Under the pieces are notes generated by a model. It was given only the letters and a program-made list of their open reading frames with translations. It was not told the origin of the DNA and did no database searches. A DNA stretch of 64,000 bases from Roseivivax isoporae LMG 25204 (GTDB taxonomy: Bacteria; Pseudomonadota; Alphaproteobacteria; Rhodobacterales; Rhodobacteraceae), in NCBI RefSeq assembly GCF_000521865.1, contig NZ_JAME01000024.1, positions 1 to 64,000 on the forward strand. The letters run 5' to 3'. The translations under genes were made by a program, and so were the position numbers. Positions 1 through 64,000 of the stretch are shown here, one piece after another. Each line of letters starts with the position of its first letter. Positions within the stretch are counted from its first letter, which is position 1.

Positions 1-1207
1 CGGCGCGCGCATGCGCGGCCGTCAGCGGCGGCTCGGGCGGAAGCGCGGACCGGCGGCGCGTGTCGGCGATGAGCGGCGCCGGGCGGCGACCGCGCCCCTT
101 GGTCAGCGGCGTCTCGGCGGCGATGCGCGCCTCGGGCGTGGCGCGGAGGCGCGCGCGGATCGCGTCGGCGATCTTGGCGCGCACGCGGTCCTCGCCCGGC
201 GGGTCGATCTCGTCGGACATGACGCCCTGCTCCACGAGTTCGGGCTCGGGCATCGGGTCCTGGCGGCGGATGAGCGAGGGCATCCGCGACAGGAAGCCGC
301 CGCGCTCGGGCGCCGGTGCGGCGTCGGCATAGTCGTAGGGATCGAGCACGTCGTCGTCACCGTCCTCGACATGCAGGTCGTGGAACTCGGGCGCGGCGGG
401 CACCGCGCGCCTCACGCGCGAGGACGGCGCCGGGACGGCGGCCTGCGCCGCTTCCCACTCCGCGGCCTCCTCGGCCTCGACCCGGCGGCGTTCCCGGCGG
501 GCAGTGTGCGCCGCCTGCACGGCCTGCGCACCGCGCACGGCACCGGCCGCGCCGTGACCCGCGACCCGCGACAGGACCCGCAGGCAGGCGACATAGGTCA
601 CCACGGCCCCCACGCCGAGGAACCGCGCGATGTTCTGCAGCTCGGCCTTGGTGAAGCCGAGCACGAAGGCGCCGAAGGCGATCACGCCCGCGCCCATGAG
701 GACCATCGCGACCTTGAGGCTCAGTCCCGCGCCGAGCGGCAGGATGCCCATGAGCGTGCCCATGGCCATGTCGCCGAAGAGCCCGCCCAGACCGAAGGAA
801 TGGCTCCATTCCGGGCCCGCGGTCAGGCCGGCGGCGTAGATCGAGGCGACGGCGATCCAGATCGGGGCAAAGATCACCCGCGACATCGCCCGCTCCTCGC
901 CCGCGTGCAGGACGAGCCGCGCGCCCCAGACCACGAGCACCACGGCGATCGCCCAGGACCCGGCGCCCACGATCATGAAAAGGGGCGCGGCGAAGGCCGC
1001 GCCGAAGCGGCCCATCCAGTTCTGCACCGGCGCGTCGGTGGCAACGAGCCACGAGGGGTCCTCGGGCGTGTAGGACCCGATCATGGCGGCGGCCATCAGG
1101 CCAAGCACGATCAGCGCAAGCCCGGCCAGCTCCTTGCCGCGCCGTTCGAGCGCCGTCGCCATGTCGCTGTCGAAAAGGGGATCCCGCCCCCGCGCCTGAT
1201 ATGCCAT
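1..1207 (-). CDS. ftsK: DNA translocase FtsK, N-terminal part (runs off the window edge)
   Basis: FtsK couples septum formation to chromosome segregation: an N-terminal membrane domain anchors it at the divisome and a C-terminal RecA-like motor pumps DNA. Only residues 1-402 are present; the motor and gamma domains lie beyond base 1. The protein starts MAYQARGRDP at ATG 1207. The first 210 residues hold several hydrophobic segments (about 25-45, 70-97, 109-128, 163-185, 195-212) typical of the FtsK 4TM domain, with the family-like stretch SYTPEDPSW at 45-53. From about residue 215 the chain becomes charged and Ala/Pro/Arg-rich, as expected of the linker. The aminotransferase gene ends 30 bp upstream on the same strand, so the two are probably co-transcribed. 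The call is confident from the membrane domain alone. Confidence 0.93.
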   Translation of the reverse strand, partial: MAYQARGRDPLFDSDMATALERRGKELAGLALIVLGLMAAAMIGSYTPEDPSWLVATDAPVQNWMGRFGAAFAAPLFMIVGAGSWAIAVVLVVWGARLVLHAGEERAMSRVIFAPIWIAVASIYAAGLTAGPEWSHSFGLGGLFGDMAMGTLMGILPLGAGLSLKVAMVLMGAGVIAFGAFVLGFTKAELQNIARFLGVGAVVTYVACLRVLSRVAGHGAAGAVRGAQAVQAAHTARRERRRVEAEEAAEWEAAQAAVPAPSSRVRRAVPAAPEFHDLHVEDGDDDVLDPYDYADAAPAPERGGFLSRMPSLIRRQDPMPEPELVEQGVMSDEIDPPGEDRVRAKIADAIRARLRATPEARIAAETPLTKGRGRRPAPLIADTRRRSALPPEPPLTAAHARA

Positions 1208-1237
1208 CCTTCGCCTCTTGATCGGTCTTTTCTCTTG

Positions 1238-2419
1238 TCAGTCCGGGAACAGGCAGGCGCGCAGGCGCTCCAACCCGTCCGCGGTTTCCTCGCGCGGGGC
1301 GACCAGCGCCACGCGCACGTATCCCGTGCCCGGGTTCCCCCTGTCCGTGTCGCGCGAGAGGTAGGCGCCGGGCAGGACCCGGACGCCGGTCTCGCGCCAG
1401 AGCTTCACCGCCGCGGCCTCGCCGTCCTCGACCGGCAGCCAGAGGAAAAACCCGGCCTCGGGGCTGCGGTATCCCGGCACGTTGCCGAGGATGCGGTCGG
1501 CATCCTGGTACTTCTCGGCGTAGAGCGCGCGGTTCTCGTCCACGTGCGCCTCGTCGCGCCAGACCGCCTCGGCCACCCGCTGAAGCGGCAGCGGCAGCGG
1601 CGCCCCCGCATAGGCGCGCAGCTGCCGCATCCGCGCGATGCTCTGCGGTCCGCCCGCGACGAATCCCGAGCGCAAGCCCGGCAGGTTCGACCGTTTCGAC
1701 AGCGAATGGAAGGCCACGATGCGCTCGGGGTCGGCGCCCATCTCGGCCGCGACGTCGAGGATGCCCGGTGGCGGCGTGTCGCGCCAGATCTCGGAATAGC
1801 ACTCGTCGGCGAGGATGCGGAAATCGTGCTTCTCGGCGAGCGCGACGAGCCGCGCCCAATCCTCGCGGGAGGCCACGGCGCCTTGCGGATTCGCGGGCGA
1901 GCAGAGATAGGCCAGCGCCGTGCGGTCGAGCACCTCGGCCGGCAGGCTTTCATAATCGGGCAGATGCCCCGTGGCGTCGGTCGCGTTCACGAAGACCGGC
2001 TCGGCGCCGACCGACAGGGCCGCAACGGCGTAGACCTGGTAGAACGGGTTCGGCGACAGCACCACGGGCCGCTGGCCGCGCTTCGTCTCGGGGCAGAGCG
2101 CCATCGCGGCGTTGTAGAGCCCCTCGCGCGTGCCGTTGAGCGCCATGATCCGCGTGTCGGGATCGACCGTCACGCCGTAGCGGGCCCGCAGCCAGTCCGA
2201 GATCGCCGCGAGAAGCTCGGGCGTGCCCTCGTTCGTGGGGTAGCGGCCGAACTCGGCCGCATGTTCGGCGATGATGTCGGTGATCCACGGCGGGAAGGCG
2301 TGCGTCGGCTCGCCGATGGTCATGTGCGTGACCGGCCCGCCGGGCGGATGCACGTCGAGCAGGGCCCGCAGACGCGGGAACGCGTAGGCCGGAAGGTTCG
2401 AAAACCGATCGGGAAACAT
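1238..2419 (-). CDS. class I/II pyridoxal-phosphate aminotransferase
   Basis: A 393-residue fold-type I PLP aminotransferase, related to the aspartate/LL-diaminopimelate aminotransferase group; the substrate cannot be read from sequence. Visible features are a substrate-loop segment GEPTHAFPP near the N-terminus, GRYPTNEGTPELL for cofactor phosphate contacts, the YLCSPANPQGA motif, the DECYSEIW segment, and the PLP-lysine region SLSKRSNLPGLRSGF. The start at ATG 2419 (MFPDRFSNLP) is chosen because the reading frame upstream of it does not resemble the family. It lies 30 bp before ftsK on the same strand. The saccharopine gene on the other strand is divergent, with a 226-bp control region between. 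Confidence 0.85.
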   Translation of the reverse strand: MFPDRFSNLPAYAFPRLRALLDVHPPGGPVTHMTIGEPTHAFPPWITDIIAEHAAEFGRYPTNEGTPELLAAISDWLRARYGVTVDPDTRIMALNGTREGLYNAAMALCPETKRGQRPVVLSPNPFYQVYAVAALSVGAEPVFVNATDATGHLPDYESLPAEVLDRTALAYLCSPANPQGAVASREDWARLVALAEKHDFRILADECYSEIWRDTPPPGILDVAAEMGADPERIVAFHSLSKRSNLPGLRSGFVAGGPQSIARMRQLRAYAGAPLPLPLQRVAEAVWRDEAHVDENRALYAEKYQDADRILGNVPGYRSPEAGFFLWLPVEDGEAAAVKLWRETGVRVLPGAYLSRDTDRGNPGTGYVRVALVAPREETADGLERLRACLFPD

Positions 2420-2645
2420 GCTCAACTGCCTCTGTCCGGGATCTTTTGCCGTCCCGCCTTTGGGGCGAGGATACGAAAGCGCGGCTTCTCCGTCCAGCAC
2501 CGAGGTGGGCCACCGGGGTCCTGTGGCAGGAAGGTCGCAACGCCCCTCGGGCTGCCGGACCGCAGCACGCGGCTTTGCCGCCCGCGCGATCCGCGCTAAG
2601 GCTCCGGGGCAGCCGGGAACGCACGCAGCGCCGAGGGATCCGACC

Positions 2646-3698
2646 ATGCCGCACCTGTGGCTTCGCGCCGAAACGAGGCCGAACGAGGCCCGCACCGCGC
2701 TGACCCCCGACGGTGTCCGCACGCTCCGCGAGGCGGGACACGATGTCACGGTCGAGGAGAGCGAGCAGCGCGCGCTGCCGCTCGCGGACTACCGCGCGGC
2801 CGGGGCCGCCATCGCGCCCGAAGGCGGCTGGCGCGGCGCGCCGCGGGACGCGTGGATCCTCGGGCTCAAGGAACTGCCCGAGGAGGACGCGCCGCTCGTG
2901 CACCGGCACGTGATGTTCGGCCACGCCTACAAGGGCCAGGCCGCGGGCGCGCGGCTTCTCGACCGGTTCCGCGCGGGCGGCGGCACGCTCTACGACCTTG
3001 AATACCTCTGTGACGCGGGTGGCCGGCGCGTGGCCGCGTTCGGGTACTGGGCGGGCTATGCCGGCGCCGCGGTGGCGCTCATGTCGTGGATCGCCCAGGC
3101 CGATGGCGGAACCTGCCCGCCCCTGTCGGCCCATCCCGACGCCGCGACGCTCGAGGCCGACCTGCGCGCGGGGCTCGCCGGCGCGCTGCCCACGGTGCTG
3201 GTGATCGGCGCGCTCGGGCGCACGGGCACCGGGGCCACCGATTTCCTGCAGCGCATGGGCCTGCTGCCCACGCGCTGGGACGTGGCCGAGACGCGCCATG
3301 GCGGCCCGTTCCCCGAGGTGCTGGCGCACCACGTCTTCCTCAACTGCATCCTCGCCCAGCCGGGCGCGCCGGTCTTCGTGCCCGCGGATGCGGTCACCCG
3401 GCCCCGGCGGCTGACCGTGATCGGCGACATCGCCTGCGATCCCGGGTCCGACTTCTCGCCGGTGCAGGTCTACGACGCGCCGACGGACTGGCAGCACCCC
3501 GCGCGGCGCGTGCACGGGGCACCGGTCCTCGACGTGATGGCCATCGACAACCTGCCCTCGCTCCTGCCGCGGGAAAGCACGGTGGACTTCGCGGGCCAGC
3601 TCCTGCCGCATCTCCTGGGGCTCGAGGCGGATCCCGACGGCATCTGGACGCGGGCACGCGACACCTTCCACCGCTTCGCCGCGCCGGCCGGTCGATGA
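2646..3698 (+). CDS. saccharopine dehydrogenase, lysine-forming type
   Basis: A 350-residue protein of the alanine-dehydrogenase/saccharopine-dehydrogenase (Lys1) type, which interconverts saccharopine with L-lysine plus 2-oxoglutarate using NAD. The N-terminus (LWLRAETRPNEARTALTP) carries the family's signature region with the basic residues that hold the substrate. HVMFGHAYKGQ follows, and the nucleotide-binding loop VIGALGRTGTGA lies near residue 185. The last bases overlap the start of the next gene by 4 nt (ATGA), so the two are translationally coupled. The pair probably forms both halves of the saccharopine route; whether it runs in lysine breakdown or synthesis is not decidable here, since no aminoadipate-semialdehyde gene is adjacent. 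Confidence 0.85.
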   Translation: MPHLWLRAETRPNEARTALTPDGVRTLREAGHDVTVEESEQRALPLADYRAAGAAIAPEGGWRGAPRDAWILGLKELPEEDAPLVHRHVMFGHAYKGQAAGARLLDRFRAGGGTLYDLEYLCDAGGRRVAAFGYWAGYAGAAVALMSWIAQADGGTCPPLSAHPDAATLEADLRAGLAGALPTVLVIGALGRTGTGATDFLQRMGLLPTRWDVAETRHGGPFPEVLAHHVFLNCILAQPGAPVFVPADAVTRPRRLTVIGDIACDPGSDFSPVQVYDAPTDWQHPARRVHGAPVLDVMAIDNLPSLLPRESTVDFAGQLLPHLLGLEADPDGIWTRARDTFHRFAAPAGR

Positions 3699-4648
3699 GC
3701 GTCCACTGGGTCGGCACGGGGCGGGCGGCGGCGCCCGGCCTGCGCCGGCTGGTGATCGCCGGGCACGAGGTCGTGGTGTGGAGCCGCGATCTCGACGCGG
3801 CCGAGGACGCGGTGGGCGACCTGACGCAGCGGCTGCGCGAATACGATGCCGGGGCGCTTGCCGAGGAGGTGCAGGACGGCGACGTGGTCGTGTCGATGCT
3901 GCCCGCCGACCGGCATGCCGAGCTCGCGACGCTCGCCCTGCAGCGGGCCGCGCATTTCGTGTGCCCGGGCCACCTGACGCCCGCGCTCCGCGCGCTGCAT
4001 GCCCGCGCGCAGATCAAGGACGCGCGCGTCCTCGCGGAATGCGGATTCGCGCCCGGCATCGACCACCTGCTGGCGCAGGGGCTGGTGCGCGACTGGCGGC
4101 AGGCGCCGGACCACGACCCCGATGCGGTGCTCGACGTGATGTCCCTCTCGGGCCTTCCGGGCGCACGGCCCGACGCGGGCGCGACCCGGCTGCGGCGCGG
4201 GTTCGAGGACCTCGCGGTAGGCGATCCCCGGGACGCGGCGTGGCAGGCGACGCTGCCGCTCCGCGCCAGCCCGCGCGTCGACGTGGTGCCTGCGGGGGAC
4301 GCGCTGCGCATGGTCGAGGATTACAGCATCGACCCGACCTGGCGGCTGCGGAGCGCCGTGCGCGGGCGGATGGTGCTGCCCGATCCCGGTGCCGCCGCGA
4401 TCTGCGTCTCGCTCGCCGCCGAGCGGGCCGGCGCGACCCTCTGGCACAGGAGCGCGGTTCTCGAGGCGGGCGATGCTCGGGCGGCGCTCGTATCGGTGCC
4501 GGTGTCTCTCGCCGCCGAGGCGGCACTCGGCCGCAAGGTTCCGGCGGGCGTCGGCATCGCGCCCGCGGACCCGCACCTGGCGGCCGCGTGGCTCGAGGTC
4601 ATCGCGCCGCTGGTCCGGCGGCTCGAGACCGTCGATCACCTGCGCTGA
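3695..4648 (+). CDS. saccharopine dehydrogenase family protein, short form
   Basis: A 317-residue protein that looks like the partner (glutamate-forming, Lys9-type) saccharopine oxidoreductase. It starts with a Rossmann beta-alpha-beta unit, but the glycine loop is irregular (GTGRAAAPGL), followed by GHEVVVWSRDLDAA. Further motifs are VVSMLPADRHAELA, ECGFAPGIDHLLA and MSLSGLPGARPDAG, which are typical of the family's catalytic domain. It is clearly shorter than fungal Lys9 proteins, which exceed 400 residues. The start codon overlaps the stop of the preceding saccharopine dehydrogenase gene. The role in lysine metabolism is inferred from family and coupling. Confidence 0.78.
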   Translation: MSVHWVGTGRAAAPGLRRLVIAGHEVVVWSRDLDAAEDAVGDLTQRLREYDAGALAEEVQDGDVVVSMLPADRHAELATLALQRAAHFVCPGHLTPALRALHARAQIKDARVLAECGFAPGIDHLLAQGLVRDWRQAPDHDPDAVLDVMSLSGLPGARPDAGATRLRRGFEDLAVGDPRDAAWQATLPLRASPRVDVVPAGDALRMVEDYSIDPTWRLRSAVRGRMVLPDPGAAAICVSLAAERAGATLWHRSAVLEAGDARAALVSVPVSLAAEAALGRKVPAGVGIAPADPHLAAAWLEVIAPLVRRLETVDHLR

Positions 4649-4656
4649 GCCGCGGC

Positions 4657-5781
4657 TCAGCCCTGCCCGAGCTTCGGCGACGCGCGGTCGGTGACGAGAT
4701 GCGCGTCGGAAAAGCGGAACGGCGCCCGCACGCCGGGCACGCCGTCGGGATCGATCCTGAGCCCGCGGGCGACGACCTGAGGGTCGGCCATGACCTCGGC
4801 CATGTCGTTGATCGGACCCGCCGGCACGCCCTGGTCCTCGCAGGCGGACAGGAGCGCCGCGCGAGTCATGCGCTTCGTGCCCTCGGTCAGCGCGGCGGTC
4901 AGCGCCGCGCGGTGCGCGATCCGGTCGGCATTGGTACGGTATTCCGGCGCCTCCGCGAGATCGGGAAGGCCGAGGAGCCCGCAGAACCGGCGGTACTGCG
5001 CGTCGTTGCCGGTGGCCACGATGCAGAAGCCGTCGGCGCAGTCGAAGACCTGGTAGGGCGCGAGGTTCGGGTGGTAGTTGCCGGTCCGCCCGGGCGGCGT
5101 GCCGGTCGAGAGGTAGTTCATCGCCTGGTTGGCGGTCGCCGCCACGGCGCAGTCGAGAAGCGCCATGTCGATGTGCTGGCCGCGGCCGGTGCGCTGCCGC
5201 TGGTGCAGCGCGGCGAGGATGCCCGCGACCGAGTAGAGCCCGGTGAAGAGGTCGGTGACCGCCACGCCCGCGCGCTGCGGCTGGCCGTCCGGATCGCCGG
5301 TGATGGACATGAAGCCCGACATGCCCTGGATGATGTAGTCGTAGCCCGCACGATGCGCGTAGGGCCCGTCCTGCCCGAACCCGGTGATCGAACAGTAGAT
5401 GAGCCCCGGGTTCAGCGCCGACAGGCTCGCGTAGTCCATGCCGTATTTCGCGAGCCCGCCGACCTTGAAGTTCTCGATCAGGATGTCGGCATCGGCCACG
5501 AGACCGCGCATGGTCTTCTGCCCCTCGGCACTCGCGAGGTCGACGACGACCGAGCGCTTGCCGCGGTTGCACGCGTGGAAATAGGCGGCGCTGCGCTCGT
5601 CGCCCCGGTCGATGAAGGGCGGACCCCACTGGCGGGTGTCATCCCCCGCGGGCGCCTCGACCTTCACCACCTCGGCGCCCAGATCGGCGAGCGTCTGGCC
5701 GGCCCAGGGGCCGGCGAGGATGCGGGCCAACTCGACGACCTTGACGCCCTCGAGCGGCCCGCGCGGTGCCGAAACGGTCAT
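4657..5781 (-). CDS. CaiB/BaiF family (class III) CoA-transferase
   Basis: A 374-residue member of the formyl-CoA/carnitine-CoA transferase family, which moves CoA between carboxylic acids through an aspartyl thioester. Landmarks are the N-terminal GVKVVELARILAGPWAGQ, then LGAEVVKVEAPAGDDTR, NRGKRSVVVDL, ADILIENF, YCSITGFGQDGPYAHRAGYD and the aspartate-containing MALLDCAVAA. The C-terminal part reads EDQGVPAGPINDMAEVMADPQV. The substrate is unknown. The start ATG overlaps the dsbA-like stop codon (ATGA), so the two are translationally coupled even though their functions appear unrelated. It converges on the saccharopine pair, with 8 bp between stop codons. Confidence 0.88.
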   Translation of the reverse strand: MTVSAPRGPLEGVKVVELARILAGPWAGQTLADLGAEVVKVEAPAGDDTRQWGPPFIDRGDERSAAYFHACNRGKRSVVVDLASAEGQKTMRGLVADADILIENFKVGGLAKYGMDYASLSALNPGLIYCSITGFGQDGPYAHRAGYDYIIQGMSGFMSITGDPDGQPQRAGVAVTDLFTGLYSVAGILAALHQRQRTGRGQHIDMALLDCAVAATANQAMNYLSTGTPPGRTGNYHPNLAPYQVFDCADGFCIVATGNDAQYRRFCGLLGLPDLAEAPEYRTNADRIAHRAALTAALTEGTKRMTRAALLSACEDQGVPAGPINDMAEVMADPQVVARGLRIDPDGVPGVRAPFRFSDAHLVTDRASPKLGQG

Positions 5782-6458
5782 TCGGCCGCCGCGATCTTCT
5801 CGTCGAGGATGGCGGAGAAATCGTCGTAGCCCATGTTCGAGTGCTTCTCGCCGTCGATGATGAAGGTCGGCGTCGAGGTCACGTCGTCCTCGGTCGCGTT
5901 GGCCTGGTACCAGTCGACGAGCGCGCGCAGCTTGGCGCCGTCGGTCAGGCAGCCTTCGAGCTGGTCGTTCGAGAGGCCGGCGAGCCGGCCGATCTTGCGC
6001 AGTTCCTCGGCGATGGCGGCATCCGAACCGGCGCGCGTCCACTGCTCCTGCCCGTCGTAGATCAGGTCGGAGATGCCGAAGAACCGCTGCGTGTCGTCGC
6101 CGCAGCGCGCGATGAGCGACGCCCACATGCCGTACTTGTCGAAATAGACCTCGCGGTAGACGAACCGGACCTGGCCGGTGTCGACGTAGTTCTCCTTGAG
6201 ATCCTCGAACACCGTCTCGTGGAAGGTGCGGCAATGCGGGCAGGTATAGGAGGCGTATTCGATCACCTCGACCGGCGCGTCCTCGGCCCCGATCGCCATG
6301 TCCGTGATCTCGATCTCCTCGGCCGGAGCGTCGGCATCCTGCGCCATGGCGGCGCCGGGCAGGACCGGGGCGCCGCCCGGGGCGGAAAGTCCGGCGAACC
6401 AGAACCCGCCGCCGGCGAGAATCGCGGCGAGCGCCGCGGTCGAAATCGTGCGTTTCAT
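5778..6458 (-). CDS. DsbA-family thiol:disulfide oxidoreductase
   Basis: A 226-residue exported thioredoxin-fold protein expected to introduce disulfides into periplasmic proteins. It has an N-terminal export signal (MKRTISTAALAAILAGGG, with a hydrophobic stretch and a likely cleavage near AMAQDADA). The active site CPHC sits in YASYTCPHCRTFHE, and the cis-proline loop is STPTFIIDGE. The family is the short DsbA/BdbD-like type common in alphaproteobacteria. The DciA-like gene lies 53 bp upstream on the same strand and mutY is divergent beyond it, a familiar neighbourhood in Rhodobacterales. Downstream it overlaps a CoA-transferase gene. Confidence 0.9.
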   Translation of the reverse strand: MKRTISTAALAAILAGGGFWFAGLSAPGGAPVLPGAAMAQDADAPAEEIEITDMAIGAEDAPVEVIEYASYTCPHCRTFHETVFEDLKENYVDTGQVRFVYREVYFDKYGMWASLIARCGDDTQRFFGISDLIYDGQEQWTRAGSDAAIAEELRKIGRLAGLSNDQLEGCLTDGAKLRALVDWYQANATEDDVTSTPTFIIDGEKHSNMGYDDFSAILDEKIAAAE

Positions 6459-6511
6459 GGGTGGGATGCCTCTCGTGTGTCTGGTGTCGTTCTGGGACGG
6501 ACGCGGTCGCG

Positions 6512-7030
6512 TCAGCGCCCGGTTTCGGGCCGTCGGCCCAGCACGTTGAGCGCGAGGCGCTCGAGCGCGCCGCGCAGGCCCTCGTCGGTGACGCCGCCCG
6601 CCTCGTCGCGGGCGCGCGCGGTGAGCGCGGGATCGGGTGCGACCTCTGGCGCAGGCTCCGCACGGTGCACGAAGCTCGCCTGCCCCTCGGCGAACCCGGT
6701 GGCGGCGGTCTGGGTGATGCGGATGCGCGCGATGGCGTTGTAGCCGTAGACCGCGTTCACCCGGTCGCGCAGCGTGTCCTTCTGCATCTCGAGGACCGGC
6801 GCATGCGCCCCGGTCGTCAGCAGGGTCAGCGTCGCCCCCATGCCGCCGCGGCCATAGCCGATCTCGACCGGGCGGCTGATGGCGGCGATGTCGGGGCCCG
6901 CGATCTCGGGCCACTGGGTCAGGAGGCGGGACTGGGCGAAGCCGCGGCTTTCCGACGCGGCCCGGATCCGCCCCTGCAGGAGCGCCGAGGTTCGGGTGAA
7001 TCCGTAGGTGGACGTGCGGCGTCGAACCAT
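6512..7030 (-). CDS. DUF721/DciA-like protein
   Basis: A 172-residue protein of the DUF721 family, which includes DciA, the loader of the replicative helicase DnaB. The family core is visible as LLTQWPEIAGPDIAAISRPVEI, then an alternating hydrophobic strand (ATLTLLTTG), HAPVLEMQKDTLRDRVNAVYGYNAIARIRITQT. The start at ATG 7030 is preferred over an ATG 9 bp upstream because the sequence GGAGAGG lies at a proper 9-nt distance. The C-terminal 40 residues are poorly conserved and rich in Ala, Pro and Arg. mutY is divergent (89 bp apart) and the DsbA gene follows. Confidence 0.8.
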   Translation of the reverse strand: MVRRRTSTYGFTRTSALLQGRIRAASESRGFAQSRLLTQWPEIAGPDIAAISRPVEIGYGRGGMGATLTLLTTGAHAPVLEMQKDTLRDRVNAVYGYNAIARIRITQTAATGFAEGQASFVHRAEPAPEVAPDPALTARARDEAGGVTDEGLRGALERLALNVLGRRPETGR

Positions 7031-7119
7031 GGCTTGCATCCTCTCCATCGACCCTATTCTAGTGATCGCGGCCGCAGGCACCAGACCCGGCAAGCATCCG
7101 ACAGGCTCAAAGGATCGTC

Positions 7120-8223
7120 ATGTCGCGTGACAGCACGGACACCGGATATTCCCCGACCGCCCCGGCACTGCCCCCGGCGCAGGCCGAGGACCTGCTCGAG
7201 TGGTACGACCGGCACGCGCGCGAGATGCCGTGGCGCACCGGCCCGCGCGCCCGCGCCGCGGGCATCCGCCCCGATCCCTACCGCGTCTGGCTGTCCGAGA
7301 TCATGCTGCAGCAGACGACGGTGGCCGCGGTGCGCCCCTATTTCGAGGCGTTCACCGCCCGCTGGCCGGACGTCACCGCTCTTGCCGCGGCCGAGGATGC
7401 CGAGGTCATGGCCGCCTGGGCGGGCCTCGGCTACTACGCGCGGGCGCGGAACCTCCTCAAGTGCGCGCGGGCGGTCGCGGGCGAGCATGGCGGCGTCTTT
7501 CCCGCCGACCACGCGGCGCTGCTGAAGCTGCCGGGGATCGGACCCTACACCGCCGCCGCGGTGGCCGCGATCGCCTTCGACATCCCGGCCACCGTGGTCG
7601 ACGGCAACGTCGAGCGGGTGATGGCGCGGCTGCACGACGAGCCGACGCCGCTTCCCGCGGCCAAGCCCGTGCTGACGCGCCTCGCGGCCGACCTGACGCC
7701 CGAGACGCGACCGGGCGATTACGCGCAGGCGGTGATGGACCTCGGCGCGACGATCTGCACGCCGCGGAACCCGGCCTGCGGACTCTGTCCGTGGCGGCCG
7801 TCCTGCGCGGGCTGGCACGCGGGCACCGCCCCTGCCCTGCCCGCGAAGACACCCAAGGCGCGCAAGCCGATCCGCCGCGGCATCGCCTACCTCGCCCGCC
7901 GCGTCGACGGCGCGTGGCTTCTCGAGACGCGGCCCGAGAAAGGGCTTCTGGGCGGCATGCTGGGCTGGCCGGGATCCGACTGGATCGACGCGGCCGCAGG
8001 CGCGCCCACGGACGCGCCGCCGATCCGCGCCGAGTGGAAGACGCTGCCCGAGGAAGCGCGCCACACCTTCACGCATTTCCACCTGCGGCTCGAGATCCGC
8101 ACCGCGCTCGTGCCCATGGACCGTACGCCGGAGCGCGGCGGCTTCGTGCCCCTCGAGGAGTTCCGCCCGGCGGACCTGCCCACGGTCATGCGCAAGGCCT
8201 TCGACCTCGCGCGGCCGCGCTGA
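7120..8223 (+). CDS. mutY: A/G-specific adenine glycosylase MutY
   Basis: MutY removes adenine mispaired with 8-oxoguanine during base-excision repair. The 367-residue protein has the complete set of landmarks: catalytic Glu60 in LSEIMLQQTTV, the helix-hairpin-helix LPGIGPYTAAAVAAIAF near residue 138, catalytic Asp161 in VVDGNVERV, and the four cysteines of the [4Fe-4S] cluster at 213, 220, 223 and 229 (spacing C-x6-C-x2-C-x5-C). The C-terminal part (about 245-365) is the NUDIX-like domain that recognises 8-oxoG, with HTFTHFHLRLEI. The ATG start is preceded by AAAGGA. It is divergent from the DciA-like gene. Confidence 0.97.
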   Translation: MSRDSTDTGYSPTAPALPPAQAEDLLEWYDRHAREMPWRTGPRARAAGIRPDPYRVWLSEIMLQQTTVAAVRPYFEAFTARWPDVTALAAAEDAEVMAAWAGLGYYARARNLLKCARAVAGEHGGVFPADHAALLKLPGIGPYTAAAVAAIAFDIPATVVDGNVERVMARLHDEPTPLPAAKPVLTRLAADLTPETRPGDYAQAVMDLGATICTPRNPACGLCPWRPSCAGWHAGTAPALPAKTPKARKPIRRGIAYLARRVDGAWLLETRPEKGLLGGMLGWPGSDWIDAAAGAPTDAPPIRAEWKTLPEEARHTFTHFHLRLEIRTALVPMDRTPERGGFVPLEEFRPADLPTVMRKAFDLARPR

Positions 8224-8337
8224 GCCGCGGCGCGCAACAGCCCGCCCGCGCCGTTCACTCTGCGGCGACGCGGCGCTTGGCACGGCCCGCGCCGGGGCCG
8301 TAACCTCTGCCCCGGAACGCTCCGACGGAGACCTGGA

Positions 8338-9483
8338 ATGCCCGCCCGCACCCTGCCCCCCGCCGACGTGGCGCGCCTGTCGGCTGCGCTCCCGTTCTGG
8401 CTGTCGCTCCTTCTCGTGCCGATCCTGTGGCTCGGCGCGATCAAGGGCGGCGCGTGGGTGCTGCTGACGCCGCTCGTGACGTGGTACATGTTCTCGGCGC
8501 TCGACGCGGCGCTCGGGGTGAACCAGGACAACGCCGATCCCGCGACCGACGAGGCGCAGCTTTTCTGGTACCGGCTGGTGACGCTCGTCTGGGCGCCGGT
8601 GCAGGTCGCGACGCTGGCCGGGCTCCTGTGGTACGTGCCGCGCGCCGACCACCTCGACGGGCTCGAGGCGTTCGGCGTCTTCTTCGGCATGGGCGTGATC
8701 TCGGGGACGGTGGGGATCAACTACGCGCACGAGCTCATGCACCAGAGGAACGCGGCCGAACGGCGGCTCGGCGACCTGCTGCTGGCCATGGTGCTCTACG
8801 CGCATTTCCGGTCCGAGCACCTGCTGGTGCACCACCGCTACGTGGGCACGCCGCGCGATGCGGTGACGGCGCGCTACAACGAGGGTTTCCACCGCTTCTA
8901 CCCGCGCGTGCTGCGGCAGTCGCTGACCTCGTCCTTCCGGGCCGAGCGCGACATGCTGGCCCGGCGGGGCCTGCCGTGGTGGCACCGGCGCAACCCGTTC
9001 TGGATCTACTGGGGCCTGCAGGCGGGGTTCCTGGCCATGGCGCTGGTCCTCGGAGGCGGGGCCGGCGTGCTGCTCTTTCTCGCACAGGCGGGCGTCGCGA
9101 TCTGGCAGCTCGAACTGGTGAACTACGTCGAACATTACGGTCTGACGCGCCGGCACCTGGGCGAAGGGCGGTACGAGCACGTCAAGCCGCGCCATTCGTG
9201 GAATGCCTCGCACAAGGCGTCGAACTGGCTGCTCATCAACCTGCAGCGCCATTCCGACCACCACTACAAGCCCGACCGGCGCTTTCCGCTGCTGCAGACC
9301 TACGACGAGGACGAGGCGCCGCAGCTGCCCTACGGCTATCCGGTGATGACGGTGGCGGCGATGATCCCGCCGGTCTGGCGGCGGGTGATGAACCCGCGGG
9401 TGCGCGCCTGGCGGCGCAAGTTCTATCCCGACATCGAGGACTGGACGCCCTACAACCGCCACGCCACGCCCGATCCCCGCTGA
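8338..9483 (+). CDS. alkB: AlkB-type alkane 1-monooxygenase
   Basis: An integral-membrane non-haem di-iron monooxygenase that hydroxylates terminal methyl groups of alkanes, normally fed electrons by rubredoxin. The 381-residue protein has several membrane segments and all histidine boxes: HELMHQ at 131-136, EHLLVHH from 160, NYVEHYG from 262 (the AlkB-specific box), and LQRHSDHHYKP from 302. The start is supported by GGAGACCTGGA just upstream of ATG. No rubredoxin, rubredoxin reductase or alkane regulator gene is adjacent; mutY lies 114 bp upstream on the same strand. A strong hairpin follows the stop codon. Substrate range cannot be inferred. Confidence 0.93.
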   Translation: MPARTLPPADVARLSAALPFWLSLLLVPILWLGAIKGGAWVLLTPLVTWYMFSALDAALGVNQDNADPATDEAQLFWYRLVTLVWAPVQVATLAGLLWYVPRADHLDGLEAFGVFFGMGVISGTVGINYAHELMHQRNAAERRLGDLLLAMVLYAHFRSEHLLVHHRYVGTPRDAVTARYNEGFHRFYPRVLRQSLTSSFRAERDMLARRGLPWWHRRNPFWIYWGLQAGFLAMALVLGGGAGVLLFLAQAGVAIWQLELVNYVEHYGLTRRHLGEGRYEHVKPRHSWNASHKASNWLLINLQRHSDHHYKPDRRFPLLQTYDEDEAPQLPYGYPVMTVAAMIPPVWRRVMNPRVRAWRRKFYPDIEDWTPYNRHATPDPR

Positions 9484-9490
9484 ACGCGTG

Positions 9491-9519
9491 CGGGCCCGCC
9501 CCCTTGGGGAACGGGCCCG
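9491..9519. terminator. hairpin between convergent alkB and frcA
   Basis: An inverted repeat with arms CGGGCCCG (9491-9498 and 9512-9519) and inner arms CCCC/GGGG around a TT turn. It lies just after the alkB stop and before the frcA stop on the other strand, so it could end transcription from both sides. There is no long T-run, so intrinsic termination strength is uncertain. Confidence 0.6.
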
Positions 9520-9539
9520 GCACGGCGATGCGAGACGCC

Positions 9540-10322
9540 TCAGGCCGCCGCGAGGTCCGAGGGCGGTTCCTTGGCGCCCGTCATGAACGCGACCGCGTCG
9601 TTCATGGTGATGCTCTTCGGATCGACCACGCAGAGCCTGCGGCCCAGCCGGTGCACGTGGATGCGGTCGGCGACCTCGAACACGTGCGGCATGTTGTGGC
9701 TGATAAGCACGATCGGGATGCCGCGCCGCTTCACGTCCTGGATCAGCTCCAGCACCTTGCGGCTTTCCTTCACGCCCAGCGCCGCGGTCGGCTCGTCGAG
9801 GATGATGACCTTCGATCCGAAGGCGGCCGCGCGGGCCACCGCGACGCCCTGGCGCTGGCCGCCCGACAGCGTCTCGACCGCCTGCCCGATGTTCTGGATC
9901 GTCATCAGGCCGAGCTCGTTCAGCTTTTCCCGCGCGAACTTTTCCATCGCGGCCTTGTCGAGCTTGCGCAGGTACTTTCCCATGAAGCCGGACCTGCGGA
10001 TCTCGCGGCCCATGAACATGTTGTCGACGATCGACAGGGCCGGCGACATGGCGAGCGTCTGGTAGACCGTCTCGATCCCGTGCTCGCGCGCGGCGATGGG
10101 GTTCTCGAAGGTGACCGGCTTGCCGTCGAGCCTGATCTCGCCCGCGTCGGGGGTGACGGCCCCCGACAGCGCCTTGATGAGGGACGACTTGCCGGCCCCG
10201 TTGTCGCCGATCACCGCGAGGATCTCGCCCGGGTAGAGGTCGAAGTCGCAGCGGTCGAGCGCGGTGACCTTGCCGTAGCGCTTGACGAGCCCGCGGGCGG
10301 CGAGGATGGGCTGCTGGGTCAT
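9540..10322 (-). CDS. frcA: fructose-type sugar ABC transporter, ATP-binding protein FrcA
   Basis: The single-domain ATPase (260 residues) that powers a CUT2-type sugar importer. Walker A is GDNGAGKS at residues 39-46, the ABC signature is LSGGQRQGVAVARA, Walker B is VIILDEPTAAL, and the switch histidine is in VLISHNM. Unlike RbsA/XylG it has only one nucleotide-binding domain, as is characteristic of FrcA, so it should act as a homodimer with FrcC. Its ATG overlaps the frcC stop (ATGA). A fructokinase gene frcK, often found after frcA in rhizobia, is absent; the next gene downstream is the convergent alkB. Confidence 0.92.
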   Translation of the reverse strand: MTQQPILAARGLVKRYGKVTALDRCDFDLYPGEILAVIGDNGAGKSSLIKALSGAVTPDAGEIRLDGKPVTFENPIAAREHGIETVYQTLAMSPALSIVDNMFMGREIRRSGFMGKYLRKLDKAAMEKFAREKLNELGLMTIQNIGQAVETLSGGQRQGVAVARAAAFGSKVIILDEPTAALGVKESRKVLELIQDVKRRGIPIVLISHNMPHVFEVADRIHVHRLGRRLCVVDPKSITMNDAVAFMTGAKEPPSDLAAA

Positions 10323-11398
10323 GACGTCACCTTTCTGATCCACTGGTCGACGGCCACGGCGCCGATGATGAGCGCCCCGATGAGAAGGTAGGTCCACTGC
10401 GCGTTGGCCCCCGCCATGCGCAGGCCGAGCTCGAACACGCCGACGATGAGCGCCCCGAAGAAGGCGCCGTAGATCGAGCCGCGCCCGCCGAAGAGCGAGA
10501 TGCCCCCGATCACCACCGCGGTGATGGACTGGATGTTGCCCACCACGCCGGTCGACGCCGAAGGCGACACCGATCCGAAGCGGCCGATCATCACCCAGCC
10601 CGCGATGCCGCAGATGAAGCCCGCCAGCATGTAGACCGACATGATCGTGCGGTGGCGGTTCACACCGGCGAGTTCCGCCGCCTCGGCGTCGTCGCCCACC
10701 GCGTAGACGTGGCGGCCCCAGGCGGTCGAGCGCAGGCAGTAGCCGAGGACCACCACCAGGACGATCATGGCGACCACGCCCAGGGTGATGATGGCACCGC
10801 CGAGCTGGAACCGTTCGCCCATGAGCCCGAGGAGCGGCGCCTGTTCGTTGATGTCCTGGCTGCGGATCGTCTCGTTGCGCGAGTAGAGGTAGTTCGCGGC
10901 GAGCACGATCTGCCACATGCCGAGCGTCACGATGAAGGGGGGCAGCTTGACCCGGCTCACGAGCCAGCCCGAGGCCGCGCCGATCGCGGTGCCGACCGCG
11001 AGCCCCGCGGGGATCGAGAAGAGCGGCGGAATGCCGTAGCGGAAGGTGAAGGCCCCCATGATCACCGAGCAGAACACCGCGATCGCCCCCACCGACAGGT
11101 CGATGCCCGCGGTCAGGATGATCAGCGTCTGCGCGGCGGCGAGGATGCCGACGATCTGCACCTGCTGCAGGATCAGCGTCAGCGTGCCGGGCGAGAAGAA
11201 CCGCGAGCCCAGGGTCAGCGCGAAGATGACGATGGCCGCCAGCAGCACGATCAGCGGCACCAGGGCCGGCGTCACGTGCAGCGCGTGCTGGATGCGATGG
11301 ATGAGGCCTTTGCGCGTGTCCTCGAACTCGGCGACGCGGTTGCTGGCGCTGGACAACGAGGACTCGTAGTCCTGCCCCTTCGAGGCGGTCTCTGACAT
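10319..11398 (-). CDS. frcC: fructose-type sugar ABC transporter, permease FrcC
   Basis: A 359-residue CUT2-family permease with about ten hydrophobic segments, from ALVPLIVLLAAIVIFALTLG near residue 45 to the C-terminal LLIGALIIGAVAVDQWIRKV. The family motif region is QTLIILTAGIDLSVGAIAVF, and GDDAEAAELAGVNRHRT is the cytoplasmic coupling loop that docks on the ATPase. It sits between frcB (125-nt spacer with a hairpin) and frcA (4-nt overlap), and all three are transcribed together on the minus strand. The exact sugar (fructose, mannose or ribose) is inferred only from the FrcBCA resemblance and the linked ROK regulator. Confidence 0.92.
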   Translation of the reverse strand: MSETASKGQDYESSLSSASNRVAEFEDTRKGLIHRIQHALHVTPALVPLIVLLAAIVIFALTLGSRFFSPGTLTLILQQVQIVGILAAAQTLIILTAGIDLSVGAIAVFCSVIMGAFTFRYGIPPLFSIPAGLAVGTAIGAASGWLVSRVKLPPFIVTLGMWQIVLAANYLYSRNETIRSQDINEQAPLLGLMGERFQLGGAIITLGVVAMIVLVVVLGYCLRSTAWGRHVYAVGDDAEAAELAGVNRHRTIMSVYMLAGFICGIAGWVMIGRFGSVSPSASTGVVGNIQSITAVVIGGISLFGGRGSIYGAFFGALIVGVFELGLRMAGANAQWTYLLIGALIIGAVAVDQWIRKVTS

Positions 11399-11484
11399 GG
11401 GTTCTCCCCCCGGTTGAATGACGGCGTCTCAGGCGCCTTGCGTCCAGCCTATCACGAAACGGCCGGCAACGCGCGTGCGACAGA

Positions 11485-11513
11485 GGGAAGGAGCGGGCGC
11501 GCCGCCCCTTCCC
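11485..11513 (-). other. GC-rich hairpin in the frcB-frcC spacer
   Basis: Arms GGGAAGG (11485-11491) and CCTTCCC (11507-11513) with inner arms GCGG/CCGC and a 5-nt loop; one A:C mismatch interrupts the stem. It begins 10 nt after the frcB stop on the minus strand and has no T-run. It most likely protects the frcB mRNA 3' end or attenuates read-through, so that the binding protein is made in excess of FrcC and FrcA. Confidence 0.6.
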
Positions 11514-11523
11514 GGCCGGGGCA

Positions 11524-12549
11524 TCAGCCCCAGCAGAGCTCCAGGCCTTCCTCGACCGAGATCGAGTCGACACCCTCGACCGGGTTGTCGGTCACGAGCG
11601 CCACGCCGGTGTCGAAGAAGTCCTTGCCCTCGCTCGGGGTCGGCAGCGTGCCGTCCTGAGCGTATTGCACGATCGCCTCGATGCCGAGCGAAGCCATCCG
11701 CAGCGGGTATTGCTGCGAGGTCGCGCCGATCACGCCGTCGGCGACGTTGCGCACGCCCGGGCAGCCGCCGTCCACCGACACGATGGTGACGTCCGAGCTG
11801 CCCATGGCCTGCAGTGCCTCGTAGGCGCCCGCCGCCGCCGGCTCGTTGATCGTGTAGACCACGTTGATCGACGGGTCGGAGGCGAGGCAGTTCTCCATCG
11901 CGGTGCGCCCGCCCTCCTCGTTGCCGGCGGTGACCTCGTTGCAGACGATGCGCGGGTCCTCCTCGTCGCCCCAGACGTTGGGATCGTTGAGTTCGATGCC
12001 AAAGCCCTGCAGGAAGCCCTGGTCGCGCAGCACGTCGACGGAGGGCTGGCTGATGGCGAGGTCGAGCATGGCGATGCGCGCGTCCGCCGCGGCGTCGCCG
12101 AGTTTCGCCGCCGCCCACTGGCCGATCAGTTCGCCGGCAAGGAAGTTGTCCGTCGCGAAGGTCGCGTCGGCCGCGTCCACCGGCTGCAGCGGCGTGTCGA
12201 GCGCGATCACGAGGATGCCCGCGTCGCGCGCCTGCTGGACCGCCGGCACGATCGCCGCGGTGTCCGAGGCGGTGATCAGGATTCCCTTCACCCCGTTGGC
12301 GATGCAGGTCTCGATCGCAGCCACCTGCGCCTCGTTGTCGCCGTCGACCTGGCCGGCATAGCTGTTCAGCGTCACGCCGAGTTCCTCGGCCTTCGCCGAC
12401 GCGCCTTCGCGCATCTTGACGAAGAACGGGTTCGTGTCCGTCTTGGTGATGATGCACGCGCCGATGTCTTCCTGCGCATGTGCCGGCGCGGCCAGGACGG
12501 TGGCCGTCGCCGCGGCACCCAAGAGGGTGGCGAGGGTTGTCCGTTTCAT
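11524..12549 (-). CDS. frcB: fructose-type sugar ABC transporter, periplasmic binding protein FrcB
   Basis: A 341-residue periplasmic binding protein that captures the sugar for FrcC/FrcA. The signal peptide is clear ([20 protein letters not shown], cleavage after AHA before QEDIG). The mature chain has the type I binding-protein pattern: [60 protein letters not shown] and [13 protein letters not shown]. It is the first gene of frcBCA and is divergent from the ROK regulator, with a 217-bp control region that contains an AT-rich palindrome. A strong hairpin follows it. Confidence 0.92.
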
Positions 12550-12685
12550 GTCTGTCTCCTCCCGAAAAAAGATCACCCGGCCGCGAGAATCTCGCTAAAG
12601 TTGCTTGCGACCGCCCCGGAACGCGGTTGGCCGCGCTGCCGTCGCATACAGAGTTCCCAGAATCGCAGGGATGAGTCAAGAATAA

Positions 12686-12704
12686 ATAAATCACTCTGAT
12701 TTAT
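12686..12704. promoter_or_regulatory. perfect palindrome, candidate operator for the ROK regulator
   Basis: ATAAATCA-CTC-TGATTTAT is an uninterrupted 8-bp inverted repeat in an AT-rich island between the divergent frcB and frcR genes. The right arm overlaps a TATAAT hexamer (12702-12707), and TTGACA (12707-12712) follows directly, so a bound protein would sit on promoter elements. A site of this form is what a dimeric ROK repressor would be expected to bind; binding itself is inference. Confidence 0.6.
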
Positions 12705-12766
12705 AATTGACAGGCGCCTGATTTTGCAGAACCATCAGGCATCGCACGTCCGCACGAGGCATCCCG

Positions 12767-13990
12767 ATGGCGCCGGCCGAACATTCCGACATCACCCCCG
12801 AGATCGGCGCCCTTGCAGGAACGCGGGGCTCGAACCAGTCGGGCATGCGCGCGCACAACGAACGGCTGGTGCTGAGCCTCGTGCGCCGCCATGGCGGGCT
12901 GGCCAAGGCGGACATCGCGCGCGCCACCGGGCTCTCGGCGCAGACCGTGTCGGTGATCATGCGCGCGCTCGAGGCTGACGGCCTCCTGGTGAAGGGCGCG
13001 CCGGTGCGCGGGCGCGTGGGTCAGCCCTCGGTGCCCATGCGGCTTGCCGCTGACGGCGCGTTCTTCTTCGGGCTCAAGGTCGGGCGGCGCAGCGCCGACC
13101 TGATCCTGACCGATTTCCTGGGCGAGGTGGTGGCGCGCACGCGCACGACCTACCGCTACCCCGACGTGGACGCGACGCTGCGCTTCGCCACCCGGGGGAT
13201 GGCGGAACTCGCCGGAGCCCTGCCGGCGGGCAAGGCGCGCCGGATCGCCGGGCTCGGCATCGCGATGCCGTTCCTGATCTGGGACTGGGCGCGCATCATC
13301 GGGGTGGAGCCCGGCCGCCTCGACGACTGGCGCCACCGCGACCTGCGGCAGGAACTGGCGGACAACGTCGACATGCCGGTTTTCCTGCAGAACGACGCGA
13401 CCGCCGCCTGCGGTGCCGAACTGGTGTTCGGCGATCCGGTCGCGCAGTCGGATTTCCTCTATTTCTTCGTGGGATACTTCATCGGCGGCGGCCTCGTCCT
13501 GAACGGCAACGTGTTCTCGGGCCATACCGGCAATGCGGGCGCGCTGGGGTCCATGCCGGTGCCGGGCCCCGATGGCAGCCGCCAGCTGCTCGACGCCGCG
13601 TCGCTGTCGGTGCTCGAGACCATGGTCGAGGCGCGGGGCGGCAGCGCCGGCTGGCTCTGGGAGGATCCCGATCTCTGGGAGCTGCCCGAGGACACGGCGG
13701 CGGCCTGGATCGAGGATGCCGCGCAGGCCATGGCGCACGCCATCGCCGCGTCCATCTCTCTCGTCGATTTCGACCTGGTGATGATCGACGGGTGGCTGCC
13801 CTCCGCCTTCCGTACCCGGCTGACCGACGCGACACGCGCCGCTCTGGCGCGGATGAACCTCGCGGGCCTCAACGCGCCGTCCATCGTCGAGGGCACGGTC
13901 GGGCCCGACGCCCGCACGCTCGGCGCGGCGAGCCTGCCGCTGTCCGAACGCTACCTGATCGACAGCACCGCCTTCCTGAAGCAGGTCTGA
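12767..13990 (+). CDS. frcR: ROK family transcriptional regulator FrcR
   Basis: A 407-residue repressor of the ROK (repressor/ORF/kinase) family. The N-terminal winged helix-turn-helix spans about residues 28-85 (HNERLVLSLVRRHGGLAKADIARATGLSAQ, where SAQTVSVIMRALE is the recognition part). The remainder is the sugar-kinase-like domain, with LQNDATAACGAE and FVGYFIGGGLVLNGNVFSGHTGNAG. The cysteine-rich ROK zinc motif is absent. It is divergent from frcBCA, which it very likely controls in response to a sugar or sugar phosphate. The ATG start has GAGG about 8 nt upstream. It converges with the transglycosylase gene, 9 bp apart. Confidence 0.88.
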   Translation: MAPAEHSDITPEIGALAGTRGSNQSGMRAHNERLVLSLVRRHGGLAKADIARATGLSAQTVSVIMRALEADGLLVKGAPVRGRVGQPSVPMRLAADGAFFFGLKVGRRSADLILTDFLGEVVARTRTTYRYPDVDATLRFATRGMAELAGALPAGKARRIAGLGIAMPFLIWDWARIIGVEPGRLDDWRHRDLRQELADNVDMPVFLQNDATAACGAELVFGDPVAQSDFLYFFVGYFIGGGLVLNGNVFSGHTGNAGALGSMPVPGPDGSRQLLDAASLSVLETMVEARGGSAGWLWEDPDLWELPEDTAAAWIEDAAQAMAHAIAASISLVDFDLVMIDGWLPSAFRTRLTDATRAALARMNLAGLNAPSIVEGTVGPDARTLGAASLPLSERYLIDSTAFLKQV

Positions 13991-13999
13991 CGCGGGGTC

Positions 14000-15193
14000 C
14001 TAAAGGCGGTCGAGCAGGCCGGGCGTTGGCCAGGCATCCGCGGGAAGACCCAGGTCGCGCTGCACGTCGCGCACCGCCGCGCGGGTCCCGGCGCCGAGGA
14101 TGCCGTCGATCTCCCCCACGTCGTGGCCGCGGGCCTGCAGCGCCTCCTGCAGCCGCTTCATCGCGTCGCCGTCGAGCCCGGGCGCGGGATTTCCCGCGTC
14201 GTAGATCTGCGCGCCCTCGAGGCGCGTCGCGAAATAGGCGGCGGTCAGGACGTAGGTGAAGCTCTGGTTCCACTCGAAGAGCACGCGGAAGTTCGGATAG
14301 GCGAGGAAGGCAGGCCCGCCCCTGCCCTGCGGCAGGACGATCGACGCGGGCAGGTCCGGCCGGTCGATGTTGCCGTCGCGCGCCGTAACGCCCGCCGCGG
14401 CCCAGTCCGTCGCGCTGCGCGTGGTCTCGAGCCCCGTGGCGTGCCAGTCGAACTCCGCCGGCATCACCACCTCCTCGAGCCACGGCTCGTTCGCGCGCCA
14501 GCCGAGGCTCGCCAGCATGCTGGCCCCGGACAGGAGCGCGTCCTCGGGCGAGGACTTGAGCCGAACGTGCCCGTCCCCGTCGCCGTCGATGCCGTTCTCG
14601 ATGATGTCCTCGGGCAGCATCTGCACCATGCCGATCTCGCCCGCCCAGGCCCCGGTCGTGGTCGCGGGATCGAGGTCGCCCTGCGCGTGGAGCTCGAGCG
14701 CAGCGAAAAGCTGCGGCCGGAAGAGCTCGGGCCGGCGGCAATCATGCGCGAGCGTGGCGAGGGCGTTCGCCGTGTTGAAATCGCCCTGCACCGCGCCGTA
14801 ATCGGTCTCGAACGCCCAGAAGGCGAGGAGGATGCCGCGGGAGACACCGAAACGGCGCTCGATCTCGTCGAAGGTCGCCGCGTGCCGGTCGGCCAGCTGC
14901 CGGCCGCGCTCGATGCGGTTCTGGCTGATGAGCCGGCGCGAGAAGTCGATGAACGGCGCCTGGAAGATGCCCTGCCGTCGGTCCGCGGCCAGCACATCGG
15001 GATCCTGCCGCAGCCCGTCGAAGAAGCGCGCGGCGACATCCGGGTCGGCGCCGCGTTCCACCGCCTCCTGCCGCGCCGCCTCGAGGAAGGCGTCGAACGG
15101 GCCGCCGCAGGGCGCCTCCTGGGCCGACAGCGGGCCGGCAAGGCAGGCGGCCGCAGAGAGGAACAGGATGGCGGGTCGGACGGTGCGGCGCAT
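14000..15193 (-). CDS. MltB-type lytic murein transglycosylase with peptidoglycan-binding domain
   Basis: A 397-residue exported enzyme that cleaves peptidoglycan glycan strands to 1,6-anhydro products. It has a signal peptide (MRRTVRPAILFLSAAACLAG, cleavage near LSAQEAP), the SLT_2/MltB catalytic domain (about 28-320) with the catalytic glutamate in LLAFWAFETDYGAVQGD, and family motifs GEIGMVQMLPEDIIENGIDGD and FLAYPNFRVLFEWNQS. A C-terminal PG_binding_1 domain (about 335-395) reads ALQARGHDVGEIDGILGAGTRAAVRD. The start at ATG 15193 gives the complete signal peptide. No operon partner is visible; both flanking genes are on the other strand. Confidence 0.92.
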   Translation of the reverse strand: MRRTVRPAILFLSAAACLAGPLSAQEAPCGGPFDAFLEAARQEAVERGADPDVAARFFDGLRQDPDVLAADRRQGIFQAPFIDFSRRLISQNRIERGRQLADRHAATFDEIERRFGVSRGILLAFWAFETDYGAVQGDFNTANALATLAHDCRRPELFRPQLFAALELHAQGDLDPATTTGAWAGEIGMVQMLPEDIIENGIDGDGDGHVRLKSSPEDALLSGASMLASLGWRANEPWLEEVVMPAEFDWHATGLETTRSATDWAAAGVTARDGNIDRPDLPASIVLPQGRGGPAFLAYPNFRVLFEWNQSFTYVLTAAYFATRLEGAQIYDAGNPAPGLDGDAMKRLQEALQARGHDVGEIDGILGAGTRAAVRDVQRDLGLPADAWPTPGLLDRL

Positions 15194-15367
15194 GGGCGGG
15201 TCCTCGGAAAGGCGACGTATCGCGCCCGACGCTAGCGCCCGCGCGGCGCCCGGCAAGCATGCGGACCCCGGGGCCTGACCGGAATTCGGTACACGCATCG
15301 GCCCAGATTTATGACACATTCAGAAAATAAGGGTGTATCACTGGGACAAGCTGTCGGGACGATTTCC

Positions 15368-15736
15368 GTGAAGGTGCTCATCGTCGAAAGCCGCACCGCG
15401 CTGTGCACGCTCTGGCGCCGCCACATCGAGAGGATGGGCGCCACGGTCTGGTGCGCCGCCGGCCAGGGCGAGGCGGCGCGGCTTCTCTGCGTCATCCCCT
15501 TCGATGCCATGGTGCTCGACCTCGAGATCGCCGAGGGCAGCGCGGTGGCGCTGGCGGATTTCGCCAGCTACCGTCGCCCCGATTGCAGCGTGATCTTCGT
15601 CACGCGCAGGACGTTCTTTTCGGACGGCAACATCTTCAACCTGTTCTCGAACGTGCGCGCCTATCTGCCGGCGGCCACCGATCCCGACGACATCGCCGCC
15701 CTGGTCGAGCATTGCGCGACCACCCGGCTGTCCTGA
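15368..15736 (+). CDS. small receiver-like protein with incomplete active site
   Basis: A 122-residue CheY-like receiver domain with no output domain. Strand 1 is MKVLIVES, the putative phospho-acceptor aspartate is in FDAMVLDLEIAEGSA, and the conserved Thr is in VIFVTRRTFFSDGN. The acidic pair is reduced to one Glu, and the usual Lys before Pro is missing (YLPAATDPDD), so it may not be phosphorylated in the normal way. The start is taken as GTG 15368. An in-frame ATG at 15311 would add 19 codons whose third positions are A/T-rich, unlike the neighbouring coding DNA, and it lacks a ribosome-binding site. Similar short proteins are, to my recollection, widespread in Rhodobacterales; the function is unknown. 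Confidence 0.72.
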   Translation: MKVLIVESRTALCTLWRRHIERMGATVWCAAGQGEAARLLCVIPFDAMVLDLEIAEGSAVALADFASYRRPDCSVIFVTRRTFFSDGNIFNLFSNVRAYLPAATDPDDIAALVEHCATTRLS

Positions 15737-16726
15737 TCAGGCGGCCTCGAGCCGACCGCGCCCGTGCGGCGCGTCGAGGTCGAGATCGGGACCGATGGGC
15801 AGGATCCGGTAGGGATTCACCGACTCGTGGCTGTAATGGTAGTGCCGCACGATGTGGTCGAAATTCACCGTCTCGGCCACGCCCGGCCACTGGTAGAGCT
15901 CGCGGGTGTAGCCCCAGAGGTTCGGGAAGTCGACGATCCGGTTGCGGTTGCACTTGAAGTGGCCGTGATAGACCTTGTCGAACCGGATCAGCGTGGTGAA
16001 GAGCCGCCAGTCCGCCTCTGTGAGGCGCGCGCCCATCAGGTAGCGGTTCCGCGACAGGATGTCCTCGATCCAGTCGAGGCTGTCGAAGAGCGGTCGGACC
16101 GCCTCGTCATAGGCCTCCTGCGAGGTGGCAAAGCCCGACTTGTAGACGCCGTTGTTCACCGTGTCGTAGATGCGCGCGTTCACCGGCTCGATCGCGTCGC
16201 GCAGGTCCTCGGGCCAGTAATCCTCGCGGTTCCCGGTGATGCCGTCGAAGGCCGAGTTGAGCATGCGGATGATCTCGGCCGATTCGTTCGACACGATGGT
16301 TTCGCGCTGGCGGTCCCAGAGCACGGGAACCGTCACGCGCCCCGAGATCCCGGGGTCGGCCTTGAGGTAGACCTCGCGCAGGTAATCGAAGCCGAACAGC
16401 GCGTCGCCGGTGGCTCCGGGAAAGTCCGAGCGCAGCTCCCATCCCTCGGACAGCATGTCGGGATGCACGACCGAGACGCCGATATGGTCCTCGAGCCCCT
16501 TGAGCTTGCGGAAGATGAGCGCGCGGTGCGCCCACGGGCAGGCATAGGAGACGTAGAGGTGGTAGCGGCCGCTCTCGGCCTCGAACCCGCCCTCGCCCGA
16601 GGGGCCGGGCGTGCCGTCCGCGGTCACCCAGTTGCGGAACGCCGTTTCCGAGCGGACGAACTTTCCGCCCGTCTTGTCGGTGTCGTAGCCCTTGTCGTGC
16701 CAAACTCCGTCGACGAGAAGTCCCAT
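15737..16726 (-). CDS. glutathione S-transferase, glutathionyl-hydroquinone reductase type
   Basis: A 329-residue member of the Xi-class GST group (YqjG/ECM4), which reduces glutathionyl-hydroquinones using glutathione. The catalytic cysteine lies in YVSYACPWAHRALIFRKLKGL. VPVLWDRQRETIVSNESAEIIRMLN is the glutathione-binding segment, and TEADWRLFTTLIRFDKVYHGHFKCN is typical of the C-terminal helical domain. The start at ATG 16726 is fixed by AGGAGGAGG 4 nt upstream. The stop codon directly abuts that of the convergent receiver gene. An inverted repeat TTGGCC/GGCCAA lies just upstream of the ribosome-binding site. Confidence 0.92.
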   Translation of the reverse strand: MGLLVDGVWHDKGYDTDKTGGKFVRSETAFRNWVTADGTPGPSGEGGFEAESGRYHLYVSYACPWAHRALIFRKLKGLEDHIGVSVVHPDMLSEGWELRSDFPGATGDALFGFDYLREVYLKADPGISGRVTVPVLWDRQRETIVSNESAEIIRMLNSAFDGITGNREDYWPEDLRDAIEPVNARIYDTVNNGVYKSGFATSQEAYDEAVRPLFDSLDWIEDILSRNRYLMGARLTEADWRLFTTLIRFDKVYHGHFKCNRNRIVDFPNLWGYTRELYQWPGVAETVNFDHIVRHYHYSHESVNPYRILPIGPDLDLDAPHGRGRLEAA

Positions 16727-16740
16727 GACCTCCTCCTGCA

Positions 16741-16759
16741 TTGGCCGGTTTCTGGCCAA
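16741..16759. promoter_or_regulatory. inverted repeat upstream of the GST gene
   Basis: TTGGCC (16741-16746) and GGCCAA (16754-16759) are separated by 7 nt and lie just before the AGGAGG ribosome-binding site of the GST gene. It could be an operator half-pair or a leader hairpin; nothing in the sequence identifies the binding protein. Confidence 0.35.
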
Positions 16760-16886
16760 AGCTAGGTCGTGCGGGCGGCCACGTCATGCGCCCTGTGCGC
16801 AGCGATGCCCTGCATGAGCGCACATATCCGGGCGGGAACAGGCAGGTCTTGTGCGTGCGCGGGCTGCAGCGGCCACGGGTGGCGGC

Positions 16887-18422
16887 TCAGGCGTCCTGCG
16901 GGTCCTCGGCCGACAGGCGCAGGGGCGCCGCCGGCGCCTCGAGATCGTCGGTGCGCAGGGGCTCGGTCGGCCGCGACAGCCTGTTGCGGACGACCCAGAT
17001 CAGCCGGCCCGACGCGCGCGTGATCGCCACGTAGGCGAGCCGCTTCCACAGGGGCTGGCCGGCCTCGACGCGCCCCATGCGCGCGGCGGCGTAGAGGTCG
17101 GGCGCAAAGACCTGCACGTTCTCCCATTGCGAGCCCTGCGCCTTGTGGATCGTCACCGCCGCGCCGTGCAGGAAGGCCGCGCCCATGCGCGCGGCATAGG
17201 GGATGAACGGCTCCTCGGTGTCGGGCTTCTCGATCTTCACGATCGAGGCGGCCGAGATCCGCGGTTCCTCGGCCCCCATGACGTGCAGCCGCGAGAAGCC
17301 GGGCTTCTTGCCAGGGCCGAGATAGATCACCTGCGCGCCCTTGATGAGCCCGCGCGCCTCGAGGTCGAGCCGTTTCTTGCGGTGCTTGAGCGGCAGCTCG
17401 AGCCCGTCGCAGATCAGCGGCTCGCCCTCGAGGAGCTCTGTCTCGGGCGCGCCGTGCACCGCGCGGAAGGCATTGATGAGCCGGATGCGCGTGGCGTTGC
17501 GCCAGACGAGGACCGGCGAGCGCGCCATCAGGTCGACCTCGACCCGGCTGCCCCAGACCACGCGGTCGTCCTCGGCCGCCTTGCGCTCCACCAGGCGTTC
17601 GAAGTCCTCGAAGCCCAGTGCCGGATCGGCGAGCGCATGGGCGAGGTCGAGGATCGGGTTGTCCGCCGCCTGCCGGTGGATGCGGTTCAGTTCCAGCTTC
17701 TGCGACGCGTCGAGATCGTCGAACACCATCTTGCCCGACTGGTTCACCGGGGCGAGCTGCGCAGGATCGCCGAAGAGGACGAGGTTGGGAAAGATCTCGC
17801 GCAGGTCCTCCACCTGCCGGTCGTCCAGCATCGACGCCTCGTCCACGAAGCCGATGTCGAGCGGCTCTTCCCGCCGTTTCCAGCCCGAGATGAAGTCCGA
17901 GCCGCGCAGCCCCGCCGCCGCCAGCGCCGCCGGCACGGAACTGTGGGCCTCGTAGGAGGCCTGCGCGCGGTCCAGCGCCTCGTCGGTCAGTCCTTCGATC
18001 GACGGGCGTTCGGCATTGCCCATGAGCCACTCGGCGATGCGCTCGTATTCGGGATCGTAGACCGGCGTGTAGAGGATGCGATGGATCGTGGTCGCCGGCA
18101 CGCCGCGCAGTCGCAGGACGCTCGCCGCCTTGTTGGTGGGCGCGAGCACCGCGAGCGTGCGCCGCTCGCGCTTCCGCCGGCTCTCGTAGTCGCCCGACAC
18201 GAGCTCGACGCCCGCGTCGGCCAGCGCCTTGCAGAGTTCGGCCAGAAGCAGCGTCTTGCCCGACCCGGCCTTGCCCATGAGCGCCATCAGCCGGCCCGAG
18301 CCGCCCTTCGCGGGCAGCACCTGCCCGCGGACAAGGTCGATGCCCGCCCCGCGCAGCATCGCGGCGACGTTGTCCCAGGCCTGTGCCTGGTCGTCGGAAA
18401 AGGTCACCGCCGGCACGTTCAT
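16887..18422 (-). CDS. RecD-like superfamily 1 DNA helicase
   Basis: A 511-residue ATP-dependent helicase of the RecD/AAA_30 type. Motif I (Walker A) is GKAGSGKTLL near residue 50. LAVLAPTNKAASVLRLRG is motif Ia-like, GFVDEASMLDDRQVEDL carries the Walker B, and FGDPAQLAPV is motif III. The C-terminal UvrD_C_2 segment has VTIHKAQGSQWENV and RLAYVAITRASGRL (motifs V and VI). The protein lacks RecB/RecC-type partners nearby and is a stand-alone helicase of the kind found across Rhodobacterales, probably with a repair or recombination role. It is divergent from ycjX, 108 bp apart. Confidence 0.88.
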   Translation of the reverse strand: MNVPAVTFSDDQAQAWDNVAAMLRGAGIDLVRGQVLPAKGGSGRLMALMGKAGSGKTLLLAELCKALADAGVELVSGDYESRRKRERRTLAVLAPTNKAASVLRLRGVPATTIHRILYTPVYDPEYERIAEWLMGNAERPSIEGLTDEALDRAQASYEAHSSVPAALAAAGLRGSDFISGWKRREEPLDIGFVDEASMLDDRQVEDLREIFPNLVLFGDPAQLAPVNQSGKMVFDDLDASQKLELNRIHRQAADNPILDLAHALADPALGFEDFERLVERKAAEDDRVVWGSRVEVDLMARSPVLVWRNATRIRLINAFRAVHGAPETELLEGEPLICDGLELPLKHRKKRLDLEARGLIKGAQVIYLGPGKKPGFSRLHVMGAEEPRISAASIVKIEKPDTEEPFIPYAARMGAAFLHGAAVTIHKAQGSQWENVQVFAPDLYAAARMGRVEAGQPLWKRLAYVAITRASGRLIWVVRNRLSRPTEPLRTDDLEAPAAPLRLSAEDPQDA

Positions 18423-18530
18423 GCGCGCGACCCTATCGCCGCGGCGCCCTATCCGCCAGAGGGCCGCAGCACTGGCATCCGGCGCGCGCGGTCTCTATCT
18501 AGGGCTGGACATGACCCACGGAGCCTCCTC

Positions 18531-19946
18531 GTGATCCTCGGAGACATCGCCGACCGCCTGCGCACGGGCGTGGAGAACGTGACCGGCACGGTGTCCGAGA
18601 CCTTCCTCGAACCGGTGGTGCGGCTCGGCGTGACCGGACTCGCGCGGTCGGGAAAGACCGTCTTCATCACCTCGCTCGTGGCGAACCTCACCGACCGGGG
18701 CCGCATGCCGCAGCTCCTCGCCGCCGCCGACGGGCGGATCGAGGCGGCGTTCCTGCAACCGCAGCCCGACGACACCCTGCCGCGCTTCGACTACGAGGCG
18801 CATCTGGGCGCGCTCACCGCCCCCACGCCCCGCTGGCCCGATTCGACCCGCGCGATCAGCGAGCTGCGCCTGTCGTTCCGGGTGCGTCCGCGCGGCCTGC
18901 TCGCCGGATTCCAGGGGGCGCGCACGGTGCATCTCGACATCGTCGACTATCCCGGCGAATGGCTGCTGGACCTCGGGCTTCTCGACAAGACCTACCGGCA
19001 GTGGAGCGAGGAGACCCTCGCCCGGAACGCCGCGCGGCCCATGGCGCAGGACTTCATCGCCATGGCACGGGCCGAGGACGCGGGCGCCGAGCTCGACGAG
19101 GTCCGCGCCCGCGCGCTCGCCGACAGCTTCACCGACACGCTGAACGCCGCGCGGCGCGCGGGCTATTCCGACTGCACGCCCGGGCGCTTCCTGCTGCCCG
19201 GCGACCTCGCGGGAAGCCCGGTCCTGACCTTCGCGCCGCTTCCGCCCCTCGACGCTGCCCCGCGCCGGTCGCTCTGGCGCGAGTTCGAGCGGCGGTTCGA
19301 GGCCTACAAGGCCCGCGTGGTCAAGCCGTTCTTCCGCGACCACTTCGCCCGCATCGACCGGCAGATCGTGCTGGTCGACGCGCTCGGCGCCATCCACAAG
19401 GGACCGCAGGCGGTCGAGGACCTGCGCCGCACCATGGCCGACATCCTCGGCGCCTTCCGGCCGGGGCGCAACGCGTTCCTGTCCCAGCTTCTGGTGGGCA
19501 AGCGGGTCGAGAAGATCCTCTTTGCCGCCACCAAGGCCGACCACCTGCACCACCGCCAGCACCCGCGGCTCGCGGCGATCATGGCGGCGCTGACGCGCGA
19601 CGCGGCCGAGCGCGCGCGCTTTGCCGGGGCCGAGACGCAGTCGATGGCGATCGCCGCGCTGCGCGCCACCGTCGAGGAGACGCGCCAGCACCAGGGCGAG
19701 GCGCTCGACTGCGTCCGCGGCACCCTGCTCGACACCGGGCGCAGCGCCGCGTTCTACCCGGGCGAGCTGCCCGAGGATCCGGCGCGGCTCCTGTCGCCGG
19801 CGCGCGAGGGGGCGGAGCGCTGGCTCGACGGCGAGTACGGCATCATGAGCTTCGCGCCCGCGCCGCTCACGCTGAAACCCGGCGAGGGGCCGCCGCACAT
19901 CCGGCTCGACCGCGCGGCGCAGTTCCTGATCGGGGACCGGCTGTGA
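18531..19946 (+). CDS. ycjX: YcjX family GTPase-like protein (DUF463)
   Basis: A 471-residue P-loop protein of the YcjX family, whose cellular role is poorly defined; in enterobacteria it belongs to the phage-shock regulon. Walker A is GLARSGKT near residue 35, HLDIVDYPGEWLLDLGLL contains the DxxG-like switch region, and FAATKADHLHHRQHPRL resembles the base-specificity segment. The start is a GTG at 18531, preceded by GGAG, and gives the family-typical N-terminus with no alternative ATG in frame. It overlaps the next gene by 4 nt (GTGA). The ycjX-GNAT-ycjF arrangement suggests a joint envelope-stress function. Confidence 0.9.
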   Translation: MILGDIADRLRTGVENVTGTVSETFLEPVVRLGVTGLARSGKTVFITSLVANLTDRGRMPQLLAAADGRIEAAFLQPQPDDTLPRFDYEAHLGALTAPTPRWPDSTRAISELRLSFRVRPRGLLAGFQGARTVHLDIVDYPGEWLLDLGLLDKTYRQWSEETLARNAARPMAQDFIAMARAEDAGAELDEVRARALADSFTDTLNAARRAGYSDCTPGRFLLPGDLAGSPVLTFAPLPPLDAAPRRSLWREFERRFEAYKARVVKPFFRDHFARIDRQIVLVDALGAIHKGPQAVEDLRRTMADILGAFRPGRNAFLSQLLVGKRVEKILFAATKADHLHHRQHPRLAAIMAALTRDAAERARFAGAETQSMAIAALRATVEETRQHQGEALDCVRGTLLDTGRSAAFYPGELPEDPARLLSPAREGAERWLDGEYGIMSFAPAPLTLKPGEGPPHIRLDRAAQFLIGDRL

Positions 19947-20404
19947 CCGCGCTGACGCTCCGCCCCGCCCGACCGACCGATGCAGGCCGCCTCGGCGCGC
20001 TTCTGACAGATGCGGTCGAGGACGTGCCGTGGAAGCCGCGCCTGCGCTCGGCCGCCGAGGACATCGCCGAGGCGGGCCGCATGATCGAGGCCGGCTGGGT
20101 CACCGTGGCCGAGGCGCCGGAACGGCGCATCCTCGGATTCCTTGCGCGCGAGGGCGCCTACGTGCACGCGCTGATGATCGCGGCCGAGGCGCAGGGACAG
20201 GGCATCGGCCGGCGGCTGGTCGACGACGCCAAGGACCGCAGCCCCGAGCTGCGCCTCTGGACCTTCGCGCGGAACGAGCGCGCGCGGCGCTTCTACGCGC
20301 GGGAGGGCTTTGCCGAGATCGCGCGCACCGACGGCGCGGGCAACGACGAGGGCCTGGCCGACATCCATTTCCACTGGTCGCGCGAGGGCATCCCCCATGA
20401 GTGA
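19943..20404 (+). CDS. GNAT family N-acetyltransferase
   Basis: A 153-residue single-domain GNAT acetyltransferase. The acetyl-CoA pyrophosphate loop is EAQGQGIGRRLVDDA, preceded by the YVHALMIAAEA strand, and the C-terminal part has NERARRFYAREGFAEIARTDG. The acceptor substrate is unknown. The start is a GTG that overlaps the ycjX stop by 4 nt, and its 3' end overlaps ycjF by 8 nt, so it is translated as part of a tightly coupled three-gene operon. Its insertion between two membrane-associated stress-type genes is the only hint of function. Confidence 0.85.
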   Translation: MTALTLRPARPTDAGRLGALLTDAVEDVPWKPRLRSAAEDIAEAGRMIEAGWVTVAEAPERRILGFLAREGAYVHALMIAAEAQGQGIGRRLVDDAKDRSPELRLWTFARNERARRFYAREGFAEIARTDGAGNDEGLADIHFHWSREGIPHE

Positions 20405-21413
20405 CAGACGCCGCGGACCGGTCCTGTTCGACATCGACGAGGCGGAGCGCCCGGCCGCGGGGCCGGCCGAGGCGCCGCCCGTGCCCGATCTCGGGCCCGA
20501 GGAACCGCCGCAGGGCGCGGCGATGCAGGCGGCGGCGACCATCGCCGCGCGGCGCCCGTCGCGGCTCGCCCGCTGGTTCTGGCGGCTCGCGGTCGCCATC
20601 GTCGTGACCGTGGCCTCGATCATGGCGTGGAACTTCGTCACCCGGCTCGTGACCGAGAACGCGTGGCTCGGGCTCGCGGTGGGCGTGCTGTTCGGGCTCT
20701 TCGCGCTCGTCGCGCTCGCCATCGTGGTCAAGGAGCTCGCCGCCTTCGCGCGGCTCGCGCGGCTCGACGACCTGCACCGCGACGCCGCCGCCGCCCGCGC
20801 CTCGGGCTCGGTCGAGGCGGCGCGCTCGGTGACCACGCGGCTCGTGAAGCTCTATTCCGGCCGCGAGGAGACGCGCTGGGGCCGCGACCGGCTGGCCGAG
20901 CGGTCCGAGGAGGTGTTCGACGGCGAGGCGCTGCTGGCCCTGGCCGAGACCGAGCTGCTCGCCCCGCTCGACGCCGCGGCCCGGCGCGAGGTGCAGGCCG
21001 CCGCGCGCCAGGTGGCGGCGGTCACCGCCTTCGTGCCGCTCGCTTTCGCGGACGTGCTGTCGGCGCTCGCCGCCAACCTGCGCATGATCCGCCGCATCGC
21101 CGAAATCTATGGCGGCCGCTCCGGCACGCTCGGGTCCTGGCGGCTGACGCGGGCCGTCTTCTCGCACCTCGTGGCGACGGGCGCCGTCGCGGTGGGCGAC
21201 GACCTGATCGAGCCGATCCTCGGCGGCGGCATGCTGGCGCGGGTGTCACGCCGCTTCGGCGAGGGCGTGGTGAACGGCGCGCTCACCGCGCGCGTGGGCG
21301 TGGCGGCGATGGAGGTCTGCCGCCCGGTGCCCTTCACGGCCGAGACGCGCCCCTCGGTGCGCGGCCTCGTGGCGCAGAGCCTGACCGGCCTGTTCGGCCG
21401 CGCCGGCGCCTGA
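20397..21413 (+). CDS. ycjF: YcjF family membrane protein (DUF697, TIGR01620)
   Basis: A 338-residue inner-membrane protein. After a Pro/Ala-rich cytoplasmic N-terminus (1-55) come two membrane segments (about 60-80, LAVAIVVTVASIMAWNFV, and 88-110, LGLAVGVLFGLFALVALAIV). A long DUF697 region follows (VTAFVPLAFADVLSALAANLRMI, IAEIYGG, then a Gly-rich amphipathic segment near GAVAVGDDLIEPILGGG). It is the partner of YcjX in many proteobacteria. The start ATG overlaps the GNAT gene by 8 nt. A hairpin with a conserved-looking tail follows the stop codon. Confidence 0.87.
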   Translation: MSDRRRGPVLFDIDEAERPAAGPAEAPPVPDLGPEEPPQGAAMQAAATIAARRPSRLARWFWRLAVAIVVTVASIMAWNFVTRLVTENAWLGLAVGVLFGLFALVALAIVVKELAAFARLARLDDLHRDAAAARASGSVEAARSVTTRLVKLYSGREETRWGRDRLAERSEEVFDGEALLALAETELLAPLDAAARREVQAAARQVAAVTAFVPLAFADVLSALAANLRMIRRIAEIYGGRSGTLGSWRLTRAVFSHLVATGAVAVGDDLIEPILGGGMLARVSRRFGEGVVNGALTARVGVAAMEVCRPVPFTAETRPSVRGLVAQSLTGLFGRAGA

Positions 21414-21444
21414 GGGCGGCGCCCCGGGCCCGACCGTCCCGCCG

Positions 21445-21496
21445 GCGAGGGGCCAGCCCCTCGCGCTCCCCGGGATATTTCCGCCAAGAAGAAGGG
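21445..21496. repeat. hairpin plus AT-containing tail, candidate dispersed intergenic element and terminator
   Basis: A 9-bp perfect inverted repeat, GCGAGGGGC-CA-GCCCCTCGC (21445-21464), is followed by CTCCCCGGGATATTT and then CCAAGAAGAAG. It lies after ycjF and before the oxidoreductase gene. From memory, tails of this form after GC-rich hairpins recur between genes in many Rhodobacterales genomes; only one copy is in this window, so its repeat status is not shown here. It may act as a transcription terminator for the ycj operon. Confidence 0.45.
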
Positions 21497-21615
21497 CGGA
21501 GCCGAGGCCATCGCGGCCCGGGGAGCGGCCGGTGCCCGCGGGCGCGGTGACGCCGCGCGGCGGCGTGCTATGCTTCGCCGCGCGGGCGCCGGGCCCGCCT
21601 GCCGGAGCCCTGCAC

Positions 21616-23232
21616 ATGGAAAGTTTCGCCGCCGATCTCGCCACCCTCGTGCGCACGCCGCTCGAGCCCGACCACGTGCGCGCGCTCGAGCGGCACGGCA
21701 CGCGGGTCGAGGTCCCGGCGGGCGCGACGGTGCAGGAGCCGGGCGCGCCCATGGACCGGTTCCTCTACATCCTCGCGGGCGAACTCGAGGCGGTCGATCC
21801 CGCGACCGGCTCGCGCTATGGCGGCGCCACGCTCGGGCCCACGCAGTTCTTCGGCGAGCTGGGCTTCCTGCAGGGCGGCAAGGCGCTGCTCGGCGCGCGC
21901 GCGGTGACGGACACGACGATGCTGTCGGTGCCGCGCGCCACCATGCTGCGGCTCATGTCGGAAATGCCCGAGATGTCGGACATCGTGGTGACGGTGCTCG
22001 CCGCGCGCCGCCGCCGCATCGTCGAGAGCAAGGAGGGGGGGCTCATCCTCGTCGGGCTCGAGACCTCGCGCAACCTGCGGGCCATCGCGACCTTCGCCGC
22101 GCGGAACCGGCTGCCCGTGCGCGAGCTCGATCTCGGCTCGGACGAGGCGCGGGCCCTCGCGCGCGACTGCGCCATGCCCGAGGACGCGGCGCTGGTGATC
22201 CTCGGGCGCGGCGTCGCGATGCGCGATCCGACGCCGCAGGCGCTGGCCGAGGCGCTGGGGCTCGACCTGCCGATCGCCGACGCGGGGCGGTTCGACGTGC
22301 TGATCGTGGGCGCGGGTCCCGCGGGCACCGCCGCCGCGGTCTACGCGGGCGCGGAGGGACTGTCGGCGCTCGTGATCGAGGAGATCGCCATCGGCGGGCA
22401 AGCGGGCACGTCGAGCCGGATCGAGAACTACATGGGGTTCCCGACCGGCATCGCCGGGGCCGACCTGGTGGCGCGGGGCGAGGTGCAGGCGATGAAGTTC
22501 GGCACCCGCTTCGCCATGCCCCGCCGCGTCGTGTCGCTCGCGGACCTGCCGGACGGCGCGTTCCGCGCGACGCTCGACAACGGCCGCTCGGTCGAGGCGC
22601 GCGCGGTGGTGGTGGCCACGGGCGTGCAGTACCGGCGCATGGCGCTGGAGCGGCTCGAGCATTTCGAGGGCGCGGGCGTCTACTATGCCGCGACCGAGAT
22701 CGAGGCGCGGTTCTGCCGGGACCGCGACGTGGCGGTGATCGGCGGCGGCAATTCCGCCGGGCAGGCGGCCATGCACCTCGCCCGGAGCGCCCGCCACGTC
22801 CATGTCCTCGTGCGCGGCGGGACGCTGGCCGCGTCCATGTCCGACTACCTCCTGTCGCGGCTCCGGGCGCATCCGCGCATCACGATCCACCTGCGCACAG
22901 AGGTGACCGCGCTGCACGGCGCGGAGAGCCTGACCGCCATCACGGTGCACGACCGCAATGCCGGGCAGGACTGGCGGCTCGCGACCGGCGGTCTCTTCGT
23001 GATGGCGGGAGCGGCGCCCAATACCGCATGGCTGCGGGACTGCGTGGCGCTCGACGACAAGGGCTTCGTCCTGACCGGGGCGGAGGCGGGCGCCTCCCAG
23101 CCCTATGCCACGTCGCATCCCGGCATCTTCGCCGCGGGCGACGTGCGGGCGGGGTCGGTCAAGCGCGTGGCGAGCGCGGTCGGCGAGGGATCGGTCGCGA
23201 TCTCCGCGGTCTGGAGCCACGTGCACGGCTGA
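21616..23232 (+). CDS. thioredoxin-reductase-like flavoprotein with cyclic-nucleotide-binding domain
   Basis: A 538-residue fusion. Residues 1-130 form a cNMP-binding (CAP-like effector) domain with FLYILAGELEAVD and FFGELGFLQGG. Residues 145-220 look like a small thioredoxin-type fold, and 225-538 form a thioredoxin-reductase-like flavoenzyme. The FAD loop is VGAGPAGTAAAVYAGAEGL near residue 231, with GGQAGTSSRIENYMGFPTGI, the NADPH loop VIGGGNSAGQAAMHLA near 376, and GIFAAGDVRAGSVKRVASAVGEG at the end. The redox CxxC of true thioredoxin reductases is absent, so it should pass electrons elsewhere or be a ferredoxin-type reductase. It is a single-gene unit. Confidence 0.85.
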   Translation: MESFAADLATLVRTPLEPDHVRALERHGTRVEVPAGATVQEPGAPMDRFLYILAGELEAVDPATGSRYGGATLGPTQFFGELGFLQGGKALLGARAVTDTTMLSVPRATMLRLMSEMPEMSDIVVTVLAARRRRIVESKEGGLILVGLETSRNLRAIATFAARNRLPVRELDLGSDEARALARDCAMPEDAALVILGRGVAMRDPTPQALAEALGLDLPIADAGRFDVLIVGAGPAGTAAAVYAGAEGLSALVIEEIAIGGQAGTSSRIENYMGFPTGIAGADLVARGEVQAMKFGTRFAMPRRVVSLADLPDGAFRATLDNGRSVEARAVVVATGVQYRRMALERLEHFEGAGVYYAATEIEARFCRDRDVAVIGGGNSAGQAAMHLARSARHVHVLVRGGTLAASMSDYLLSRLRAHPRITIHLRTEVTALHGAESLTAITVHDRNAGQDWRLATGGLFVMAGAAPNTAWLRDCVALDDKGFVLTGAEAGASQPYATSHPGIFAAGDVRAGSVKRVASAVGEGSVAISAVWSHVHG

Positions 23233-23257
23233 GGCGCGCCGGGGTCGCCGGCGCGCC
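23233..23257. terminator. hairpin between convergent oxidoreductase and aapP genes
   Basis: GGCGCGCC occurs at 23233-23240 and again at 23250-23257 with a 9-nt spacer, directly after the oxidoreductase stop codon and 12 bp from the aapP stop on the other strand. The arms are complementary to each other, so a stem-loop could form in either transcript. There is no T-run. Confidence 0.45.
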
Positions 23258-23269
23258 CGCGAGCGGGCG

Positions 23270-24058
23270 TCAGTGCCCGAGGATCTGGCTCAGGAAGAGC
23301 TGGGTCCGCGGGTTCTGCGGGTTGTTGAAGAACGCCTCGGGCTCGTTCTGCTCGACGATCTGGCCCTGGTCCATGAAGATCACCCGGTTCGCCACCTGGC
23401 GGGCGAAGCCCATCTCGTGGGTGACGCAGATCATCGTCATGCCCTCCTCGGCGAGCTCGACCATGGTGTCGAGCACCTCCTTGATCATCTCGGGATCGAG
23501 CGCCGAGGTCGGCTCGTCGAAGAGCATGATCCGCGGCTTCATGCAGAGCGACCGCGCGATCGCCACCCGCTGCTGCTGTCCGCCCGAGAGCTGGCCGGGA
23601 TACTTGTCCGCCTGTTCGGGGATCTTCACCTTCTCGAGGAAGTGCATCGCGGTCTTGTCCGCCTCGTGCTTCGGCACCTTGCGCACCCAGATCGGCGCCA
23701 GCGTGCAGTTCTCGAGGATGGTGAGGTGCGGAAAGAGGTTGAAGTGCTGGAACACCATCCCGACCTCGGACCGGATCGTGTCGATGTTCTTGATGTCCGA
23801 GGACAGCACCGTGCCGTCCACCTCGATCCGCCCGCGCTGGTGTTCCTCCAGGGCGTTGATGCAGCGGATGAGCGTCGACTTGCCCGACCCCGAGGGGCCG
23901 GCGATGACGATGCGCTCGCCGCGGTGCACGGTCAGGTCGATGTCGCGCAGCACGTGGAACGTGCCGTACCACTTGTTCATCTTCTGGATCGAGATGGCGA
24001 CCTCGTTCGACACCTTCATCTGCGGGGCGTCGGGGGCGTGGGTGGCGGCGTCGGTCAT
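23270..24058 (-). CDS. aapP: general L-amino acid ABC transporter, ATP-binding protein AapP
   Basis: The ATPase of a PAAT-family amino-acid importer (262 residues). Walker A is GPSGSGKST from residue 54, the signature is [15 protein letters not shown], Walker B is [15 protein letters not shown], and the switch His is in [11 protein letters not shown]. It is the last gene of the minus-strand aapJQMP operon, 10 bp after aapM. The operon order and permease sizes match the broad-specificity Aap system of Rhizobium and Rhodobacter (BztABCD in the latter), which imports glutamate, aspartate and other L-amino acids. Confidence 0.95.
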
Positions 24059-24068
24059 GGGCTCTCTC

Positions 24069-25361
24069 CTATCGACGGTCGGTGGCGAGCTGGCGCTCGA
24101 GCCACTGCGAGTATTGCGAAATGCCGTAGCAGGTGACGAAGAACAGCAGCGCCGCGAAGCCCAGCAGTTCCCAGTAGACCCCGTTCCACTCGGTCGAGGC
24201 GAGGATCGGCCCGCGGATCATGCCGACGAGGTCGAACATCGAGATGATCGAGACGAGCGTGGTGTCCTTGAAGAGGCCGACCGCCACGTTGACGATCCCG
24301 GGGATCGAGATCTTCAGCGCCTGCGGCAGGATGATGAGCCGCATCGCCTGGGCGTAGTCGAGCCCGAGCGAGTCCGCCGCCTCGTACTGCCCGCGCGGCA
24401 GCGCCGCGAGACCGCCGCGGATCACCTCGGCGATGTAGGCCGAGGCGAACATGGTGATCATGATGATCACCCGCAGGATCAGGTCGAAATTCGTCCCCGG
24501 CGGCAGGAAGTAGGCCAGCACCACGTTCGCCACGAAGAGGAGCGTGATGAGGGGCACGCCGCGCACGAACTCGATGAACGCGACGCAGATCCACTTGATG
24601 ATCGGCATGCGCGACTGGCGCCCGAGCGCCAGCGCGATGCCGAAGGGGATCGACAGCGCCACGCAGACCGTGCCGAGGATCAGGTTCAGCATGAAGCCGC
24701 CCATGTTCCGGCTGTCCACCGATTGCAGCGCCAGGATCCCGTCGAAGTCGAGGAACCCCGTCAGCCACCAGAAGAGCAGCGCCGCCGCGATGGCCCCGAA
24801 GAAGCCGAGCGCGAAGCTCTGCGCGACGAACCGCGCGTAGACGAGGTAGCCCAGCACGAAGCCCAGCGCCGCGGTGACCGGCACCAGCAGCGAGCCGCCC
24901 CAGATCAGCCAGTAGGCGAGGAACGGGTAGATCGCGGTGAAGACGAGCATCTGCGCCGGGAACGTCTTGCGGAACAGCACCGGCGCGATCGCGACGAAGA
25001 GGAGCGCGAAGGCGAGCGCCGGGCGCCAGTAGATCTCGGACGGGTACTGGAAACCGAACAGCAGCTGGTTCCACCGCTCCGCCAGCACCGCGAAGCAGCC
25101 GCCGGTGGCGCCCTGCAGCATCTCGCGGCAGGCGGACAGCGACGGCGCGTTCCAGATGCCGTTGGCGAACCACGGCACCACCCCCGACAGGAGCTCGTAG
25201 AGGCACCAGAGCGCGACGAGCGTCAGGAGGGCGTTCGGGATCGTCGAGAACAGGTTGGCGCGCATCCACCGGACGATGCCGCGTTCGGCGTCGGGCGGCG
25301 GCTGCTGATCGATCAGGGAGTCTCGGACCCAGCCGACCGATTGGGCGTGCGTGTCGCTCAT
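24069..25361 (-). CDS. aapM: general L-amino acid ABC transporter, permease AapM
   Basis: A 430-residue membrane permease, larger than ordinary PAAT permeases because of the extra N-terminal membrane segments typical of AapQ/AapM. The N-terminus has [21 protein letters not shown], several further segments follow, and the C-terminal half carries the coupling loop [24 protein letters not shown] that docks on AapP. It starts 1 bp after the aapQ stop, so it is closely coupled. The two permeases form the heterodimeric channel. Confidence 0.94.
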
Positions 25362-25362
25362 C

Positions 25363-26577
25363 TCAGCGCTCCTTCAGCCGCACGGCATTGTTGTAGACGT
25401 TCATCACCGCCGAGATCGTCAGGCTGATCGCGAGGTAGAACAGCATCAGCAGGAGGATCGTCTCGATCGCGCGGCCGGTCTGGTTCAGCGTGATGCCGCC
25501 CAGCGTGCCCGTGAGGTCCATGTAGCCGACGGCGATGGCGAGCGACGAGTTCTTGGTGATGTTGAGGTAGTGCGAGATCAGCGGCGGCACGATCACCCGC
25601 AGCGCCTGCGGCAGGATCACGAGGTTCATGATCCGGCGCGGGCGCAGGCCCAGCGATGCGGCCGCCTCGGTCTGGCCGCGGCTGACCGACTGGATGCCGG
25701 CCCGGACGTTCTCGGCGATGAAGGCCCCGGTATAGATGGCCAGCGCGAACCACAGCGCGATGAGCGAGCCCAGCAGGTTGATCCCGCCGCTGAAGTTGAA
25801 GCCGCCGAGCGTCGGCACGTCGAGCCCGATGGGCCGCCCGAGCACGAAGTAGAGCAGGAGCGCCGGCAGCACGAGGATGGCAAGCGTCGGCCAGCCCGTG
25901 GGCAGCAGCCGCCCGGTGTCGTAGAGCAGCTTGCGCGCGTAGCGGCGGTAGAGGATCGCCGCGACCACGGAGGCGAGGAACACCGCCAGCACGATCCAGC
26001 CCGCGGCCTCGAAGACCGGCTTCGGCACGTAGACGCCGCGATTGGTGAAGGCGATCATGCCAAACAGCATGGAGGCGTCCGGATCGTCGCCCCGGAAGGC
26101 GCTCGGCGCCGGCGCCACGGCAGTCATCACCGTGAATATAATGATGATCCAGATCAGCACCGGCACGTTGCGGAACGCCTCGACATAGACCGCCATCAGC
26201 TTCCGCACGAGCCAGTTGTTGGACAGCCGCAGCACGCCCGCGGTCACGCCGATGATCGTCGCGGTGATGCAGGCGAGGATCGACACGAGAAGCGTGTTCA
26301 GCAGCCCGACGATCGAGGCCCGCAGGTGGCTCGACTGGCTGGTGTAGGCGATCATCGTCTGGTTGATGTCGTACCCGGACGGGTCGCCGAGGAAGTCGTA
26401 GCTGATGTTCAGGCCCGCGGCCCGCAGGTTCGCCGCGAGGTTGGCCCCGAGCCAGGCGAACAGCCCGAGCACGCAGAGGAGTGCGATGAACTGGAACGTG
26501 TACGAGCGGTAGCGCGTGTCGTTCAACAGCATCGAAAGCCGGAACGACTCGACCGGCGGGTCGCTGAGTGTGGTCAT
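25363..26577 (-). CDS. aapQ: general L-amino acid ABC transporter, permease AapQ
   Basis: A 404-residue permease paired with AapM. The N-terminal region has FIALLCVLGLFAWLGANLAANL, then STLL-type loop sequences around LLNTLLVSILACITATIIG. The C-terminal coupling loop is LGLRPRRIMNLVILPQALRVIVPP. It follows aapJ after a 137-nt spacer that contains a strong hairpin, and it abuts aapM. An N-terminal segment YDFLGDPSGYDINQT matches the extracellular loop seen in Aap/Bzt permeases. Confidence 0.94.
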   Translation of the reverse strand: MTTLSDPPVESFRLSMLLNDTRYRSYTFQFIALLCVLGLFAWLGANLAANLRAAGLNISYDFLGDPSGYDINQTMIAYTSQSSHLRASIVGLLNTLLVSILACITATIIGVTAGVLRLSNNWLVRKLMAVYVEAFRNVPVLIWIIIIFTVMTAVAPAPSAFRGDDPDASMLFGMIAFTNRGVYVPKPVFEAAGWIVLAVFLASVVAAILYRRYARKLLYDTGRLLPTGWPTLAILVLPALLLYFVLGRPIGLDVPTLGGFNFSGGINLLGSLIALWFALAIYTGAFIAENVRAGIQSVSRGQTEAAASLGLRPRRIMNLVILPQALRVIVPPLISHYLNITKNSSLAIAVGYMDLTGTLGGITLNQTGRAIETILLLMLFYLAISLTISAVMNVYNNAVRLKER

Positions 26578-26673
26578 CGATGTATCCCTGTTGGCGCCCG
26601 GGCCGTTGTCGCCGGCGGGTTGATCCCTCCTGGCGCGCCACGGGCGTGGTTCTTGTCCTGGTCCTCAGGAAGA

Positions 26674-26702
26674 AGGGCGCGGGCCATGATGACCCGCGCC
26701 CT
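26674..26702 (-). other. perfect hairpin in the aapJ-aapQ spacer
   Basis: AGGGCGCGGG (26674-26683) and CCCGCGCCCT (26693-26702) are a perfect 10-bp inverted repeat with a 9-nt loop. It begins 12 nt after the aapJ stop codon on the minus strand and is followed by TCTTCCT. Position and form match the hairpins after frcB and after the binding-protein gene at 52.3 kb. It likely stabilises the aapJ message or causes partial termination before aapQMP. Confidence 0.65.
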
Positions 26703-26714
26703 CCGAAGTCTTGG

Positions 26715-27731
26715 TCAGCGGAACGGCGGTGCGTAGAGCAGGCCGCCGTCGGTCCACTGCGCGTTCAGGCCGCGCGAGAGGCCGATCGGTGTCGACTCGC
26801 CGATGTTGCGGGCGAAGATCTCGCCGTAATTGCCGCCCGCCGCGATGGCGCGCTTGGCCCATTCGTTGTCGAGGCCCAGCATCTCGCCGAGATTGCCCTC
26901 GGTGCCGAGGATCCGGTTGATCTCCGGGTTGTCGGTGCCTGCCGACAGTTCCTCGATGTTGGCCGAAGTGATGCCGTATTCCTCTGCGGCGATCAGCGCG
27001 TTCAGCGTCCAGCGCGCGATGTCGCCCCAGTCGTTGTCGCCGTGGCGCACGAGCGGGCCGAGCGGCTCCTTCGAGATGATCTCGGGCAGGACCACGTGGT
27101 CGCCCGGGTTCTCGAAGGCCGCGCGCGTCGCCGCGAGGCCGGAGGCATCGGTGGTGTAGACGTCGCAGGCACCGGCCAGGTACTGCTGCTGCGCCTCGGC
27201 GTTGGTCTCGATCGGGACCGGCGTGTATTCCATGTTGTTCTTGCGGAAGTAGTCCGCGAGGTTCAGCTCGGTCGTCGTGCCGGTCTGGATGCAGACGGTC
27301 GCGCCGCCGAGTTCCTTGGCCGAGGAGACGTTGAGCTCCTTGGGCACCATGAAGCCCTGGCCGTCGTAGTAGTTCACGCCGACGAACTCGAACTTCAGGT
27401 CGACGTCGCGCGAGAACGTCCAGGTCGTGTTGCGCGCCAGCAGGTCGATCTCGCCCGAGGCGAGGGCGGTGAAGCGTGTCTTGCCGGTGGTCGGAACGAA
27501 TTCGACGGCGGTCGGGTCGCTCAGCACCGCGGCGGCGACCGCGCGGCACACGGCCACGTCGAACCCGTTCCACTCGCCGTTCGCGTCCGGAGCTGCAAAG
27601 CCGACGAGGCCCGTGGTCACGCCGCAGTTCAGCTTGCCGCGCGCCTTGACGTCGTCGAGCGTCGCTGCACCTGCCGCTCCGGCGGCGAGACCGGCAACGG
27701 TCAAGGCGCCAAGGATGACGGATTTTTTCAT
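26715..27731 (-). CDS. aapJ: general L-amino acid ABC transporter, periplasmic binding protein AapJ
   Basis: A 338-residue binding protein for L-amino acids. Signal peptide: MKKSVILGALTVAGLAAGAAGAA. The mature part has the family sequence TLDDVKARGKLNCGVTTGLVGF, GFDVAVCRAVAAAVL, TGKTRFTALASGEIDLLARNTTWTFSRDVDL and GGATVCIQTGTTTELNLADYF. The ribosome-binding site is AGGAAGAGG just before the ATG. It is the first gene of aapJQMP. Upstream, the minus-strand leader holds two hairpins and a repeated octamer; downstream a hairpin separates it from aapQ. Expression is probably high and nitrogen-controlled, but no known operator was recognised. Confidence 0.95.
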   Translation of the reverse strand: MKKSVILGALTVAGLAAGAAGAATLDDVKARGKLNCGVTTGLVGFAAPDANGEWNGFDVAVCRAVAAAVLSDPTAVEFVPTTGKTRFTALASGEIDLLARNTTWTFSRDVDLKFEFVGVNYYDGQGFMVPKELNVSSAKELGGATVCIQTGTTTELNLADYFRKNNMEYTPVPIETNAEAQQQYLAGACDVYTTDASGLAATRAAFENPGDHVVLPEIISKEPLGPLVRHGDNDWGDIARWTLNALIAAEEYGITSANIEELSAGTDNPEINRILGTEGNLGEMLGLDNEWAKRAIAAGGNYGEIFARNIGESTPIGLSRGLNAQWTDGGLLYAPPFR

Positions 27732-27766
27732 CTTAACCTCTTCCTGTTTTGTGCCGCCTCTTTGCT

Positions 27767-27830
27767 AGAGACGGTTCTCATCCGAGAGACGGATCCCTTT
27801 CCGGGATCGTGCGGCCCCAGAACGGGGCCG
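27767..27830 (-). promoter_or_regulatory. aapJ upstream region with two hairpins and a direct repeat
   Basis: Two stem-loops lie in tandem: CGGCCCC-AGAAC-GGGGCCG (27812-27830) and GATCCC-TTTCC-GGGATC (27792-27808). An octamer AGAGACGG occurs twice, at 27767-27774 and 27785-27792, with an 18-bp period. All are within 100 bp of the aapJ start, inside the 239-bp gap after the Atp12 gene. They could terminate the upstream operon, form an mRNA leader, or bind a regulator; no T-run follows either stem. Confidence 0.45.
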
Positions 27831-27970
27831 AAGCCATACCAAAGTGGGGTTCCCTCCCCTTCAGTGCCGCGAGTTTGGTCGCAATCGTTTCCAGAGGTCA
27901 AGCCAAAGCCGGGCACCATTGCAGCCCATTTCAGCAAGTGCCGCAGGGTCGTGCAGCCCGCGGGCGCGCT

Positions 27971-28684
27971 TCAGGAGGCGCGGGCGAGCGCGAGAAAGCG
28001 CACGGCATCGAGGAAGGCGCGGCGCTTGTGTTCGGCCGCCATCGCGGCTTCCTCGTCCTCGCCCCAGAGCTCCTGCTGCCAGGTCTCGTCGATGCGCGAG
28101 CGCACCCAGAGATCGTCGGTCGCGAACGCGCCCTGTTCGGCGGCAAGGCCGATCACCAGCGATCCCGACAGCGACACGAGGTCGTGGAACGCCGCGAGCG
28201 CGAACCGGTCGAGCGCGTGCACCTCGGCGCGCAGCCGTGCCAGCGCGTCGGCATCCTGCGGCGCGTGCATGAGCCCGGTTCGCGGCTCGAGGCGCGCGCC
28301 GAAGCGTCCGGCCGCCCAGTCGAGCAACGGGTCCCATGCCGCCGCCTGCCGCGCCACGAGTTCGGCGGGCGCGTCGGCACGGTAGCACAGGAGGTCCGCA
28401 TCGCCGTATTCGGCCAGCATGTCGGCGACCTCGGCGTGCTGCACCGAGAGCTTGTCGATGGCCGCGTTGGCCCCCCGGGTGACCGGCATGGTCAGGGGAT
28501 CGATCCGTTCGCCCTGCGCCTGCCATTCGCCGGCCACCGCCTCGGCCATGGCCCGCGAGGGCAGGACCAGCGGCGCCTTGGCCGGGGTCCGGACGCCGCG
28601 CCCGTCGAGCCGCACGGCAAAGCCCTGCGGTTCCTCGGCGACCTCGGCCCTGGTCCAGAACCGTTTCGGAGCCCACTCGCTCAT
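27971..28684 (-). CDS. ATP12-type F1-ATPase assembly chaperone
   Basis: A 237-residue homologue of mitochondrial Atp12, which chaperones the alpha subunit of F1 during ATP synthase assembly; the family is found in alphaproteobacteria. Recognisable segments are KRFWTRAEVAEEPQGFAVRL near the N-terminus, VRTPAKAPLVLPS, AVAGEWQAQGERIDPLTMP and DLLCYRADAPAELVARQAAAWDPLLDWA. The C-terminal SLSGSLVIGLAAEQG and WVRSRIDETWQQELWGEDEEA complete the family pattern. It is the last gene of crcB-rluC-HAD-Atp12; its ATG overlaps the HAD stop codon. Confidence 0.92.
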   Translation of the reverse strand: MSEWAPKRFWTRAEVAEEPQGFAVRLDGRGVRTPAKAPLVLPSRAMAEAVAGEWQAQGERIDPLTMPVTRGANAAIDKLSVQHAEVADMLAEYGDADLLCYRADAPAELVARQAAAWDPLLDWAAGRFGARLEPRTGLMHAPQDADALARLRAEVHALDRFALAAFHDLVSLSGSLVIGLAAEQGAFATDDLWVRSRIDETWQQELWGEDEEAAMAAEHKRRAFLDAVRFLALARAS

Positions 28685-29358
28685 GCGTCCTCCCACACGA
28701 GATCGAGAAGGGGCGGAAGCTCGTCGATGCCCGCGATCAGGTGATGCGCGGCGCCGAGGCGCGCGCGGTCGTGATAGCCCCAACCGACGCCGATGGCGGT
28801 CACGCCCGCGGCGCGCGCCATGGCCATGTCGTATTCGGTGTCGCCCACCATGACGGCCGCGCGCGGGTCGCAGCCGGTTTCGGCCAGCGCGGCGGCGATC
28901 ATCGCCGGATGCGGCTTCGACGGGTGGTCGTCGGCGGTCTGCGTGGTGACGAAGCGCCCCGCGAGCCCGTGCCCCTCGAGCACCGCCCGCAGCCCGCGCC
29001 GCGACTTGCCCGTGGCGATGCCGAGCAGCATGCCCGGTTGCGCGTCGAGCGCATCGAGAACGGACCGCACGCCGGGATAGAGCGGCGAGGAGGCGTCGAC
29101 GCTCTGCCGCTGCCGCAGGTCCGCATAGGCGCCCTTGTAGGCGGCGGTCATGTGCGCGCGCGTCTCGGCGTCCGCGGCCGGCACCAGCCGGGCGAAGGCC
29201 TCAGGAAGCGACAGCCCGACGATGCCCAGCACCTCGGCCCGGCCCGGCGCGACCAGCCCGGCCGCGTCGAAGGCCACGCCCATGGCCGCGAGGATGTCGG
29301 CCTGGCTGTCGACAAGCGTGCCGTCGACGTCGAAGATGACGAGGCGCAGGTCGGTCAT
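28681..29358 (-). CDS. HAD-superfamily hydrolase, phosphoglycolate-phosphatase-like
   Basis: A 225-residue HAD phosphatase. Motif I is VIFDVDGTLVDS, motif II lies in LGIATGKSRRGL, motif III Lys is in HPSKPHPAMI, and motif IV is VMVGDTEYDMAMARAAG. The cap domain (about 18-85) is the helical type used by Gph-like enzymes acting on small phosphorylated metabolites. The real substrate is unknown. It overlaps both neighbours by 4 nt (ATGA), so rluC, this gene and the Atp12 gene are translated in series. Confidence 0.9.
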   Translation of the reverse strand: MTDLRLVIFDVDGTLVDSQADILAAMGVAFDAAGLVAPGRAEVLGIVGLSLPEAFARLVPAADAETRAHMTAAYKGAYADLRQRQSVDASSPLYPGVRSVLDALDAQPGMLLGIATGKSRRGLRAVLEGHGLAGRFVTTQTADDHPSKPHPAMIAAALAETGCDPRAAVMVGDTEYDMAMARAAGVTAIGVGWGYHDRARLGAAHHLIAGIDELPPLLDLVWEDA

Positions 29359-30398
29359 GCGTCCTCCGCGAACGGGTCCGTGGGCACGTCGGCCGGGTTC
29401 CAGGCGACGTAGTCCCATGTCCGCGCCATGTGGTCCGGCAGCGGCGCGGTGATCTGCAGCCGCGCGCCGCTCACGGGATGGGTCAGCGCCAGCGACCGCG
29501 CGTGCAGGTGCAGCTTGCGGCTGATCTCGCCGCCGAGCTGCGCCCCCCAGCCGTCGCCGAGGTTCTCCTGCCCCGATCCGCCGTACTTTCCGTCGCCGAC
29601 GATCGGGTGGCCGAGTTCCGCCATGTGCGCGCGCAGCTGGTGCGTGCGCCCCGTGACCGGCACGAGCGCGACCCAGGACGCGCGGCGGCCGAGTTCGGAC
29701 AGGACGGCATAGTCGGTCGTGGCGTGCTTGGCGCCCTCGGTGCCGGCAACCGCGTCGGGATGCAGGCAGCGCATCTTCTCGCCCTCGCCGCCCTTGCCGT
29801 GGCCCGGCGCCTTCACGAGCCCGTAGCGCACGGTGCCCATGCGCGGTTGCGGCACGCCCGCCACCACCGCCCAGTAGATCTTGCGCGTCTCGCGCGCCCG
29901 GAAGGCGGCGGTCAGCTCCTTGGCCACCGCCCGCGTGCGCGCCATGAGCAGAACCCCCGACGTGTCGCGGTCGAGCCGGTGCACCAGCCGGGGGTTCTCG
30001 TCGTAGCCGAAGCGCAGCGCCTCGGACAGCCCGTCCACGTGGCGGGTCTGTCCCGAACCGCCCTGCACCGGCAGGCCCGGCGGCTTGTTCAGCGCGATGA
30101 TGTGGTCGTCGCGGTAGAGCACCGCCTCGCGGATCATCCGCGCATCGGCGTCCGAGACCGAGGGCTTCGGCTGCGAGGACACCTCGCCCGGTTCGGGCAG
30201 CGGCGGGATGCGCACCTGCTGGCCGACCTGCAGGCGGGTCGATCCCTTGACCCGTCCGCCGTCGACCCGCAGCTCGCCCTTGCGGCACATCTTCTCGATC
30301 CGCCCCTGGGCGAGGTGCGGGAACATCCGCTTGAGCCAGCGGTCGAGCCGCTGGTCGCCGTCGCCCGGCCCGACCGTGATCGTCTGCACGCCGCTCAT
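29355..30398 (-). CDS. rluC: 23S rRNA pseudouridine synthase RluC-type
   Basis: A 347-residue RluA-family pseudouridine synthase. An N-terminal S4 RNA-binding domain (about 14-75: DQRLDRWLKRMFPHLAQGRIEKM) precedes the catalytic domain with VHRLDRDTSGVLLMART containing the catalytic Asp, and PVTGRTHQLRAHMAELGHPI. It modifies uridines in large-subunit rRNA. It starts in the 4-nt overlap with crcB and ends in the 4-nt overlap with the HAD gene. The assignment to RluC rather than RluD rests on the S4 domain and this common genomic context. Confidence 0.9.
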   Translation of the reverse strand: MSGVQTITVGPGDGDQRLDRWLKRMFPHLAQGRIEKMCRKGELRVDGGRVKGSTRLQVGQQVRIPPLPEPGEVSSQPKPSVSDADARMIREAVLYRDDHIIALNKPPGLPVQGGSGQTRHVDGLSEALRFGYDENPRLVHRLDRDTSGVLLMARTRAVAKELTAAFRARETRKIYWAVVAGVPQPRMGTVRYGLVKAPGHGKGGEGEKMRCLHPDAVAGTEGAKHATTDYAVLSELGRRASWVALVPVTGRTHQLRAHMAELGHPIVGDGKYGGSGQENLGDGWGAQLGGEISRKLHLHARSLALTHPVSGARLQITAPLPDHMARTWDYVAWNPADVPTDPFAEDA

Positions 30399-30772
30399 GC
30401 GAAGGCCCCCCGCGCCGCGGCGAGCCCGGCAAGAAGCGCCACCAGAGACAGGCCGACCGAGGCCGCGACATAGGTCGCGGCGAGCGTCGCGTCGCCCCGT
30501 TCCCACAGCGTGACCGCGTCGAGCGAGAAGGCCGAGAACGTCGTGAACCCGCCGAGGAGCCCGGTCATGAGGAGCGGCGCGAGCCGCGTGCCGCCGTACT
30601 CGGCCAGGAGGACGACGAGCGCGCCCATGAGGAACGATCCCGCGACGTTCACGCAGAGCGTGCCCCACGGAAAGCCGGGGCCCATCGCGCGCATGGCGGC
30701 GAGGCCGGTCAGGTGGCGTAGGACCGCGCCCACCGCGCCGCCGGCGGCAACCTGGATCAGGGTGAGGCTCAT
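30395..30772 (-). CDS. crcB: fluoride channel CrcB/Fluc
   Basis: A 125-residue membrane protein with four hydrophobic segments that forms dimeric fluoride-export channels. The family signatures are present: GGAVGAVLRHL at the N-terminus, GTLCVNVAGSFLMG, and LLGGFTTFSAFSLDAV. It leads a four-gene operon in which every junction is a 4-nt ATGA overlap. No fluoride riboswitch was recognised in the 160-bp region upstream, which separates it from the divergent tpa gene. Confidence 0.95.
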   Translation of the reverse strand: MSLTLIQVAAGGAVGAVLRHLTGLAAMRAMGPGFPWGTLCVNVAGSFLMGALVVLLAEYGGTRLAPLLMTGLLGGFTTFSAFSLDAVTLWERGDATLAATYVAASVGLSLVALLAGLAAARGAFA

Positions 30773-30932
30773 GCGCCGTCCCTTCGCGCCCGGGCGGGCG
30801 CGAGTCAAGCCCGGGCAGGCCTCCGCGTGCACCGCCCCTTGTCGGGACCCCGTGCCATGGGGCAGGATTTGATCAAACCCGGTCCGGGAATCGGCGGCGG
30901 GATGCCCGCGCCCAGAACCACAGGAGACACCG

Positions 30933-32324
30933 ATGGACGGCACCCTCAGCGCGAACGACCTGAGCCACATCGTCACCGCCGACAAGGCCCATGTCTGGCA
31001 CCACCTGAGCCAGCACAAGCCCTGGGAAGTCTCGGATCCGAACATCATCATCGAGGGCAAGGGCCTGCGCGTCTGGAACCAGGCGGGCAAGGAGCATCTC
31101 GACGCCGTCTCGGGCGCGGTCTGGACGGTGAACGTGGGCTACGGCCGCGAGGAGATCGCCCGCGCCGTCTACGACCAGCTCTGCAAGATGAACTATTTCG
31201 CGGGCGCCATGGGCAGCGTGCCGGGCGCACTCTTTGCCGAGCGGCTGATCGGCAAGATGCCGGGCATGAGCCGGGTCTACTACTGCAACTCCGGGTCCGA
31301 GGCGAACGAGAAGGCATTCAAGATGGTCCGCCAGATCGCGCACAAGCGCTACGGCGGCCAGAAGCACAAGATCCTGTTCCGCGACCGCGATTACCACGGC
31401 ACCACCATCGGCTGCCTTTCGGCGGGCGGGCAGGACGAGCGCAACGCGCAGTACGGCCCCTTCGCGCCCGGCTTCGTCCGGGTGCCGCACTGCCTCGAAT
31501 ACCGCCGCCACGAGCAGGAGGGCGCGCCGTCCGAGAATTACGGCGAATGGGCCGCCGACCAGATCGAGAAGGTGATCCTGCGCGAGGGCCCCGACACCGT
31601 CGGCGCGCTCTGCCTCGAGCCGGTGACCGCCGGCGGCGGCGTGATCGCCCCTCCCGAAGGCTACTGGCCGCGGGTGCAGGAGATCTGCCGCAAGTACGAC
31701 ATCCTCCTGCACATCGACGAGGTCGTGTGCGGCATCGGCCGCACCGGCACCTGGTTCGGCTACCAGCATTACGGGATCGAGCCCGACATGGTGACCATGG
31801 CCAAGGGTGTCGCCTCGGGCTACGCCGCGATCGCCTGCCTCGTGACCACGGAAGCCGTTTTCGACCTGTTCAAGACCGACGAGACGGACCCGATGGACTA
31901 TTTCCGCGACATCTCGACCTTCGGCGGCTGCACCGCCGGGCCGGCCGCGGCGATGGAGAACATGCGCATCATCGAGGACGAGGACCTGCTGGGGAACACC
32001 GAGCGCATGGGCGCCTACATGACCGCGCGGCTGCACGACCTGATGGACCGCCACAAGGTGGTCGGCGACGTGCGCGGCAAGGGGCTGTTCCTCGGCGCCG
32101 AGCTTGTCTCGGACCGCGAGAGCAGGGACCCCGTGTCCGAGCCGCTGGTGAAGAAGGTCGTCGCCGACTGCATGGCGCAGGGCGTCATCATCGGCGCGAC
32201 CAACCGCTCGATCCCGGGAAGGAACAACACGCTGTGTTTCTCGCCGGCGCTGATCGCCACGAAGGACGACATCGACGAGATCGTGACCGCCGTCGACGGC
32301 GCGCTCGGCCGCGTGTTCGGCTGA
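30933..32324 (+). CDS. tpa: taurine:pyruvate aminotransferase (class III)
   Basis: A 463-residue class III PLP aminotransferase closely resembling Tpa, which converts taurine and pyruvate to sulfoacetaldehyde and alanine. Matching segments include HVWHHLSQHKPWE, HLDAVSGAVWTVNVGYGRE, NYFAGAMGSVPGA, YCNSGSEANEKAFKMVRQIA, LHIDEVVCGIGRTGTWFGY and the PLP-lysine region MVTMAKGVASGYAA. The ATG follows AGGAGA at a good distance. No taurine transporter (tauABC/tauKLM), xsc or tauR gene is beside it; the following genes are a GNAT protein and a convergent BCCT carrier. Homologues acting on other omega-amino acids exist, so taurine is likely but not proven. Confidence 0.85.
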   Translation: MDGTLSANDLSHIVTADKAHVWHHLSQHKPWEVSDPNIIIEGKGLRVWNQAGKEHLDAVSGAVWTVNVGYGREEIARAVYDQLCKMNYFAGAMGSVPGALFAERLIGKMPGMSRVYYCNSGSEANEKAFKMVRQIAHKRYGGQKHKILFRDRDYHGTTIGCLSAGGQDERNAQYGPFAPGFVRVPHCLEYRRHEQEGAPSENYGEWAADQIEKVILREGPDTVGALCLEPVTAGGGVIAPPEGYWPRVQEICRKYDILLHIDEVVCGIGRTGTWFGYQHYGIEPDMVTMAKGVASGYAAIACLVTTEAVFDLFKTDETDPMDYFRDISTFGGCTAGPAAAMENMRIIEDEDLLGNTERMGAYMTARLHDLMDRHKVVGDVRGKGLFLGAELVSDRESRDPVSEPLVKKVVADCMAQGVIIGATNRSIPGRNNTLCFSPALIATKDDIDEIVTAVDGALGRVFG

Positions 32325-32332
32325 CCCGCGGC

Positions 32333-33058
32333 ATGGTGGAGAACGCGTTCGGGCTGCCGGTCGGCCCGCCGGCCGACCTCGACCTGCCCCGGCCGCGGCC
32401 GCCGCGCACGCCCATGCGGGGGCGCACCTGCAGCGTGGTTCCGGTCTCGCCGGACCACGCGGAGGCCCTTCATGAGGCCTACGCGCAGGAGGACGGGCGC
32501 AACTGGACCTACCTCTCGCTCGAGCCGCCGCGAGACGCGGCGGAGATGCGCGCGCGCCTCGTCGCCATGGAGGCGAGCGAGGACCCGCTCTACCACACCG
32601 TCCTCGACGCGGCGGGCCGGCCCGTCGGCACGTGTTCCTACCTGCGCATCGCGCCCGAGGCGGCCAGCGTCGAGGTCGGCTGGATCACGTGGTCGCCGCG
32701 GCTCCAGCGCAGCGTCATGTCGACCGAGGCCATGTACCTGATGATGGCGCGCGCCTTCGACGAGCTCGGATACCGCCGCTACGAGTGGAAGTGCGACGCG
32801 CTCAACGCGCCCTCGCGCCGGGCCGCCGAACGGCTTGGCTTCACTTTCGAGGGCATCCACCGGCAGGCGACCGTGGTGAAGGGGCGCAACCGCGATACCG
32901 CGTGGTTCTCGATCCTCGACGGCGAATGGCCGGATCGCCGCGCACGCCTCGCGGCGTGGCTCGACCCGGCCAATTTCGACGGGGACGGGCGGCAGCGCCG
33001 CCCGCTCGGGTCCTACTCCGCCGCGCCGGGCGCCGGCTTGGAGCGCGGGCTGTCGTAG
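32333..33058 (+). CDS. GNAT family acetyltransferase (RimJ/RimL-like)
   Basis: A 241-residue GNAT protein of the acetyltransf_3 (RimJ/RimL) type. The core spans about residues 30-200: GRTCSVVPVSPDHAEAL, then PVGTCSYLRIAPEAASVEVGWITW, LMMARAFDELGYRRYEWKCDALNAPSRRAAERLGFTFEGI and NRDTAWFSILDGEWP. Its substrate is unknown. It starts 8 bp after tpa and is probably co-transcribed. Its last 46 bp overlap the 3' end of the convergent BCCT gene. Confidence 0.85.
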   Translation: MVENAFGLPVGPPADLDLPRPRPPRTPMRGRTCSVVPVSPDHAEALHEAYAQEDGRNWTYLSLEPPRDAAEMRARLVAMEASEDPLYHTVLDAAGRPVGTCSYLRIAPEAASVEVGWITWSPRLQRSVMSTEAMYLMMARAFDELGYRRYEWKCDALNAPSRRAAERLGFTFEGIHRQATVVKGRNRDTAWFSILDGEWPDRRARLAAWLDPANFDGDGRQRRPLGSYSAAPGAGLERGLS

Positions 33059-34692
33059 ACGGACGTCGCGTCGTCCTCGGGATGCAGGTCCGAGGGCTGC
33101 GGCCGCATGCCGACCGTGATGTAGTCGATGTCCTCGGCCATGAGGCCCATGATGACCGAGGGGATCATCAGGAACACGAGGCAGAACACCGGCAGACCCA
33201 CGACCGTGATGACCTGCTGCAGCGCGGTCAGGCCCGCCTGCCCCGCCAGCATGATCAGCAGGACCGCGATCGTGCCTTCGGCGATCCCCCAGAACAGCCG
33301 CTGCGGCACCGGGCCCGCATCGGATTCCCCGGTGCAGAGCATGTCGACCACGAGCGAGGCGGAGTCCGACGACGTGGCGAAGAAGATCGCCACGATGATC
33401 ACCGCGAAACCCTGCAGGAAGGTCGCGAAGGGGAAGTTCTCGAGGAAGGCGAACATCGCCAGCGGGATCGATTCCGCCACTGCCGAGCTGATCTGGCCCG
33501 CCGCATCGCCCATCTGCGCGCGCGCCGCGGCACCGATGCCGTCGAATTCCATCGCCTGCCAGCCGAAGATGGAGAACCACACGAGCGTGAACAGCGACGG
33601 GGCCAGCAGCACGCCCATCACGAACTCGCGGATCGTCCGCCCGTACGAGATGCGCGCCACGAAGAGGCCCATGAACGGCGACCAGGTCACGGTCCACGCC
33701 CAGTAGAACACCGTCCAGCTGCCCTGCCAGCCCCACGCGTCGGTGTTGGGCGTGACGTCGGCCAGCATGTCGTTCCAGAACGCGAGCCGCGGCAGGTTGG
33801 ACAGGTAGATGCCCGCCGTCTCGACGATGCCGCGCAGCAGGAACAGGGTCGAGCCCGCCACCAGCACGAAGGCCATCAGCGCCACGGCCATGCCGATGTT
33901 GATGTTCGACAGGAGCTTCACCCCGCTGTCGAGGCCCGCGATGATCGAACACACCGCGACCGCGGTCAGGACGATGATGATGGTGATCTGCACGCCCGGA
34001 CCGTCGCCGGTGCCGAGAAGCTCGTTCAGGCCCGCCGCCACCTGGCTCGACCCGAGGCCGAGCGACACGGCCACGCCGAACAGCGTGCCGAGGATCGCCA
34101 CCACGTCGATGGTCTTGCCGATCGGGCCGTGGATGCCCTCCTTCAGCAGCGGGTAGAACACCGAGCTCACCCGCACCGGCAAGCGGTAGCGGTAGATGAA
34201 GTAGGCGAAGGCGAGGCCCGGAAGGGCAAAGATCGTCCAGGTGTGCAGGGCGAGGTGGTAGAGCGCGATCGAGATCGCGTCCTGCGCCGCCTCCCGCGAA
34301 TGCGGCTCGATGCCCGGCAGCGGCGGCTGGTCGAAATGGCTGATCGGCTCGGCCACGCCCCAGAACATCAGGATGGTGCCGATGCCGCCGGCAAAGAGCA
34401 TCGTGAACCACGAGAGGTTCGTGTAGTCGGGCCGCGCGTTGCGCCCGCCGAGCCGGATGTGCCCGTAGCGCGAGGCCGACACCCAGATCAGGAAGCCCAG
34501 CCACACGTTCACGCCGAGGATGAAGAACCAGCCGAGATTGGTGACGATCCAAGATCGCGCCGCGGCGAAGGCGTCGCCGATCGGCCCCGGTGCAATGATG
34601 AGCGCCAGGGCGAACACGATCATGAACGCGGCGGCGGAAAAGAAGATGACAGGATCGGTTTTGAGGCCAAGACGGCGGGCTAGGTCTTCCAA
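33013..34692 (-). CDS. BCCT family transporter (betaine/carnitine/choline type)
   Basis: A 559-residue secondary transporter for zwitterionic quaternary or sulfonated compounds, with twelve hydrophobic segments. The family signature lies in TVFYWAWTVTWSPFMGLFVA, followed by RISYGRTIREFVMGVLLAPSLF. The second Trp of the usual WW pair is replaced by Thr, so substrate binding may differ from BetP. The start is read as TTG 34692, because GGAGGA lies 9 nt upstream and the family-like DPVIFFSAAAF follows; no suitable ATG exists nearby. The C-terminal tail is short and charged. It is convergent with tpa-GNAT; a shared sulfonate role is inference. Confidence 0.87.
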   Translation of the reverse strand: MEDLARRLGLKTDPVIFFSAAAFMIVFALALIIAPGPIGDAFAAARSWIVTNLGWFFILGVNVWLGFLIWVSASRYGHIRLGGRNARPDYTNLSWFTMLFAGGIGTILMFWGVAEPISHFDQPPLPGIEPHSREAAQDAISIALYHLALHTWTIFALPGLAFAYFIYRYRLPVRVSSVFYPLLKEGIHGPIGKTIDVVAILGTLFGVAVSLGLGSSQVAAGLNELLGTGDGPGVQITIIIVLTAVAVCSIIAGLDSGVKLLSNINIGMAVALMAFVLVAGSTLFLLRGIVETAGIYLSNLPRLAFWNDMLADVTPNTDAWGWQGSWTVFYWAWTVTWSPFMGLFVARISYGRTIREFVMGVLLAPSLFTLVWFSIFGWQAMEFDGIGAAARAQMGDAAGQISSAVAESIPLAMFAFLENFPFATFLQGFAVIIVAIFFATSSDSASLVVDMLCTGESDAGPVPQRLFWGIAEGTIAVLLIMLAGQAGLTALQQVITVVGLPVFCLVFLMIPSVIMGLMAEDIDYITVGMRPQPSDLHPEDDATSVYDSPRSKPAPGAAE

Positions 34693-34859
34693 AATCGCGC
34701 GTCCTCCGGAACAGCGTGGCAGAACAGAGTGGCGCCGAGAGCCCGCGGACCGCGTGCGCACGCGGACATCGGCAAAAAGTTGCCCTTCTTCAACCGGCCA
34801 GACCGCGCGTGGTTCCCGCGATCCGCATGACAGGGCGCCGCAAATGCCGCCGCGACACG

Positions 34860-34883
34860 AAAAAGGCCGCCCCGAGGGCGGCC
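34860..34883 (-). terminator. intrinsic terminator of the HU gene
   Basis: On the minus strand GGCCGCCC-TCG-GGGCGGCC (34865-34883) is followed directly by TTTTT (34860-34864). This is a textbook rho-independent terminator, 25 bp after the HU stop codon. Confidence 0.9.
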
Positions 34884-34908
34884 CGTGCGACGGACGTCAT
34901 GTCGCGGA

Positions 34909-35196
34909 TCAGCCGTTGACGCTGTCCTTGAGGGCCTTCGCGATGGTCATCTTGACCTGCTTGTCGGCTTCCTTCTTGAACTGCTCGCCCGTGGCAGGGT
35001 TGCGCACCATGCGCTCCGGACGTTCGCGGCAGTAGATCTTGCCGACGCCCGGCAGGGTCACCGCGCCGCCGTCCCCGACTTCCTTGGTGATGATGCCGGT
35101 CAGCGCGTCCAGTGCCGCACCCGCGGTCTTCTTGTCGCTGCCCATTTCCTCGGCAAGTGCAGCCACGAGCTGCGTCTTCGTCATCGGCTTCGCCAT
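34909..35196 (-). CDS. HU-family DNA-binding protein
   Basis: A 95-residue nucleoid-associated protein of the HU/IHF family, which bends and compacts DNA as a dimer. The N-terminal helices read MTKTQLVAALAEEMGSDKKTA. The DNA-binding arm is represented by YCRERPERMVRNPATGEQFK, with the conserved Arg-Asn-Pro turn, and VTLPGVGKI is the family beta strand. The ATG at 35196 gives the usual HU length; the upstream in-frame codons are not conserved. It is monocistronic with its own terminator and an inverted repeat in the promoter region. Confidence 0.93.
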   Translation of the reverse strand: MAKPMTKTQLVAALAEEMGSDKKTAGAALDALTGIITKEVGDGGAVTLPGVGKIYCRERPERMVRNPATGEQFKKEADKQVKMTIAKALKDSVNG

Positions 35197-35264
35197 TTCA
35201 TGGTCTCCTTGTCGGCCCGCCACTAGGGCCCAATCCCGCATATCTAACCGTATATTGAGTCACC

Positions 35265-35280
35265 GCACAACAAATTGTGC
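35265..35280. promoter_or_regulatory. inverted repeat upstream of the HU gene
   Basis: GCACAA-CAAA-TTGTGC is a perfect 6-bp inverted repeat about 70 bp before the HU start codon, in an AT-rich stretch that also holds TATA-like hexamers. It may be an operator; the binding protein is not identifiable. Confidence 0.4.
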
Positions 35281-35324
35281 CTGCGACCAGCAAAATAACG
35301 CGACTTTCGCGGGGTTCCGCCCAG

Positions 35325-36809
35325 TCAGAGAAATGCCGTTTCGTAGAAACTGCGCAATTTCCGGCTGTGAATACGCTCCAGAGGCATCTCGCGCAACTGT
35401 TCCATGGCCCGGATGCCGATTCGCAGGTGCCGACCGACCTGCGTGCGGTAGAAATCCGACGCCATGCCCGGCAGCTTCAGCTCGCCATGCAGCGGCTTGT
35501 CGGAAACGCAGAGAAGCGTGCCGTAGGGAACGCGGAACCGGAACCCGTTCGCGGCGATGGTGGCGCTTTCCATGTCGAGCGCGACGGCCCGCGACTGCGA
35601 CAGCCGCTGCACCGGCCCGCGCGTGTCGCGCAGTTCCCAGTTGCGGTTGTCGACGCTCGCCACCGTGCCCGTGCGCATCACCCGCTTGAGGTCGAAGCCC
35701 GAGAGTTCCGTCACCTCCTCGACCGCGGTCTCGAGCGCGACCTGGATTTCCGCCAGCGCCGGGATCGGCACCCAGATCGGCAGGTCGTCGTCCAGCACGC
35801 GATCCTCGCGCAGGTAGGCATGCGCGAGCACGAAATCGCCGAGGCTCTGCGAATTGCGCAGGCCCGCGCAGTGCCCGACCATCAGCCAGGCGTGCGGCCG
35901 CAGCACCGCGATGTGGTCGGTCGCGGTCTTGGCGTTCGAGGGTCCCACCCCGATGTTCACCAGCGTGATGCCGGCGCCACCGTCACGTTTCAGGTGGTAG
36001 GTCGGCATCTGCGGCATCTTGAGCGTCGGGGGGATCTCGGCGTCGGGATCGGTGATCTCGAAATTGCCGGTGGACACGAAGCTCGTGTACCCGCTGTCCG
36101 GGTCGGCCAGCATGGCGCGCGCATAGGCCTCGAATTCGGTCACGTAGAACTGGTAGTTCGTGAACAGCACGTGGTTCTGGAAATGCTCGGGATCGGTCGC
36201 GGTGTAGTGCGCGAGCCGCGCCAGCGAGTAGTCGATGCGCTGCGCGGTGAAGGGCGCCAGCGGTTCGCTGCCGTCCGCGCCCGGCGTGAAGGTCCCGTTG
36301 ACGATGTCGTCGTTGGTGGAATTGAGATCCGGCACGTCGAAGACGTCGCGCAGGATGAAGGCGGCGGCACCTTCCTGCGGCACCGTCACGTCGTCGCGCG
36401 CCGCGACCGCGAAATGGATGGGGATCGGCGTCTCCGAGGGGCCCACCTGCACCGGCACGCCGTGATTGTCGATCAGCAGGCGGATCTGCTGGCGCAGGTA
36501 GTCGCGGAACAGGTCGGGCCGCGTGATCGTCGTGGCATGGGTGCCGGGTGCCGCCACGTGGCCAAAGCTCAGGCGGCTATCGACCTTGGCAAAGCTTGTC
36601 GTGGTGATGCGCACCTCGGGATAGAAGGCGCGGAAGCGCTTGCGCGGGTGCCCGTGCGCGATCGCGTCGGTGAAGGCGTCGCACAGGAAGTCCACCGCCT
36701 CGCTGTAGAGCGCGATCAGCCGGTCGACGGCGTCCTCGGGGTTCTCGAAGCTCTGCACCGCGGCCGCGGCCGGCGTCAGCAGCGGAAGATTGGCCGGAAC
36801 GTCCTGCAT
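35325..36809 (-). CDS. amn: AMP nucleosidase
   Basis: A 494-residue enzyme that hydrolyses AMP to adenine and ribose 5-phosphate. The N-terminal Amn domain (about 1-170) has YSEAVDFLCDAF and RKRFRAFYPEVRITT. The C-terminal catalytic domain is nucleoside-phosphorylase-like, with LVNIGVGPSNAKTATDHIAVLRPHAW, GHCAGLRNSQSLGDFVLAHAYLRED and the purine-site AVALDMESATIAANG. The length matches the E. coli enzyme. HU lies downstream on the same strand; PhoD is upstream on the same strand. Confidence 0.95.
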   Translation of the reverse strand: MQDVPANLPLLTPAAAAVQSFENPEDAVDRLIALYSEAVDFLCDAFTDAIAHGHPRKRFRAFYPEVRITTTSFAKVDSRLSFGHVAAPGTHATTITRPDLFRDYLRQQIRLLIDNHGVPVQVGPSETPIPIHFAVAARDDVTVPQEGAAAFILRDVFDVPDLNSTNDDIVNGTFTPGADGSEPLAPFTAQRIDYSLARLAHYTATDPEHFQNHVLFTNYQFYVTEFEAYARAMLADPDSGYTSFVSTGNFEITDPDAEIPPTLKMPQMPTYHLKRDGGAGITLVNIGVGPSNAKTATDHIAVLRPHAWLMVGHCAGLRNSQSLGDFVLAHAYLREDRVLDDDLPIWVPIPALAEIQVALETAVEEVTELSGFDLKRVMRTGTVASVDNRNWELRDTRGPVQRLSQSRAVALDMESATIAANGFRFRVPYGTLLCVSDKPLHGELKLPGMASDFYRTQVGRHLRIGIRAMEQLREMPLERIHSRKLRSFYETAFL

Positions 36810-36901
36810 GCGCGCCTCGACTTCTGCGGATTGCGCGCAACCTGCCAGCTTGCACCGTCGGGTTCAAGCGGCGGCGGATGCCGCCACGTCACGCCAGGGA
36901 A

Positions 36902-36929
36902 CGGGCCCGCACGCTTCCGCGCGGGCCCG
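36902..36929 (-). terminator. hairpin after phoD
   Basis: CGGGCCCGC (36902-36910) and GCGGGCCCG (36921-36929) form a perfect 9-bp stem with a 10-nt loop, starting 8 bp after the phoD stop codon on the minus strand. No T-run follows, so it may protect the 3' end or terminate weakly before amn. Confidence 0.5.
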
Positions 36930-36937
36930 GGTTGACG

Positions 36938-38488
36938 TCAGATCGCCTGGCCCTCGGGATCGAGCGTGACCGACCACAGCTCGGTGTCGCCCCGGTCCAT
37001 GAGCCGCACCGTCATCGCGCCCGACGCGCCGTCGATGTCGACGAGGCCGAAGAACTGCAGGCCCGCCGACGGCGGCAGGTTCACCTGGCCCTCGTCCGGC
37101 GCCTTCACGAACCGAACCTCGGGCCCGAAGGTCATGTCGAGCGCGTTCGGGCCGAACGTGCCCGCATGCAGCGGCCCCGACACGAATTCCCAGAACGGCG
37201 CGAAGTCCTGGAACTGCGCGCGCTCGGGCGAGTAATGGTGCGCGGCGGTGTAGTGCACGTCCGCGGTGAACCAGACGGTGTTGCGGATGCCCGCGACGTT
37301 GATGAACCGCAGGATGTCCGCGATGTCGTGCTCGCGGCCCTTGGGCGCGCCGTCCTCGGCATTGGCGACCGCCTCGAACCGCGTGTCGCCGTCGGCCACC
37401 ACGAGCCCGATCGGCATGTCGGAGGCGATCGCCTTCCACGTGGCGCGCGAGGCCGCGAGCTCGCGCTTGAGCCAGGCGATCTGGTTCGCGCCCAGGATCG
37501 CGGTCTCGGGCGACCGCTCCTCCTGCAGGTTCTCCGTGTTCGGCCCGCGATAGGACCGCAGGTCGAGGAAGAAGACGTCGAGATGCGGGCCATAGGCGAT
37601 CTTTCGGTAGACGCGGCCCGGTTCCGCCGGCGTATAGCGGATCGGCGTCATCTCGTGGAAGGCGCGCCCGGCGCGGGCGGCCAGCAGCGCCACCGACCGT
37701 TCGGTGTAGCGGTCGTCGAGCTCCTTGGACGCCGACCAGTTGTTGGTCACCTCGTGGTCGTCCCACTGGAAGAAGGTCGGAACCTGCGCGTTCATCGCCA
37801 GCACGTGCGGGTCCATCATGTTGTACTTCCACTGGCCGCGGAACTCGTCCAGCGTCTCGGCCACCTTGCGCTTCTCGTCGATCAGCACCGTGTTGCGCCA
37901 GGTGCCGCCGTCCTGCAGGGCGACCTCGTCCTCCATCGGGCCATCGGCATAGATCGTGTCGCCGGAATGCAGGAAGAAATCGGGCGCGTGGCGCAGCATG
38001 GTCGCGTAGGTCGCCATCCCTTCGTCGTCGATGCCCCAGCCCTGCCCGGCCGTGTCGCCCGACCACGCGAAGCGCACGTCGCGCCGGTCCGCGGGCGCGG
38101 TGCGGAAGCGGCCCACCAGCGGCTCGGACACCGCGTTCACGTCCGACAGGTCCTGCGCGCGGAAGCGGTAGAAGACGTCCTGCCCGGCCGGCAGCGAGTC
38201 GAGCAGCCGCTTCACGGCAAAGTCGCTCTCGGGCAGCGCGTCGAGCGGCGGCAGTGCGCGCGCATCCGCGAAGCTCTCGGTCGTGGCGATCTCGACGCTG
38301 ACGCGCGCGGGACGGTCGGTGCGGGTCCAGACCACGCCCGAACGGGCATCGACGTCGCCCGACTGGACGCCGTGGGTGAAGACCGGGCGGGCCTGCGCGC
38401 GGCTGATCGCGGGCATGGCGAAGGTGGCGGCAAAGGCGGTGCCGGCCGCGAGGACGGCGCGGCGGCTGGGCCGGATGAGCTGGGTCAT
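36938..38488 (-). CDS. phoD: PhoD-type alkaline phosphatase/phosphodiesterase
   Basis: A 516-residue secreted metallophosphoesterase of the PhoD family. It carries a twin-arginine signal (PSRRAVLAAGTAFAATFAMP, cleavage near SRAQARP), as PhoD must be folded with its metals before export. The N-terminal PhoD_N domain includes FTHGVQSGDVDARSGVVWTRTD; the catalytic part has FAWSGDTAGQGWG, FFLHSGDTIYADGPM, QWDDHEVTNNWSA and FTADVHYTAAH. It releases phosphate from phosphomono- or diesters in the periplasm. A single CTGTCAT half-site, similar to a PhoB half-box, lies about 70 bp upstream, but a full Pho box was not found. Confidence 0.93.
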   Translation of the reverse strand: MTQLIRPSRRAVLAAGTAFAATFAMPAISRAQARPVFTHGVQSGDVDARSGVVWTRTDRPARVSVEIATTESFADARALPPLDALPESDFAVKRLLDSLPAGQDVFYRFRAQDLSDVNAVSEPLVGRFRTAPADRRDVRFAWSGDTAGQGWGIDDEGMATYATMLRHAPDFFLHSGDTIYADGPMEDEVALQDGGTWRNTVLIDEKRKVAETLDEFRGQWKYNMMDPHVLAMNAQVPTFFQWDDHEVTNNWSASKELDDRYTERSVALLAARAGRAFHEMTPIRYTPAEPGRVYRKIAYGPHLDVFFLDLRSYRGPNTENLQEERSPETAILGANQIAWLKRELAASRATWKAIASDMPIGLVVADGDTRFEAVANAEDGAPKGREHDIADILRFINVAGIRNTVWFTADVHYTAAHHYSPERAQFQDFAPFWEFVSGPLHAGTFGPNALDMTFGPEVRFVKAPDEGQVNLPPSAGLQFFGLVDIDGASGAMTVRLMDRGDTELWSVTLDPEGQAI

Positions 38489-38650
38489 GGCGTGTCGCTC
38501 CTGACGGTTCTGTCCCGCCGGCCGGGGCGGCCGGCGCAGGGATCAGACGCGAGTCGCATGACAGGCGCGTCGCGCCTTGCGTGAACTTAATCTTAAGCTT
38601 TTGTGACGCGCCACGCGGGGCCGCACCGGAAAGCCGGTTGTCGAATGCTA

Positions 38651-38665
38651 TGTAATATCATAACA
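38651..38665. promoter_or_regulatory. candidate Zur box upstream of zinT
   Basis: TGTAATATCATAACA is a near-perfect AT-rich palindrome (TGT-n-AT ... AT-n-ACA) about 50 bp before the zinT start codon, in otherwise GC-rich DNA. It resembles alphaproteobacterial Zur sites, which carry TGTTATAwNATAACA-like sequence. This fits zinc-starvation control of ZinT; it was not tested. Confidence 0.55.
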
Positions 38666-38713
38666 CACATTGGCGCACCACCGCGCACAGACGAACCAGA
38701 GAGGCACTCACCG

Positions 38714-39379
38714 ATGAACACTCCCCTCCTCCGCGCCGCGGCCACCGCGGCCGGCCTTGCCGCGCTCGTGGCCGCCGCGCCCCTCGCCGCAGAGACCGCG
38801 TCCGACACGCAGGACCATGACCATGCCCACGCGCATGACGATGCCTCGCAGGTCTACAGGGGATATTTCGACGACGACCAGGTCGCCGACCGGCCGCTGT
38901 CAGACTGGGCGGGCGACTGGCAGTCGGTCTATCCGCTCCTGATGGACGGCACGCTCGACCCGGTGATGGAGGACAAGGCCGCGCATGGCGACAAGACCGC
39001 CGAAGACTATCGCGCCTACTACGAGACCGGCTATCGCACCGATGTCGACCGGATCGAGATCGGCGACGGCACGGTGACGTTCCACGGCGCGGATGGTCCC
39101 GTGACCGGCGACTACGCCTATGACGGCTACGAGATCCTGACCTACGAGAAGGGCAATCGCGGCGTGCGGTTCATCTTCGAGCGCACGGGCGGGGACGAGG
39201 CCGCGCCCGGCTACATCCAGTTCAGCGACCACAGGATCGCGCCCGAAGCCTCGGACCACTACCACCTCTACTGGGGGGACGACCGCGCCGCGCTGTTCGA
39301 GGAGGTGACGAACTGGCCGACCTACTACCCCGCGCAGCTCGACGCGCAGGAGATCGTCGACGAGATGCTCGCCCATTGA
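38714..39379 (+). CDS. zinT: ZinT family periplasmic zinc-binding protein
   Basis: A 221-residue exported metal-binding protein that scavenges zinc in the periplasm and delivers it to the ZnuABC importer. A signal peptide (MNTPLLRAAATAAGLAALVAA) is followed by a His/Asp-rich stretch (DTQDHDHAHAHDDAS) and the ZinT/YodA lipocalin-like domain. That domain begins RGYFDDDQVADRPLSDWAGDWQSVYPLL and includes YKG-like YEILTYEKGNRGVRFIFER and FSDHRIAPEASDHYHLYWGD, where the metal-binding histidines lie. It is a single gene with a Zur-like palindrome in front and a bidirectional hairpin behind. Confidence 0.93.
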   Translation: MNTPLLRAAATAAGLAALVAAAPLAAETASDTQDHDHAHAHDDASQVYRGYFDDDQVADRPLSDWAGDWQSVYPLLMDGTLDPVMEDKAAHGDKTAEDYRAYYETGYRTDVDRIEIGDGTVTFHGADGPVTGDYAYDGYEILTYEKGNRGVRFIFERTGGDEAAPGYIQFSDHRIAPEASDHYHLYWGDDRAALFEEVTNWPTYYPAQLDAQEIVDEMLAH

Positions 39380-39389
39380 CGGGCGCGCT

Positions 39390-39418
39390 GCGACGGGCAC
39401 GCATGCGCCGCCCGTCGC
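39390..39418. terminator. hairpin between convergent zinT and ilvE
   Basis: GCGACGGGC (39390-39398) and GCCCGTCGC (39410-39418) are a perfect 9-bp inverted repeat with an 11-nt loop, located between the two stop codons. It could serve as a terminator for both genes, though no T-run is present. Confidence 0.6.
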
Positions 39419-39431
39419 GACCCTGTCCGGC

Positions 39432-40301
39432 TCAGGCGCGGACGAGGGTCTCGTAGCTTTCGGCGATCTCGCGGGTCAGCCCGCCGACCTCGAAAGAATA
39501 GTCGCCGATCTGGCCCACCGGGGTCACCTCGGCCGCGGTGCCGGTCAGCCAGCACTGCTGGAAGCCCTCGAGCTCCTCGGGCATGATGTGGCGCTCGTGC
39601 ACCCTGACCTGCCGCTCCTCCAGCATGCCGATCACGGTCTGCCGCGTCAGCCCGTTGAGGAAGCAGTCGGGCTTCGGCGTGTGCACCTCGCCGTCCTTCA
39701 CGAAGAAGATGTTGGCGCCGGTCGCCTCGGCCACGTAGCCGCGGTAGTCGAACATCATCGCGTCCGAGCAGCCCTTGGCCTCGGCCGCGTGCTTGGACAT
39801 CGTGCAGATCATGTAGAGGCCCGCCGCCTTGGCATGGCTCGGCGCGGTCTCGGGCGAGGGCCGCTTCCACTTGGCGATGTCGAGCTTGGCGCCCTTCATC
39901 TTGGCGTCGCCGTAATAGCTGCCCCATTCCCACGCGGCGATGGCCAGGCGGACCGGGTTGCGCTTGGAGGCGACCCCCATGTCCTCGCCCGCGCCGCGCC
40001 AGGCGACCGCGCGCACGTATGCGTCGGTGAAACCGTTGACGCGCAGCACCTCCTCCTTCGCCGCCTCGATCTCGTCCACGGTGAACGGGATCTCGAAATC
40101 GAGCTCGCGGGCCGAGTAGTGCAGCCGCTCGGAATGCTTGCGCGACAGGAAGATCTTGCCGTTGTAGGCGCGCTCGCCCTCGAATACCGAGCTTGCATAG
40201 TGCATCGCGTGGGTCAGGATGTGCACGTTCGCGCCGCGCCAGTCCACGAACTGGCCATCCATCCAGATCTTGCCGTCACGGTCGTCGTAACCACCCGCCA
40301 T
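39432..40301 (-). CDS. ilvE: branched-chain amino acid aminotransferase IlvE
   Basis: A 289-residue fold-type IV PLP aminotransferase that carries out the last step of valine, leucine and isoleucine synthesis. The N-terminus DGKIWMDGQFVDWRGANVHILTHAMHYASSVFEGERAYNG is family-typical (shown in parts: VHILTHAMHYASSVFEGERA). The PLP-lysine region is PSHAKAAGLYM, and the signature EATGANIFFVKDGEVHTP and FLNGLTRQTVIGML follow. The start at ATG 40301 is supported by GAGGAG 7 nt upstream. It is divergent from petP across 174 bp, the order I recall in Rhodobacterales. Confidence 0.93.
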   Translation of the reverse strand: MAGGYDDRDGKIWMDGQFVDWRGANVHILTHAMHYASSVFEGERAYNGKIFLSRKHSERLHYSARELDFEIPFTVDEIEAAKEEVLRVNGFTDAYVRAVAWRGAGEDMGVASKRNPVRLAIAAWEWGSYYGDAKMKGAKLDIAKWKRPSPETAPSHAKAAGLYMICTMSKHAAEAKGCSDAMMFDYRGYVAEATGANIFFVKDGEVHTPKPDCFLNGLTRQTVIGMLEERQVRVHERHIMPEELEGFQQCWLTGTAAEVTPVGQIGDYSFEVGGLTREIAESYETLVRA

Positions 40302-40352
40302 CGCTTTGCTCCTCGGTTTCGGGGACACACCCGGATTTTGCATTTGTTGCGC

Positions 40353-40384
40353 GGGAAACGTCCGATCCGGACATAAAATTTCCC
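40353..40384. promoter_or_regulatory. nested inverted repeats between ilvE and petP
   Basis: GGGAAA (40353-40358) pairs with TTTCCC (40379-40384), enclosing GTCCG-ATC-CGGAC (40360-40372). The site lies in the AT-richer part of the 174-bp region between divergent ilvE and petP and could be the target of the MarR-type PetP or another regulator. That assignment is inference. Confidence 0.4.
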
Positions 40385-40475
40385 AAAATCTGGTTTTCGC
40401 TATCAGTCCACGCTTGGAATGTCAACAACGCTGACTTAAACTGCCGATGCAAGCGGCAGACACGGCAGGAGAAGA

Positions 40476-41009
40476 ATGGCACAGCCGGATCGCGCGCCCC
40501 CGAACGGCGGGGAGACGCTGCTGTTTCTCACCGACGAGCAGCTGAGGCAGGGCATCGAGGCGATGTTCTTCGCCTATCGCGGCTTCACCGCCGATCCCGA
40601 CCGCATCCTCGCCGAGCTCTGCTACGGGCGCGCCCACCATCGCGCCCTGCATTTCATCAACTGCGCGCCCGGCACCACGGTGAACAACCTCCTGTCGATC
40701 CTCGGCGTCACCAAGCAGTCGCTGAACCGCGTCCTGCGCACGCTGATCGCCGACGGGCTGGTGGAAAGCCGGGTCGGCCGCTCCGACCGGCGCGAGCGCC
40801 ACCTGCACCTGACCGAGGAAGGACGCGCGCTGGAACAGCGACTTTCGGACGCCCAGCGCGCCCGGATGCGCAAGGCCTACCGGCAGGCCGGGCCCGAGGC
40901 CGTGGCGGGGTTCCGGAAGGTGCTGGAAAGCATGATGGATTCCGAGCAGCGCCGCCAGTATCATGCACTCCGTGATGGCCGTGGCCAGGCATCGGGAGGA
41001 CGGGAATGA
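40476..41009 (+). CDS. petP: MarR-family regulator PetP
   Basis: A 177-residue winged-helix protein of the MarR family. The DNA-binding part is TTVNNLLSILGVTKQSLNRVLRTLIADGLVESR, quoted here in short as ILGVTKQSLNRVLRTLIADG, with the wing RVGRSDRRERHLHLTEEG. The gene precedes and overlaps (ATGA) an OmpR-type response regulator exactly as petP precedes petR in Rhodobacter capsulatus, where the pair affects cytochrome bc1 and growth. No histidine kinase gene follows. Confidence 0.87.
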   Translation: MAQPDRAPPNGGETLLFLTDEQLRQGIEAMFFAYRGFTADPDRILAELCYGRAHHRALHFINCAPGTTVNNLLSILGVTKQSLNRVLRTLIADGLVESRVGRSDRRERHLHLTEEGRALEQRLSDAQRARMRKAYRQAGPEAVAGFRKVLESMMDSEQRRQYHALRDGRGQASGGRE

Positions 41010-41707
41010 GCGATCCGGACGCGCATCTACTGATCGTCGACGACGACGAGCGGATCCGGGGCCTCTTGCAGAAATTCCTGATGCGGAACGGTTTTCTCGT
41101 CAGCGCGGCGCGCGACGCGGCGCATGCGCGGCGCGTGCTGGCCGGGCTTGACTTCGACCTCATCGTGCTCGACGTGATGATGCCGGGCGAGGATGGGATC
41201 AGCCTGACCGCGTGGATCCGCGAGACCCACAGCACACCGATCCTGCTCCTGACCGCGAAATCCGAGACCGAGGACCGCATCGCGGGTCTCGAGGCGGGCG
41301 CAGACGACTACCTCGCCAAGCCCTTCGAGCCGAAGGAACTGCTGCTGCGCATCAACGCGATCCTGCGGCGGATGCCGGACCCCGTGGGCAGCGCCGCGGC
41401 ACCCAAGCTCCTGACGCTCGGGCCGATCCGCTACGACATCGAGCGGGGCGAGATGTGGCGCGGCGAGCAACAGGTGCGCCTGACGGCGACCGAAAGCCAC
41501 CTCATGCGGATCTTCGCGGCGCAGCCCGGCGAGGCGCTGTCGCGCACCCGGCTCGTGGAGGACCTGGGCCGCGACCGCGGCCAGAGCCAGGAACGCGCGG
41601 TCGACGTGCAGATCACGCGCCTCAGGCGCAAGATCGAGGACGACCCGAAGCAGCCGCGCTACCTGCAGACGGTGCGCGGCGCGGGCTACATGCTCTCGCC
41701 CGACTGA
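41006..41707 (+). CDS. petR: OmpR-type response regulator PetR
   Basis: A 233-residue response regulator. The receiver domain is complete: acidic pair in LLIVDDDERIRGLL, phospho-acceptor Asp in LIVLDVMMPGEDG, Thr in ILLLTAKSETEDR, and Lys in DDYLAKPFEPKEL. The C-terminal winged-helix output domain (about 135-230) has LTATESHLMRIFAAQPGEALSR and VDVQITRLRRKIEDDPKQPRYLQTVRG, abbreviated here as QITRLRRKIEDDP. It is translationally coupled to petP. The cognate sensor kinase is not in this region. Confidence 0.9.
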   Translation: MSDPDAHLLIVDDDERIRGLLQKFLMRNGFLVSAARDAAHARRVLAGLDFDLIVLDVMMPGEDGISLTAWIRETHSTPILLLTAKSETEDRIAGLEAGADDYLAKPFEPKELLLRINAILRRMPDPVGSAAAPKLLTLGPIRYDIERGEMWRGEQQVRLTATESHLMRIFAAQPGEALSRTRLVEDLGRDRGQSQERAVDVQITRLRRKIEDDPKQPRYLQTVRGAGYMLSPD

Positions 41708-41770
41708 ACCCGCGGGGGCGGGTCCGAGCGCCCTTGCCCCTGCCCCGGCTTTCGCGCTTTGCTGCGCTCC

Positions 41771-42694
41771 ATGACAACGCTCATCACCCATGCCGACGGC
41801 CTCACCCACGTGACCCCGGACGGCCACCCCGAACGCGTCGCGCGGCTCGAACACGTGCTGCACGCGCTCGAACCCCTCGGGCTGCGGCGCGAGACCGCGC
41901 CGCTCGCCACAGAGGACGACCTCCTGCGCTGCCATCCGCAGGACTACATCGACCGCATCCGCGCGAAGGTCCCGTCGAAGGGCGCGGTGCCGCTCGACGC
42001 CGACACATGGCTGTCGCCCGGGTCGTGGAACGCGGCCCTGCGCGCGGTGGGCGGCGCGATCCGCGCCGTGGACCTCGTCACCGGGGGCGAGACCGCGAAC
42101 GCGTTCTGCGCCACGCGCCCGCCCGGCCACCACGCCGAGACCGCGACGCCCATGGGGTTCTGCCTTTTCGGCACGGCGGCCATCGCGGCCCGGCACGCGC
42201 TCGACGCGAAGGGGCTGGCGCGGGTCGCGGTCGTCGACTTCGACGTGCACCACGGCAACGGCACTCAGGATCTGCTGTGGAACGAGAAACGCGCCTTCTT
42301 CGTGTCCTCGCACCAGTCGCCGCTCTGGCCCGGCACCGGCGCGCCGGCCGAGCGCGGGGCGCACGACAACGTGATGAACGTGCCGCTCGCGCCCGGCACC
42401 GACGGCGGCGCCATGCGCAAGGTCTACGAGAGCCGCGTCTTCCCGCGGCTGCGCGACTTCGCGCCCGACCTCCTCATCCTCTCGGCCGGGTTCGACGCGC
42501 ATGTGGAGGACCCGCTCGCCAGCCTCGAATGGGAGGAGGACGATTTCCGCTGGCTGACGCGCGAGCTCTGCGCGATCGCGGCCGAGGTCTGCGGCGGGCG
42601 CGTGGTCTCGACACTCGAGGGCGGCTATGATCTGGAAGCCCTCGGCGCCTCGGCACGGGCGCACGTGGAGGAACTGCAGGAGGCGGCGCGATGA
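41771..42694 (+). CDS. histone-deacetylase-like amidohydrolase
   Basis: A 307-residue zinc deacetylase of the class II HDAC/acetylpolyamine amidohydrolase superfamily. Active-site motifs are intact: RPPGHHAE with the charge-relay histidines, VDFDVHHGNGTQD with metal ligands, and LSAGFDAHVEDPL with the third ligand Asp. STLEGGYDLEALG is the C-terminal glycine loop. The natural substrate in bacteria is uncertain (acetylated polyamines or other amides). ATG 41771 is preferred over an upstream in-frame TTG. It overlaps xseB by 4 nt and heads the xseB-ispA-dxs group. Confidence 0.9.
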   Translation: MTTLITHADGLTHVTPDGHPERVARLEHVLHALEPLGLRRETAPLATEDDLLRCHPQDYIDRIRAKVPSKGAVPLDADTWLSPGSWNAALRAVGGAIRAVDLVTGGETANAFCATRPPGHHAETATPMGFCLFGTAAIAARHALDAKGLARVAVVDFDVHHGNGTQDLLWNEKRAFFVSSHQSPLWPGTGAPAERGAHDNVMNVPLAPGTDGGAMRKVYESRVFPRLRDFAPDLLILSAGFDAHVEDPLASLEWEEDDFRWLTRELCAIAAEVCGGRVVSTLEGGYDLEALGASARAHVEELQEAAR

Positions 42695-42942
42695 CCACGC
42701 AGGAACCGAAGCCGGTCGAGGAAATGAGCTTCGAGGAGGCGATGGGCGAGCTCGAGCGCGTGGTGGGACAGCTCGAACGCGGCGACGTGCCGCTCGACCA
42801 GTCCATCGCGCTCTACGAACGCGGTGCCGCGCTCAAGAAGCGCTGCGAGGCCAAGCTGCGCGAGGCCGAGGAAAAGGTCGCGGCGATCACGCTCGACGCC
42901 GACGGCGCGCCCGTGGGCACGAAACCCGCCGACGGCCTCTGA
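42691..42942 (+). CDS. xseB: exodeoxyribonuclease VII small subunit
   Basis: An 83-residue all-helical subunit that assembles with XseA to degrade single-stranded DNA. The family core is visible as SFEEAMGELERVVGQLERGD, then LDQSIALYERGAALKKRCEAKL and AEEKV. The start overlaps the deacetylase stop by 4 nt, and its stop codon shares one base with the ispA start. xseA is not in this window. Confidence 0.95.
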   Translation: MTTQEPKPVEEMSFEEAMGELERVVGQLERGDVPLDQSIALYERGAALKKRCEAKLREAEEKVAAITLDADGAPVGTKPADGL

Positions 42943-43808
42943 TGGCGTTCGAGGCCGGGCGCGCCGCGGCCGAGGCGGCGATCGAGGCGGGCCTTGCCGC
43001 GCGCCTGAAGGATGCGCCCGACCTGCCGCTGACGCGGGCCATGGCCTACGCGCTGTCGGGCGGCAAGCGGCTGCGCGGCTACCTCGCCATGGAAAGCGCG
43101 CGCATGCACGGCATCGGGGATGCGCTCGCCCCCGCTCTCGCGATCGAGGCGGTGCATGCCTATTCGCTGGTGCACGACGACCTGCCGGCGATGGACGACG
43201 ACGCCACCCGCCGCGGCCAGCCCACCGTGCACGTGACGTGGGACGAGGCGACCGCGATCCTCGCGGGCGACGCCCTGCAGACGCTGGGCTTCGAGATCCT
43301 GCTCGACCCGGCCTGCCATCCGGACGCGGACGTGCGCGCGGACCTCGCGCTGTCACTGGCGCGCGCCGCGGGCGCGAACGGCATGGTGCTGGGCCAGGCG
43401 CTCGACATCGCGGCCGAAACGGCAACGGCGCCGCTCGCGCTCGATGACGTGATGCGCCTGCAGGCCGCCAAGACCGGCGCGCTGATCCGCTGGTCCGCCG
43501 AGGCGGGCGCGCGGCTCGCCCGTGCCGATCTCGCGCCAATGACCGCCTATGCCACCGCCCTCGGGCTCGCCTTCCAGATCGCCGACGACGTGCTCGACGT
43601 CGAGGGCGACGCCGCCGCCATGGGCAAGGCCGTGGGCAAGGACGCCGCCGCCGGCAAGGCCACGTTCGTCTCGCTTCTCGGGATTGACGAAGCGAAACGT
43701 CGCGCGGCAACGCTTGTGGAAGAGGCCTGCGATGCCCTATCTCCGTTCGGAGACGAGGCCCGCGGGCTGATCGGCGCGGCCCGCTTCGTGATCGACCGGC
43801 GTTCCTGA
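42942..43808 (+). CDS. ispA: polyprenyl synthetase, geranyl/farnesyl diphosphate synthase
   Basis: A 288-residue short-chain trans-prenyltransferase that condenses IPP with DMAPP/GPP to give farnesyl diphosphate. The first Asp-rich motif is LVHDDLPAMDDDATRRGQP and the second is LAFQIADDVLDVEGD; SGGKRLRGYLAME, IEAVHAYS, GQALDIAAE and the KTGALI motif are also present. It sits directly between xseB (1-nt overlap) and dxs (66 bp later), the usual bacterial isoprenoid operon. Confidence 0.95.
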   Translation: MAFEAGRAAAEAAIEAGLAARLKDAPDLPLTRAMAYALSGGKRLRGYLAMESARMHGIGDALAPALAIEAVHAYSLVHDDLPAMDDDATRRGQPTVHVTWDEATAILAGDALQTLGFEILLDPACHPDADVRADLALSLARAAGANGMVLGQALDIAAETATAPLALDDVMRLQAAKTGALIRWSAEAGARLARADLAPMTAYATALGLAFQIADDVLDVEGDAAAMGKAVGKDAAAGKATFVSLLGIDEAKRRAATLVEEACDALSPFGDEARGLIGAARFVIDRRS

Positions 43809-43874
43809 CGCAGCGACCGAAGACGCCCGAGCCCGAACGACCGACGCGCGAATCATGGAGGCGCGAGAGCCACG

Positions 43875-45803
43875 ATGTCCGACAGACCCCTGACGCCGCT
43901 CCTCGACCGGGTGCGCACGCCCGCCGATCTCAAGTCGTTCAGCGACGGCGAACTGCGCGTGCTCGCCGACGAATTGCGGGCCGAAACCATCTCGGCCGTA
44001 TCCGAGACCGGCGGCCATCTCGGCGCCGGCCTCGGCGTGGTCGAGCTGACCGTGGCGCTGCACGCGGTGTTCGACGCGCCGCGCGACAAGCTGATCTGGG
44101 ACGTGAGCCACCAGAGCTATCCGCACAAGATCCTGACCGGGCGGCGCGACCGCATCCGGACGCTGCGCCAGAAGGACGGGCTGTCGGGCTTCACCAAGCG
44201 ATCCGAATCGCCCTACGACCCGTTCGGCGCGGCGCATTCCTCGACCTCGATCTCGGCCGCGCTCGGCTTTGCCGTGGCGCGCGACCTGGGCGGAGACAGC
44301 GACACCGGCCACGGCGATGCGATCGCGGTGATCGGCGACGGCGCCATGTCGGCGGGCATGGCCTACGAGGCCATGAACAACGCGGGCCATCTCGGCAAGC
44401 GGATGATCGTCATCCTGAACGACAACGAGATGTCGATCGCGCCGCCCACGGGCGCGCTGTCCTCCTACCTCTCGCGGCTCTACGCCGAAGCGCCCTTCCA
44501 CACGCTGAAGGACGCCGCCAAGAGCGCCGTGTCCTTCCTGCCCGAACCGTTCCGAGAGGGCGCCAAGCGCGCCAAGGACATGCTCAAGGGCATGGCCATG
44601 GGCGGCACGCTCTTCGAGGCGCTGGGCTTTTCCTATCTGGGTCCGATCGACGGGCACGACATGTCGCAGCTGCTGCCGGTGCTGCGCGCGATCAAGACGC
44701 GCGCCCACGGGCCGGTGCTGCTGCATGTCATCACCCGCAAGGGCAAGGGCTACGCCCCGGCCGAAGAACGCGCCGACCGCGGCCACGCCACCGGCAAGTT
44801 CGACGTCCTGTCGGGCGAGCAGAAGAAGGCGCCGTCGAACGCGCCGGCCTATACCCGCGTGTTCTCGGACGCGCTGGTGGCCGAGGCGACGCGCGATCCC
44901 CGCATCTGCGCGGTGACGGCGGCGATGCCCGACGGCACCGGGCTCGACCGGCTGGCCGGCATCTTTCCCTCGCGCGTCTTCGACGTGGGCATCGCCGAGC
45001 AGCACGCGGTGACGTTCTCGGCGGGCCTTGCCGCCGGCGGCATGCGCCCCTTCTGCGCGCTCTACTCGACCTTCCTGCAGCGAGGCTACGACCAGGTAGT
45101 GCACGACGTGGCGATCCAGCGCCTGCCGGTGCGCTTCGCCATCGACCGCGCGGGACTGGTGGGCGCCGACGGCGCGACGCATGCAGGCGCCTTCGACGTG
45201 GCGTTCCTGTCGAACCTGCCGGGTTTCGTCGTCATGGCGGCCGCGGACGAGGCCGAGCTTGTACACATGGTGGCGACCGCCGCGGCACATGACGAGGGAC
45301 CCATCGCCTTCCGCTACCCGCGGGGCGAAGGCGTCGGCGTCGAGATGCCCGAACGCGGCGTCCCGCTCGAGATCGGGCGCGGCCGCATCGTGCGCGAGGG
45401 CGCGCGCGTGGCGCTCCTGTCCTTCGGCGCGCGCCTCAAGGAGGTGACCGAGGCCGCCGAGGCGCTCGGCGCCCGCGGGCTCTCGCCCACCATCGCCGAC
45501 GCGCGCTTCGCCAAGCCGCTCGACCGCGAGATGATCCTGCGTCTCGCTCGCGACCACGAGGCCCTCATCACCGTCGAGGAAGGCGCCATCGGCGGCTTCG
45601 GCAGCCACGTGGCGCAGCTCCTGGCCGAGGAAGGCATGTTCGACGAGGGCCTGCGCTTCCGCTCCATGGTGCTGCCCGACAGCTTCATCGACCAGGCGAG
45701 CCCACAGGACATGTACGCGGTGGCGCGGCTCAACGCCTCCGACATCGAGGCGAAGGTGCTCGAGGTCCTCGGCGTGGCGCGGATGGGCGAACGGCGCGCC
45801 TGA
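43875..45803 (+). CDS. dxs: 1-deoxy-D-xylulose-5-phosphate synthase
   Basis: A 642-residue thiamine-diphosphate enzyme that opens the MEP pathway by joining pyruvate and glyceraldehyde 3-phosphate. The N-terminal part has [21 protein letters not shown] and [18 protein letters not shown]. The ThDP/Mg motif is [20 protein letters not shown], and the pyrimidine domain has [21 protein letters not shown]. The C-terminal transketolase-like domain ends near EVLGVARMG. The length matches the family. It follows ispA in the same direction, so the two first steps of the isoprenoid supply are co-expressed. Confidence 0.97.
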
Positions 45804-45815
45804 CGCGCCGCGCCC

Positions 45816-46439
45816 TCAGACGAGGCCCTGCCAGATCAGAAAGGCCACGGCCAGCACGCCCGAGACGCAGACGTAGCCCGCGATCATGTAGAGCCCGTCG
45901 CGGATCATCAGGCCGATCGCGAAGAGCGACACCGCCACCGCGCCGGCCGAAGTGAAGAACGGCACGAGCTCGAGCAGCGGCCAGGTGATCGTCGTGGCGA
46001 TGATCGTGAGCAGCGCGAGCGACGAGACCGGCCGGCGCGTCAGCACGCGCCAGCGGTTGCGGCTGTGCCGGTCGACCCATGCGGCGGGCTTGCGCAGGAA
46101 CCCGAGCGCATTCTCGAGCCGCTCCGCACCGATCCGGCGGCGCATCAGGAACCCCGGCAGCCACAGGTGCCGCCGGCCCACGAGGTTCTGCGCGGCGATC
46201 AGCAGGATCACGAGGCCGCCGATCGTCGGCGCGCCCGGGATGCCCGAGATCGGCGACACGAGGATCAGCGCCGGCACCAGCAGCGCGGCGTCGAAGGACC
46301 GGTTGCCGATCCTCTCGAGAATTTCGTGCACGGACACGCTGTCCTGTCCGTCCTCTGGGCGGATGCGGTCCAGCAGCTCGGTCAGCGAGGCGACCGGCGT
46401 CACCTCGGGCACGTTCAGCCCGGTCGAGGTCGAACTCAT
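45816..46439 (-). CDS. exoD: ExoD-family exopolysaccharide synthesis membrane protein
   Basis: A 207-residue inner-membrane protein of the ExoD family, named after a Rhizobium gene needed for exopolysaccharide and alkali tolerance; the biochemical role is not known. The family start VSVHEILERIGNRSFDAALL is followed by membrane segments LVPALILVSPISGIPGAP, IGGLVILLIAAQNLVG, SLALLTIIATTITWPLLEL, AVAVSLFAIGLMIRDGLYM and the C-terminal GVLAVAFLIW. It converges on dxs and lies 16 bp after the SDR gene on the same strand. Confidence 0.88.
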   Translation of the reverse strand: MSSTSTGLNVPEVTPVASLTELLDRIRPEDGQDSVSVHEILERIGNRSFDAALLVPALILVSPISGIPGAPTIGGLVILLIAAQNLVGRRHLWLPGFLMRRRIGAERLENALGFLRKPAAWVDRHSRNRWRVLTRRPVSSLALLTIIATTITWPLLELVPFFTSAGAVAVSLFAIGLMIRDGLYMIAGYVCVSGVLAVAFLIWQGLV

Positions 46440-46455
46440 GGGGAACTCCCGGATC

Positions 46456-47322
46456 TCAGGCCGGCTCGGCCTCGAGCAGCGCGCGCAGCCCGCTGCGGTA
46501 ATCGGGGTGGATCAGCTCGACACCCAGCTCGGCCTTGATGCGGTCGTTCGCCACGCGCTTGTTGTCGCTGTAGAAGCTCCGCGCCATGGGCGACATGTCG
46601 GCCTCCTCGAACGGCACCTCGGGCGGCACCGGCAGGCCCAGAAGCTCGGCGGCATGAGCGATCACGTCCTGCGGCGGCGCGGGGTCGTCGTCGCACACAT
46701 TGTAAACCGCGCCCGGATTCGGCCGCTCGATCGAGGCCGCCAGCACCTGCGCGATGTCGTCCACGTGGATGCGGCTGAACACCTGTCCGGGCTTCACCAC
46801 GCGTTCGGCGCGGCCCTCGCGCACCTTCTCGAACGGGCCGCGTCCCGGCCCGTAGATGCCCGCCAGGCGGAAGACGTGCAGCGGCAGGTGCGGGATCGCG
46901 CCCCACGCGGCCTCTGCCGCCACGCGCATCTCGCCGCGCCGGGTCGTGGGCGCGAGCGGGGTCGTCTCGTCGACCCATGCGCCGTGATGGTCGCCGTAGA
47001 CGCCCGTGGTGGACAGGTAGCCCGCCCAGTAGAGGTCCCGCGCCTTGTCCGCGACCGCCTCGCCGAGGAGCCGCAGCGACGGGTCGCCCTCGTCGTCGGG
47101 GCCGGCGGAGACCAGGAGATGGGTCGCCTCGCGCAGCGCCTGCGTCACCGGCTCCGCCTCCCACGGCAGCGGTTCGACGCCGGTCTCGGCGATGCGCGCG
47201 CGCGTCTCGGGCCTGCGCCCGGTGCCGAGGACGCGCCAGCCCTCGGGGATGAGGCGCGCGGCAAGCGCGCGCGCAGAATAGCCGTGGCCGAGCGACAGGA
47301 GGGTGGGGCGTTCGTGGGTCAT
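46456..47322 (-). CDS. NAD-dependent epimerase/dehydratase family (extended SDR) protein
   Basis: A 288-residue Rossmann-fold protein. The N-terminal dinucleotide loop is the atypical SLGHGYSARALAARL. Further features are AGYLSTTGVYGDHHGAWVDE with the catalytic Tyr region, HVFRLAGIYGPGRGPFE, FSRIHVDDIAQVLAASI and AVYNVCDDDPAPPQDVI. This is the YeeZ-like atypical SDR group, annotated elsewhere as SDR family oxidoreductase. The substrate is unknown. The start at ATG 47322 (MTHERPTLLS) gives the complete first beta strand. It shares a strand with exoD. Confidence 0.85.
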   Translation of the reverse strand: MTHERPTLLSLGHGYSARALAARLIPEGWRVLGTGRRPETRARIAETGVEPLPWEAEPVTQALREATHLLVSAGPDDEGDPSLRLLGEAVADKARDLYWAGYLSTTGVYGDHHGAWVDETTPLAPTTRRGEMRVAAEAAWGAIPHLPLHVFRLAGIYGPGRGPFEKVREGRAERVVKPGQVFSRIHVDDIAQVLAASIERPNPGAVYNVCDDDPAPPQDVIAHAAELLGLPVPPEVPFEEADMSPMARSFYSDNKRVANDRIKAELGVELIHPDYRSGLRALLEAEPA

Positions 47323-47499
47323 GTCCGTAGAGATGCGCTCGACACCCCGCTTTGGCAAGGCGCGGTCCACTGGCAGAACCCCGCCGCCGCCTCGGCGAAA
47401 GCTCGCCGAGGCGCTCTGGACGGCGAAATTCGCATGGCCGGGACGACCGGGACGCGGTGTAGACCGGTGCGCGGGACAACAATCCGGAGACCCCGACCC

Positions 47500-47997
47500 G
47501 TGACCGCATTCCGCCCGGCGCTATGCCTCGCCGCCCTTCTGTCGCTCGGAGCCTGCGCCAGCTTCGCACCGAATGACGGGGAACAGGTCGCCCGCTTCGC
47601 CGCAGCGCCGTCCTATGCGACACCGCTCTATCCCAACGAGACCCCCGAGCTTCGGGAACTCATCAACCAATACGCCGACTTCTATCAGGTGCCCCGGCCC
47701 CTCGTGCACCGCGTCATCGTGCGCGAGAGCACCCACCGCCCGGGCGCCCGCAACGGCCCCTATTACGGCCTGATGCAGATCCTGCCCGCGACCGCCCGCA
47801 CCATGGGCTTCCGCGGCCAGCCCTCGGACCTGCTCGATGCCGAGACCAACCTGAAATACGCGGTGAAGTACCTGCGCGGGGCGTGGCTCCTTTCGGACGG
47901 CAGCTACGACGCCGCCGTCGGCTGGTACGCGCGCGGCTACTATTACGAGGCCAAGCGCCAGGGCATGCTGGTCGAGACCGGCCTGCGCCCGGGCTGA
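47500..47997 (+). CDS. lipoprotein lytic transglycosylase (SLT domain)
   Basis: A 165-residue lytic transglycosylase. With the GTG at 47500 the protein begins as a lipoprotein precursor, with a hydrophobic stretch ending in the lipobox LGAC (Cys19). An ATG at 47434 is in frame but would bury the signal behind a basic extension. The SLT domain has the catalytic Glu in HRVIVRESTHRPGARNG, then YYGLMQILPATARTMGF, AETNLKYAVKYLRGAW and AAVGWYARGYYY. It probably trims peptidoglycan from the outer-membrane side. It is monocistronic and converges on the App1 gene. Confidence 0.87.
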   Translation: MTAFRPALCLAALLSLGACASFAPNDGEQVARFAAAPSYATPLYPNETPELRELINQYADFYQVPRPLVHRVIVRESTHRPGARNGPYYGLMQILPATARTMGFRGQPSDLLDAETNLKYAVKYLRGAWLLSDGSYDAAVGWYARGYYYEAKRQGMLVETGLRPG

Positions 47998-48007
47998 TCC
48001 CCGACGC

Positions 48008-48994
48008 TCACGCCGGCCGCGCGATGTCGGGCGCGAGCCCCGCATAGTCCGGCCCGTGATCCACCCGCACGCCCAGCGCCTCGAGGGCGCGCATGCGGGC
48101 GGCGTCGCGGGCATCGGCCCCCTTTCCCGGCTCGCGCAGGATCACCCGGACGACACGTCCCGGATGCCGTTCCGCCGCCGCGAGGTAGACCTGCGGATCG
48201 TGCTGGCCGGTATCGCCCACCAGCACCACGGGCAGGTCCGGCACCGCCGCCATCAGCCCGTCGATCGCCGCGCCCTTGTGGTCGCCATGGGTGCCCGAGA
48301 TGAACTGCGTGCGCGAGATGCCGAGGTCGCGCAGGAACATGGGCGCCCGCGGCAGGTCCGCCCGGTCGAAGATCCGCTGCAGGAAATGGTGCAGGTTCCA
48401 CGGGCTCGACGAGACGAAGAAGATCGGCGCGCCGCGCGCCTCGAACCCGCGCATGAGTTCGACCGCGTCGGGAAAGACATGCCGCGTCAGCGCGTTGCCG
48501 GTGAGCGAGGTCCAGAGGTTGCGCAGGAGCGAATAGGCCCCGGTCTCGAGGACGGTGTCGTCGATGTCCGAGATCACCATGAAGGGTGCCCCCGGCCCCA
48601 CGACCAGCGCCTCGAGCACCGCACCCTCGCCGCCCTCGACCTCGACCGGGTGCGAGGACCAGCCCGGCGCCGCGTCCCCCCGCGGCAGATGCAGCGTGAA
48701 ATAGCCTTCGTCGTCGGTCATCGCCGTCGTCTCGCCCGCGCGGACGGTACGCTCCGCGACCTCGCGGGTCAGGAACAGCCCCGCCATCTGGCGCAGGTTC
48801 ACGAACCACGAATCCTCGGGCTCGGGCGTGGTACGCCGGAGCGAGGTCAGCACCCGCCCCCGCAGCAGGATCTCGTCGGGCGTCGCGTAGCCGAGATAGG
48901 GGTCGATCACGACGCCCTGCGGGTCCGAGGGACGGAACACCCGGTCGAGCGCGCGCTCGACCGGATTCGCGATGCGGGCAAGGACGGTCTTCAA
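48008..48994 (-). CDS. App1-family phosphatase (DUF2183)
   Basis: A 328-residue protein of the App1/DUF2183 family, a HAD-like group that includes yeast phosphatidate phosphatase App1. The nucleophile motif is VISDIDDTVLETGAY; IFFVSSSPWNLHHFLQRIFD and SGTHGDHKGAAIDGL match family motifs II-III, and VLVGDTGQHDPQVYL is motif IV. The N-terminal 120 residues form a beta-rich domain with GYFTLHLPRG. The start is a TTG at 48994, 7 bp after the permease stop; no ATG or clear ribosome-binding site is present. It is thus the last gene of a transporter operon; a functional link is uncertain. Confidence 0.82.
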   Translation of the reverse strand: MKTVLARIANPVERALDRVFRPSDPQGVVIDPYLGYATPDEILLRGRVLTSLRRTTPEPEDSWFVNLRQMAGLFLTREVAERTVRAGETTAMTDDEGYFTLHLPRGDAAPGWSSHPVEVEGGEGAVLEALVVGPGAPFMVISDIDDTVLETGAYSLLRNLWTSLTGNALTRHVFPDAVELMRGFEARGAPIFFVSSSPWNLHHFLQRIFDRADLPRAPMFLRDLGISRTQFISGTHGDHKGAAIDGLMAAVPDLPVVLVGDTGQHDPQVYLAAAERHPGRVVRVILREPGKGADARDAARMRALEALGVRVDHGPDYAGLAPDIARPA

Positions 48995-49001
48995 GCGCGG
49001 A

Positions 49002-50198
49002 TCAGCCCGGGCTCAGACCGCGCAGCTTCTCGGCCCGGCGACGCAGGACCTCGAGCGTCGTCAGCAGGCAGATCGAGATCGCCACGAGCATGGTCGCCAC
49101 CGCGAGGATCGTGGGCGAGATCTGCTCGCGCAGGCCGGTGAACATCTGCCAGGGCAGCGTCTGCTGGTTGGCCGAGCCGACGAACAGCACCACCACGACC
49201 TCGTCGAACGAGGTGATGAAGGCGAAGAGGCCGCCCGATATCACGCCCGGCAGGATCAGCGGCATCTGCACCCGGAAGAACGTGGTGACCGGATCGGCGC
49301 CCATGTTCGCCGCCGCCCGCGTCAGCGACCGGTCGAACCCCACGAGCGTCGCCGTCACCGTGATGATGACGAAGGGGATGCCGAGCGCCGCATGCGCCAG
49401 CACGACGCCCAGGTAGGTGCCCTGCAGGCCGATGCGCGAATAGAAGAAGTACATGCCCGCGGCCGAGATGATGAGCGGCACGATCATCGGCGAGATCAGG
49501 ATCGCCATGATCGCCCGGCGGAACGGCACGTGCGGCTGGCTGAGACCGATCGCCGCCAGCGTGCCGAAGCCCACCGACAGGAGCGTGGCCACCGGCGCGA
49601 TGAGAAGCGAGTTCCGCAGCGCCTGCTGCCAGTCCGCCGAGTTGAAGAAGTCGCGGTAGTGCTTCAGCGAGTAGCCCGCCGGATCGAAGGCCAGCATCTC
49701 GGGCGTGAAGGTGAAAAAGTTCTGCGCGTTGAACGACAGCGGCATCACCACGAGGATCGGCGTGATGAGGAAGACGAAGATCGCGCCGCAGATCACGCGG
49801 AAGCTGTAGTGCCACAGCACCTGGCCCGAGGTCAGGTAGGGCGGCAGCTTGCTCCGGTAGCGGCAGCGCCCGACCCAGTAGATGAACCAGCCGATGAACC
49901 AGCCGAACAGCGTGCCGACCACGAGGCCGGGCAACGCGCCGATCCAGAAGCCCGCCACCGCGAAGAGCGCGAGCACGCCCCACTTGAAGGTGCGTTCGTG
50001 CGCGACGCCCGCGACCGCCATGGCAAGGAACGCGAGGCCCGCGCAGAGCGCGGCCCCCACCACGATCCCGGCCAGTCCCGAGCCCTGCGCGGTGCCCACG
50101 AACAGCCCGAAGAACGCCCCGGCCGCGGCGACCACGCCGCAGGTGAACCCGTAGGGCATGGTCCGCGTCTCGGTGATGACGACGTCCGATGTCGACAT
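49002..50198 (-). CDS. polyamine-type ABC transporter permease (PotC-like) with N-terminal membrane extension
   Basis: A 398-residue permease. The C-terminal 270 residues are PotC-like, with VFLITPILVVMPLSFNA, then SLLIAPVATLLSVGFGTLAAI and the coupling loop RAAANMGADPVTTFFRVQMPLILPG (in short AAANMGADPVTTFFRVQMPL). The first ~130 residues are an extra region with about four hydrophobic segments (GAFFGLFVGTAQGSG, VVGAALCAGLAFLAMAVAG, VLALFAVAGFWIGALPG, VVGTLFGWFIGWFIYWVG) not found in standard PotC (about 265 residues). It follows the PotB-like gene by 4 bp. The transported substrate is not identified; the linked M24/M20 genes suggest a cyclic amidine or acylated diamine. Confidence 0.85.
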   Translation of the reverse strand: MSTSDVVITETRTMPYGFTCGVVAAAGAFFGLFVGTAQGSGLAGIVVGAALCAGLAFLAMAVAGVAHERTFKWGVLALFAVAGFWIGALPGLVVGTLFGWFIGWFIYWVGRCRYRSKLPPYLTSGQVLWHYSFRVICGAIFVFLITPILVVMPLSFNAQNFFTFTPEMLAFDPAGYSLKHYRDFFNSADWQQALRNSLLIAPVATLLSVGFGTLAAIGLSQPHVPFRRAIMAILISPMIVPLIISAAGMYFFYSRIGLQGTYLGVVLAHAALGIPFVIITVTATLVGFDRSLTRAAANMGADPVTTFFRVQMPLILPGVISGGLFAFITSFDEVVVVLFVGSANQQTLPWQMFTGLREQISPTILAVATMLVAISICLLTTLEVLRRRAEKLRGLSPG

Positions 50199-50202
50199 GT
50201 CC

Positions 50203-51924
50203 TCAGCCCCCCAGCTTCACGTTGTCGATGCCGACGATCTTGTCGTAGGCCCAGTAGAGGATCAGCACGACCGCGAGCAGGATCGTGCCCAGCGCCGCCG
50301 CGAGCCCCCAGTTCAGCGAGGACGAGATGTGGTAGGCGATCCGGTTCGAGATGAACGTGCCGGTGGTGCCGCCGACGATCTCGGGCGTGATGTAGTAGCC
50401 GATGGCGAGGATGAAGACGAGGATCGACCCCGCGCCGATGCCCGGCACCGATTGCGGGAAGTAGACCCGCCAGAACGCCGTCCAGTTGGTCGCGCCAAGC
50501 GACTTCGCGGCGCGCACGTAGGAGGGCGGGATCGTCGACATCACCGAGTACATCGGCAGGATCATGAACGGCAGCAGGATGTGCGTCATGGCGACGATCG
50601 TGCCGAACTGGTTGTTGATCATCACGAGCCGGCTGCCGTCGCCGATGAGCCCCAGCCAGACGAGCACGTCGTTGATCACACCCTGCTGCTGCAGCATCAC
50701 CTTCCACGCGCTCGTCCGCACCAACAGCGACGTCCAGAACGGCAGGAGCACGAGGATCATCAACAGGTTCGCGGTCCGCATCGGCAGGTTCGCCAGAAGG
50801 TACGCGACCGGGTAGGCGAGCAGGATGCAGCAGCCCATGATCGTCAGCGACATGAACAGCGTCCGCTTGAACAGCAGGCCGTAGATCTGCTGGTCCTCGG
50901 GCTGCATGGCAGCACCGTCCGCCGTCTGCCGCATGTCGACGGCGTTCAGGAAGTATCCGGACGTGACCGGCCCAGAGAACGTCTGGATCGTCGCCCAGAC
51001 ATTCGGGTCGCCCCAGTCCTCGTCGATCTCGTCGATGAAGTAGCTGCGGAAATCGACGGTCTCGAAGTCCGACAGCGCCCCGGCCGCCTCCCGCAGGAGC
51101 GCAGCCGTGTCGCCGTCGAAGGCGTCGGCCGCCGCGGGCGTCGCCATCAGGTCCTGGTAGAGAGCCGTGTAGGCCACCGGCCAGGGCTCGTCCTCGGCCA
51201 GCGAATCCCGGCGTGCGCCGGCGGTGAAGGTGGCGAAGTTCTGGTAGACCGCGGTGGTGCGCGGCAGCATCTCCTCCGCCGCCTCGGACGGGCGGAAGCC
51301 CGGCGGCGCGCCCTCCTGGCCGTCGTCGAACCACTCGGTGTAGCCCGCGCGCCAGTCCGGGTCGCCCATGAGCGCGATCCAGGTGGCGGGTTCTTCCCAG
51401 GCCTCGTTCAGATCCTCGAACTGGTCGAGGTAGACGTCGCCGATGTCCTCGATGTCGCGGCCCGATTGCCGGAACAGCGACGAGATGCCCGTCGTCTCGT
51501 AATTGAGGCGTGTGCCGAGCCGGGTGTGGTTCTTGAGCTGCGCCGCCAGCGCCATGTCGTAATAGAAGGCCTCGAAGACCTCCCCGCCCGGCGCCTCGTC
51601 CGACTCGTGGTCCCAGCTGCCCAGAAGCTCGACCGTCCGCGGCAGCGTCTCGGGCACGATCTCGTTCTCGACCGAGCGGAACAGCATGTCCGCGATCGGC
51701 GCGATGAAGGTCAGCAGCACGAAGATCAGGAGCGGCGCGATCAGCATCAGCGCCCGCAGCTTCTGCCGGCGCAACGCGCGCGCCAGCGATCTCTTGAGCG
51801 GCGTGCCGTCGGCGGCCAGCATCTGTCCCGATTTCGAGACGTTCTGGTCCGCGCGTTTCTGCGCCTGCGGGTCGTCCGCCCGGGCGGGGGCGCCGACCGT
51901 GCTGTCGTTGGTCGCGTCGCTCAT
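50203..51924 (-). CDS. polyamine-type ABC transporter permease (PotB-like) with large extracytoplasmic insertion
   Basis: A 573-residue permease, twice the size of PotB. TM1 lies at about 57-85 (LRALMLIAPLLIFVLLTF). Residues ~87-345 form a soluble, acidic segment (for example DVYLDQFEDLNEAWEEP, ALMGDPDWRAGYTEWFD) that should face the periplasm. The remaining membrane segments start near residue 350 (TLFMSLTIMGCCILLAYPVA), and the coupling loop is AAKSLGATNWTAFWRVYFPQ. The ending GIDNVKLGG is shared with related long permeases in other alphaproteobacteria, as far as I recall. It follows the DUF1330 gene by 4 bp. Confidence 0.85.
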   Translation of the reverse strand: MSDATNDSTVGAPARADDPQAQKRADQNVSKSGQMLAADGTPLKRSLARALRRQKLRALMLIAPLLIFVLLTFIAPIADMLFRSVENEIVPETLPRTVELLGSWDHESDEAPGGEVFEAFYYDMALAAQLKNHTRLGTRLNYETTGISSLFRQSGRDIEDIGDVYLDQFEDLNEAWEEPATWIALMGDPDWRAGYTEWFDDGQEGAPPGFRPSEAAEEMLPRTTAVYQNFATFTAGARRDSLAEDEPWPVAYTALYQDLMATPAAADAFDGDTAALLREAAGALSDFETVDFRSYFIDEIDEDWGDPNVWATIQTFSGPVTSGYFLNAVDMRQTADGAAMQPEDQQIYGLLFKRTLFMSLTIMGCCILLAYPVAYLLANLPMRTANLLMILVLLPFWTSLLVRTSAWKVMLQQQGVINDVLVWLGLIGDGSRLVMINNQFGTIVAMTHILLPFMILPMYSVMSTIPPSYVRAAKSLGATNWTAFWRVYFPQSVPGIGAGSILVFILAIGYYITPEIVGGTTGTFISNRIAYHISSSLNWGLAAALGTILLAVVLILYWAYDKIVGIDNVKLGG

Positions 51925-51928
51925 GGTC

Positions 51929-52216
51929 TCAGGTCCCTTCTACGAGGACGATGCTGCTGGTGGCCGTCCGGCGCCGGATCTCGGCGACCTCCTGGTAGGC
52001 CGGATCGTGATAGGCGCGCCGCGCGGTCTCGTAGTCCGGAAACTCGATCACCACGTGCCGATCGAGGCTCTCGCCCTCGACCGTCTCGGACGTGCCGCCG
52101 CGGACCACGAAGCGCCCGCCATGTCCTTCGAGGATCGGCGTGTCGCGTTCGACGTATTCGCGGTACCCTTCGGGATCGCGAACCGAGATGTGGGCGATGA
52201 TGTAGCCCTTGGGCAT
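51929..52216 (-). CDS. DUF1330 family protein
   Basis: A 95-residue dimeric alpha-beta barrel-type protein of DUF1330 (NIPSNAP/EthD-like fold). The sequence has the family pattern KGYIIAHISVRDPEGYREYV, FVVRGGTSETVEGES, HVVIEFPDYETARRAYHDPAY and a final short strand SIVLVEGT. The biochemical role of the family is unknown. It lies inside the transporter operon, between the binding-protein gene (87-nt spacer with a hairpin) and the first permease (4 bp), an unusual insertion that suggests a link to the imported compound. Confidence 0.9.
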   Translation of the reverse strand: MPKGYIIAHISVRDPEGYREYVERDTPILEGHGGRFVVRGGTSETVEGESLDRHVVIEFPDYETARRAYHDPAYQEVAEIRRRTATSSIVLVEGT

Positions 52217-52260
52217 GGGCCTCTTCCCTTCAGTCCGCGCGCCGCGGCCGCTTGTGGAAA

Positions 52261-52290
52261 GGTCCGGGGCGCGCGATGCCGCCCCGGACC
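52261..52290 (-). other. perfect hairpin after the binding-protein gene
   Basis: GGTCCGGGGC (52261-52270) and GCCCCGGACC (52281-52290) are a perfect 10-bp inverted repeat with a 10-nt loop. It begins 13 nt after the stop codon of the binding-protein gene and is followed on the minus strand by TTTCC. Like the hairpins after frcB and aapJ, it probably stabilises or attenuates the message. Confidence 0.65.
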
Positions 52291-52303
52291 CCGGTTCACC
52301 CGC

Positions 52304-53416
52304 TTACTGCGCGAGCCAGGACTGGAACTTCGCGTCGATGTCGTCGCGGTAGTCCGCCCACCACTCGTAGTTCTGCACGAACGAGTTCTGGCTGTTCTCC
52401 GGGTTGGTCGGCATGTGCGGCGCCATCTCGATGCCGAGTTCGGCATGGGTCGAGACGAGCGGCGCCGAGCTCTGCCGGGCCGGGCCGTAGGAGATGTACT
52501 TCGCCTGGTCGGCGAGGCGCTGCGTGTCGGTCGCGAAGTAGAGGAAGTCGAGCACGCGGTTCAGCCGGTCGTCGGGCAGGCCCGCCGGGATCACCCAGCC
52601 GTCGATGTCGTAGACCTGCGCGTCCCAGAGCATGGCGAGCGGCTGGTCCTGCTCGGCGATCGCCGAGAAGAAGCGACCGTTGTAGGACGAGCCGATCACG
52701 GCCTCGCCGTCCGCAAGCGTCTGGATGCTCTCGGCCGCCGACGACCACCAGATCGTCTGGTCCTTGATCGTGTCGAGCTTGGCGAGCGCGCGGTCCTGGC
52801 CCTCTTCGGTCTCGAGGACCTCGTAGATCTCCTCGAACGGCACGCCATCGCACATCAGCGCCCATTCCATGTTGTTGATCGGGCGACGCTCGAGCGTGCG
52901 CTGACCCGGGAAGGTCTCGGTGTCGAAGAGCGCGCAGATGTCGGTGGGGGTCGCGCCGTTCCACTCCTCGACGTCGGTGCGGTAGGCGTTGGTGATCGAG
53001 TAGGCGATCTGCGGGATGAAGCAGTCGGACACGATCATGTCGCCGAAATCGTCGCTGGCCTCGGTGCCGTCCGGCGCCGCCGCGAGGATGTCGTCGTGGT
53101 CCACTTCCATCGCGAGACCCTCGTCGCAGAGGCGCATGGCGTCGGCCGCCGTCACGTCCACGAGATCCCACGTGATGTTGTTGGCTTCGGCCATCGCGCG
53201 CAGCTTGGCGACCGCCTCGGGCGAGCTTTCGTCCCAGGTGACCGAGACGTCCGAGTTCGCCTCGAGGTACGGCTCGACATAGGCCTTGACCTGGCTGTTC
53301 TGGTAGGCGCCGCCCCAGCTCACCAGGGTCATGCTGTCGGCCATGTCCTGTGCGGCCACGCCGCCCCCGGCGACCGTCAGCACAGTGGTGGCGAGAAGCG
53401 TCTTGGAGATGTTCAT
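52304..53416 (-). CDS. polyamine-type ABC transporter periplasmic binding protein
   Basis: A 370-residue extracellular solute-binding protein of the PotD/PotF type. Signal peptide: MNISKTLLATTVLTVAGGGVAAQ. The mature chain begins MADSMTLVSWGGAYQNSQVKA, a beginning typical of this group, and includes WDLVDVTAADAMRLCDEGLAME, QIAYSITNAYRTDVEEWNGA, FPGQRTLERRPINNMEWALM and LADGEAVIGSSYNGRFFSA. The ligand is unknown; the same fold binds putrescine, spermidine, opines and other small cations. It follows the ATPase gene by 123 bp and is followed by a hairpin. Confidence 0.88.
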   Translation of the reverse strand: MNISKTLLATTVLTVAGGGVAAQDMADSMTLVSWGGAYQNSQVKAYVEPYLEANSDVSVTWDESSPEAVAKLRAMAEANNITWDLVDVTAADAMRLCDEGLAMEVDHDDILAAAPDGTEASDDFGDMIVSDCFIPQIAYSITNAYRTDVEEWNGATPTDICALFDTETFPGQRTLERRPINNMEWALMCDGVPFEEIYEVLETEEGQDRALAKLDTIKDQTIWWSSAAESIQTLADGEAVIGSSYNGRFFSAIAEQDQPLAMLWDAQVYDIDGWVIPAGLPDDRLNRVLDFLYFATDTQRLADQAKYISYGPARQSSAPLVSTHAELGIEMAPHMPTNPENSQNSFVQNYEWWADYRDDIDAKFQSWLAQ

Positions 53417-53539
53417 GCCTTACTCCCTAAAGCACCCGTTTGAATTGAGGGGGTCCACGTTACGGGTGAAACGCCGGACCCTGTGGTGCGCGCCGCCGCG
53501 CAGGCATTCGAGATGCGCAAAGACGGCGCGAATGCGACC

Positions 53540-54640
53540 CTAGCTCGCGTCGAGCGCGCGGCAGTCCTCGGCCTTCCAGCCGATCTTGACCGTCTCACCC
53601 GGCGCGAAGCGCACCTGGTCGGCGCGGTTTCGGGTCTTCACGATGAACTCGTCGTTCCCCGCGACCGAGAGCCGCGTGCGGAACACGTCGCCCATGTAGA
53701 TGAATTCCCGGACCTGCGCGTCGAGCGTATGCGCCTCGGGACCGAGATCGGGATTGAACTCCACCCGCTCCGGGCGGATCGACACCCGCGTGCGCTCGCC
53801 CTTGCGCGCCACGTTGACGGGCATCGCATCGATCACGTTGCCGTTGTCGAGCTTCACCGTGCAGCGGTTGCCGCCGATCTCCTCGACCACGCCCTCGAGC
53901 GTGTTGTTCTCGCCGATGAACTGCGCGACGAAGCTGTTCTGCGGCGCCTCGTAGAGCTCGTCGGGCGGCGCCAGCTGCTGGATGCGCCCGTCGTCGAACA
54001 CTGCCACGCGGTCCGACATGGTCAGCGCCTCGGTCTGGTCGTGCGTCACGTAGACCACGGTGATCCCGAGCTCGTCGGCGATCCGCTTGATCTCGAACTG
54101 CATGTGCTCGCGCAGCTGCTTGTCGAGCGCGCCGAGCGGCTCGTCCATCAGCACGAGCTCGGCCTCGAAGACCAGCGCGCGGGCAAGCGCGATCCGCTGC
54201 TGCTGGCCGCCCGACAGCTGCGCCGGGCGCCGCCCGCCGAACTGGCCCATCTGCACCATCTCGAGGGCGCGCTGCACCTTCTTCTCGCGCTCGGCCTTCG
54301 GCATCTTCCGCACTTCGAGCGGGAACGACAGGTTCTCGGCCACCGACATGTGCGGGAACAGCGCGTAGTTCTGGAACACCATGCCGATGCCGCGTTTGTG
54401 GGGCGGGATGTTGTTGATCGGCCGGCCATCCAGCTTGATCTCGCCGTGGGTCGCGGTCTCGAACCCCGCCAGCATCATCAGGCAGGTGGTCTTTCCGGAC
54501 CCCGAGGGGCCGAGCATCGTCAGGAATTCGCCCTTTGGCATGGCGAGATTGAGGTCCTTAACGACCAGCGACTCGCCGTCATAGCTTTTCTGCACGCGTT
54601 CGAATGCGACGAACGCATCGTTCTCAGCCGTTTGCGCCAC
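53540..54640 (-). CDS. polyamine-type ABC transporter ATP-binding protein (PotA-like)
   Basis: A 366-residue ATPase. Walker A is GPSGSGKT at 44-51, the signature is [16 protein letters not shown], Walker B is LVLMDEPLGALDKQL, and the switch His is in VVYVTHDQTEAL. The C-terminal part is a TOBE_2 domain with VSIRPERVEFNPDLG and FIYMGDVFRTRL. The start is taken as GTG 54640, because GGGAG lies 7 nt upstream and the frame above it is not family-like. It is the first gene of the minus-strand transporter operon and is divergent from the M24/M20/GntR operon. Confidence 0.9.
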   Translation of the reverse strand: MAQTAENDAFVAFERVQKSYDGESLVVKDLNLAMPKGEFLTMLGPSGSGKTTCLMMLAGFETATHGEIKLDGRPINNIPPHKRGIGMVFQNYALFPHMSVAENLSFPLEVRKMPKAEREKKVQRALEMVQMGQFGGRRPAQLSGGQQQRIALARALVFEAELVLMDEPLGALDKQLREHMQFEIKRIADELGITVVYVTHDQTEALTMSDRVAVFDDGRIQQLAPPDELYEAPQNSFVAQFIGENNTLEGVVEEIGGNRCTVKLDNGNVIDAMPVNVARKGERTRVSIRPERVEFNPDLGPEAHTLDAQVREFIYMGDVFRTRLSVAGNDEFIVKTRNRADQVRFAPGETVKIGWKAEDCRALDAS

Positions 54641-55083
54641 TTTCTGGCTCCCTGTGTTGACGGCGGATTTCCTCCGCTCGCGTTGCCCCCGATAAAACCG
54701 CGTGGTGTGGCCAGATGCAACTGTCTCGGCGGGCGCAGACATTCTGCGGCCCGCATCCGGGAAGTCTGTGCAGAAAAGCGGCGTTTCACAGCCAAAAGCG
54801 TCACCCGATCGGGGCCGCACGGACGATTCGACTGCAGGCAGCGCGAGCCACCCCGGCCCGCCTCGCGTCAGGCGTGCATCGCCGCCATCACGGTCGCCCA
54901 CGTCTTCGTGTGGCCGTGATGTACACAACATGCCGGCATCCCGCGCCCGGACCCGCCCATGATGCGAAAAAAATGGGCGCGAAATGCAAATGCGACCCCG
55001 GATGTCGTTTTTCTTGGGGTGAAGATGTACACAATAACCGAGGAGGGTCCCATGCGGTTCGCAATTGGAGGAAAGGTGCGCGC
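54641..55083. promoter_or_regulatory. 443-bp shared control region between the transporter and the M24/M20 operons
   Basis: No credible gene lies here. The element GATGTACACAA occurs twice on the plus strand, at 54918-54928 and 55024-55034, each with a TGTACA core; this is the kind of site an FCD-type GntR protein such as the one encoded at 57437 might bind. An A-rich patch (54963-54975) lies between them. A strong ribosome-binding-like GAGGAGGG followed by ATG at 55052 opens a frame that runs into the M24 gene out of phase. Promoter hexamers could not be assigned with confidence. Confidence 0.5.
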
Positions 55084-56280
55084 ATGGTGTATCACCGGTT
55101 TTCTAAGGACCTGCCCTTCACCGAAGCGGAGTACACGCGGCGTCTGGACAAGACGCGCACGGCGATGGACCGCGCGGGAATCGAGGTCCTGTTCGTCACC
55201 GACCCGTCCAACATGGCGTGGCTCACCGGCTACGACGGCTGGTCGTTCTACGTCCATCAGGGCGTGATCGTCCTGCCCGACGCCGACCCCGTGTGGTGGG
55301 GCCGCAACCAGGACTCGAACGGCGCCGTGCGCACCGTCTGGATGGGCGACGACCGGGTGATCGGCTACGCCGACAACTACGTGCAGTCGACCGAGCGCCA
55401 CCCGATGGAAGACCTCGCGAGCCGCCTCGTGGGCATGGGGCTCGAGAAGGCGCGCATCGGCGTCGAGATGGACAACTACTACTTCTCGGCCAAGGCTTAC
55501 GCGACGCTGGCGCGCGAACTGCCCGATTCCACGCTGATCGACGCGACCGCGCTCGTGAACTGGCAGCGCGCGATCAAGTCCGACGAGGAACTGGTATTCA
55601 TGCGCCGCGCCGCGAAGATCTCGGAAAAGATCATCGACGGGCTGGTCGAGCGGGTCGAGCCCGGCGTGGCCAAGAACGAGGTCGTGGCAGAGGTCTACCG
55701 CGACGCGCTGACCGGGGCGGACGGGCACTGGGGCGACTATGCCGCGATCGTGCCGCTGCTGCCCTCGGGATCGGACGCCGCCGCGCCGCACCTGACCTGG
55801 GACGGCCGCCCCTTCAACCAGGGCGAAGCCACCTTCTTCGAGATCTCGGGCTGTTACCGGCGCTACCACGTGCCGTTCTGCCGCACGATCTTCCTCGGCG
55901 AGCCCTCGGACATCTTCCGCCGCGCCGAGGCCGCGCTGGTCGAGGGGCTCGAGGCCGGGCTCGAGGCCGCGCGCGCCGGCAACCGCGCCTGCGACATCGC
56001 CAACGCGCTCGCCGCGCCGCTCGAATCCGCAGGCATCGAACGCGGCGCGCGCTGCGGGTACCCGATCGGCCTCAGCTACCCGCCCGACTGGGGCGAGCGC
56101 ACCATCTCGCTGCGCTCCGAGGACGAGACCGTGCTCGAGCCCGGCATGACCTTCCACTTCATGCCCGGCCTCTGGATGTCGGACTGGGGCCTCGAGATCA
56201 CCGAGTCCATCCTCATCAAGGAAGACGGCCCGGCCGAGACCTTCTGCCACCGCCCGCGCAAGATGTTCGTCAAGGAGTGA
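55084..56280 (+). CDS. M24-family hydrolase resembling ectoine hydrolase (DoeA/EutD)
   Basis: A 398-residue creatinase/aminopeptidase-P-fold protein. It matches ectoine hydrolases in TDPSNMAWLTGYDGWSFYVHQ (in parts: WLTGYDGWSFYVHQ), RAIKSDEELVFMRRAAKIS and GYPIGLSYPPDWGERT. Those enzymes open the ectoine ring to N-acetyl-diaminobutyrate. The usual M24 metal ligands are not kept: the first Asp is Glu253 in FFEISGCYRRY, and the second is lost in HVPFCRTIFLG. This agrees with the metal-independent mechanism described for EutD. ATG 55084 has GGAGG 12 nt upstream. No eutABC, uehABC or ehuABCD genes are adjacent, so the real substrate may be ectoine or a related cyclic amidine. Confidence 0.8.
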   Translation: MVYHRFSKDLPFTEAEYTRRLDKTRTAMDRAGIEVLFVTDPSNMAWLTGYDGWSFYVHQGVIVLPDADPVWWGRNQDSNGAVRTVWMGDDRVIGYADNYVQSTERHPMEDLASRLVGMGLEKARIGVEMDNYYFSAKAYATLARELPDSTLIDATALVNWQRAIKSDEELVFMRRAAKISEKIIDGLVERVEPGVAKNEVVAEVYRDALTGADGHWGDYAAIVPLLPSGSDAAAPHLTWDGRPFNQGEATFFEISGCYRRYHVPFCRTIFLGEPSDIFRRAEAALVEGLEAGLEAARAGNRACDIANALAAPLESAGIERGARCGYPIGLSYPPDWGERTISLRSEDETVLEPGMTFHFMPGLWMSDWGLEITESILIKEDGPAETFCHRPRKMFVKE

Positions 56281-56285
56281 CGCCC

Positions 56286-57440
56286 GTGCTGCACGAGACC
56301 GAACACGTCCTCAGGGGCCTCGTCGCGCATCCCTCCGTGTCGGCCGACAGCAATGTCGCGCTGATCGAGCACATGGCGAACCGGCTCGAGGATGCCGGCG
56401 CGCGGGTCGAGATCCTGCGCGACGCGACCGGGACCAAGGCGAACCTCTGGGGCACGATCGGGCCGGAGATCCCGGGCGGCGTCCTGCTGTCCGGCCATTC
56501 CGACGTGGTGCCGGTGGCCGACCAGGACTGGTCCACCGACCCCTGGGCGCTCGCCGAACGCGGCGACCTGCTGCTCGGGCGCGGCACCTGCGACATGAAG
56601 GGCTTCATCGCCGCGGCCATCGCCATGGCGCCGGGCTTTGCCGCCACCCACCTGCGTCGCCCGGTGCATTTCTGCTTCACCCATGACGAGGAGGTGGGAT
56701 GCCTCGGCGCGCAGGCGCTGGTCCCTCTCCTCAGGGACCGCGAGGTCCTGCCCTCCGTGGCCATCGTGGGCGAGCCGACCGAGATGCGCATCATCGAGGG
56801 GCACAAGGGCTGCTGCGAATATACCGCGCGGTTCCACGGGCTCGAGGGGCACGGCTCGCACCCCGACCGGGGCGTGAACGCCGTGGTCTACGCGGTCCGC
56901 TACGTCACCCGCCTGATGGAACTGGCGGAGGAGCTGAAGCAGCGCGCGCCCCGCGACAGCCGCTTCGACCCGCCCTGGACCACGGTCAATGTCGGCAAGC
57001 TCGCGGGCGGCGTGGCGCACAACGTCATCCCCGGCCGCGCCGAGGTCGAGTGGGAGATGCGCCCGGTCCAGTACGGCGACGCGGATTTCGTGAAGGAGGC
57101 GCTCGCCGCCTACGTGGCGAACGAGCTCCTGCCGGCCATGCGCGCCGTGTCGCCCCGAGCCGACATCACCGTCGAGACCATCGGCGAGGTCGTGGGCCTC
57201 GAGCCGATGGAGGACAACATGGCCCGCGCGCTGGTCGCGCAGCTGACGGGGGGCAACTCCGCCGACGTGGTGCCCTTCGGCACCGAGGCGGGCCTCTTCC
57301 AGGAACTCGGCATGTCCGTGGTGGTCTGCGGGCCGGGATCGATCGCCCAGGCGCACAAGCCCGACGAATACGTCTCGCGGCCGCAGCTGACCGAATGCCT
57401 GACCATGCTCGAAGGGTTGCGGCGGAACCTCGCCTCATGA
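56286..57440 (+). CDS. M20-family deacetylase (acetylornithine deacetylase ArgE type)
   Basis: A 384-residue di-zinc amidohydrolase. The ligand motifs are complete: His in LLSGHSDVVPVADQDW, bridging Asp in LGRGTCDMKGF, the catalytic Glu pair in FTHDEEVGCLGA, Glu in IVGEPTEMRII, and the final His in IAQAHKPDEYVS. A dimerisation domain (about 180-295) includes GLEGHGSHPDRGVNA. The start is GTG 56286, with AAGGAG 9 nt upstream. It begins 5 bp after the M24 gene and overlaps the regulator gene by 4 nt. In this operon it most likely deacylates the product of the M24 enzyme. Confidence 0.85.
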   Translation: MLHETEHVLRGLVAHPSVSADSNVALIEHMANRLEDAGARVEILRDATGTKANLWGTIGPEIPGGVLLSGHSDVVPVADQDWSTDPWALAERGDLLLGRGTCDMKGFIAAAIAMAPGFAATHLRRPVHFCFTHDEEVGCLGAQALVPLLRDREVLPSVAIVGEPTEMRIIEGHKGCCEYTARFHGLEGHGSHPDRGVNAVVYAVRYVTRLMELAEELKQRAPRDSRFDPPWTTVNVGKLAGGVAHNVIPGRAEVEWEMRPVQYGDADFVKEALAAYVANELLPAMRAVSPRADITVETIGEVVGLEPMEDNMARALVAQLTGGNSADVVPFGTEAGLFQELGMSVVVCGPGSIAQAHKPDEYVSRPQLTECLTMLEGLRRNLAS

Positions 57441-58078
57441 CCGCCGAGGAGCGGCATCTCCGGCTCTACCAGGAAATCCGAAGCCGCATCTGCCTGCTCG
57501 ACTACCCGCCCGGCGCCAAGCTCGGCGAAGAGGCGCTCGCGGCGGAATTCGGCGTCTCGCGCACGCCGGTGCGCCGGGTGCTCGCCCGGCTCGCCGACGA
57601 GGGACTGGTGGCCGCGCGCCACGGCGTCGGCACCATCGTCACCGACGTGGACGCGCGCGAGCTCGGCCAGGTCTACGAGCTGCGGATGGAACTCGCGCAG
57701 CTCGCAGGCTGGCTCTCGCCGCTGCCCATCACCGAACGGGTGGTGACCGAGGCGCAGGACTTCGTCCAGCGCGGCGCGGCGCTCGCCGCGGCGCCCGCGC
57801 CGCGCGACTTCGCGACGCTCAACATGGCGTTCTTCGATTTCGGCCTGGGGCTTTGCGGCAATGCCGCGCTGGCCGAGATGTCGGAGCGGCTCTACTACCG
57901 CACCGCGCGGATCTGGCTCCAGACCATTCCCGCGCTCGACCTCGCGCAGGAGGCCGCGTTCTTCCACGACGAGATGAGGCAGGTCGCAACCGCGCTCGAG
58001 GCACGCGATCCGCGCGCGGCAGCGCTGATCCGCCGCGCGCACATCTCCATGTCCTACCAGCGTCTCGCCGCCGCCTGA
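57437..58078 (+). CDS. GntR-family transcriptional regulator, FCD subfamily
   Basis: A 213-residue regulator. The N-terminal winged helix has YQEIRSRICLLDYPPGAKLGEEALAAEFGVSRTPVRRVL (key part AAEFGVSRTPVRRVLARLADEG) and the wing ARHGVGTIVT. The C-terminal helical FCD domain (about 75-205) binds small organic acids in related proteins and includes ELGQVYELRMELAQLAGW and FHDEMRQVATALEARDPRAA. It overlaps the deacetylase gene by 4 nt, so it is autoregulated within the catabolic operon and probably also controls the divergent transporter operon. Confidence 0.88.
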   Translation: MTAEERHLRLYQEIRSRICLLDYPPGAKLGEEALAAEFGVSRTPVRRVLARLADEGLVAARHGVGTIVTDVDARELGQVYELRMELAQLAGWLSPLPITERVVTEAQDFVQRGAALAAAPAPRDFATLNMAFFDFGLGLCGNAALAEMSERLYYRTARIWLQTIPALDLAQEAAFFHDEMRQVATALEARDPRAAALIRRAHISMSYQRLAAA

Positions 58079-58082
58079 AGCC

Positions 58083-58865
58083 TCAGAGCTCGGGGTTGTC
58101 CGGGTACCAGTCGGGCGTCAGCACCTCGGCTCCCTCGACCATCGAGGCGAATTCCTGCGGGTCCTGCGTGCCGCCGTCGCGGCCGCGGAAATGGTAGGGA
58201 TAGACATAGGTCGGCGAGAAGGCGTTGACCGCCGCCGCCGCCTGCGTGGCATCCATGGTGAAGGGCAGGTTCATGCAGACGAACGCGAGGTCGATGTTCT
58301 CGAGCGCGCGCACCTCGGGCGTGTCCTCGGTGTCGCCCGAGATGTAGACGCGGAAGCCCTCGAAGCTCAGAACGTAGCCGTTGTCGCGCCCCTCGGGGTG
58401 GAAATCCTGCCGCCCCTCGGTGGTGTTGTAGGCGGGGATCGCCTCGATGCCGACGCCTTCCCAATCGGTCGTGTCGCCGTTGCCGATGGATTCGGCCCCC
58501 GACAGCTCTTCCGGCAGCATGTCCGCCACCGCCGGGTTCACGATCAGGTGGGTGTTCTCGCCCATGAGCGCGGTCAGCGTGTCGACCTCGTAATGGTCGC
58601 CGTGCTCGTGCGTGATGAGGATGAGGTCGGGCGCCGGCAGGTCGCCATAGGCCTCGGCACCGCCGACCGGGTCCACGTGGATGACGCCCGCGGGGGTCTC
58701 CATGACAAAGGAGGCGTGGCTGACGGGATGCACGGTGATCGTGCCGCCCGGGGTCTCGAAGCTGTTGTTGGCCCCTTCCTGCGCCAGCGCGGCGAAGGGC
58801 AGGATCGCGGTCACGCCGGCCGCGGCGCTCGCGGTGGCAAGGAAGGTGCGTCGGGTCTGGGTCAT
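58083..58865 (-). CDS. Tat-exported metallo-beta-lactamase-fold hydrolase (UlaG-like)
   Basis: A 260-residue MBL-fold protein. The twin-arginine signal is TRRTFLATASAAAGVTAILP, with cleavage near ALAQEG. The mature part has HPVSHASFVMETPAGVIHVDP, the metal-binding LITHEHGDHYEVDTL, VYISGDTEDTPEV and a final His in YPYHFRGRDGG. The family includes L-ascorbate-6-P lactonase UlaG and many uncharacterised hydrolases; the substrate is unknown. It converges on the GntR gene (4 bp between stop codons) and is divergent from the kpsT-like gene. Confidence 0.85.
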   Translation of the reverse strand: MTQTRRTFLATASAAAGVTAILPFAALAQEGANNSFETPGGTITVHPVSHASFVMETPAGVIHVDPVGGAEAYGDLPAPDLILITHEHGDHYEVDTLTALMGENTHLIVNPAVADMLPEELSGAESIGNGDTTDWEGVGIEAIPAYNTTEGRQDFHPEGRDNGYVLSFEGFRVYISGDTEDTPEVRALENIDLAFVCMNLPFTMDATQAAAAVNAFSPTYVYPYHFRGRDGGTQDPQEFASMVEGAEVLTPDWYPDNPEL

Positions 58866-59106
58866 GGAATCTCCGTCTGTCGCTGGCGGATCGCGGGCGG
58901 CGGGGCCGGCCCGTCCTGCGGGGCAGAGCTAGGTCGGCGGGCGACCGCTTCAATCACCCGCGCCGCCGCGACAGCCGCACGTCGCGGTGTCCTTTGTTTC
59001 CGGAACAGGACATACTCGCGCCAGAATTGGGCAATAGCTGTCCTTCCGTCGCCGTTGCGTGCATGACGGCCGACAGGAACGAGTGCCCGAGTACCAGAGT
59101 CGCCGG

Positions 59107-59766
59107 ATGTTGGAGTTCGACCAGGTCAGCAAGTCCTTCTGGACCGGATCCCGTCGCAAGGTGATCCTCGACCGCGTGTCCTTCCGCGTGGACCTCGGCG
59201 AGAGCTTCGGCATCCTCGCCCCCAACGGCACCGGCAAGACCACCCTGATCAAGATGATGGCGGGCCTCGAGAAGCCCGACGAGGGCGAGATCCGCCGCGG
59301 CTGCCGCGTCTCCTTCCCGCTCGGGTTCATGGGCGGGGTGATCTCCAAGGTCTCGGCGCAGGAGAACGCCCGCTACATCGCGCGGCTCTACGGCCTCGAT
59401 CCCGATTACGTCGAGGCGTTCTGCCGCTGGCTCTGCGGGCTCGGCGAATATTTCGACCAGCCGATCGGCGTCTATTCCTCGGGCATGCGCGCGCGCTTCA
59501 CCTTCGCGCTCATGCTGGCGCTCGATTTCGACATCTACCTCATCGACGAGGGGATGCCCAACTCGACGGACGTGGAGTTCAACCGCCGCGCCGGCGACAT
59601 CCTCGCCGAACGGCTGCGGACCACCACCATCATCATCGTGAGCCACCAGCCGCAGGTGCTGGAAAAGTTCGCGCGCCGGGCGGCCGTTCTGATGGACGGC
59701 AAGTTGCACATGTTCGATTCTCTGGAAGAGGCGAAGCGGCTCTATGACTATGAAACTCAGGGCTAG
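59107..59766 (+). CDS. capsule polysaccharide export ABC ATPase (KpsT/CtrD-like)
   Basis: A 219-residue ATPase of the ABC-2 polysaccharide exporter type. Walker A is APNGTGKT (first position Ala, permitted), the family-specific signature is VYSSGMRARFTFALML, Walker B is IYLIDEGM, and the switch His is in IIIVSHQPQVL. The start ATG 59107 (MLEFDQVSKSF) matches KpsT length; an in-frame GTG 48 bp upstream adds non-conserved sequence. It overlaps the KpsE-like gene by 23 bp. The usual permease gene kpsM is not next to it. Confidence 0.9.
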   Translation: MLEFDQVSKSFWTGSRRKVILDRVSFRVDLGESFGILAPNGTGKTTLIKMMAGLEKPDEGEIRRGCRVSFPLGFMGGVISKVSAQENARYIARLYGLDPDYVEAFCRWLCGLGEYFDQPIGVYSSGMRARFTFALMLALDFDIYLIDEGMPNSTDVEFNRRAGDILAERLRTTTIIIVSHQPQVLEKFARRAAVLMDGKLHMFDSLEEAKRLYDYETQG

Positions 59767-61417
59767 GAAGTTCCGCATCCGCCGTTCCGCCAGCGCGGAG
59801 ACGCCGCCGCAGGAGACCCGCGCCGCCAGCGAGGCGCCCCCGTCACCCGCGACGCCGGCGCCCGCGCGCGACGCGCCGACGCACCCGGCCCCCGAGGGTG
59901 CGGGCGAGACCGACATCCAGGCGATCCGGCAGGAGGGCCTGACCGGCCGCCAGCTGCGCATGGCCCGCCGCATCGCGCAGAAGCACGGCCTCGCACCCAC
60001 TTCGGACTTCGACGCGGTGCGGCTGCTGCGGCTGCGCGGCATCGACCCGTTCAAGCTCGGCAACACGCTCGAACTGGTGGTGACGCGCGATCCCAAGGCC
60101 CCCGCGCCCGCCACCGGGGCCGACACGGACGGCGGCGGTTTCGGCGGCGCACTCGCGCCCCGGCCCGCAGACGGCGACGGCGACGGGCGCGTGCAGCTGC
60201 CGCAGACCATGCCGCCCCGCCCGGGCGTGCCCTCGACCGAGCTGCACAAGGGCCCGACGCCGGCCGACCGCCGCGCCGCCGAGATCGAGAAGATCCAGCG
60301 CGACCTCGCCCGCCGGCGGCGGCGCAAGCTCGCGCTCCTTTTCACCCGGCTCGCCTTCTTCGTGTTCCTGCCGACGGCCGTTGCGGGCTACTACTTCTTC
60401 GCCGTGGCGACGCCGCTCTATTCGACGAAGTCGCAGTTCCTGATCCTGACGAACGACGGCGGCGGGGGCGGCGGCATGGGCGGGCTCCTGTCCGGCACGC
60501 AGTTCGCCACCAACCAGGACGCCATCGCGGTCCAGTCCTACCTGGCGTCCAAGGACGCCATGCTGCGGCTCGACCGCGACGAGGGATTCAAGACGCACTT
60601 CTCGCAGGGCTTCATCGACCCGATCCAGCGGCTCGAGCCCGACGCCTCGAACGAGGACGCCTACGGCACCTACCAGCGCAACGTCGAGATCGGCTACGAT
60701 CCGACCGAGGGCGTCATCAAGATGGAAGTGACGGCCGCCGATCCCGAGGTCGCCGCCGAGTTCAGCCGCGCGCTCATCTCCTACGCCGAGGAACGCGTCG
60801 ACAACCTGTCGCTGCGCAAGCGGTCGAACGCCGTGCTCGACGCCGAGCAGGGACTCGAGGACGCCGAGGCCGCGCGGCGCGCGGCGCAGGCCCGGCTCGT
60901 GCGGCTGCAGCAGGAAAGCGCGCTGCTCGACCCCGAGGGCCGGATCGCGGCGCTGCGCGGCCAGATCAACACTTTCGAGATCCAGCTGCAGGAAAAGCGG
61001 CTGCAGCTGCAGGCACTGCTCGACAATGCCCGCCCGAACGAGAGCCGCGTGGACGGCGCCGAGGCAGACGTGCGCCGCCTCGAGGCGCTGCTCGCCGACC
61101 TCAACACGCGCATGACGCAGGCGGCCGACGACGGCTCCTCGCTGGCCGACATCGCGGCCGAGGTGCAGCTGGCCGAGGCCGACGTGCTGACGCGCGACAT
61201 GATGCTGCAGGCGGCGCTCGAACGGCTCGAGACCGCGCGGCGCGACGCCGATGCCCAGGCGCGCTACCTCACCACCTCGGTCGTGCCGCTCGCGTCCGAG
61301 GATCCGAGCTATCCGCGCAAGTTCGAGAACACGGCGCTGGCCTTCCTGATCTTCTCGGGCATCTACCTGATGATCTCGCTCACCGCGTCGATCCTGCGCG
61401 AACAGGTCTCGTCCTGA
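59744..61417 (+). CDS. capsule polysaccharide export inner-membrane protein (KpsE/CtrB, polysaccharide co-polymerase)
   Basis: A 557-residue protein. The first ~200 residues are Pro/Ala/charged and probably disordered (TPPQETRAASEAPPSPATPA). A membrane segment follows near 200-222 (FTRLAFFVFLPTAVAGYYFF), then a Wzz-like beta domain with TPLYSTKSQFLILTNDGG and a glycine-rich loop. A long coiled coil runs from about 345 to 520 (LRKRSNAVLDAEQGLEDAEA). The C-terminal membrane segment is LAFLIFSGIYLMISLTAS. It bridges the periplasm in ABC-dependent capsule export. Two adjacent ATGs (59744, 59750) are possible starts. Confidence 0.87.
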   Translation: MTMKLRARKFRIRRSASAETPPQETRAASEAPPSPATPAPARDAPTHPAPEGAGETDIQAIRQEGLTGRQLRMARRIAQKHGLAPTSDFDAVRLLRLRGIDPFKLGNTLELVVTRDPKAPAPATGADTDGGGFGGALAPRPADGDGDGRVQLPQTMPPRPGVPSTELHKGPTPADRRAAEIEKIQRDLARRRRRKLALLFTRLAFFVFLPTAVAGYYFFAVATPLYSTKSQFLILTNDGGGGGGMGGLLSGTQFATNQDAIAVQSYLASKDAMLRLDRDEGFKTHFSQGFIDPIQRLEPDASNEDAYGTYQRNVEIGYDPTEGVIKMEVTAADPEVAAEFSRALISYAEERVDNLSLRKRSNAVLDAEQGLEDAEAARRAAQARLVRLQQESALLDPEGRIAALRGQINTFEIQLQEKRLQLQALLDNARPNESRVDGAEADVRRLEALLADLNTRMTQAADDGSSLADIAAEVQLAEADVLTRDMMLQAALERLETARRDADAQARYLTTSVVPLASEDPSYPRKFENTALAFLIFSGIYLMISLTASILREQVSS

Positions 61418-61425
61418 CCGGGCGT

Positions 61426-61443
61426 GCGGGGGCGCGCCCCCGC
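61426..61443. terminator. palindrome between convergent KpsE-like and thiolase genes
   Basis: GCGGGGGCG-CGCCCCCGC is an 18-bp perfect palindrome between the two stop codons. It may act as a terminator, but it lacks a T-run and a loop. Confidence 0.45.
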
Positions 61444-61453
61444 CGTGGTGCCC

Positions 61454-62626
61454 TCAGACCAGTTCCACCGCCATGGCGGTGCCCTCGCCGCCGCCGATGC
61501 AGATGGCGGCGACCCCCCGGCGCAGGCCACGCGCCTCGAGCGCGTGGATCAGCGTGACGAGGATGCGCGCACCGGACGCCCCGATCGGGTGGCCGAGCGC
61601 GCAGGCCCCGCCGTTCACGTTCACCACGTCGCGCGGCAGGCCCATCTCGCGCATGAACGCCATGGGCACCACGGCGAAGGCCTCGTTCACCTCCCACAGG
61701 TCCACGTCGCCCACGCTCCAGCCCGCGCGCTCCAGCACCTTGCGCGCGGCCGGCACCGGCGCGGTGGTGAACAGCCCCGGCGCCTGCGCGTGCGTCGCAT
61801 GCCCGAGAATGCGGGCCCGCGGCCTGCGCCCGGCAGCTTCGGCGCAGGCCCGGCGTTCCAGCACCAGCGCCGCCGCACCGTCCGAGATCGACGAGGAATT
61901 GGCCGGCGTCACCGTCCCGTCCTTGCGGAAGGCGGGCTTCAGCTGCGGGATCTTCTCGGGCCGCGCGAGCCCCGGCTGCTCGTCCGCGCCGACGGTGACC
62001 GCGCCGCCCCGCGCCGGCACCTCCACCGCCGCGATCTCGGCGCCGAAGGCCCCGCTGTCCTGCGCGGCGCGCGCGCGGGTCAGCGAACCCAGCGCGTAAT
62101 CGTCCTGCGCCTCCCGGGTGAACTGGAACGCCTCGGCGCAATCCTCGGCGAAGGTGCCCATCAGCCGGCCCTTGTCGTAGGCATCCTCGAGCCCGTCGAG
62201 GAACATGTGGTCGATCGCCTGCGCATGCCCGAGCCGCGCGCCGCCGCGCATCTTGGCCAGGAGGTAGGGCGCGTTCGTCATGCTCTCCATTCCGCCCGCC
62301 ACGAGGCAATCGGCCTGCCCGGTGGCGAGCCGGTCGAAGGCCAGCATCGCGGCCTTCATGCCCGACCCGCACATCTTGTTGAGTGTCGTCGCCGGCACCG
62401 CCTCGCCGAGGCCCGCCGAAAAGCCCGCCTGCCGCGCCGGAGCCTGCCCCTGCCCCGCGGGCAGGACGCAGCCCATCAGCACCTCCTCGGGCGCGGCGCC
62501 CGCGGCCTCGGCCAGCGCCGCGCGGATCGCCGCACCGCCGAGTTCCGCCGCGGCGAGAGGCGCGAGCGCGCCCTGGAAGCCGCCCATGGCGGTGCGCTTC
62601 GCGCCCGTGACCACGATCTCGTCCAT
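61454..62626 (-). CDS. acetyl-CoA C-acyltransferase (thiolase)
   Basis: A 390-residue thiolase, of the type that condenses or cleaves (aceto)acetyl-CoA. The nucleophilic Cys is in LNKMCGSGMKA. AGGMESMTNAPYLL, the His in WEVNEAFAVVPMAFM, and the C-terminal GGACALGHPIGASGARILVTL and CIGGGEGTAMAVEL (catalytic Cys) are all present. The start at ATG 62626 has GGAGGAGG upstream. PhaA-, AtoB- or FadA-like roles cannot be separated by sequence alone. No beta-oxidation or PHB genes are adjacent. Confidence 0.9.
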   Translation of the reverse strand: MDEIVVTGAKRTAMGGFQGALAPLAAAELGGAAIRAALAEAAGAAPEEVLMGCVLPAGQGQAPARQAGFSAGLGEAVPATTLNKMCGSGMKAAMLAFDRLATGQADCLVAGGMESMTNAPYLLAKMRGGARLGHAQAIDHMFLDGLEDAYDKGRLMGTFAEDCAEAFQFTREAQDDYALGSLTRARAAQDSGAFGAEIAAVEVPARGGAVTVGADEQPGLARPEKIPQLKPAFRKDGTVTPANSSSISDGAAALVLERRACAEAAGRRPRARILGHATHAQAPGLFTTAPVPAARKVLERAGWSVGDVDLWEVNEAFAVVPMAFMREMGLPRDVVNVNGGACALGHPIGASGARILVTLIHALEARGLRRGVAAICIGGGEGTAMAVELV

Positions 62627-62719
62627 GACGTCCTCCTCCCAGCCGCCCCATGCCTGCATACCGAATGGAAAGGTTTCGCGTCCAGTCTGGTGCGGTTTTC
62701 AACGTCCGGAGGCCCGTCC

Positions 62720-63058
62720 GTGAACCTCGACACCGAATCGCACGCGGATGCCCTGGTTATCCGCGTCCCGGAGACGCGCATCGACGCGGCGAGCGCCATC
62801 CAGTTCAAGGACGCCATGCGGCGGCTGACGGCGTCGGGACCGGACCGCGTGCTGCTGGACCTCGCCCGCGTCGATTTCATCGATTCGAGCGGGCTCGGCG
62901 CGGTCGTCGCCTCGATGAAGCAGCTGCGCCCGGACCAGACGCTCGCGCTGGTGGCGCTGACGCCCGCGGTGCACAAGGTGTTCCACATGACCCGCATGGA
63001 CACCGTGTTCGACATCCACGGCGATCTCGGCGGCGCCCTGGCCGCCGGGCGGTCCTGA
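62720..63058 (+). CDS. STAS-domain anti-sigma-factor antagonist
   Basis: A 112-residue SpoIIAA/RsbV-type protein. The start is GTG 62720 with GGAGG 8 nt upstream. The STAS core has LVIRVPETRIDAASAIQFKDAM, then RVLLDLARVDFIDSSGLGAVVASM, where the phosphorylatable Ser sits in DSSGLG. It should bind the anti-sigma kinase encoded 10 bp downstream. No sigma factor or PP2C phosphatase gene is present on this side, so the target of the partner switch is unknown. Confidence 0.9.
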   Translation: MNLDTESHADALVIRVPETRIDAASAIQFKDAMRRLTASGPDRVLLDLARVDFIDSSGLGAVVASMKQLRPDQTLALVALTPAVHKVFHMTRMDTVFDIHGDLGGALAAGRS

Positions 63059-63068
63059 ACCCGGCCCG

Positions 63069-63620
63069 ATGTCCCGGACCCTGCCCGGAACGGCGCAGCA
63101 CCAAGCGGCGGACCCCCGCGCGGACCGCCCCGGCCCCGATCCGGCCCCGGCGCCCCCCGATCCGGACACGCCGCCGCGCGGCCCCTCCGCGCTGGTCTTT
63201 GCGACCCGCGTCTGGCCCGATCCGTCCGCGATCCGCGCGGCCGTCACCGCCTGCGAGGCGCGGCTGCGCACCCACGGCGCCGATGCGGCGGCGGCGCGGC
63301 TCTGCGCCCTGGTCCTGGCAGAGCTTCTGAACAACGTCGCCGAACATGCGTTCCGCGACCTAGCCCCCGTGCCGGTCGAGGTCGAGGTGCGCGCGCGCCG
63401 CGGCAGCCTCTACCTCGCGATCGCCGACCGCGGCCGGCCCATGCCCGGCGGCGCGCTGCCGGCGCCCTGCCTGCCCGACCTCGCCGTGGCGCGCGCCGAC
63501 ATGCCCGAGGGCGGCTGGGGCTGGCACCTCGTGCGCAGCCTCGCGACGTCGCTCGACTATCGCCGCGAGGACGGAACGAACCGCCTGCGCGTCCGCCTCG
63601 ATCCGCAGGGACCGGCCTGA
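63069..63620 (+). CDS. anti-sigma-factor serine kinase-like ATPase (HATPase_c, RsbW-type)
   Basis: A 183-residue GHKL ATP-binding protein. A Pro-rich N-terminus (1-40) precedes the HATPase_c fold: N-box LAELLNNVAEHAFRDL, G1 box LAIADRGRPMPGG and G2 box EGGWGWHLVRSLATSL. This fits a RsbW/SpoIIAB-type kinase that phosphorylates the STAS protein and sequesters a sigma factor or another target. It is the second gene of a two-gene operon; hairpins follow before ggt. Confidence 0.85.
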   Translation: MSRTLPGTAQHQAADPRADRPGPDPAPAPPDPDTPPRGPSALVFATRVWPDPSAIRAAVTACEARLRTHGADAAAARLCALVLAELLNNVAEHAFRDLAPVPVEVEVRARRGSLYLAIADRGRPMPGGALPAPCLPDLAVARADMPEGGWGWHLVRSLATSLDYRREDGTNRLRVRLDPQGPA

Positions 63621-63713
63621 CGCCGGGAGCGTCCGCCGCGAAAAGGTCAGATTGACCGCCAAATGGCGCCCGAATGCCGGGCCATACCTGCACCTGTAGC
63701 TGCATATGGCTTC

Positions 63714-63761
63714 CCTCGGCGCCGCGTCGTTACAGCCCCCACCCAGTGCGCGGCGCCGAGG
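63714..63761 (+). other. upstream hairpin in the ggt leader (13-bp perfect stem)
   Basis: CCTCGGCGCCGCG (63714-63726) and CGCGGCGCCGAGG (63749-63761) form a perfect 13-bp inverted repeat with a 22-nt loop, about 90 bp after the kinase gene. It may terminate the STAS/kinase operon, but no T-run follows. Alternatively it is the first stem of a structured ggt leader. Confidence 0.6.
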
Positions 63762-63782
63762 TCTTCAACCGTACGGAACGGC

Positions 63783-63841
63783 GTTGACCCTGTCCCCGGC
63801 TCGGTCGAGTATCCCCGCGATACTCGGAGGGGACAGTCAAC
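63783..63841 (+). promoter_or_regulatory. extended hairpin burying the ggt ribosome-binding site
   Basis: Outer arms GTTGAC-cc-TGTCCCC (63783-63797) and GGGGACA-GTCAAC (63829-63841) pair over 13 bp with a 2-nt bulge. Inner arms CGAGTATC (63806-63813) and GATACTCG (63819-63826) pair over 8 bp around a CCCGC loop. The ribosome-binding site GGAGGGG (63826-63832) lies within the right arm, and the start codon follows 2 nt after the structure. Folding would hide it, so this is a candidate translational switch. A DNA operator is the alternative. Confidence 0.65.
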
Positions 63842-63843
63842 CG

Positions 63844-64000
63844 ATGCGCGATTTCCACATGCCCGGCCGCTCGGCCGTCTTTGCCGCGAACGGCCTATGT
63901 GCCACCTCGCACCCGATCGCCGCGGCCGAGGCCGTCCGCCTCCTGCAGGCGGGGGGCAACGCCATGGACGCGGCCATCGCGGGCGCGGTCCTTCTCGGGG
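63844..64000 (+). CDS. ggt: gamma-glutamyltransferase, N-terminal start (runs off the window edge)
   Basis: The first 52 codons of a gamma-glutamyltransferase-family protein: [18 protein letters not shown], then [20 protein letters not shown] and [12 protein letters not shown], which are diagnostic of the family's N-terminal region. No signal peptide is apparent, so it may be a cytoplasmic member of the superfamily. The enzyme would cleave or transfer gamma-glutamyl groups from glutathione or similar compounds. The catalytic Thr lies beyond the window. The start ATG directly follows a large hairpin in the leader. Confidence 0.85.

Follow-up and report, generated by a model that had tools for sequence, protein, structure and literature searches.

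The closest described counterpart of the locus reported here is the canonical eutD-eutE cluster with its TRAP importer UehABC and MocR-type regulator EnuR. Both systems have a EutD-type hydrolase as first enzyme, together with EutB, EutC, AsnC, Ssd and Atf, but in Roseivivax isoporae LMG 25204 the genes are split over two places, the latter five lying on another contig (C8). Here an M20 protein is found for EutE, and the locus itself carries a Pot-type ABC importer instead of UehABC and a GntR-FCD regulator instead of EnuR. The Sinorhizobium-type ehu-eut clusters (e.g. in Sinorhizobium sp. B11, locus L183) share EutD, EutB, EutC, an aminotransferase, Ssd and an ABC importer with our system, but differ from it by doeB/EutE directly after doeA, plus ehuBCDA. 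A locus of Rhizobium BK196 is intermediate, with an Ehu importer and yet M20 and GntR-FCD. Putative ectoine clusters of Bacillota with abgB likewise lack EutE and contain an amidohydrolase gene, but they have a PucR regulator and another gene set (PMC13188858). In earlier work, ectoine consumers were counted as genomes with eutD next to eutE (363 of 8,850; PMC8739950), a survey concentrated on EutD with EutE and EutB (PMC13188858), a 2011 study supposed that organisms with doeA-like genes without doeB had no ectoine metabolism or used other routes (PMC3187862), and R. pomeroyi was described as the only roseobacter, or almost the only one, with the ectoine transporter (PMC10130141).

We analysed a stretch of 64,000 nt of the R. 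isoporae genome (hereafter the window), in which an earlier note had proposed two divergent operons for a variant ectoine-type import and breakdown module. Profile searches confirmed all eight genes, their families and the divergent layout. The plus strand encodes an M24 hydrolase of EutD/DoeA type (55084..56280, ATG at 55084; Creatinase_N and Peptidase_M24), an ArgE-like M20 deacetylase (56286..57440, from a GTG start that we infer; Peptidase_M20) and the GntR-FCD regulator (57437..58078; PF00392 and PF07729), whose start was checked and which was scanned from 57440, one codon short of it. The minus strand encodes a PotA-type importer ATPase (53540..54742; TIGR01187, 376.2 bits, cut-off 355.6), for which the start is uncertain, 54742 being the nearest fitting in-frame ATG in the scanned region 53540–54775. 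It is followed by a periplasmic binding protein of the GABA/opine-binder branch of SBP_bac_8 (52304..53416; PF13416), a DUF1330 protein (51929..52216; PF07045, E 1.3e-33), a PotB-type permease with a long N-terminal extension (50203..51924; PF00528, with NF007044 at residues 346–564 of 573) and a PotC-type permease (49002..50198; PF00528 and NF007047). No RNA family scored above its own gathering score in the window, and no tRNA was found there. Among the best 80 of 585 M24 loci from named genomes, which are close relatives and some of which are cut by contig ends, the fetched stretch contains M20 in 60 cases and the binding protein in 68; the arrangement is thus not due to chance. The two operons recur together in relatives, contrary to the outcome that would have spoken against the module. 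We consider it probable, at roughly three chances in four, that the locus is one half of a split pathway for ectoine and 5-hydroxyectoine utilization, with M20 for EutE, a GntR-FCD switch and a Pot-type importer.

The M24 protein is of the EutD/DoeA type by profile, solved relative, active-site residue and tree, and ectoine hydrolase activity is predicted for it. It scores 610.7 bits (E 1.1e-183) against TIGR02993, 2.3 bits under the cut-off of 613, which is exceeded in 12 of 49 genomes (the window genome plus the genomes belonging to 48 of the best 80 loci); in G339, one of the 12, it is a second EutD that does so. Its closest solved relatives are 6twj and 6twk, both titled Ectoine hydrolase DoeA, and a prolidase or creatinase identity was ruled out as those profiles and solved relatives are far weaker. 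Glu253 aligns with Glu255 of 6twk, which we take to be the catalytic glutamate of Mais et al. 2020, and this column is glutamate in 28 of 28 EutE-partnered and 62 of 63 M20-partnered EutD rows. The placement outside the DoeA/EutD clade that had been feared was not seen: in a quick tree (like our other trees, with SH-aLRT support only), the window protein falls within the EutD set of 143 rows, to which 6twk also belongs, and an outgroup of four other M24 rows splits off with support 98. One M20-partnered EutD lies within the EutE-partnered part of this tree, where 6twk, presumably the protein of H. elongata, was labelled EutE-partnered following the adjacent doeAB of that species.

The import half of the proposal is only likely. 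The importer is indeed of another family than UehABC and EhuABCD, none of whose genes occur at the locus, but ectoine as its ligand is proposed from context. The binding protein has no NCBIfam match at E 0.001. Its model (pLDDT 93.7) is nearest to 8jv1, SAR11 PotD with GABA, and GABA or opines are the ligands in the most similar solved binding proteins. Pot-type importers with 8jv1 or an Atu4243-like GABA binder share its fold and probably its zwitterion pocket, at 34% and 30% identity, respectively. Polyamine-binding PotD/PotF structures rank only from 35th place (14–19% identity), which makes a plain polyamine importer unlikely, although the ATPase passes the potA profile TIGR01187. It is therefore quite conceivable, even if we lean the other way, that ectoine is degraded as proposed but enters otherwise, while the importer serves for GABA, or for various zwitterionic amino compounds, with no more than a loose link to the pathway. 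This would fit the 21 of 167 binding-protein genomes that have no EutD, and also the binding-protein tree, in which copies linked and unlinked to EutD are mixed (16 changes, against a mean of 18.4 after shuffling; 34 of 500 shuffles gave 16 or fewer), so that a dedicated ectoine clade is not supported. Moreover, four of 20 opened unlinked copies (L191, L194, L198 and L200) have another Pot-type transporter and an aminotransferase as neighbours. Against it, EutD is present in the other 146 binding-protein genomes (odds ratio 12; second copies left out and 146 of the listed rows used), and 47 of the 103 pairs listed lie within 13 kb, none of them in a genome with EutE. The importer also occupies the position of EhuB, across from an M24-M20-GntR set and boxes of the same kind. 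In the family sample, 72 of 95 DUF1330 matches have a listed match of the binding protein no more than 2 kb away; a function for DUF1330 was sought and none was found.

The remaining genes of ectoine breakdown, except eutE, are present in the same genome. The operon eutB-eutC-asnC-ssd-atf was found together on contig C8, with EutB at 423.5 bits (cut-off 413.35), Atf at 831.6 bits (cut-off 687), an AsnC/Lrp protein and Ssd; EutC, at 448.6 bits, is below its own cut-off of 471.65 but over that of NF006141 (PRK08291; 468.7 versus 408). In Pseudooceanicola atlanticus (L079), a single stretch carries the ATPase, binding protein, DUF1330, PotB, Atf, Ssd, AsnC, EutC, M24, M20 and GntR. In the Rhizobium BK196 locus (L107), M24-M20-GntR is divergent from EhuB, EhuC and an EhuA-containing fusion, all over their NCBIfam cut-offs, and EutB, EutC, AsnC, Ssd and Atf are also there; this genome yields a single EutD-like match and none for EutE. 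Because many genomes have M24 and M20 together with eutB, eutC, asnC, ssd or atf, and Rhizobium has them with ehu, the substrate, for which the earlier note had also allowed another cyclic amidine or an N-acyl diamine, can be narrowed by gene context to ectoine or 5-hydroxyectoine. That the M24/M20 pair acts on one of those other compounds now seems improbable. It would agree with the modest identity (56–66%) of the window M24 to the 30 EutDs above the TIGR02993 cut-off, with a 66.7% identical M24 relative on a plasmid, within an unrelated operon, and with genome G013, where M24-M20-GntR exists apart from a complete eutABCDE set, so that two substrates could be handled. However, the active-site columns are conserved, and the window genome combines the remaining ectoine genes with a missing EutE.

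The deacetylase is, as had been claimed, of a different family from DoeB/EutE, and very probably replaces it as second enzyme; activity on N-alpha-acetyl-DABA is proposed. We base this on the missing EutE, the mutual exclusion of M20 and EutE, the eut genes elsewhere in the genome and the Rhizobium trio facing ehuB. EutE is absent beside the window M24, and no protein of the window genome exceeds the TIGR02994 cut-off of 402.7, the best reaching 77.8 bits on another contig. EutE is over the cut-off in two of the 49 genomes and in 39 of 295 genomes of the family sample, an even draw from a larger group; the window genome is in neither set of positives. Among the 193 EutD-positive genomes of this sample, 38 have EutE, 119 the window-type M20, three both and 39 neither at the limits used (Fisher p 1.6e-14, uncorrected for the shared descent of the genomes, which overstates their independence). 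Adjacency gives the same picture: next to the 150 EutD matches listed, EutE was found 34 times, M20 73 times and both never. In 20 loci of the best 80 the stretch lacks M20, many of these being Roseovarius with eutB/eutC. Elsewhere, 49 genomes have M20 away from a listed M24, and in the 20 that were opened, mostly picked since their M24 was listed elsewhere, M20 stands beside EutB, EutC, AsnC, Ssd or Atf in eight, adjoins this transporter in three, has no recognized eut neighbour in eight and lies beside a second M24 in one. The protein exceeds the cut-off of NF005710 (450.3 versus 412 bits), and its metal and catalytic motifs align with those of the ArgE structure 7rsf. Identity within the family is 53–85%, against 31–39% for same-genome paralogues, and this gap alone was used to delimit it, as the M20 tree has long branches and does not place paralogues cleanly outside. 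The AbgB of the Bacillota clusters presumably belongs to another M20 branch. An ordinary acetylornithine deacetylase standing beside EutD by accident is very hard to credit: although M20 exceeds the ArgE profile TIGR01892 (368.9 versus 297.7 bits), ArgJ is present in the window genome (398.5 bits, cut-off 298), so that arginine synthesis can do without M20 and we reject the latter as the ArgE of that pathway, and M20, besides excluding EutE, adjoins eut genes even away from M24.

The regulator at the locus combines GntR and FCD domains, and the GntR head with an aminotransferase domain that marks EnuR was not found there, in line with the different family claimed before. GntR-FCD adjoins M24 in 16 of the best 80 loci, including Rhizobium and Hoeflea, and boxes of the pattern WTGTRYACAW, which was derived and counted on one and the same set of loci, occur upstream of M24 in all 16 and in none of the other 64. 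Two predicted operator boxes, both ATGTACACAA and without assigned strand, lie 106 bp apart in the window (54919..54928 and 55025..55034). Such boxes are absent from 19 kb around the C8 operon and from the vicinity of the same eutB operon in two Roseivivax relatives.

We infer catalytic activities, importer substrate, and regulator binding and direction as follows. The ABC importer would bring ectoine(s) into the cell, where M24 would open the ring through its conserved glutamate to yield N-alpha-acetyl-L-2,4-diaminobutyrate. The M20 metallo-deacetylase, unrelated to EutE/DoeB, would then take off acetate to give diaminobutyrate, and EutB and EutC (for the hydroxy form), Atf and Ssd from contig C8 would lead on to aspartate. 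GntR-FCD would control the divergent promoter via the two boxes. Thus, of the module first proposed, the breakdown half, ring opening followed by deacylation, is supported, while import is only likely. R. isoporae very probably degrades ectoine with the usual ring-opening enzyme, a different second enzyme and a gene switch, perhaps also an importer, of its own, in what appears to be a new and widespread variant of ectoine/hydroxyectoine catabolism. More tentatively, and at a little short of even odds, EutD with the unrelated M20, rather than the textbook pair EutD-EutE, may be the main ectoine/hydroxyectoine route of Rhodobacteraceae, with a zwitterion-type Pot importer and DUF1330 and, in one branch, GntR-FCD at paired TTGTRYACAA-like boxes. 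Surveys that look for EutE would miss M20-type ectoine users. If our reading is correct, marine ectoine users have been undercounted, and the remark on a transporter wholly or nearly confined to R. pomeroyi (PMC10130141) would not imply that few roseobacters use ectoine.

The earlier note had named an enzyme operon and a divergent importer operon, and all of their genes were found in the window with open frames. On the plus strand, the genes for the M24 enzyme (55084-56280), the M20 deacetylase (56286-57440) and the GntR-FCD regulator (57437-58078) are consecutive, overlapping or separated by a few bases. They diverge from a minus-strand operon encoding an ATPase, a binding protein, a DUF1330 protein and two permeases; given an ATPase start at 54742, the operons lie about 340 bp apart. 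A gene for a beta-lactamase-fold protein (58083-58865) is convergent with the regulator gene, and 5 of 80 loci (the best 80 of 585 M24 matches, to which all counts out of 80 refer) likewise have it next to the module, with 68-78% identity.

The M24 protein had been described as ectoine-hydrolase-like, and a quick tree of 147 proteins agrees: it falls inside the EutD (DoeA) set, and four other M24 rows split off with a support of 98. It is 91% identical to a Roseivivax halotolerans protein, which places the window genome near Roseivivax and, by inference, in the Rhodobacteraceae. With 610.7 bits it falls 2.3 bits short of the cut-off of TIGR02993 (ectoine hydrolase DoeA), and its top solved relatives are 6twj and 6twk, each named ectoine hydrolase DoeA. 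The glutamate aligned to position 255 of 6twk, reportedly the catalytic residue (Mais et al. 2020), is present in 28 of 28 EutE-partnered and 62 of 63 M20-partnered proteins. Other EutD-like matches in the window genome are weak, the next two scoring 69 and 67 bits. An Alisedimentitalea plasmid carries an M24 protein 66.7% identical to that of the window, among a trimethylamine methyltransferase, short-chain dehydrogenases and a racemase-like gene; neither M20 nor EutE was found in the stretch around it.

The deacetylase of the ectoine route is EutE in two published accounts (PMC13188858, PMC5924519). A profile search found no EutE above cut-off in the window genome; among 295 family genomes, 39 have such a match, as do 2 in a set of 49 that comprises the window genome and the genomes of 48 of the 80 loci. 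The 150 EutD matches listed in the family sample have EutE as neighbour in 34 cases, an M20 of the window type in 73, both in 0 and neither in 43. Counted by genome at the limits used, the 193 EutD genomes of this sample include 38 with EutE, 119 with M20, 3 with both and 39 with neither. The partner switches only twice on the EutD tree (91 labelled rows), and a Mesorhizobium plasmid carries a MocR-like gene, doeA and an M20 gene named argE consecutively. The ArgE motifs for metal binding and catalysis are conserved in the window M20; it is dispensable for arginine synthesis, because ArgJ is present in the genome. In another 49 genomes M20 lies away from any listed M24. Among the 20 of these that were opened, it adjoins EutB, EutC, AsnC, Ssd or Atf in eight, the window-type transporter in three and a second M24 in one, and has none of these alongside in the remaining eight. 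The best reading of these sequence comparisons is that EutE has been replaced by an unrelated M20 deacetylase. The 39 genomes with neither partner may harbour a third deacetylase, or else copies of greater divergence. One genome (G013) has an M24-M20-GntR set and, apart from it, a eutABCDE-asnC-ssd-atf set in which EutA is assigned by 31% similarity; it offers a natural test for a substrate difference between the two pairs.

The eutB-eutC-asnC-ssd-atf genes of the window genome are located on another contig, C8, where EutB (423.5) and Atf (831.6) score above their cut-offs and EutC (448.6) below its own of 471.65. This operon adjoins bacteriochlorophyll genes (C8, 72000-91000: geranylgeranyl reductase, PUCC protein, chlorophyll synthase). 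Pseudooceanicola atlanticus unites both halves in one stretch (ATPase, binding protein, DUF1330, PotB, Atf, Ssd, AsnC, EutC, M24, M20, GntR). EutB or EutC lies within 7 kb of M24 in 20 of the 80 loci, mostly from Roseovarius, and M20 is absent from the stretch in 17 of these 20. In Rhizobium BK196 and a Hoeflea, M24-M20-GntR stands opposite an operon that encodes EutB, EutC, AsnC, Ssd and Atf. The opening genes of the facing Rhizobium operon score above the cut-offs for EhuB, EhuC and EhuA; the Hoeflea EhuB-like and fused EhuDA-like proteins share 34% and 50% identity with their Rhizobium counterparts. This arrangement connects the pair of M24 and M20 with ectoine and hydroxyectoine. EutABC serve hydroxyectoine use, according to PMC8739950 and PMC13188858.

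A k-mer comparison of 440 bases around the M24 start revealed the palindrome WTGTRYACAW, which occurs in the window and all 16 loci that have GntR-FCD, and in none of the other 64 of the 80. The fetched loci, 1.59 million bases in total, contain 30 such sites, and 25 of these lie around the M24 start of GntR-FCD loci, those of Rhizobium and Hoeflea included. The predicted operator boxes of the window are at 54919 and 55025, 106 bp apart, with an additional site at 45259. Six other loci likewise have boxes 105-107 bp apart, and the remaining GntR loci have a single box or a different spacing. The predicted operator for the GntR-FCD regulator is clear at the sequence level. As this regulator adjoins M24 in only 16 of the 80 loci, it is a feature of one branch of the variant. 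The palindrome was not found in the stretch around the C8 operon, which would therefore be under other control, perhaps that of AsnC.

The importer is a polyamine (Pot) system by name. NCBIfam profiles gave no match to its binding protein. The structural model of this protein (pLDDT 93.7) has SAR11 PotD with GABA as nearest relative, followed by opine and Atu4243 GABA binders, and polyamine PotD/PotF structures appear only from the 35th rank down, at 14-19% identity. By a hand count, an arginine and an aspartate aligned to Arg203 and Asp226 of Atu4243, the residues that hold GABA there, are invariant in 42 sequences. The predicted pocket would suit a small zwitterion, ectoine for example, but also GABA. 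EutD is present in 146 of 167 genomes with this binding protein; the two lie within 13 kb of each other in 47 of the 103 pairs listed, none of them in a genome with EutE. Ectoine is favoured as candidate substrate because the importer faces the same enzymes, regulator and boxes in a position that ehu genes hold in Rhizobium. However, 21 of the 167 genomes with the binding protein lack EutD, and EutD-linked and unlinked copies are intermixed in its tree, so that ectoine may not be the substrate. DUF1330 accompanies the importer, 72 of 95 matches lying within 2 kb of a listed binding-protein match. In eleven stretches (Ruegeria, a SAR116 member and others), the same transporter adjoins a second module of variable completeness, made up of an EutA-like protein, a diaminopropionate ammonia-lyase-like enzyme, DUF1989 and two M24 proteins, one of them PepQ-like. 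The substrate of this module may be a related cyclic or diamino compound. One of these stretches (L201) has no EutD or M20, and its genome carries EutD-EutE elsewhere.

The ectoine importers reported alongside catabolic genes in Alphaproteobacteria are UehPQM/UehABC and EhuABCD (PMC13188858, PMC5924519). PMC5924519 counts 122 of 539 predicted consumers without importer genes nearby and suggests that further importers may await discovery. EutE served to select genomes in surveys (PMC8739950, PMC13188858), and Bacillota clusters are described as lacking eutE and containing abgB (PMC13188858). Among Klebsiella, 28 plasmid records have an M24 match; the one opened carries doeA-doeB, ehuABCD and a MocR-like gene, annotated as ectoine catabolism. 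The accessible portions of the open-licence literature yielded no report of such an M20 deacetylase or such an importer in ectoine use. Comparative genomics provides good support for assigning the M24 and M20 enzymes to ectoine catabolism, and moderate support for the Pot-type importer as part of the pathway. We propose that an EutD-type M24 enzyme acts here with an M20 deacetylase in the place of EutE, and that this predicted pathway is a new form of a known one, widespread in the sampled family.
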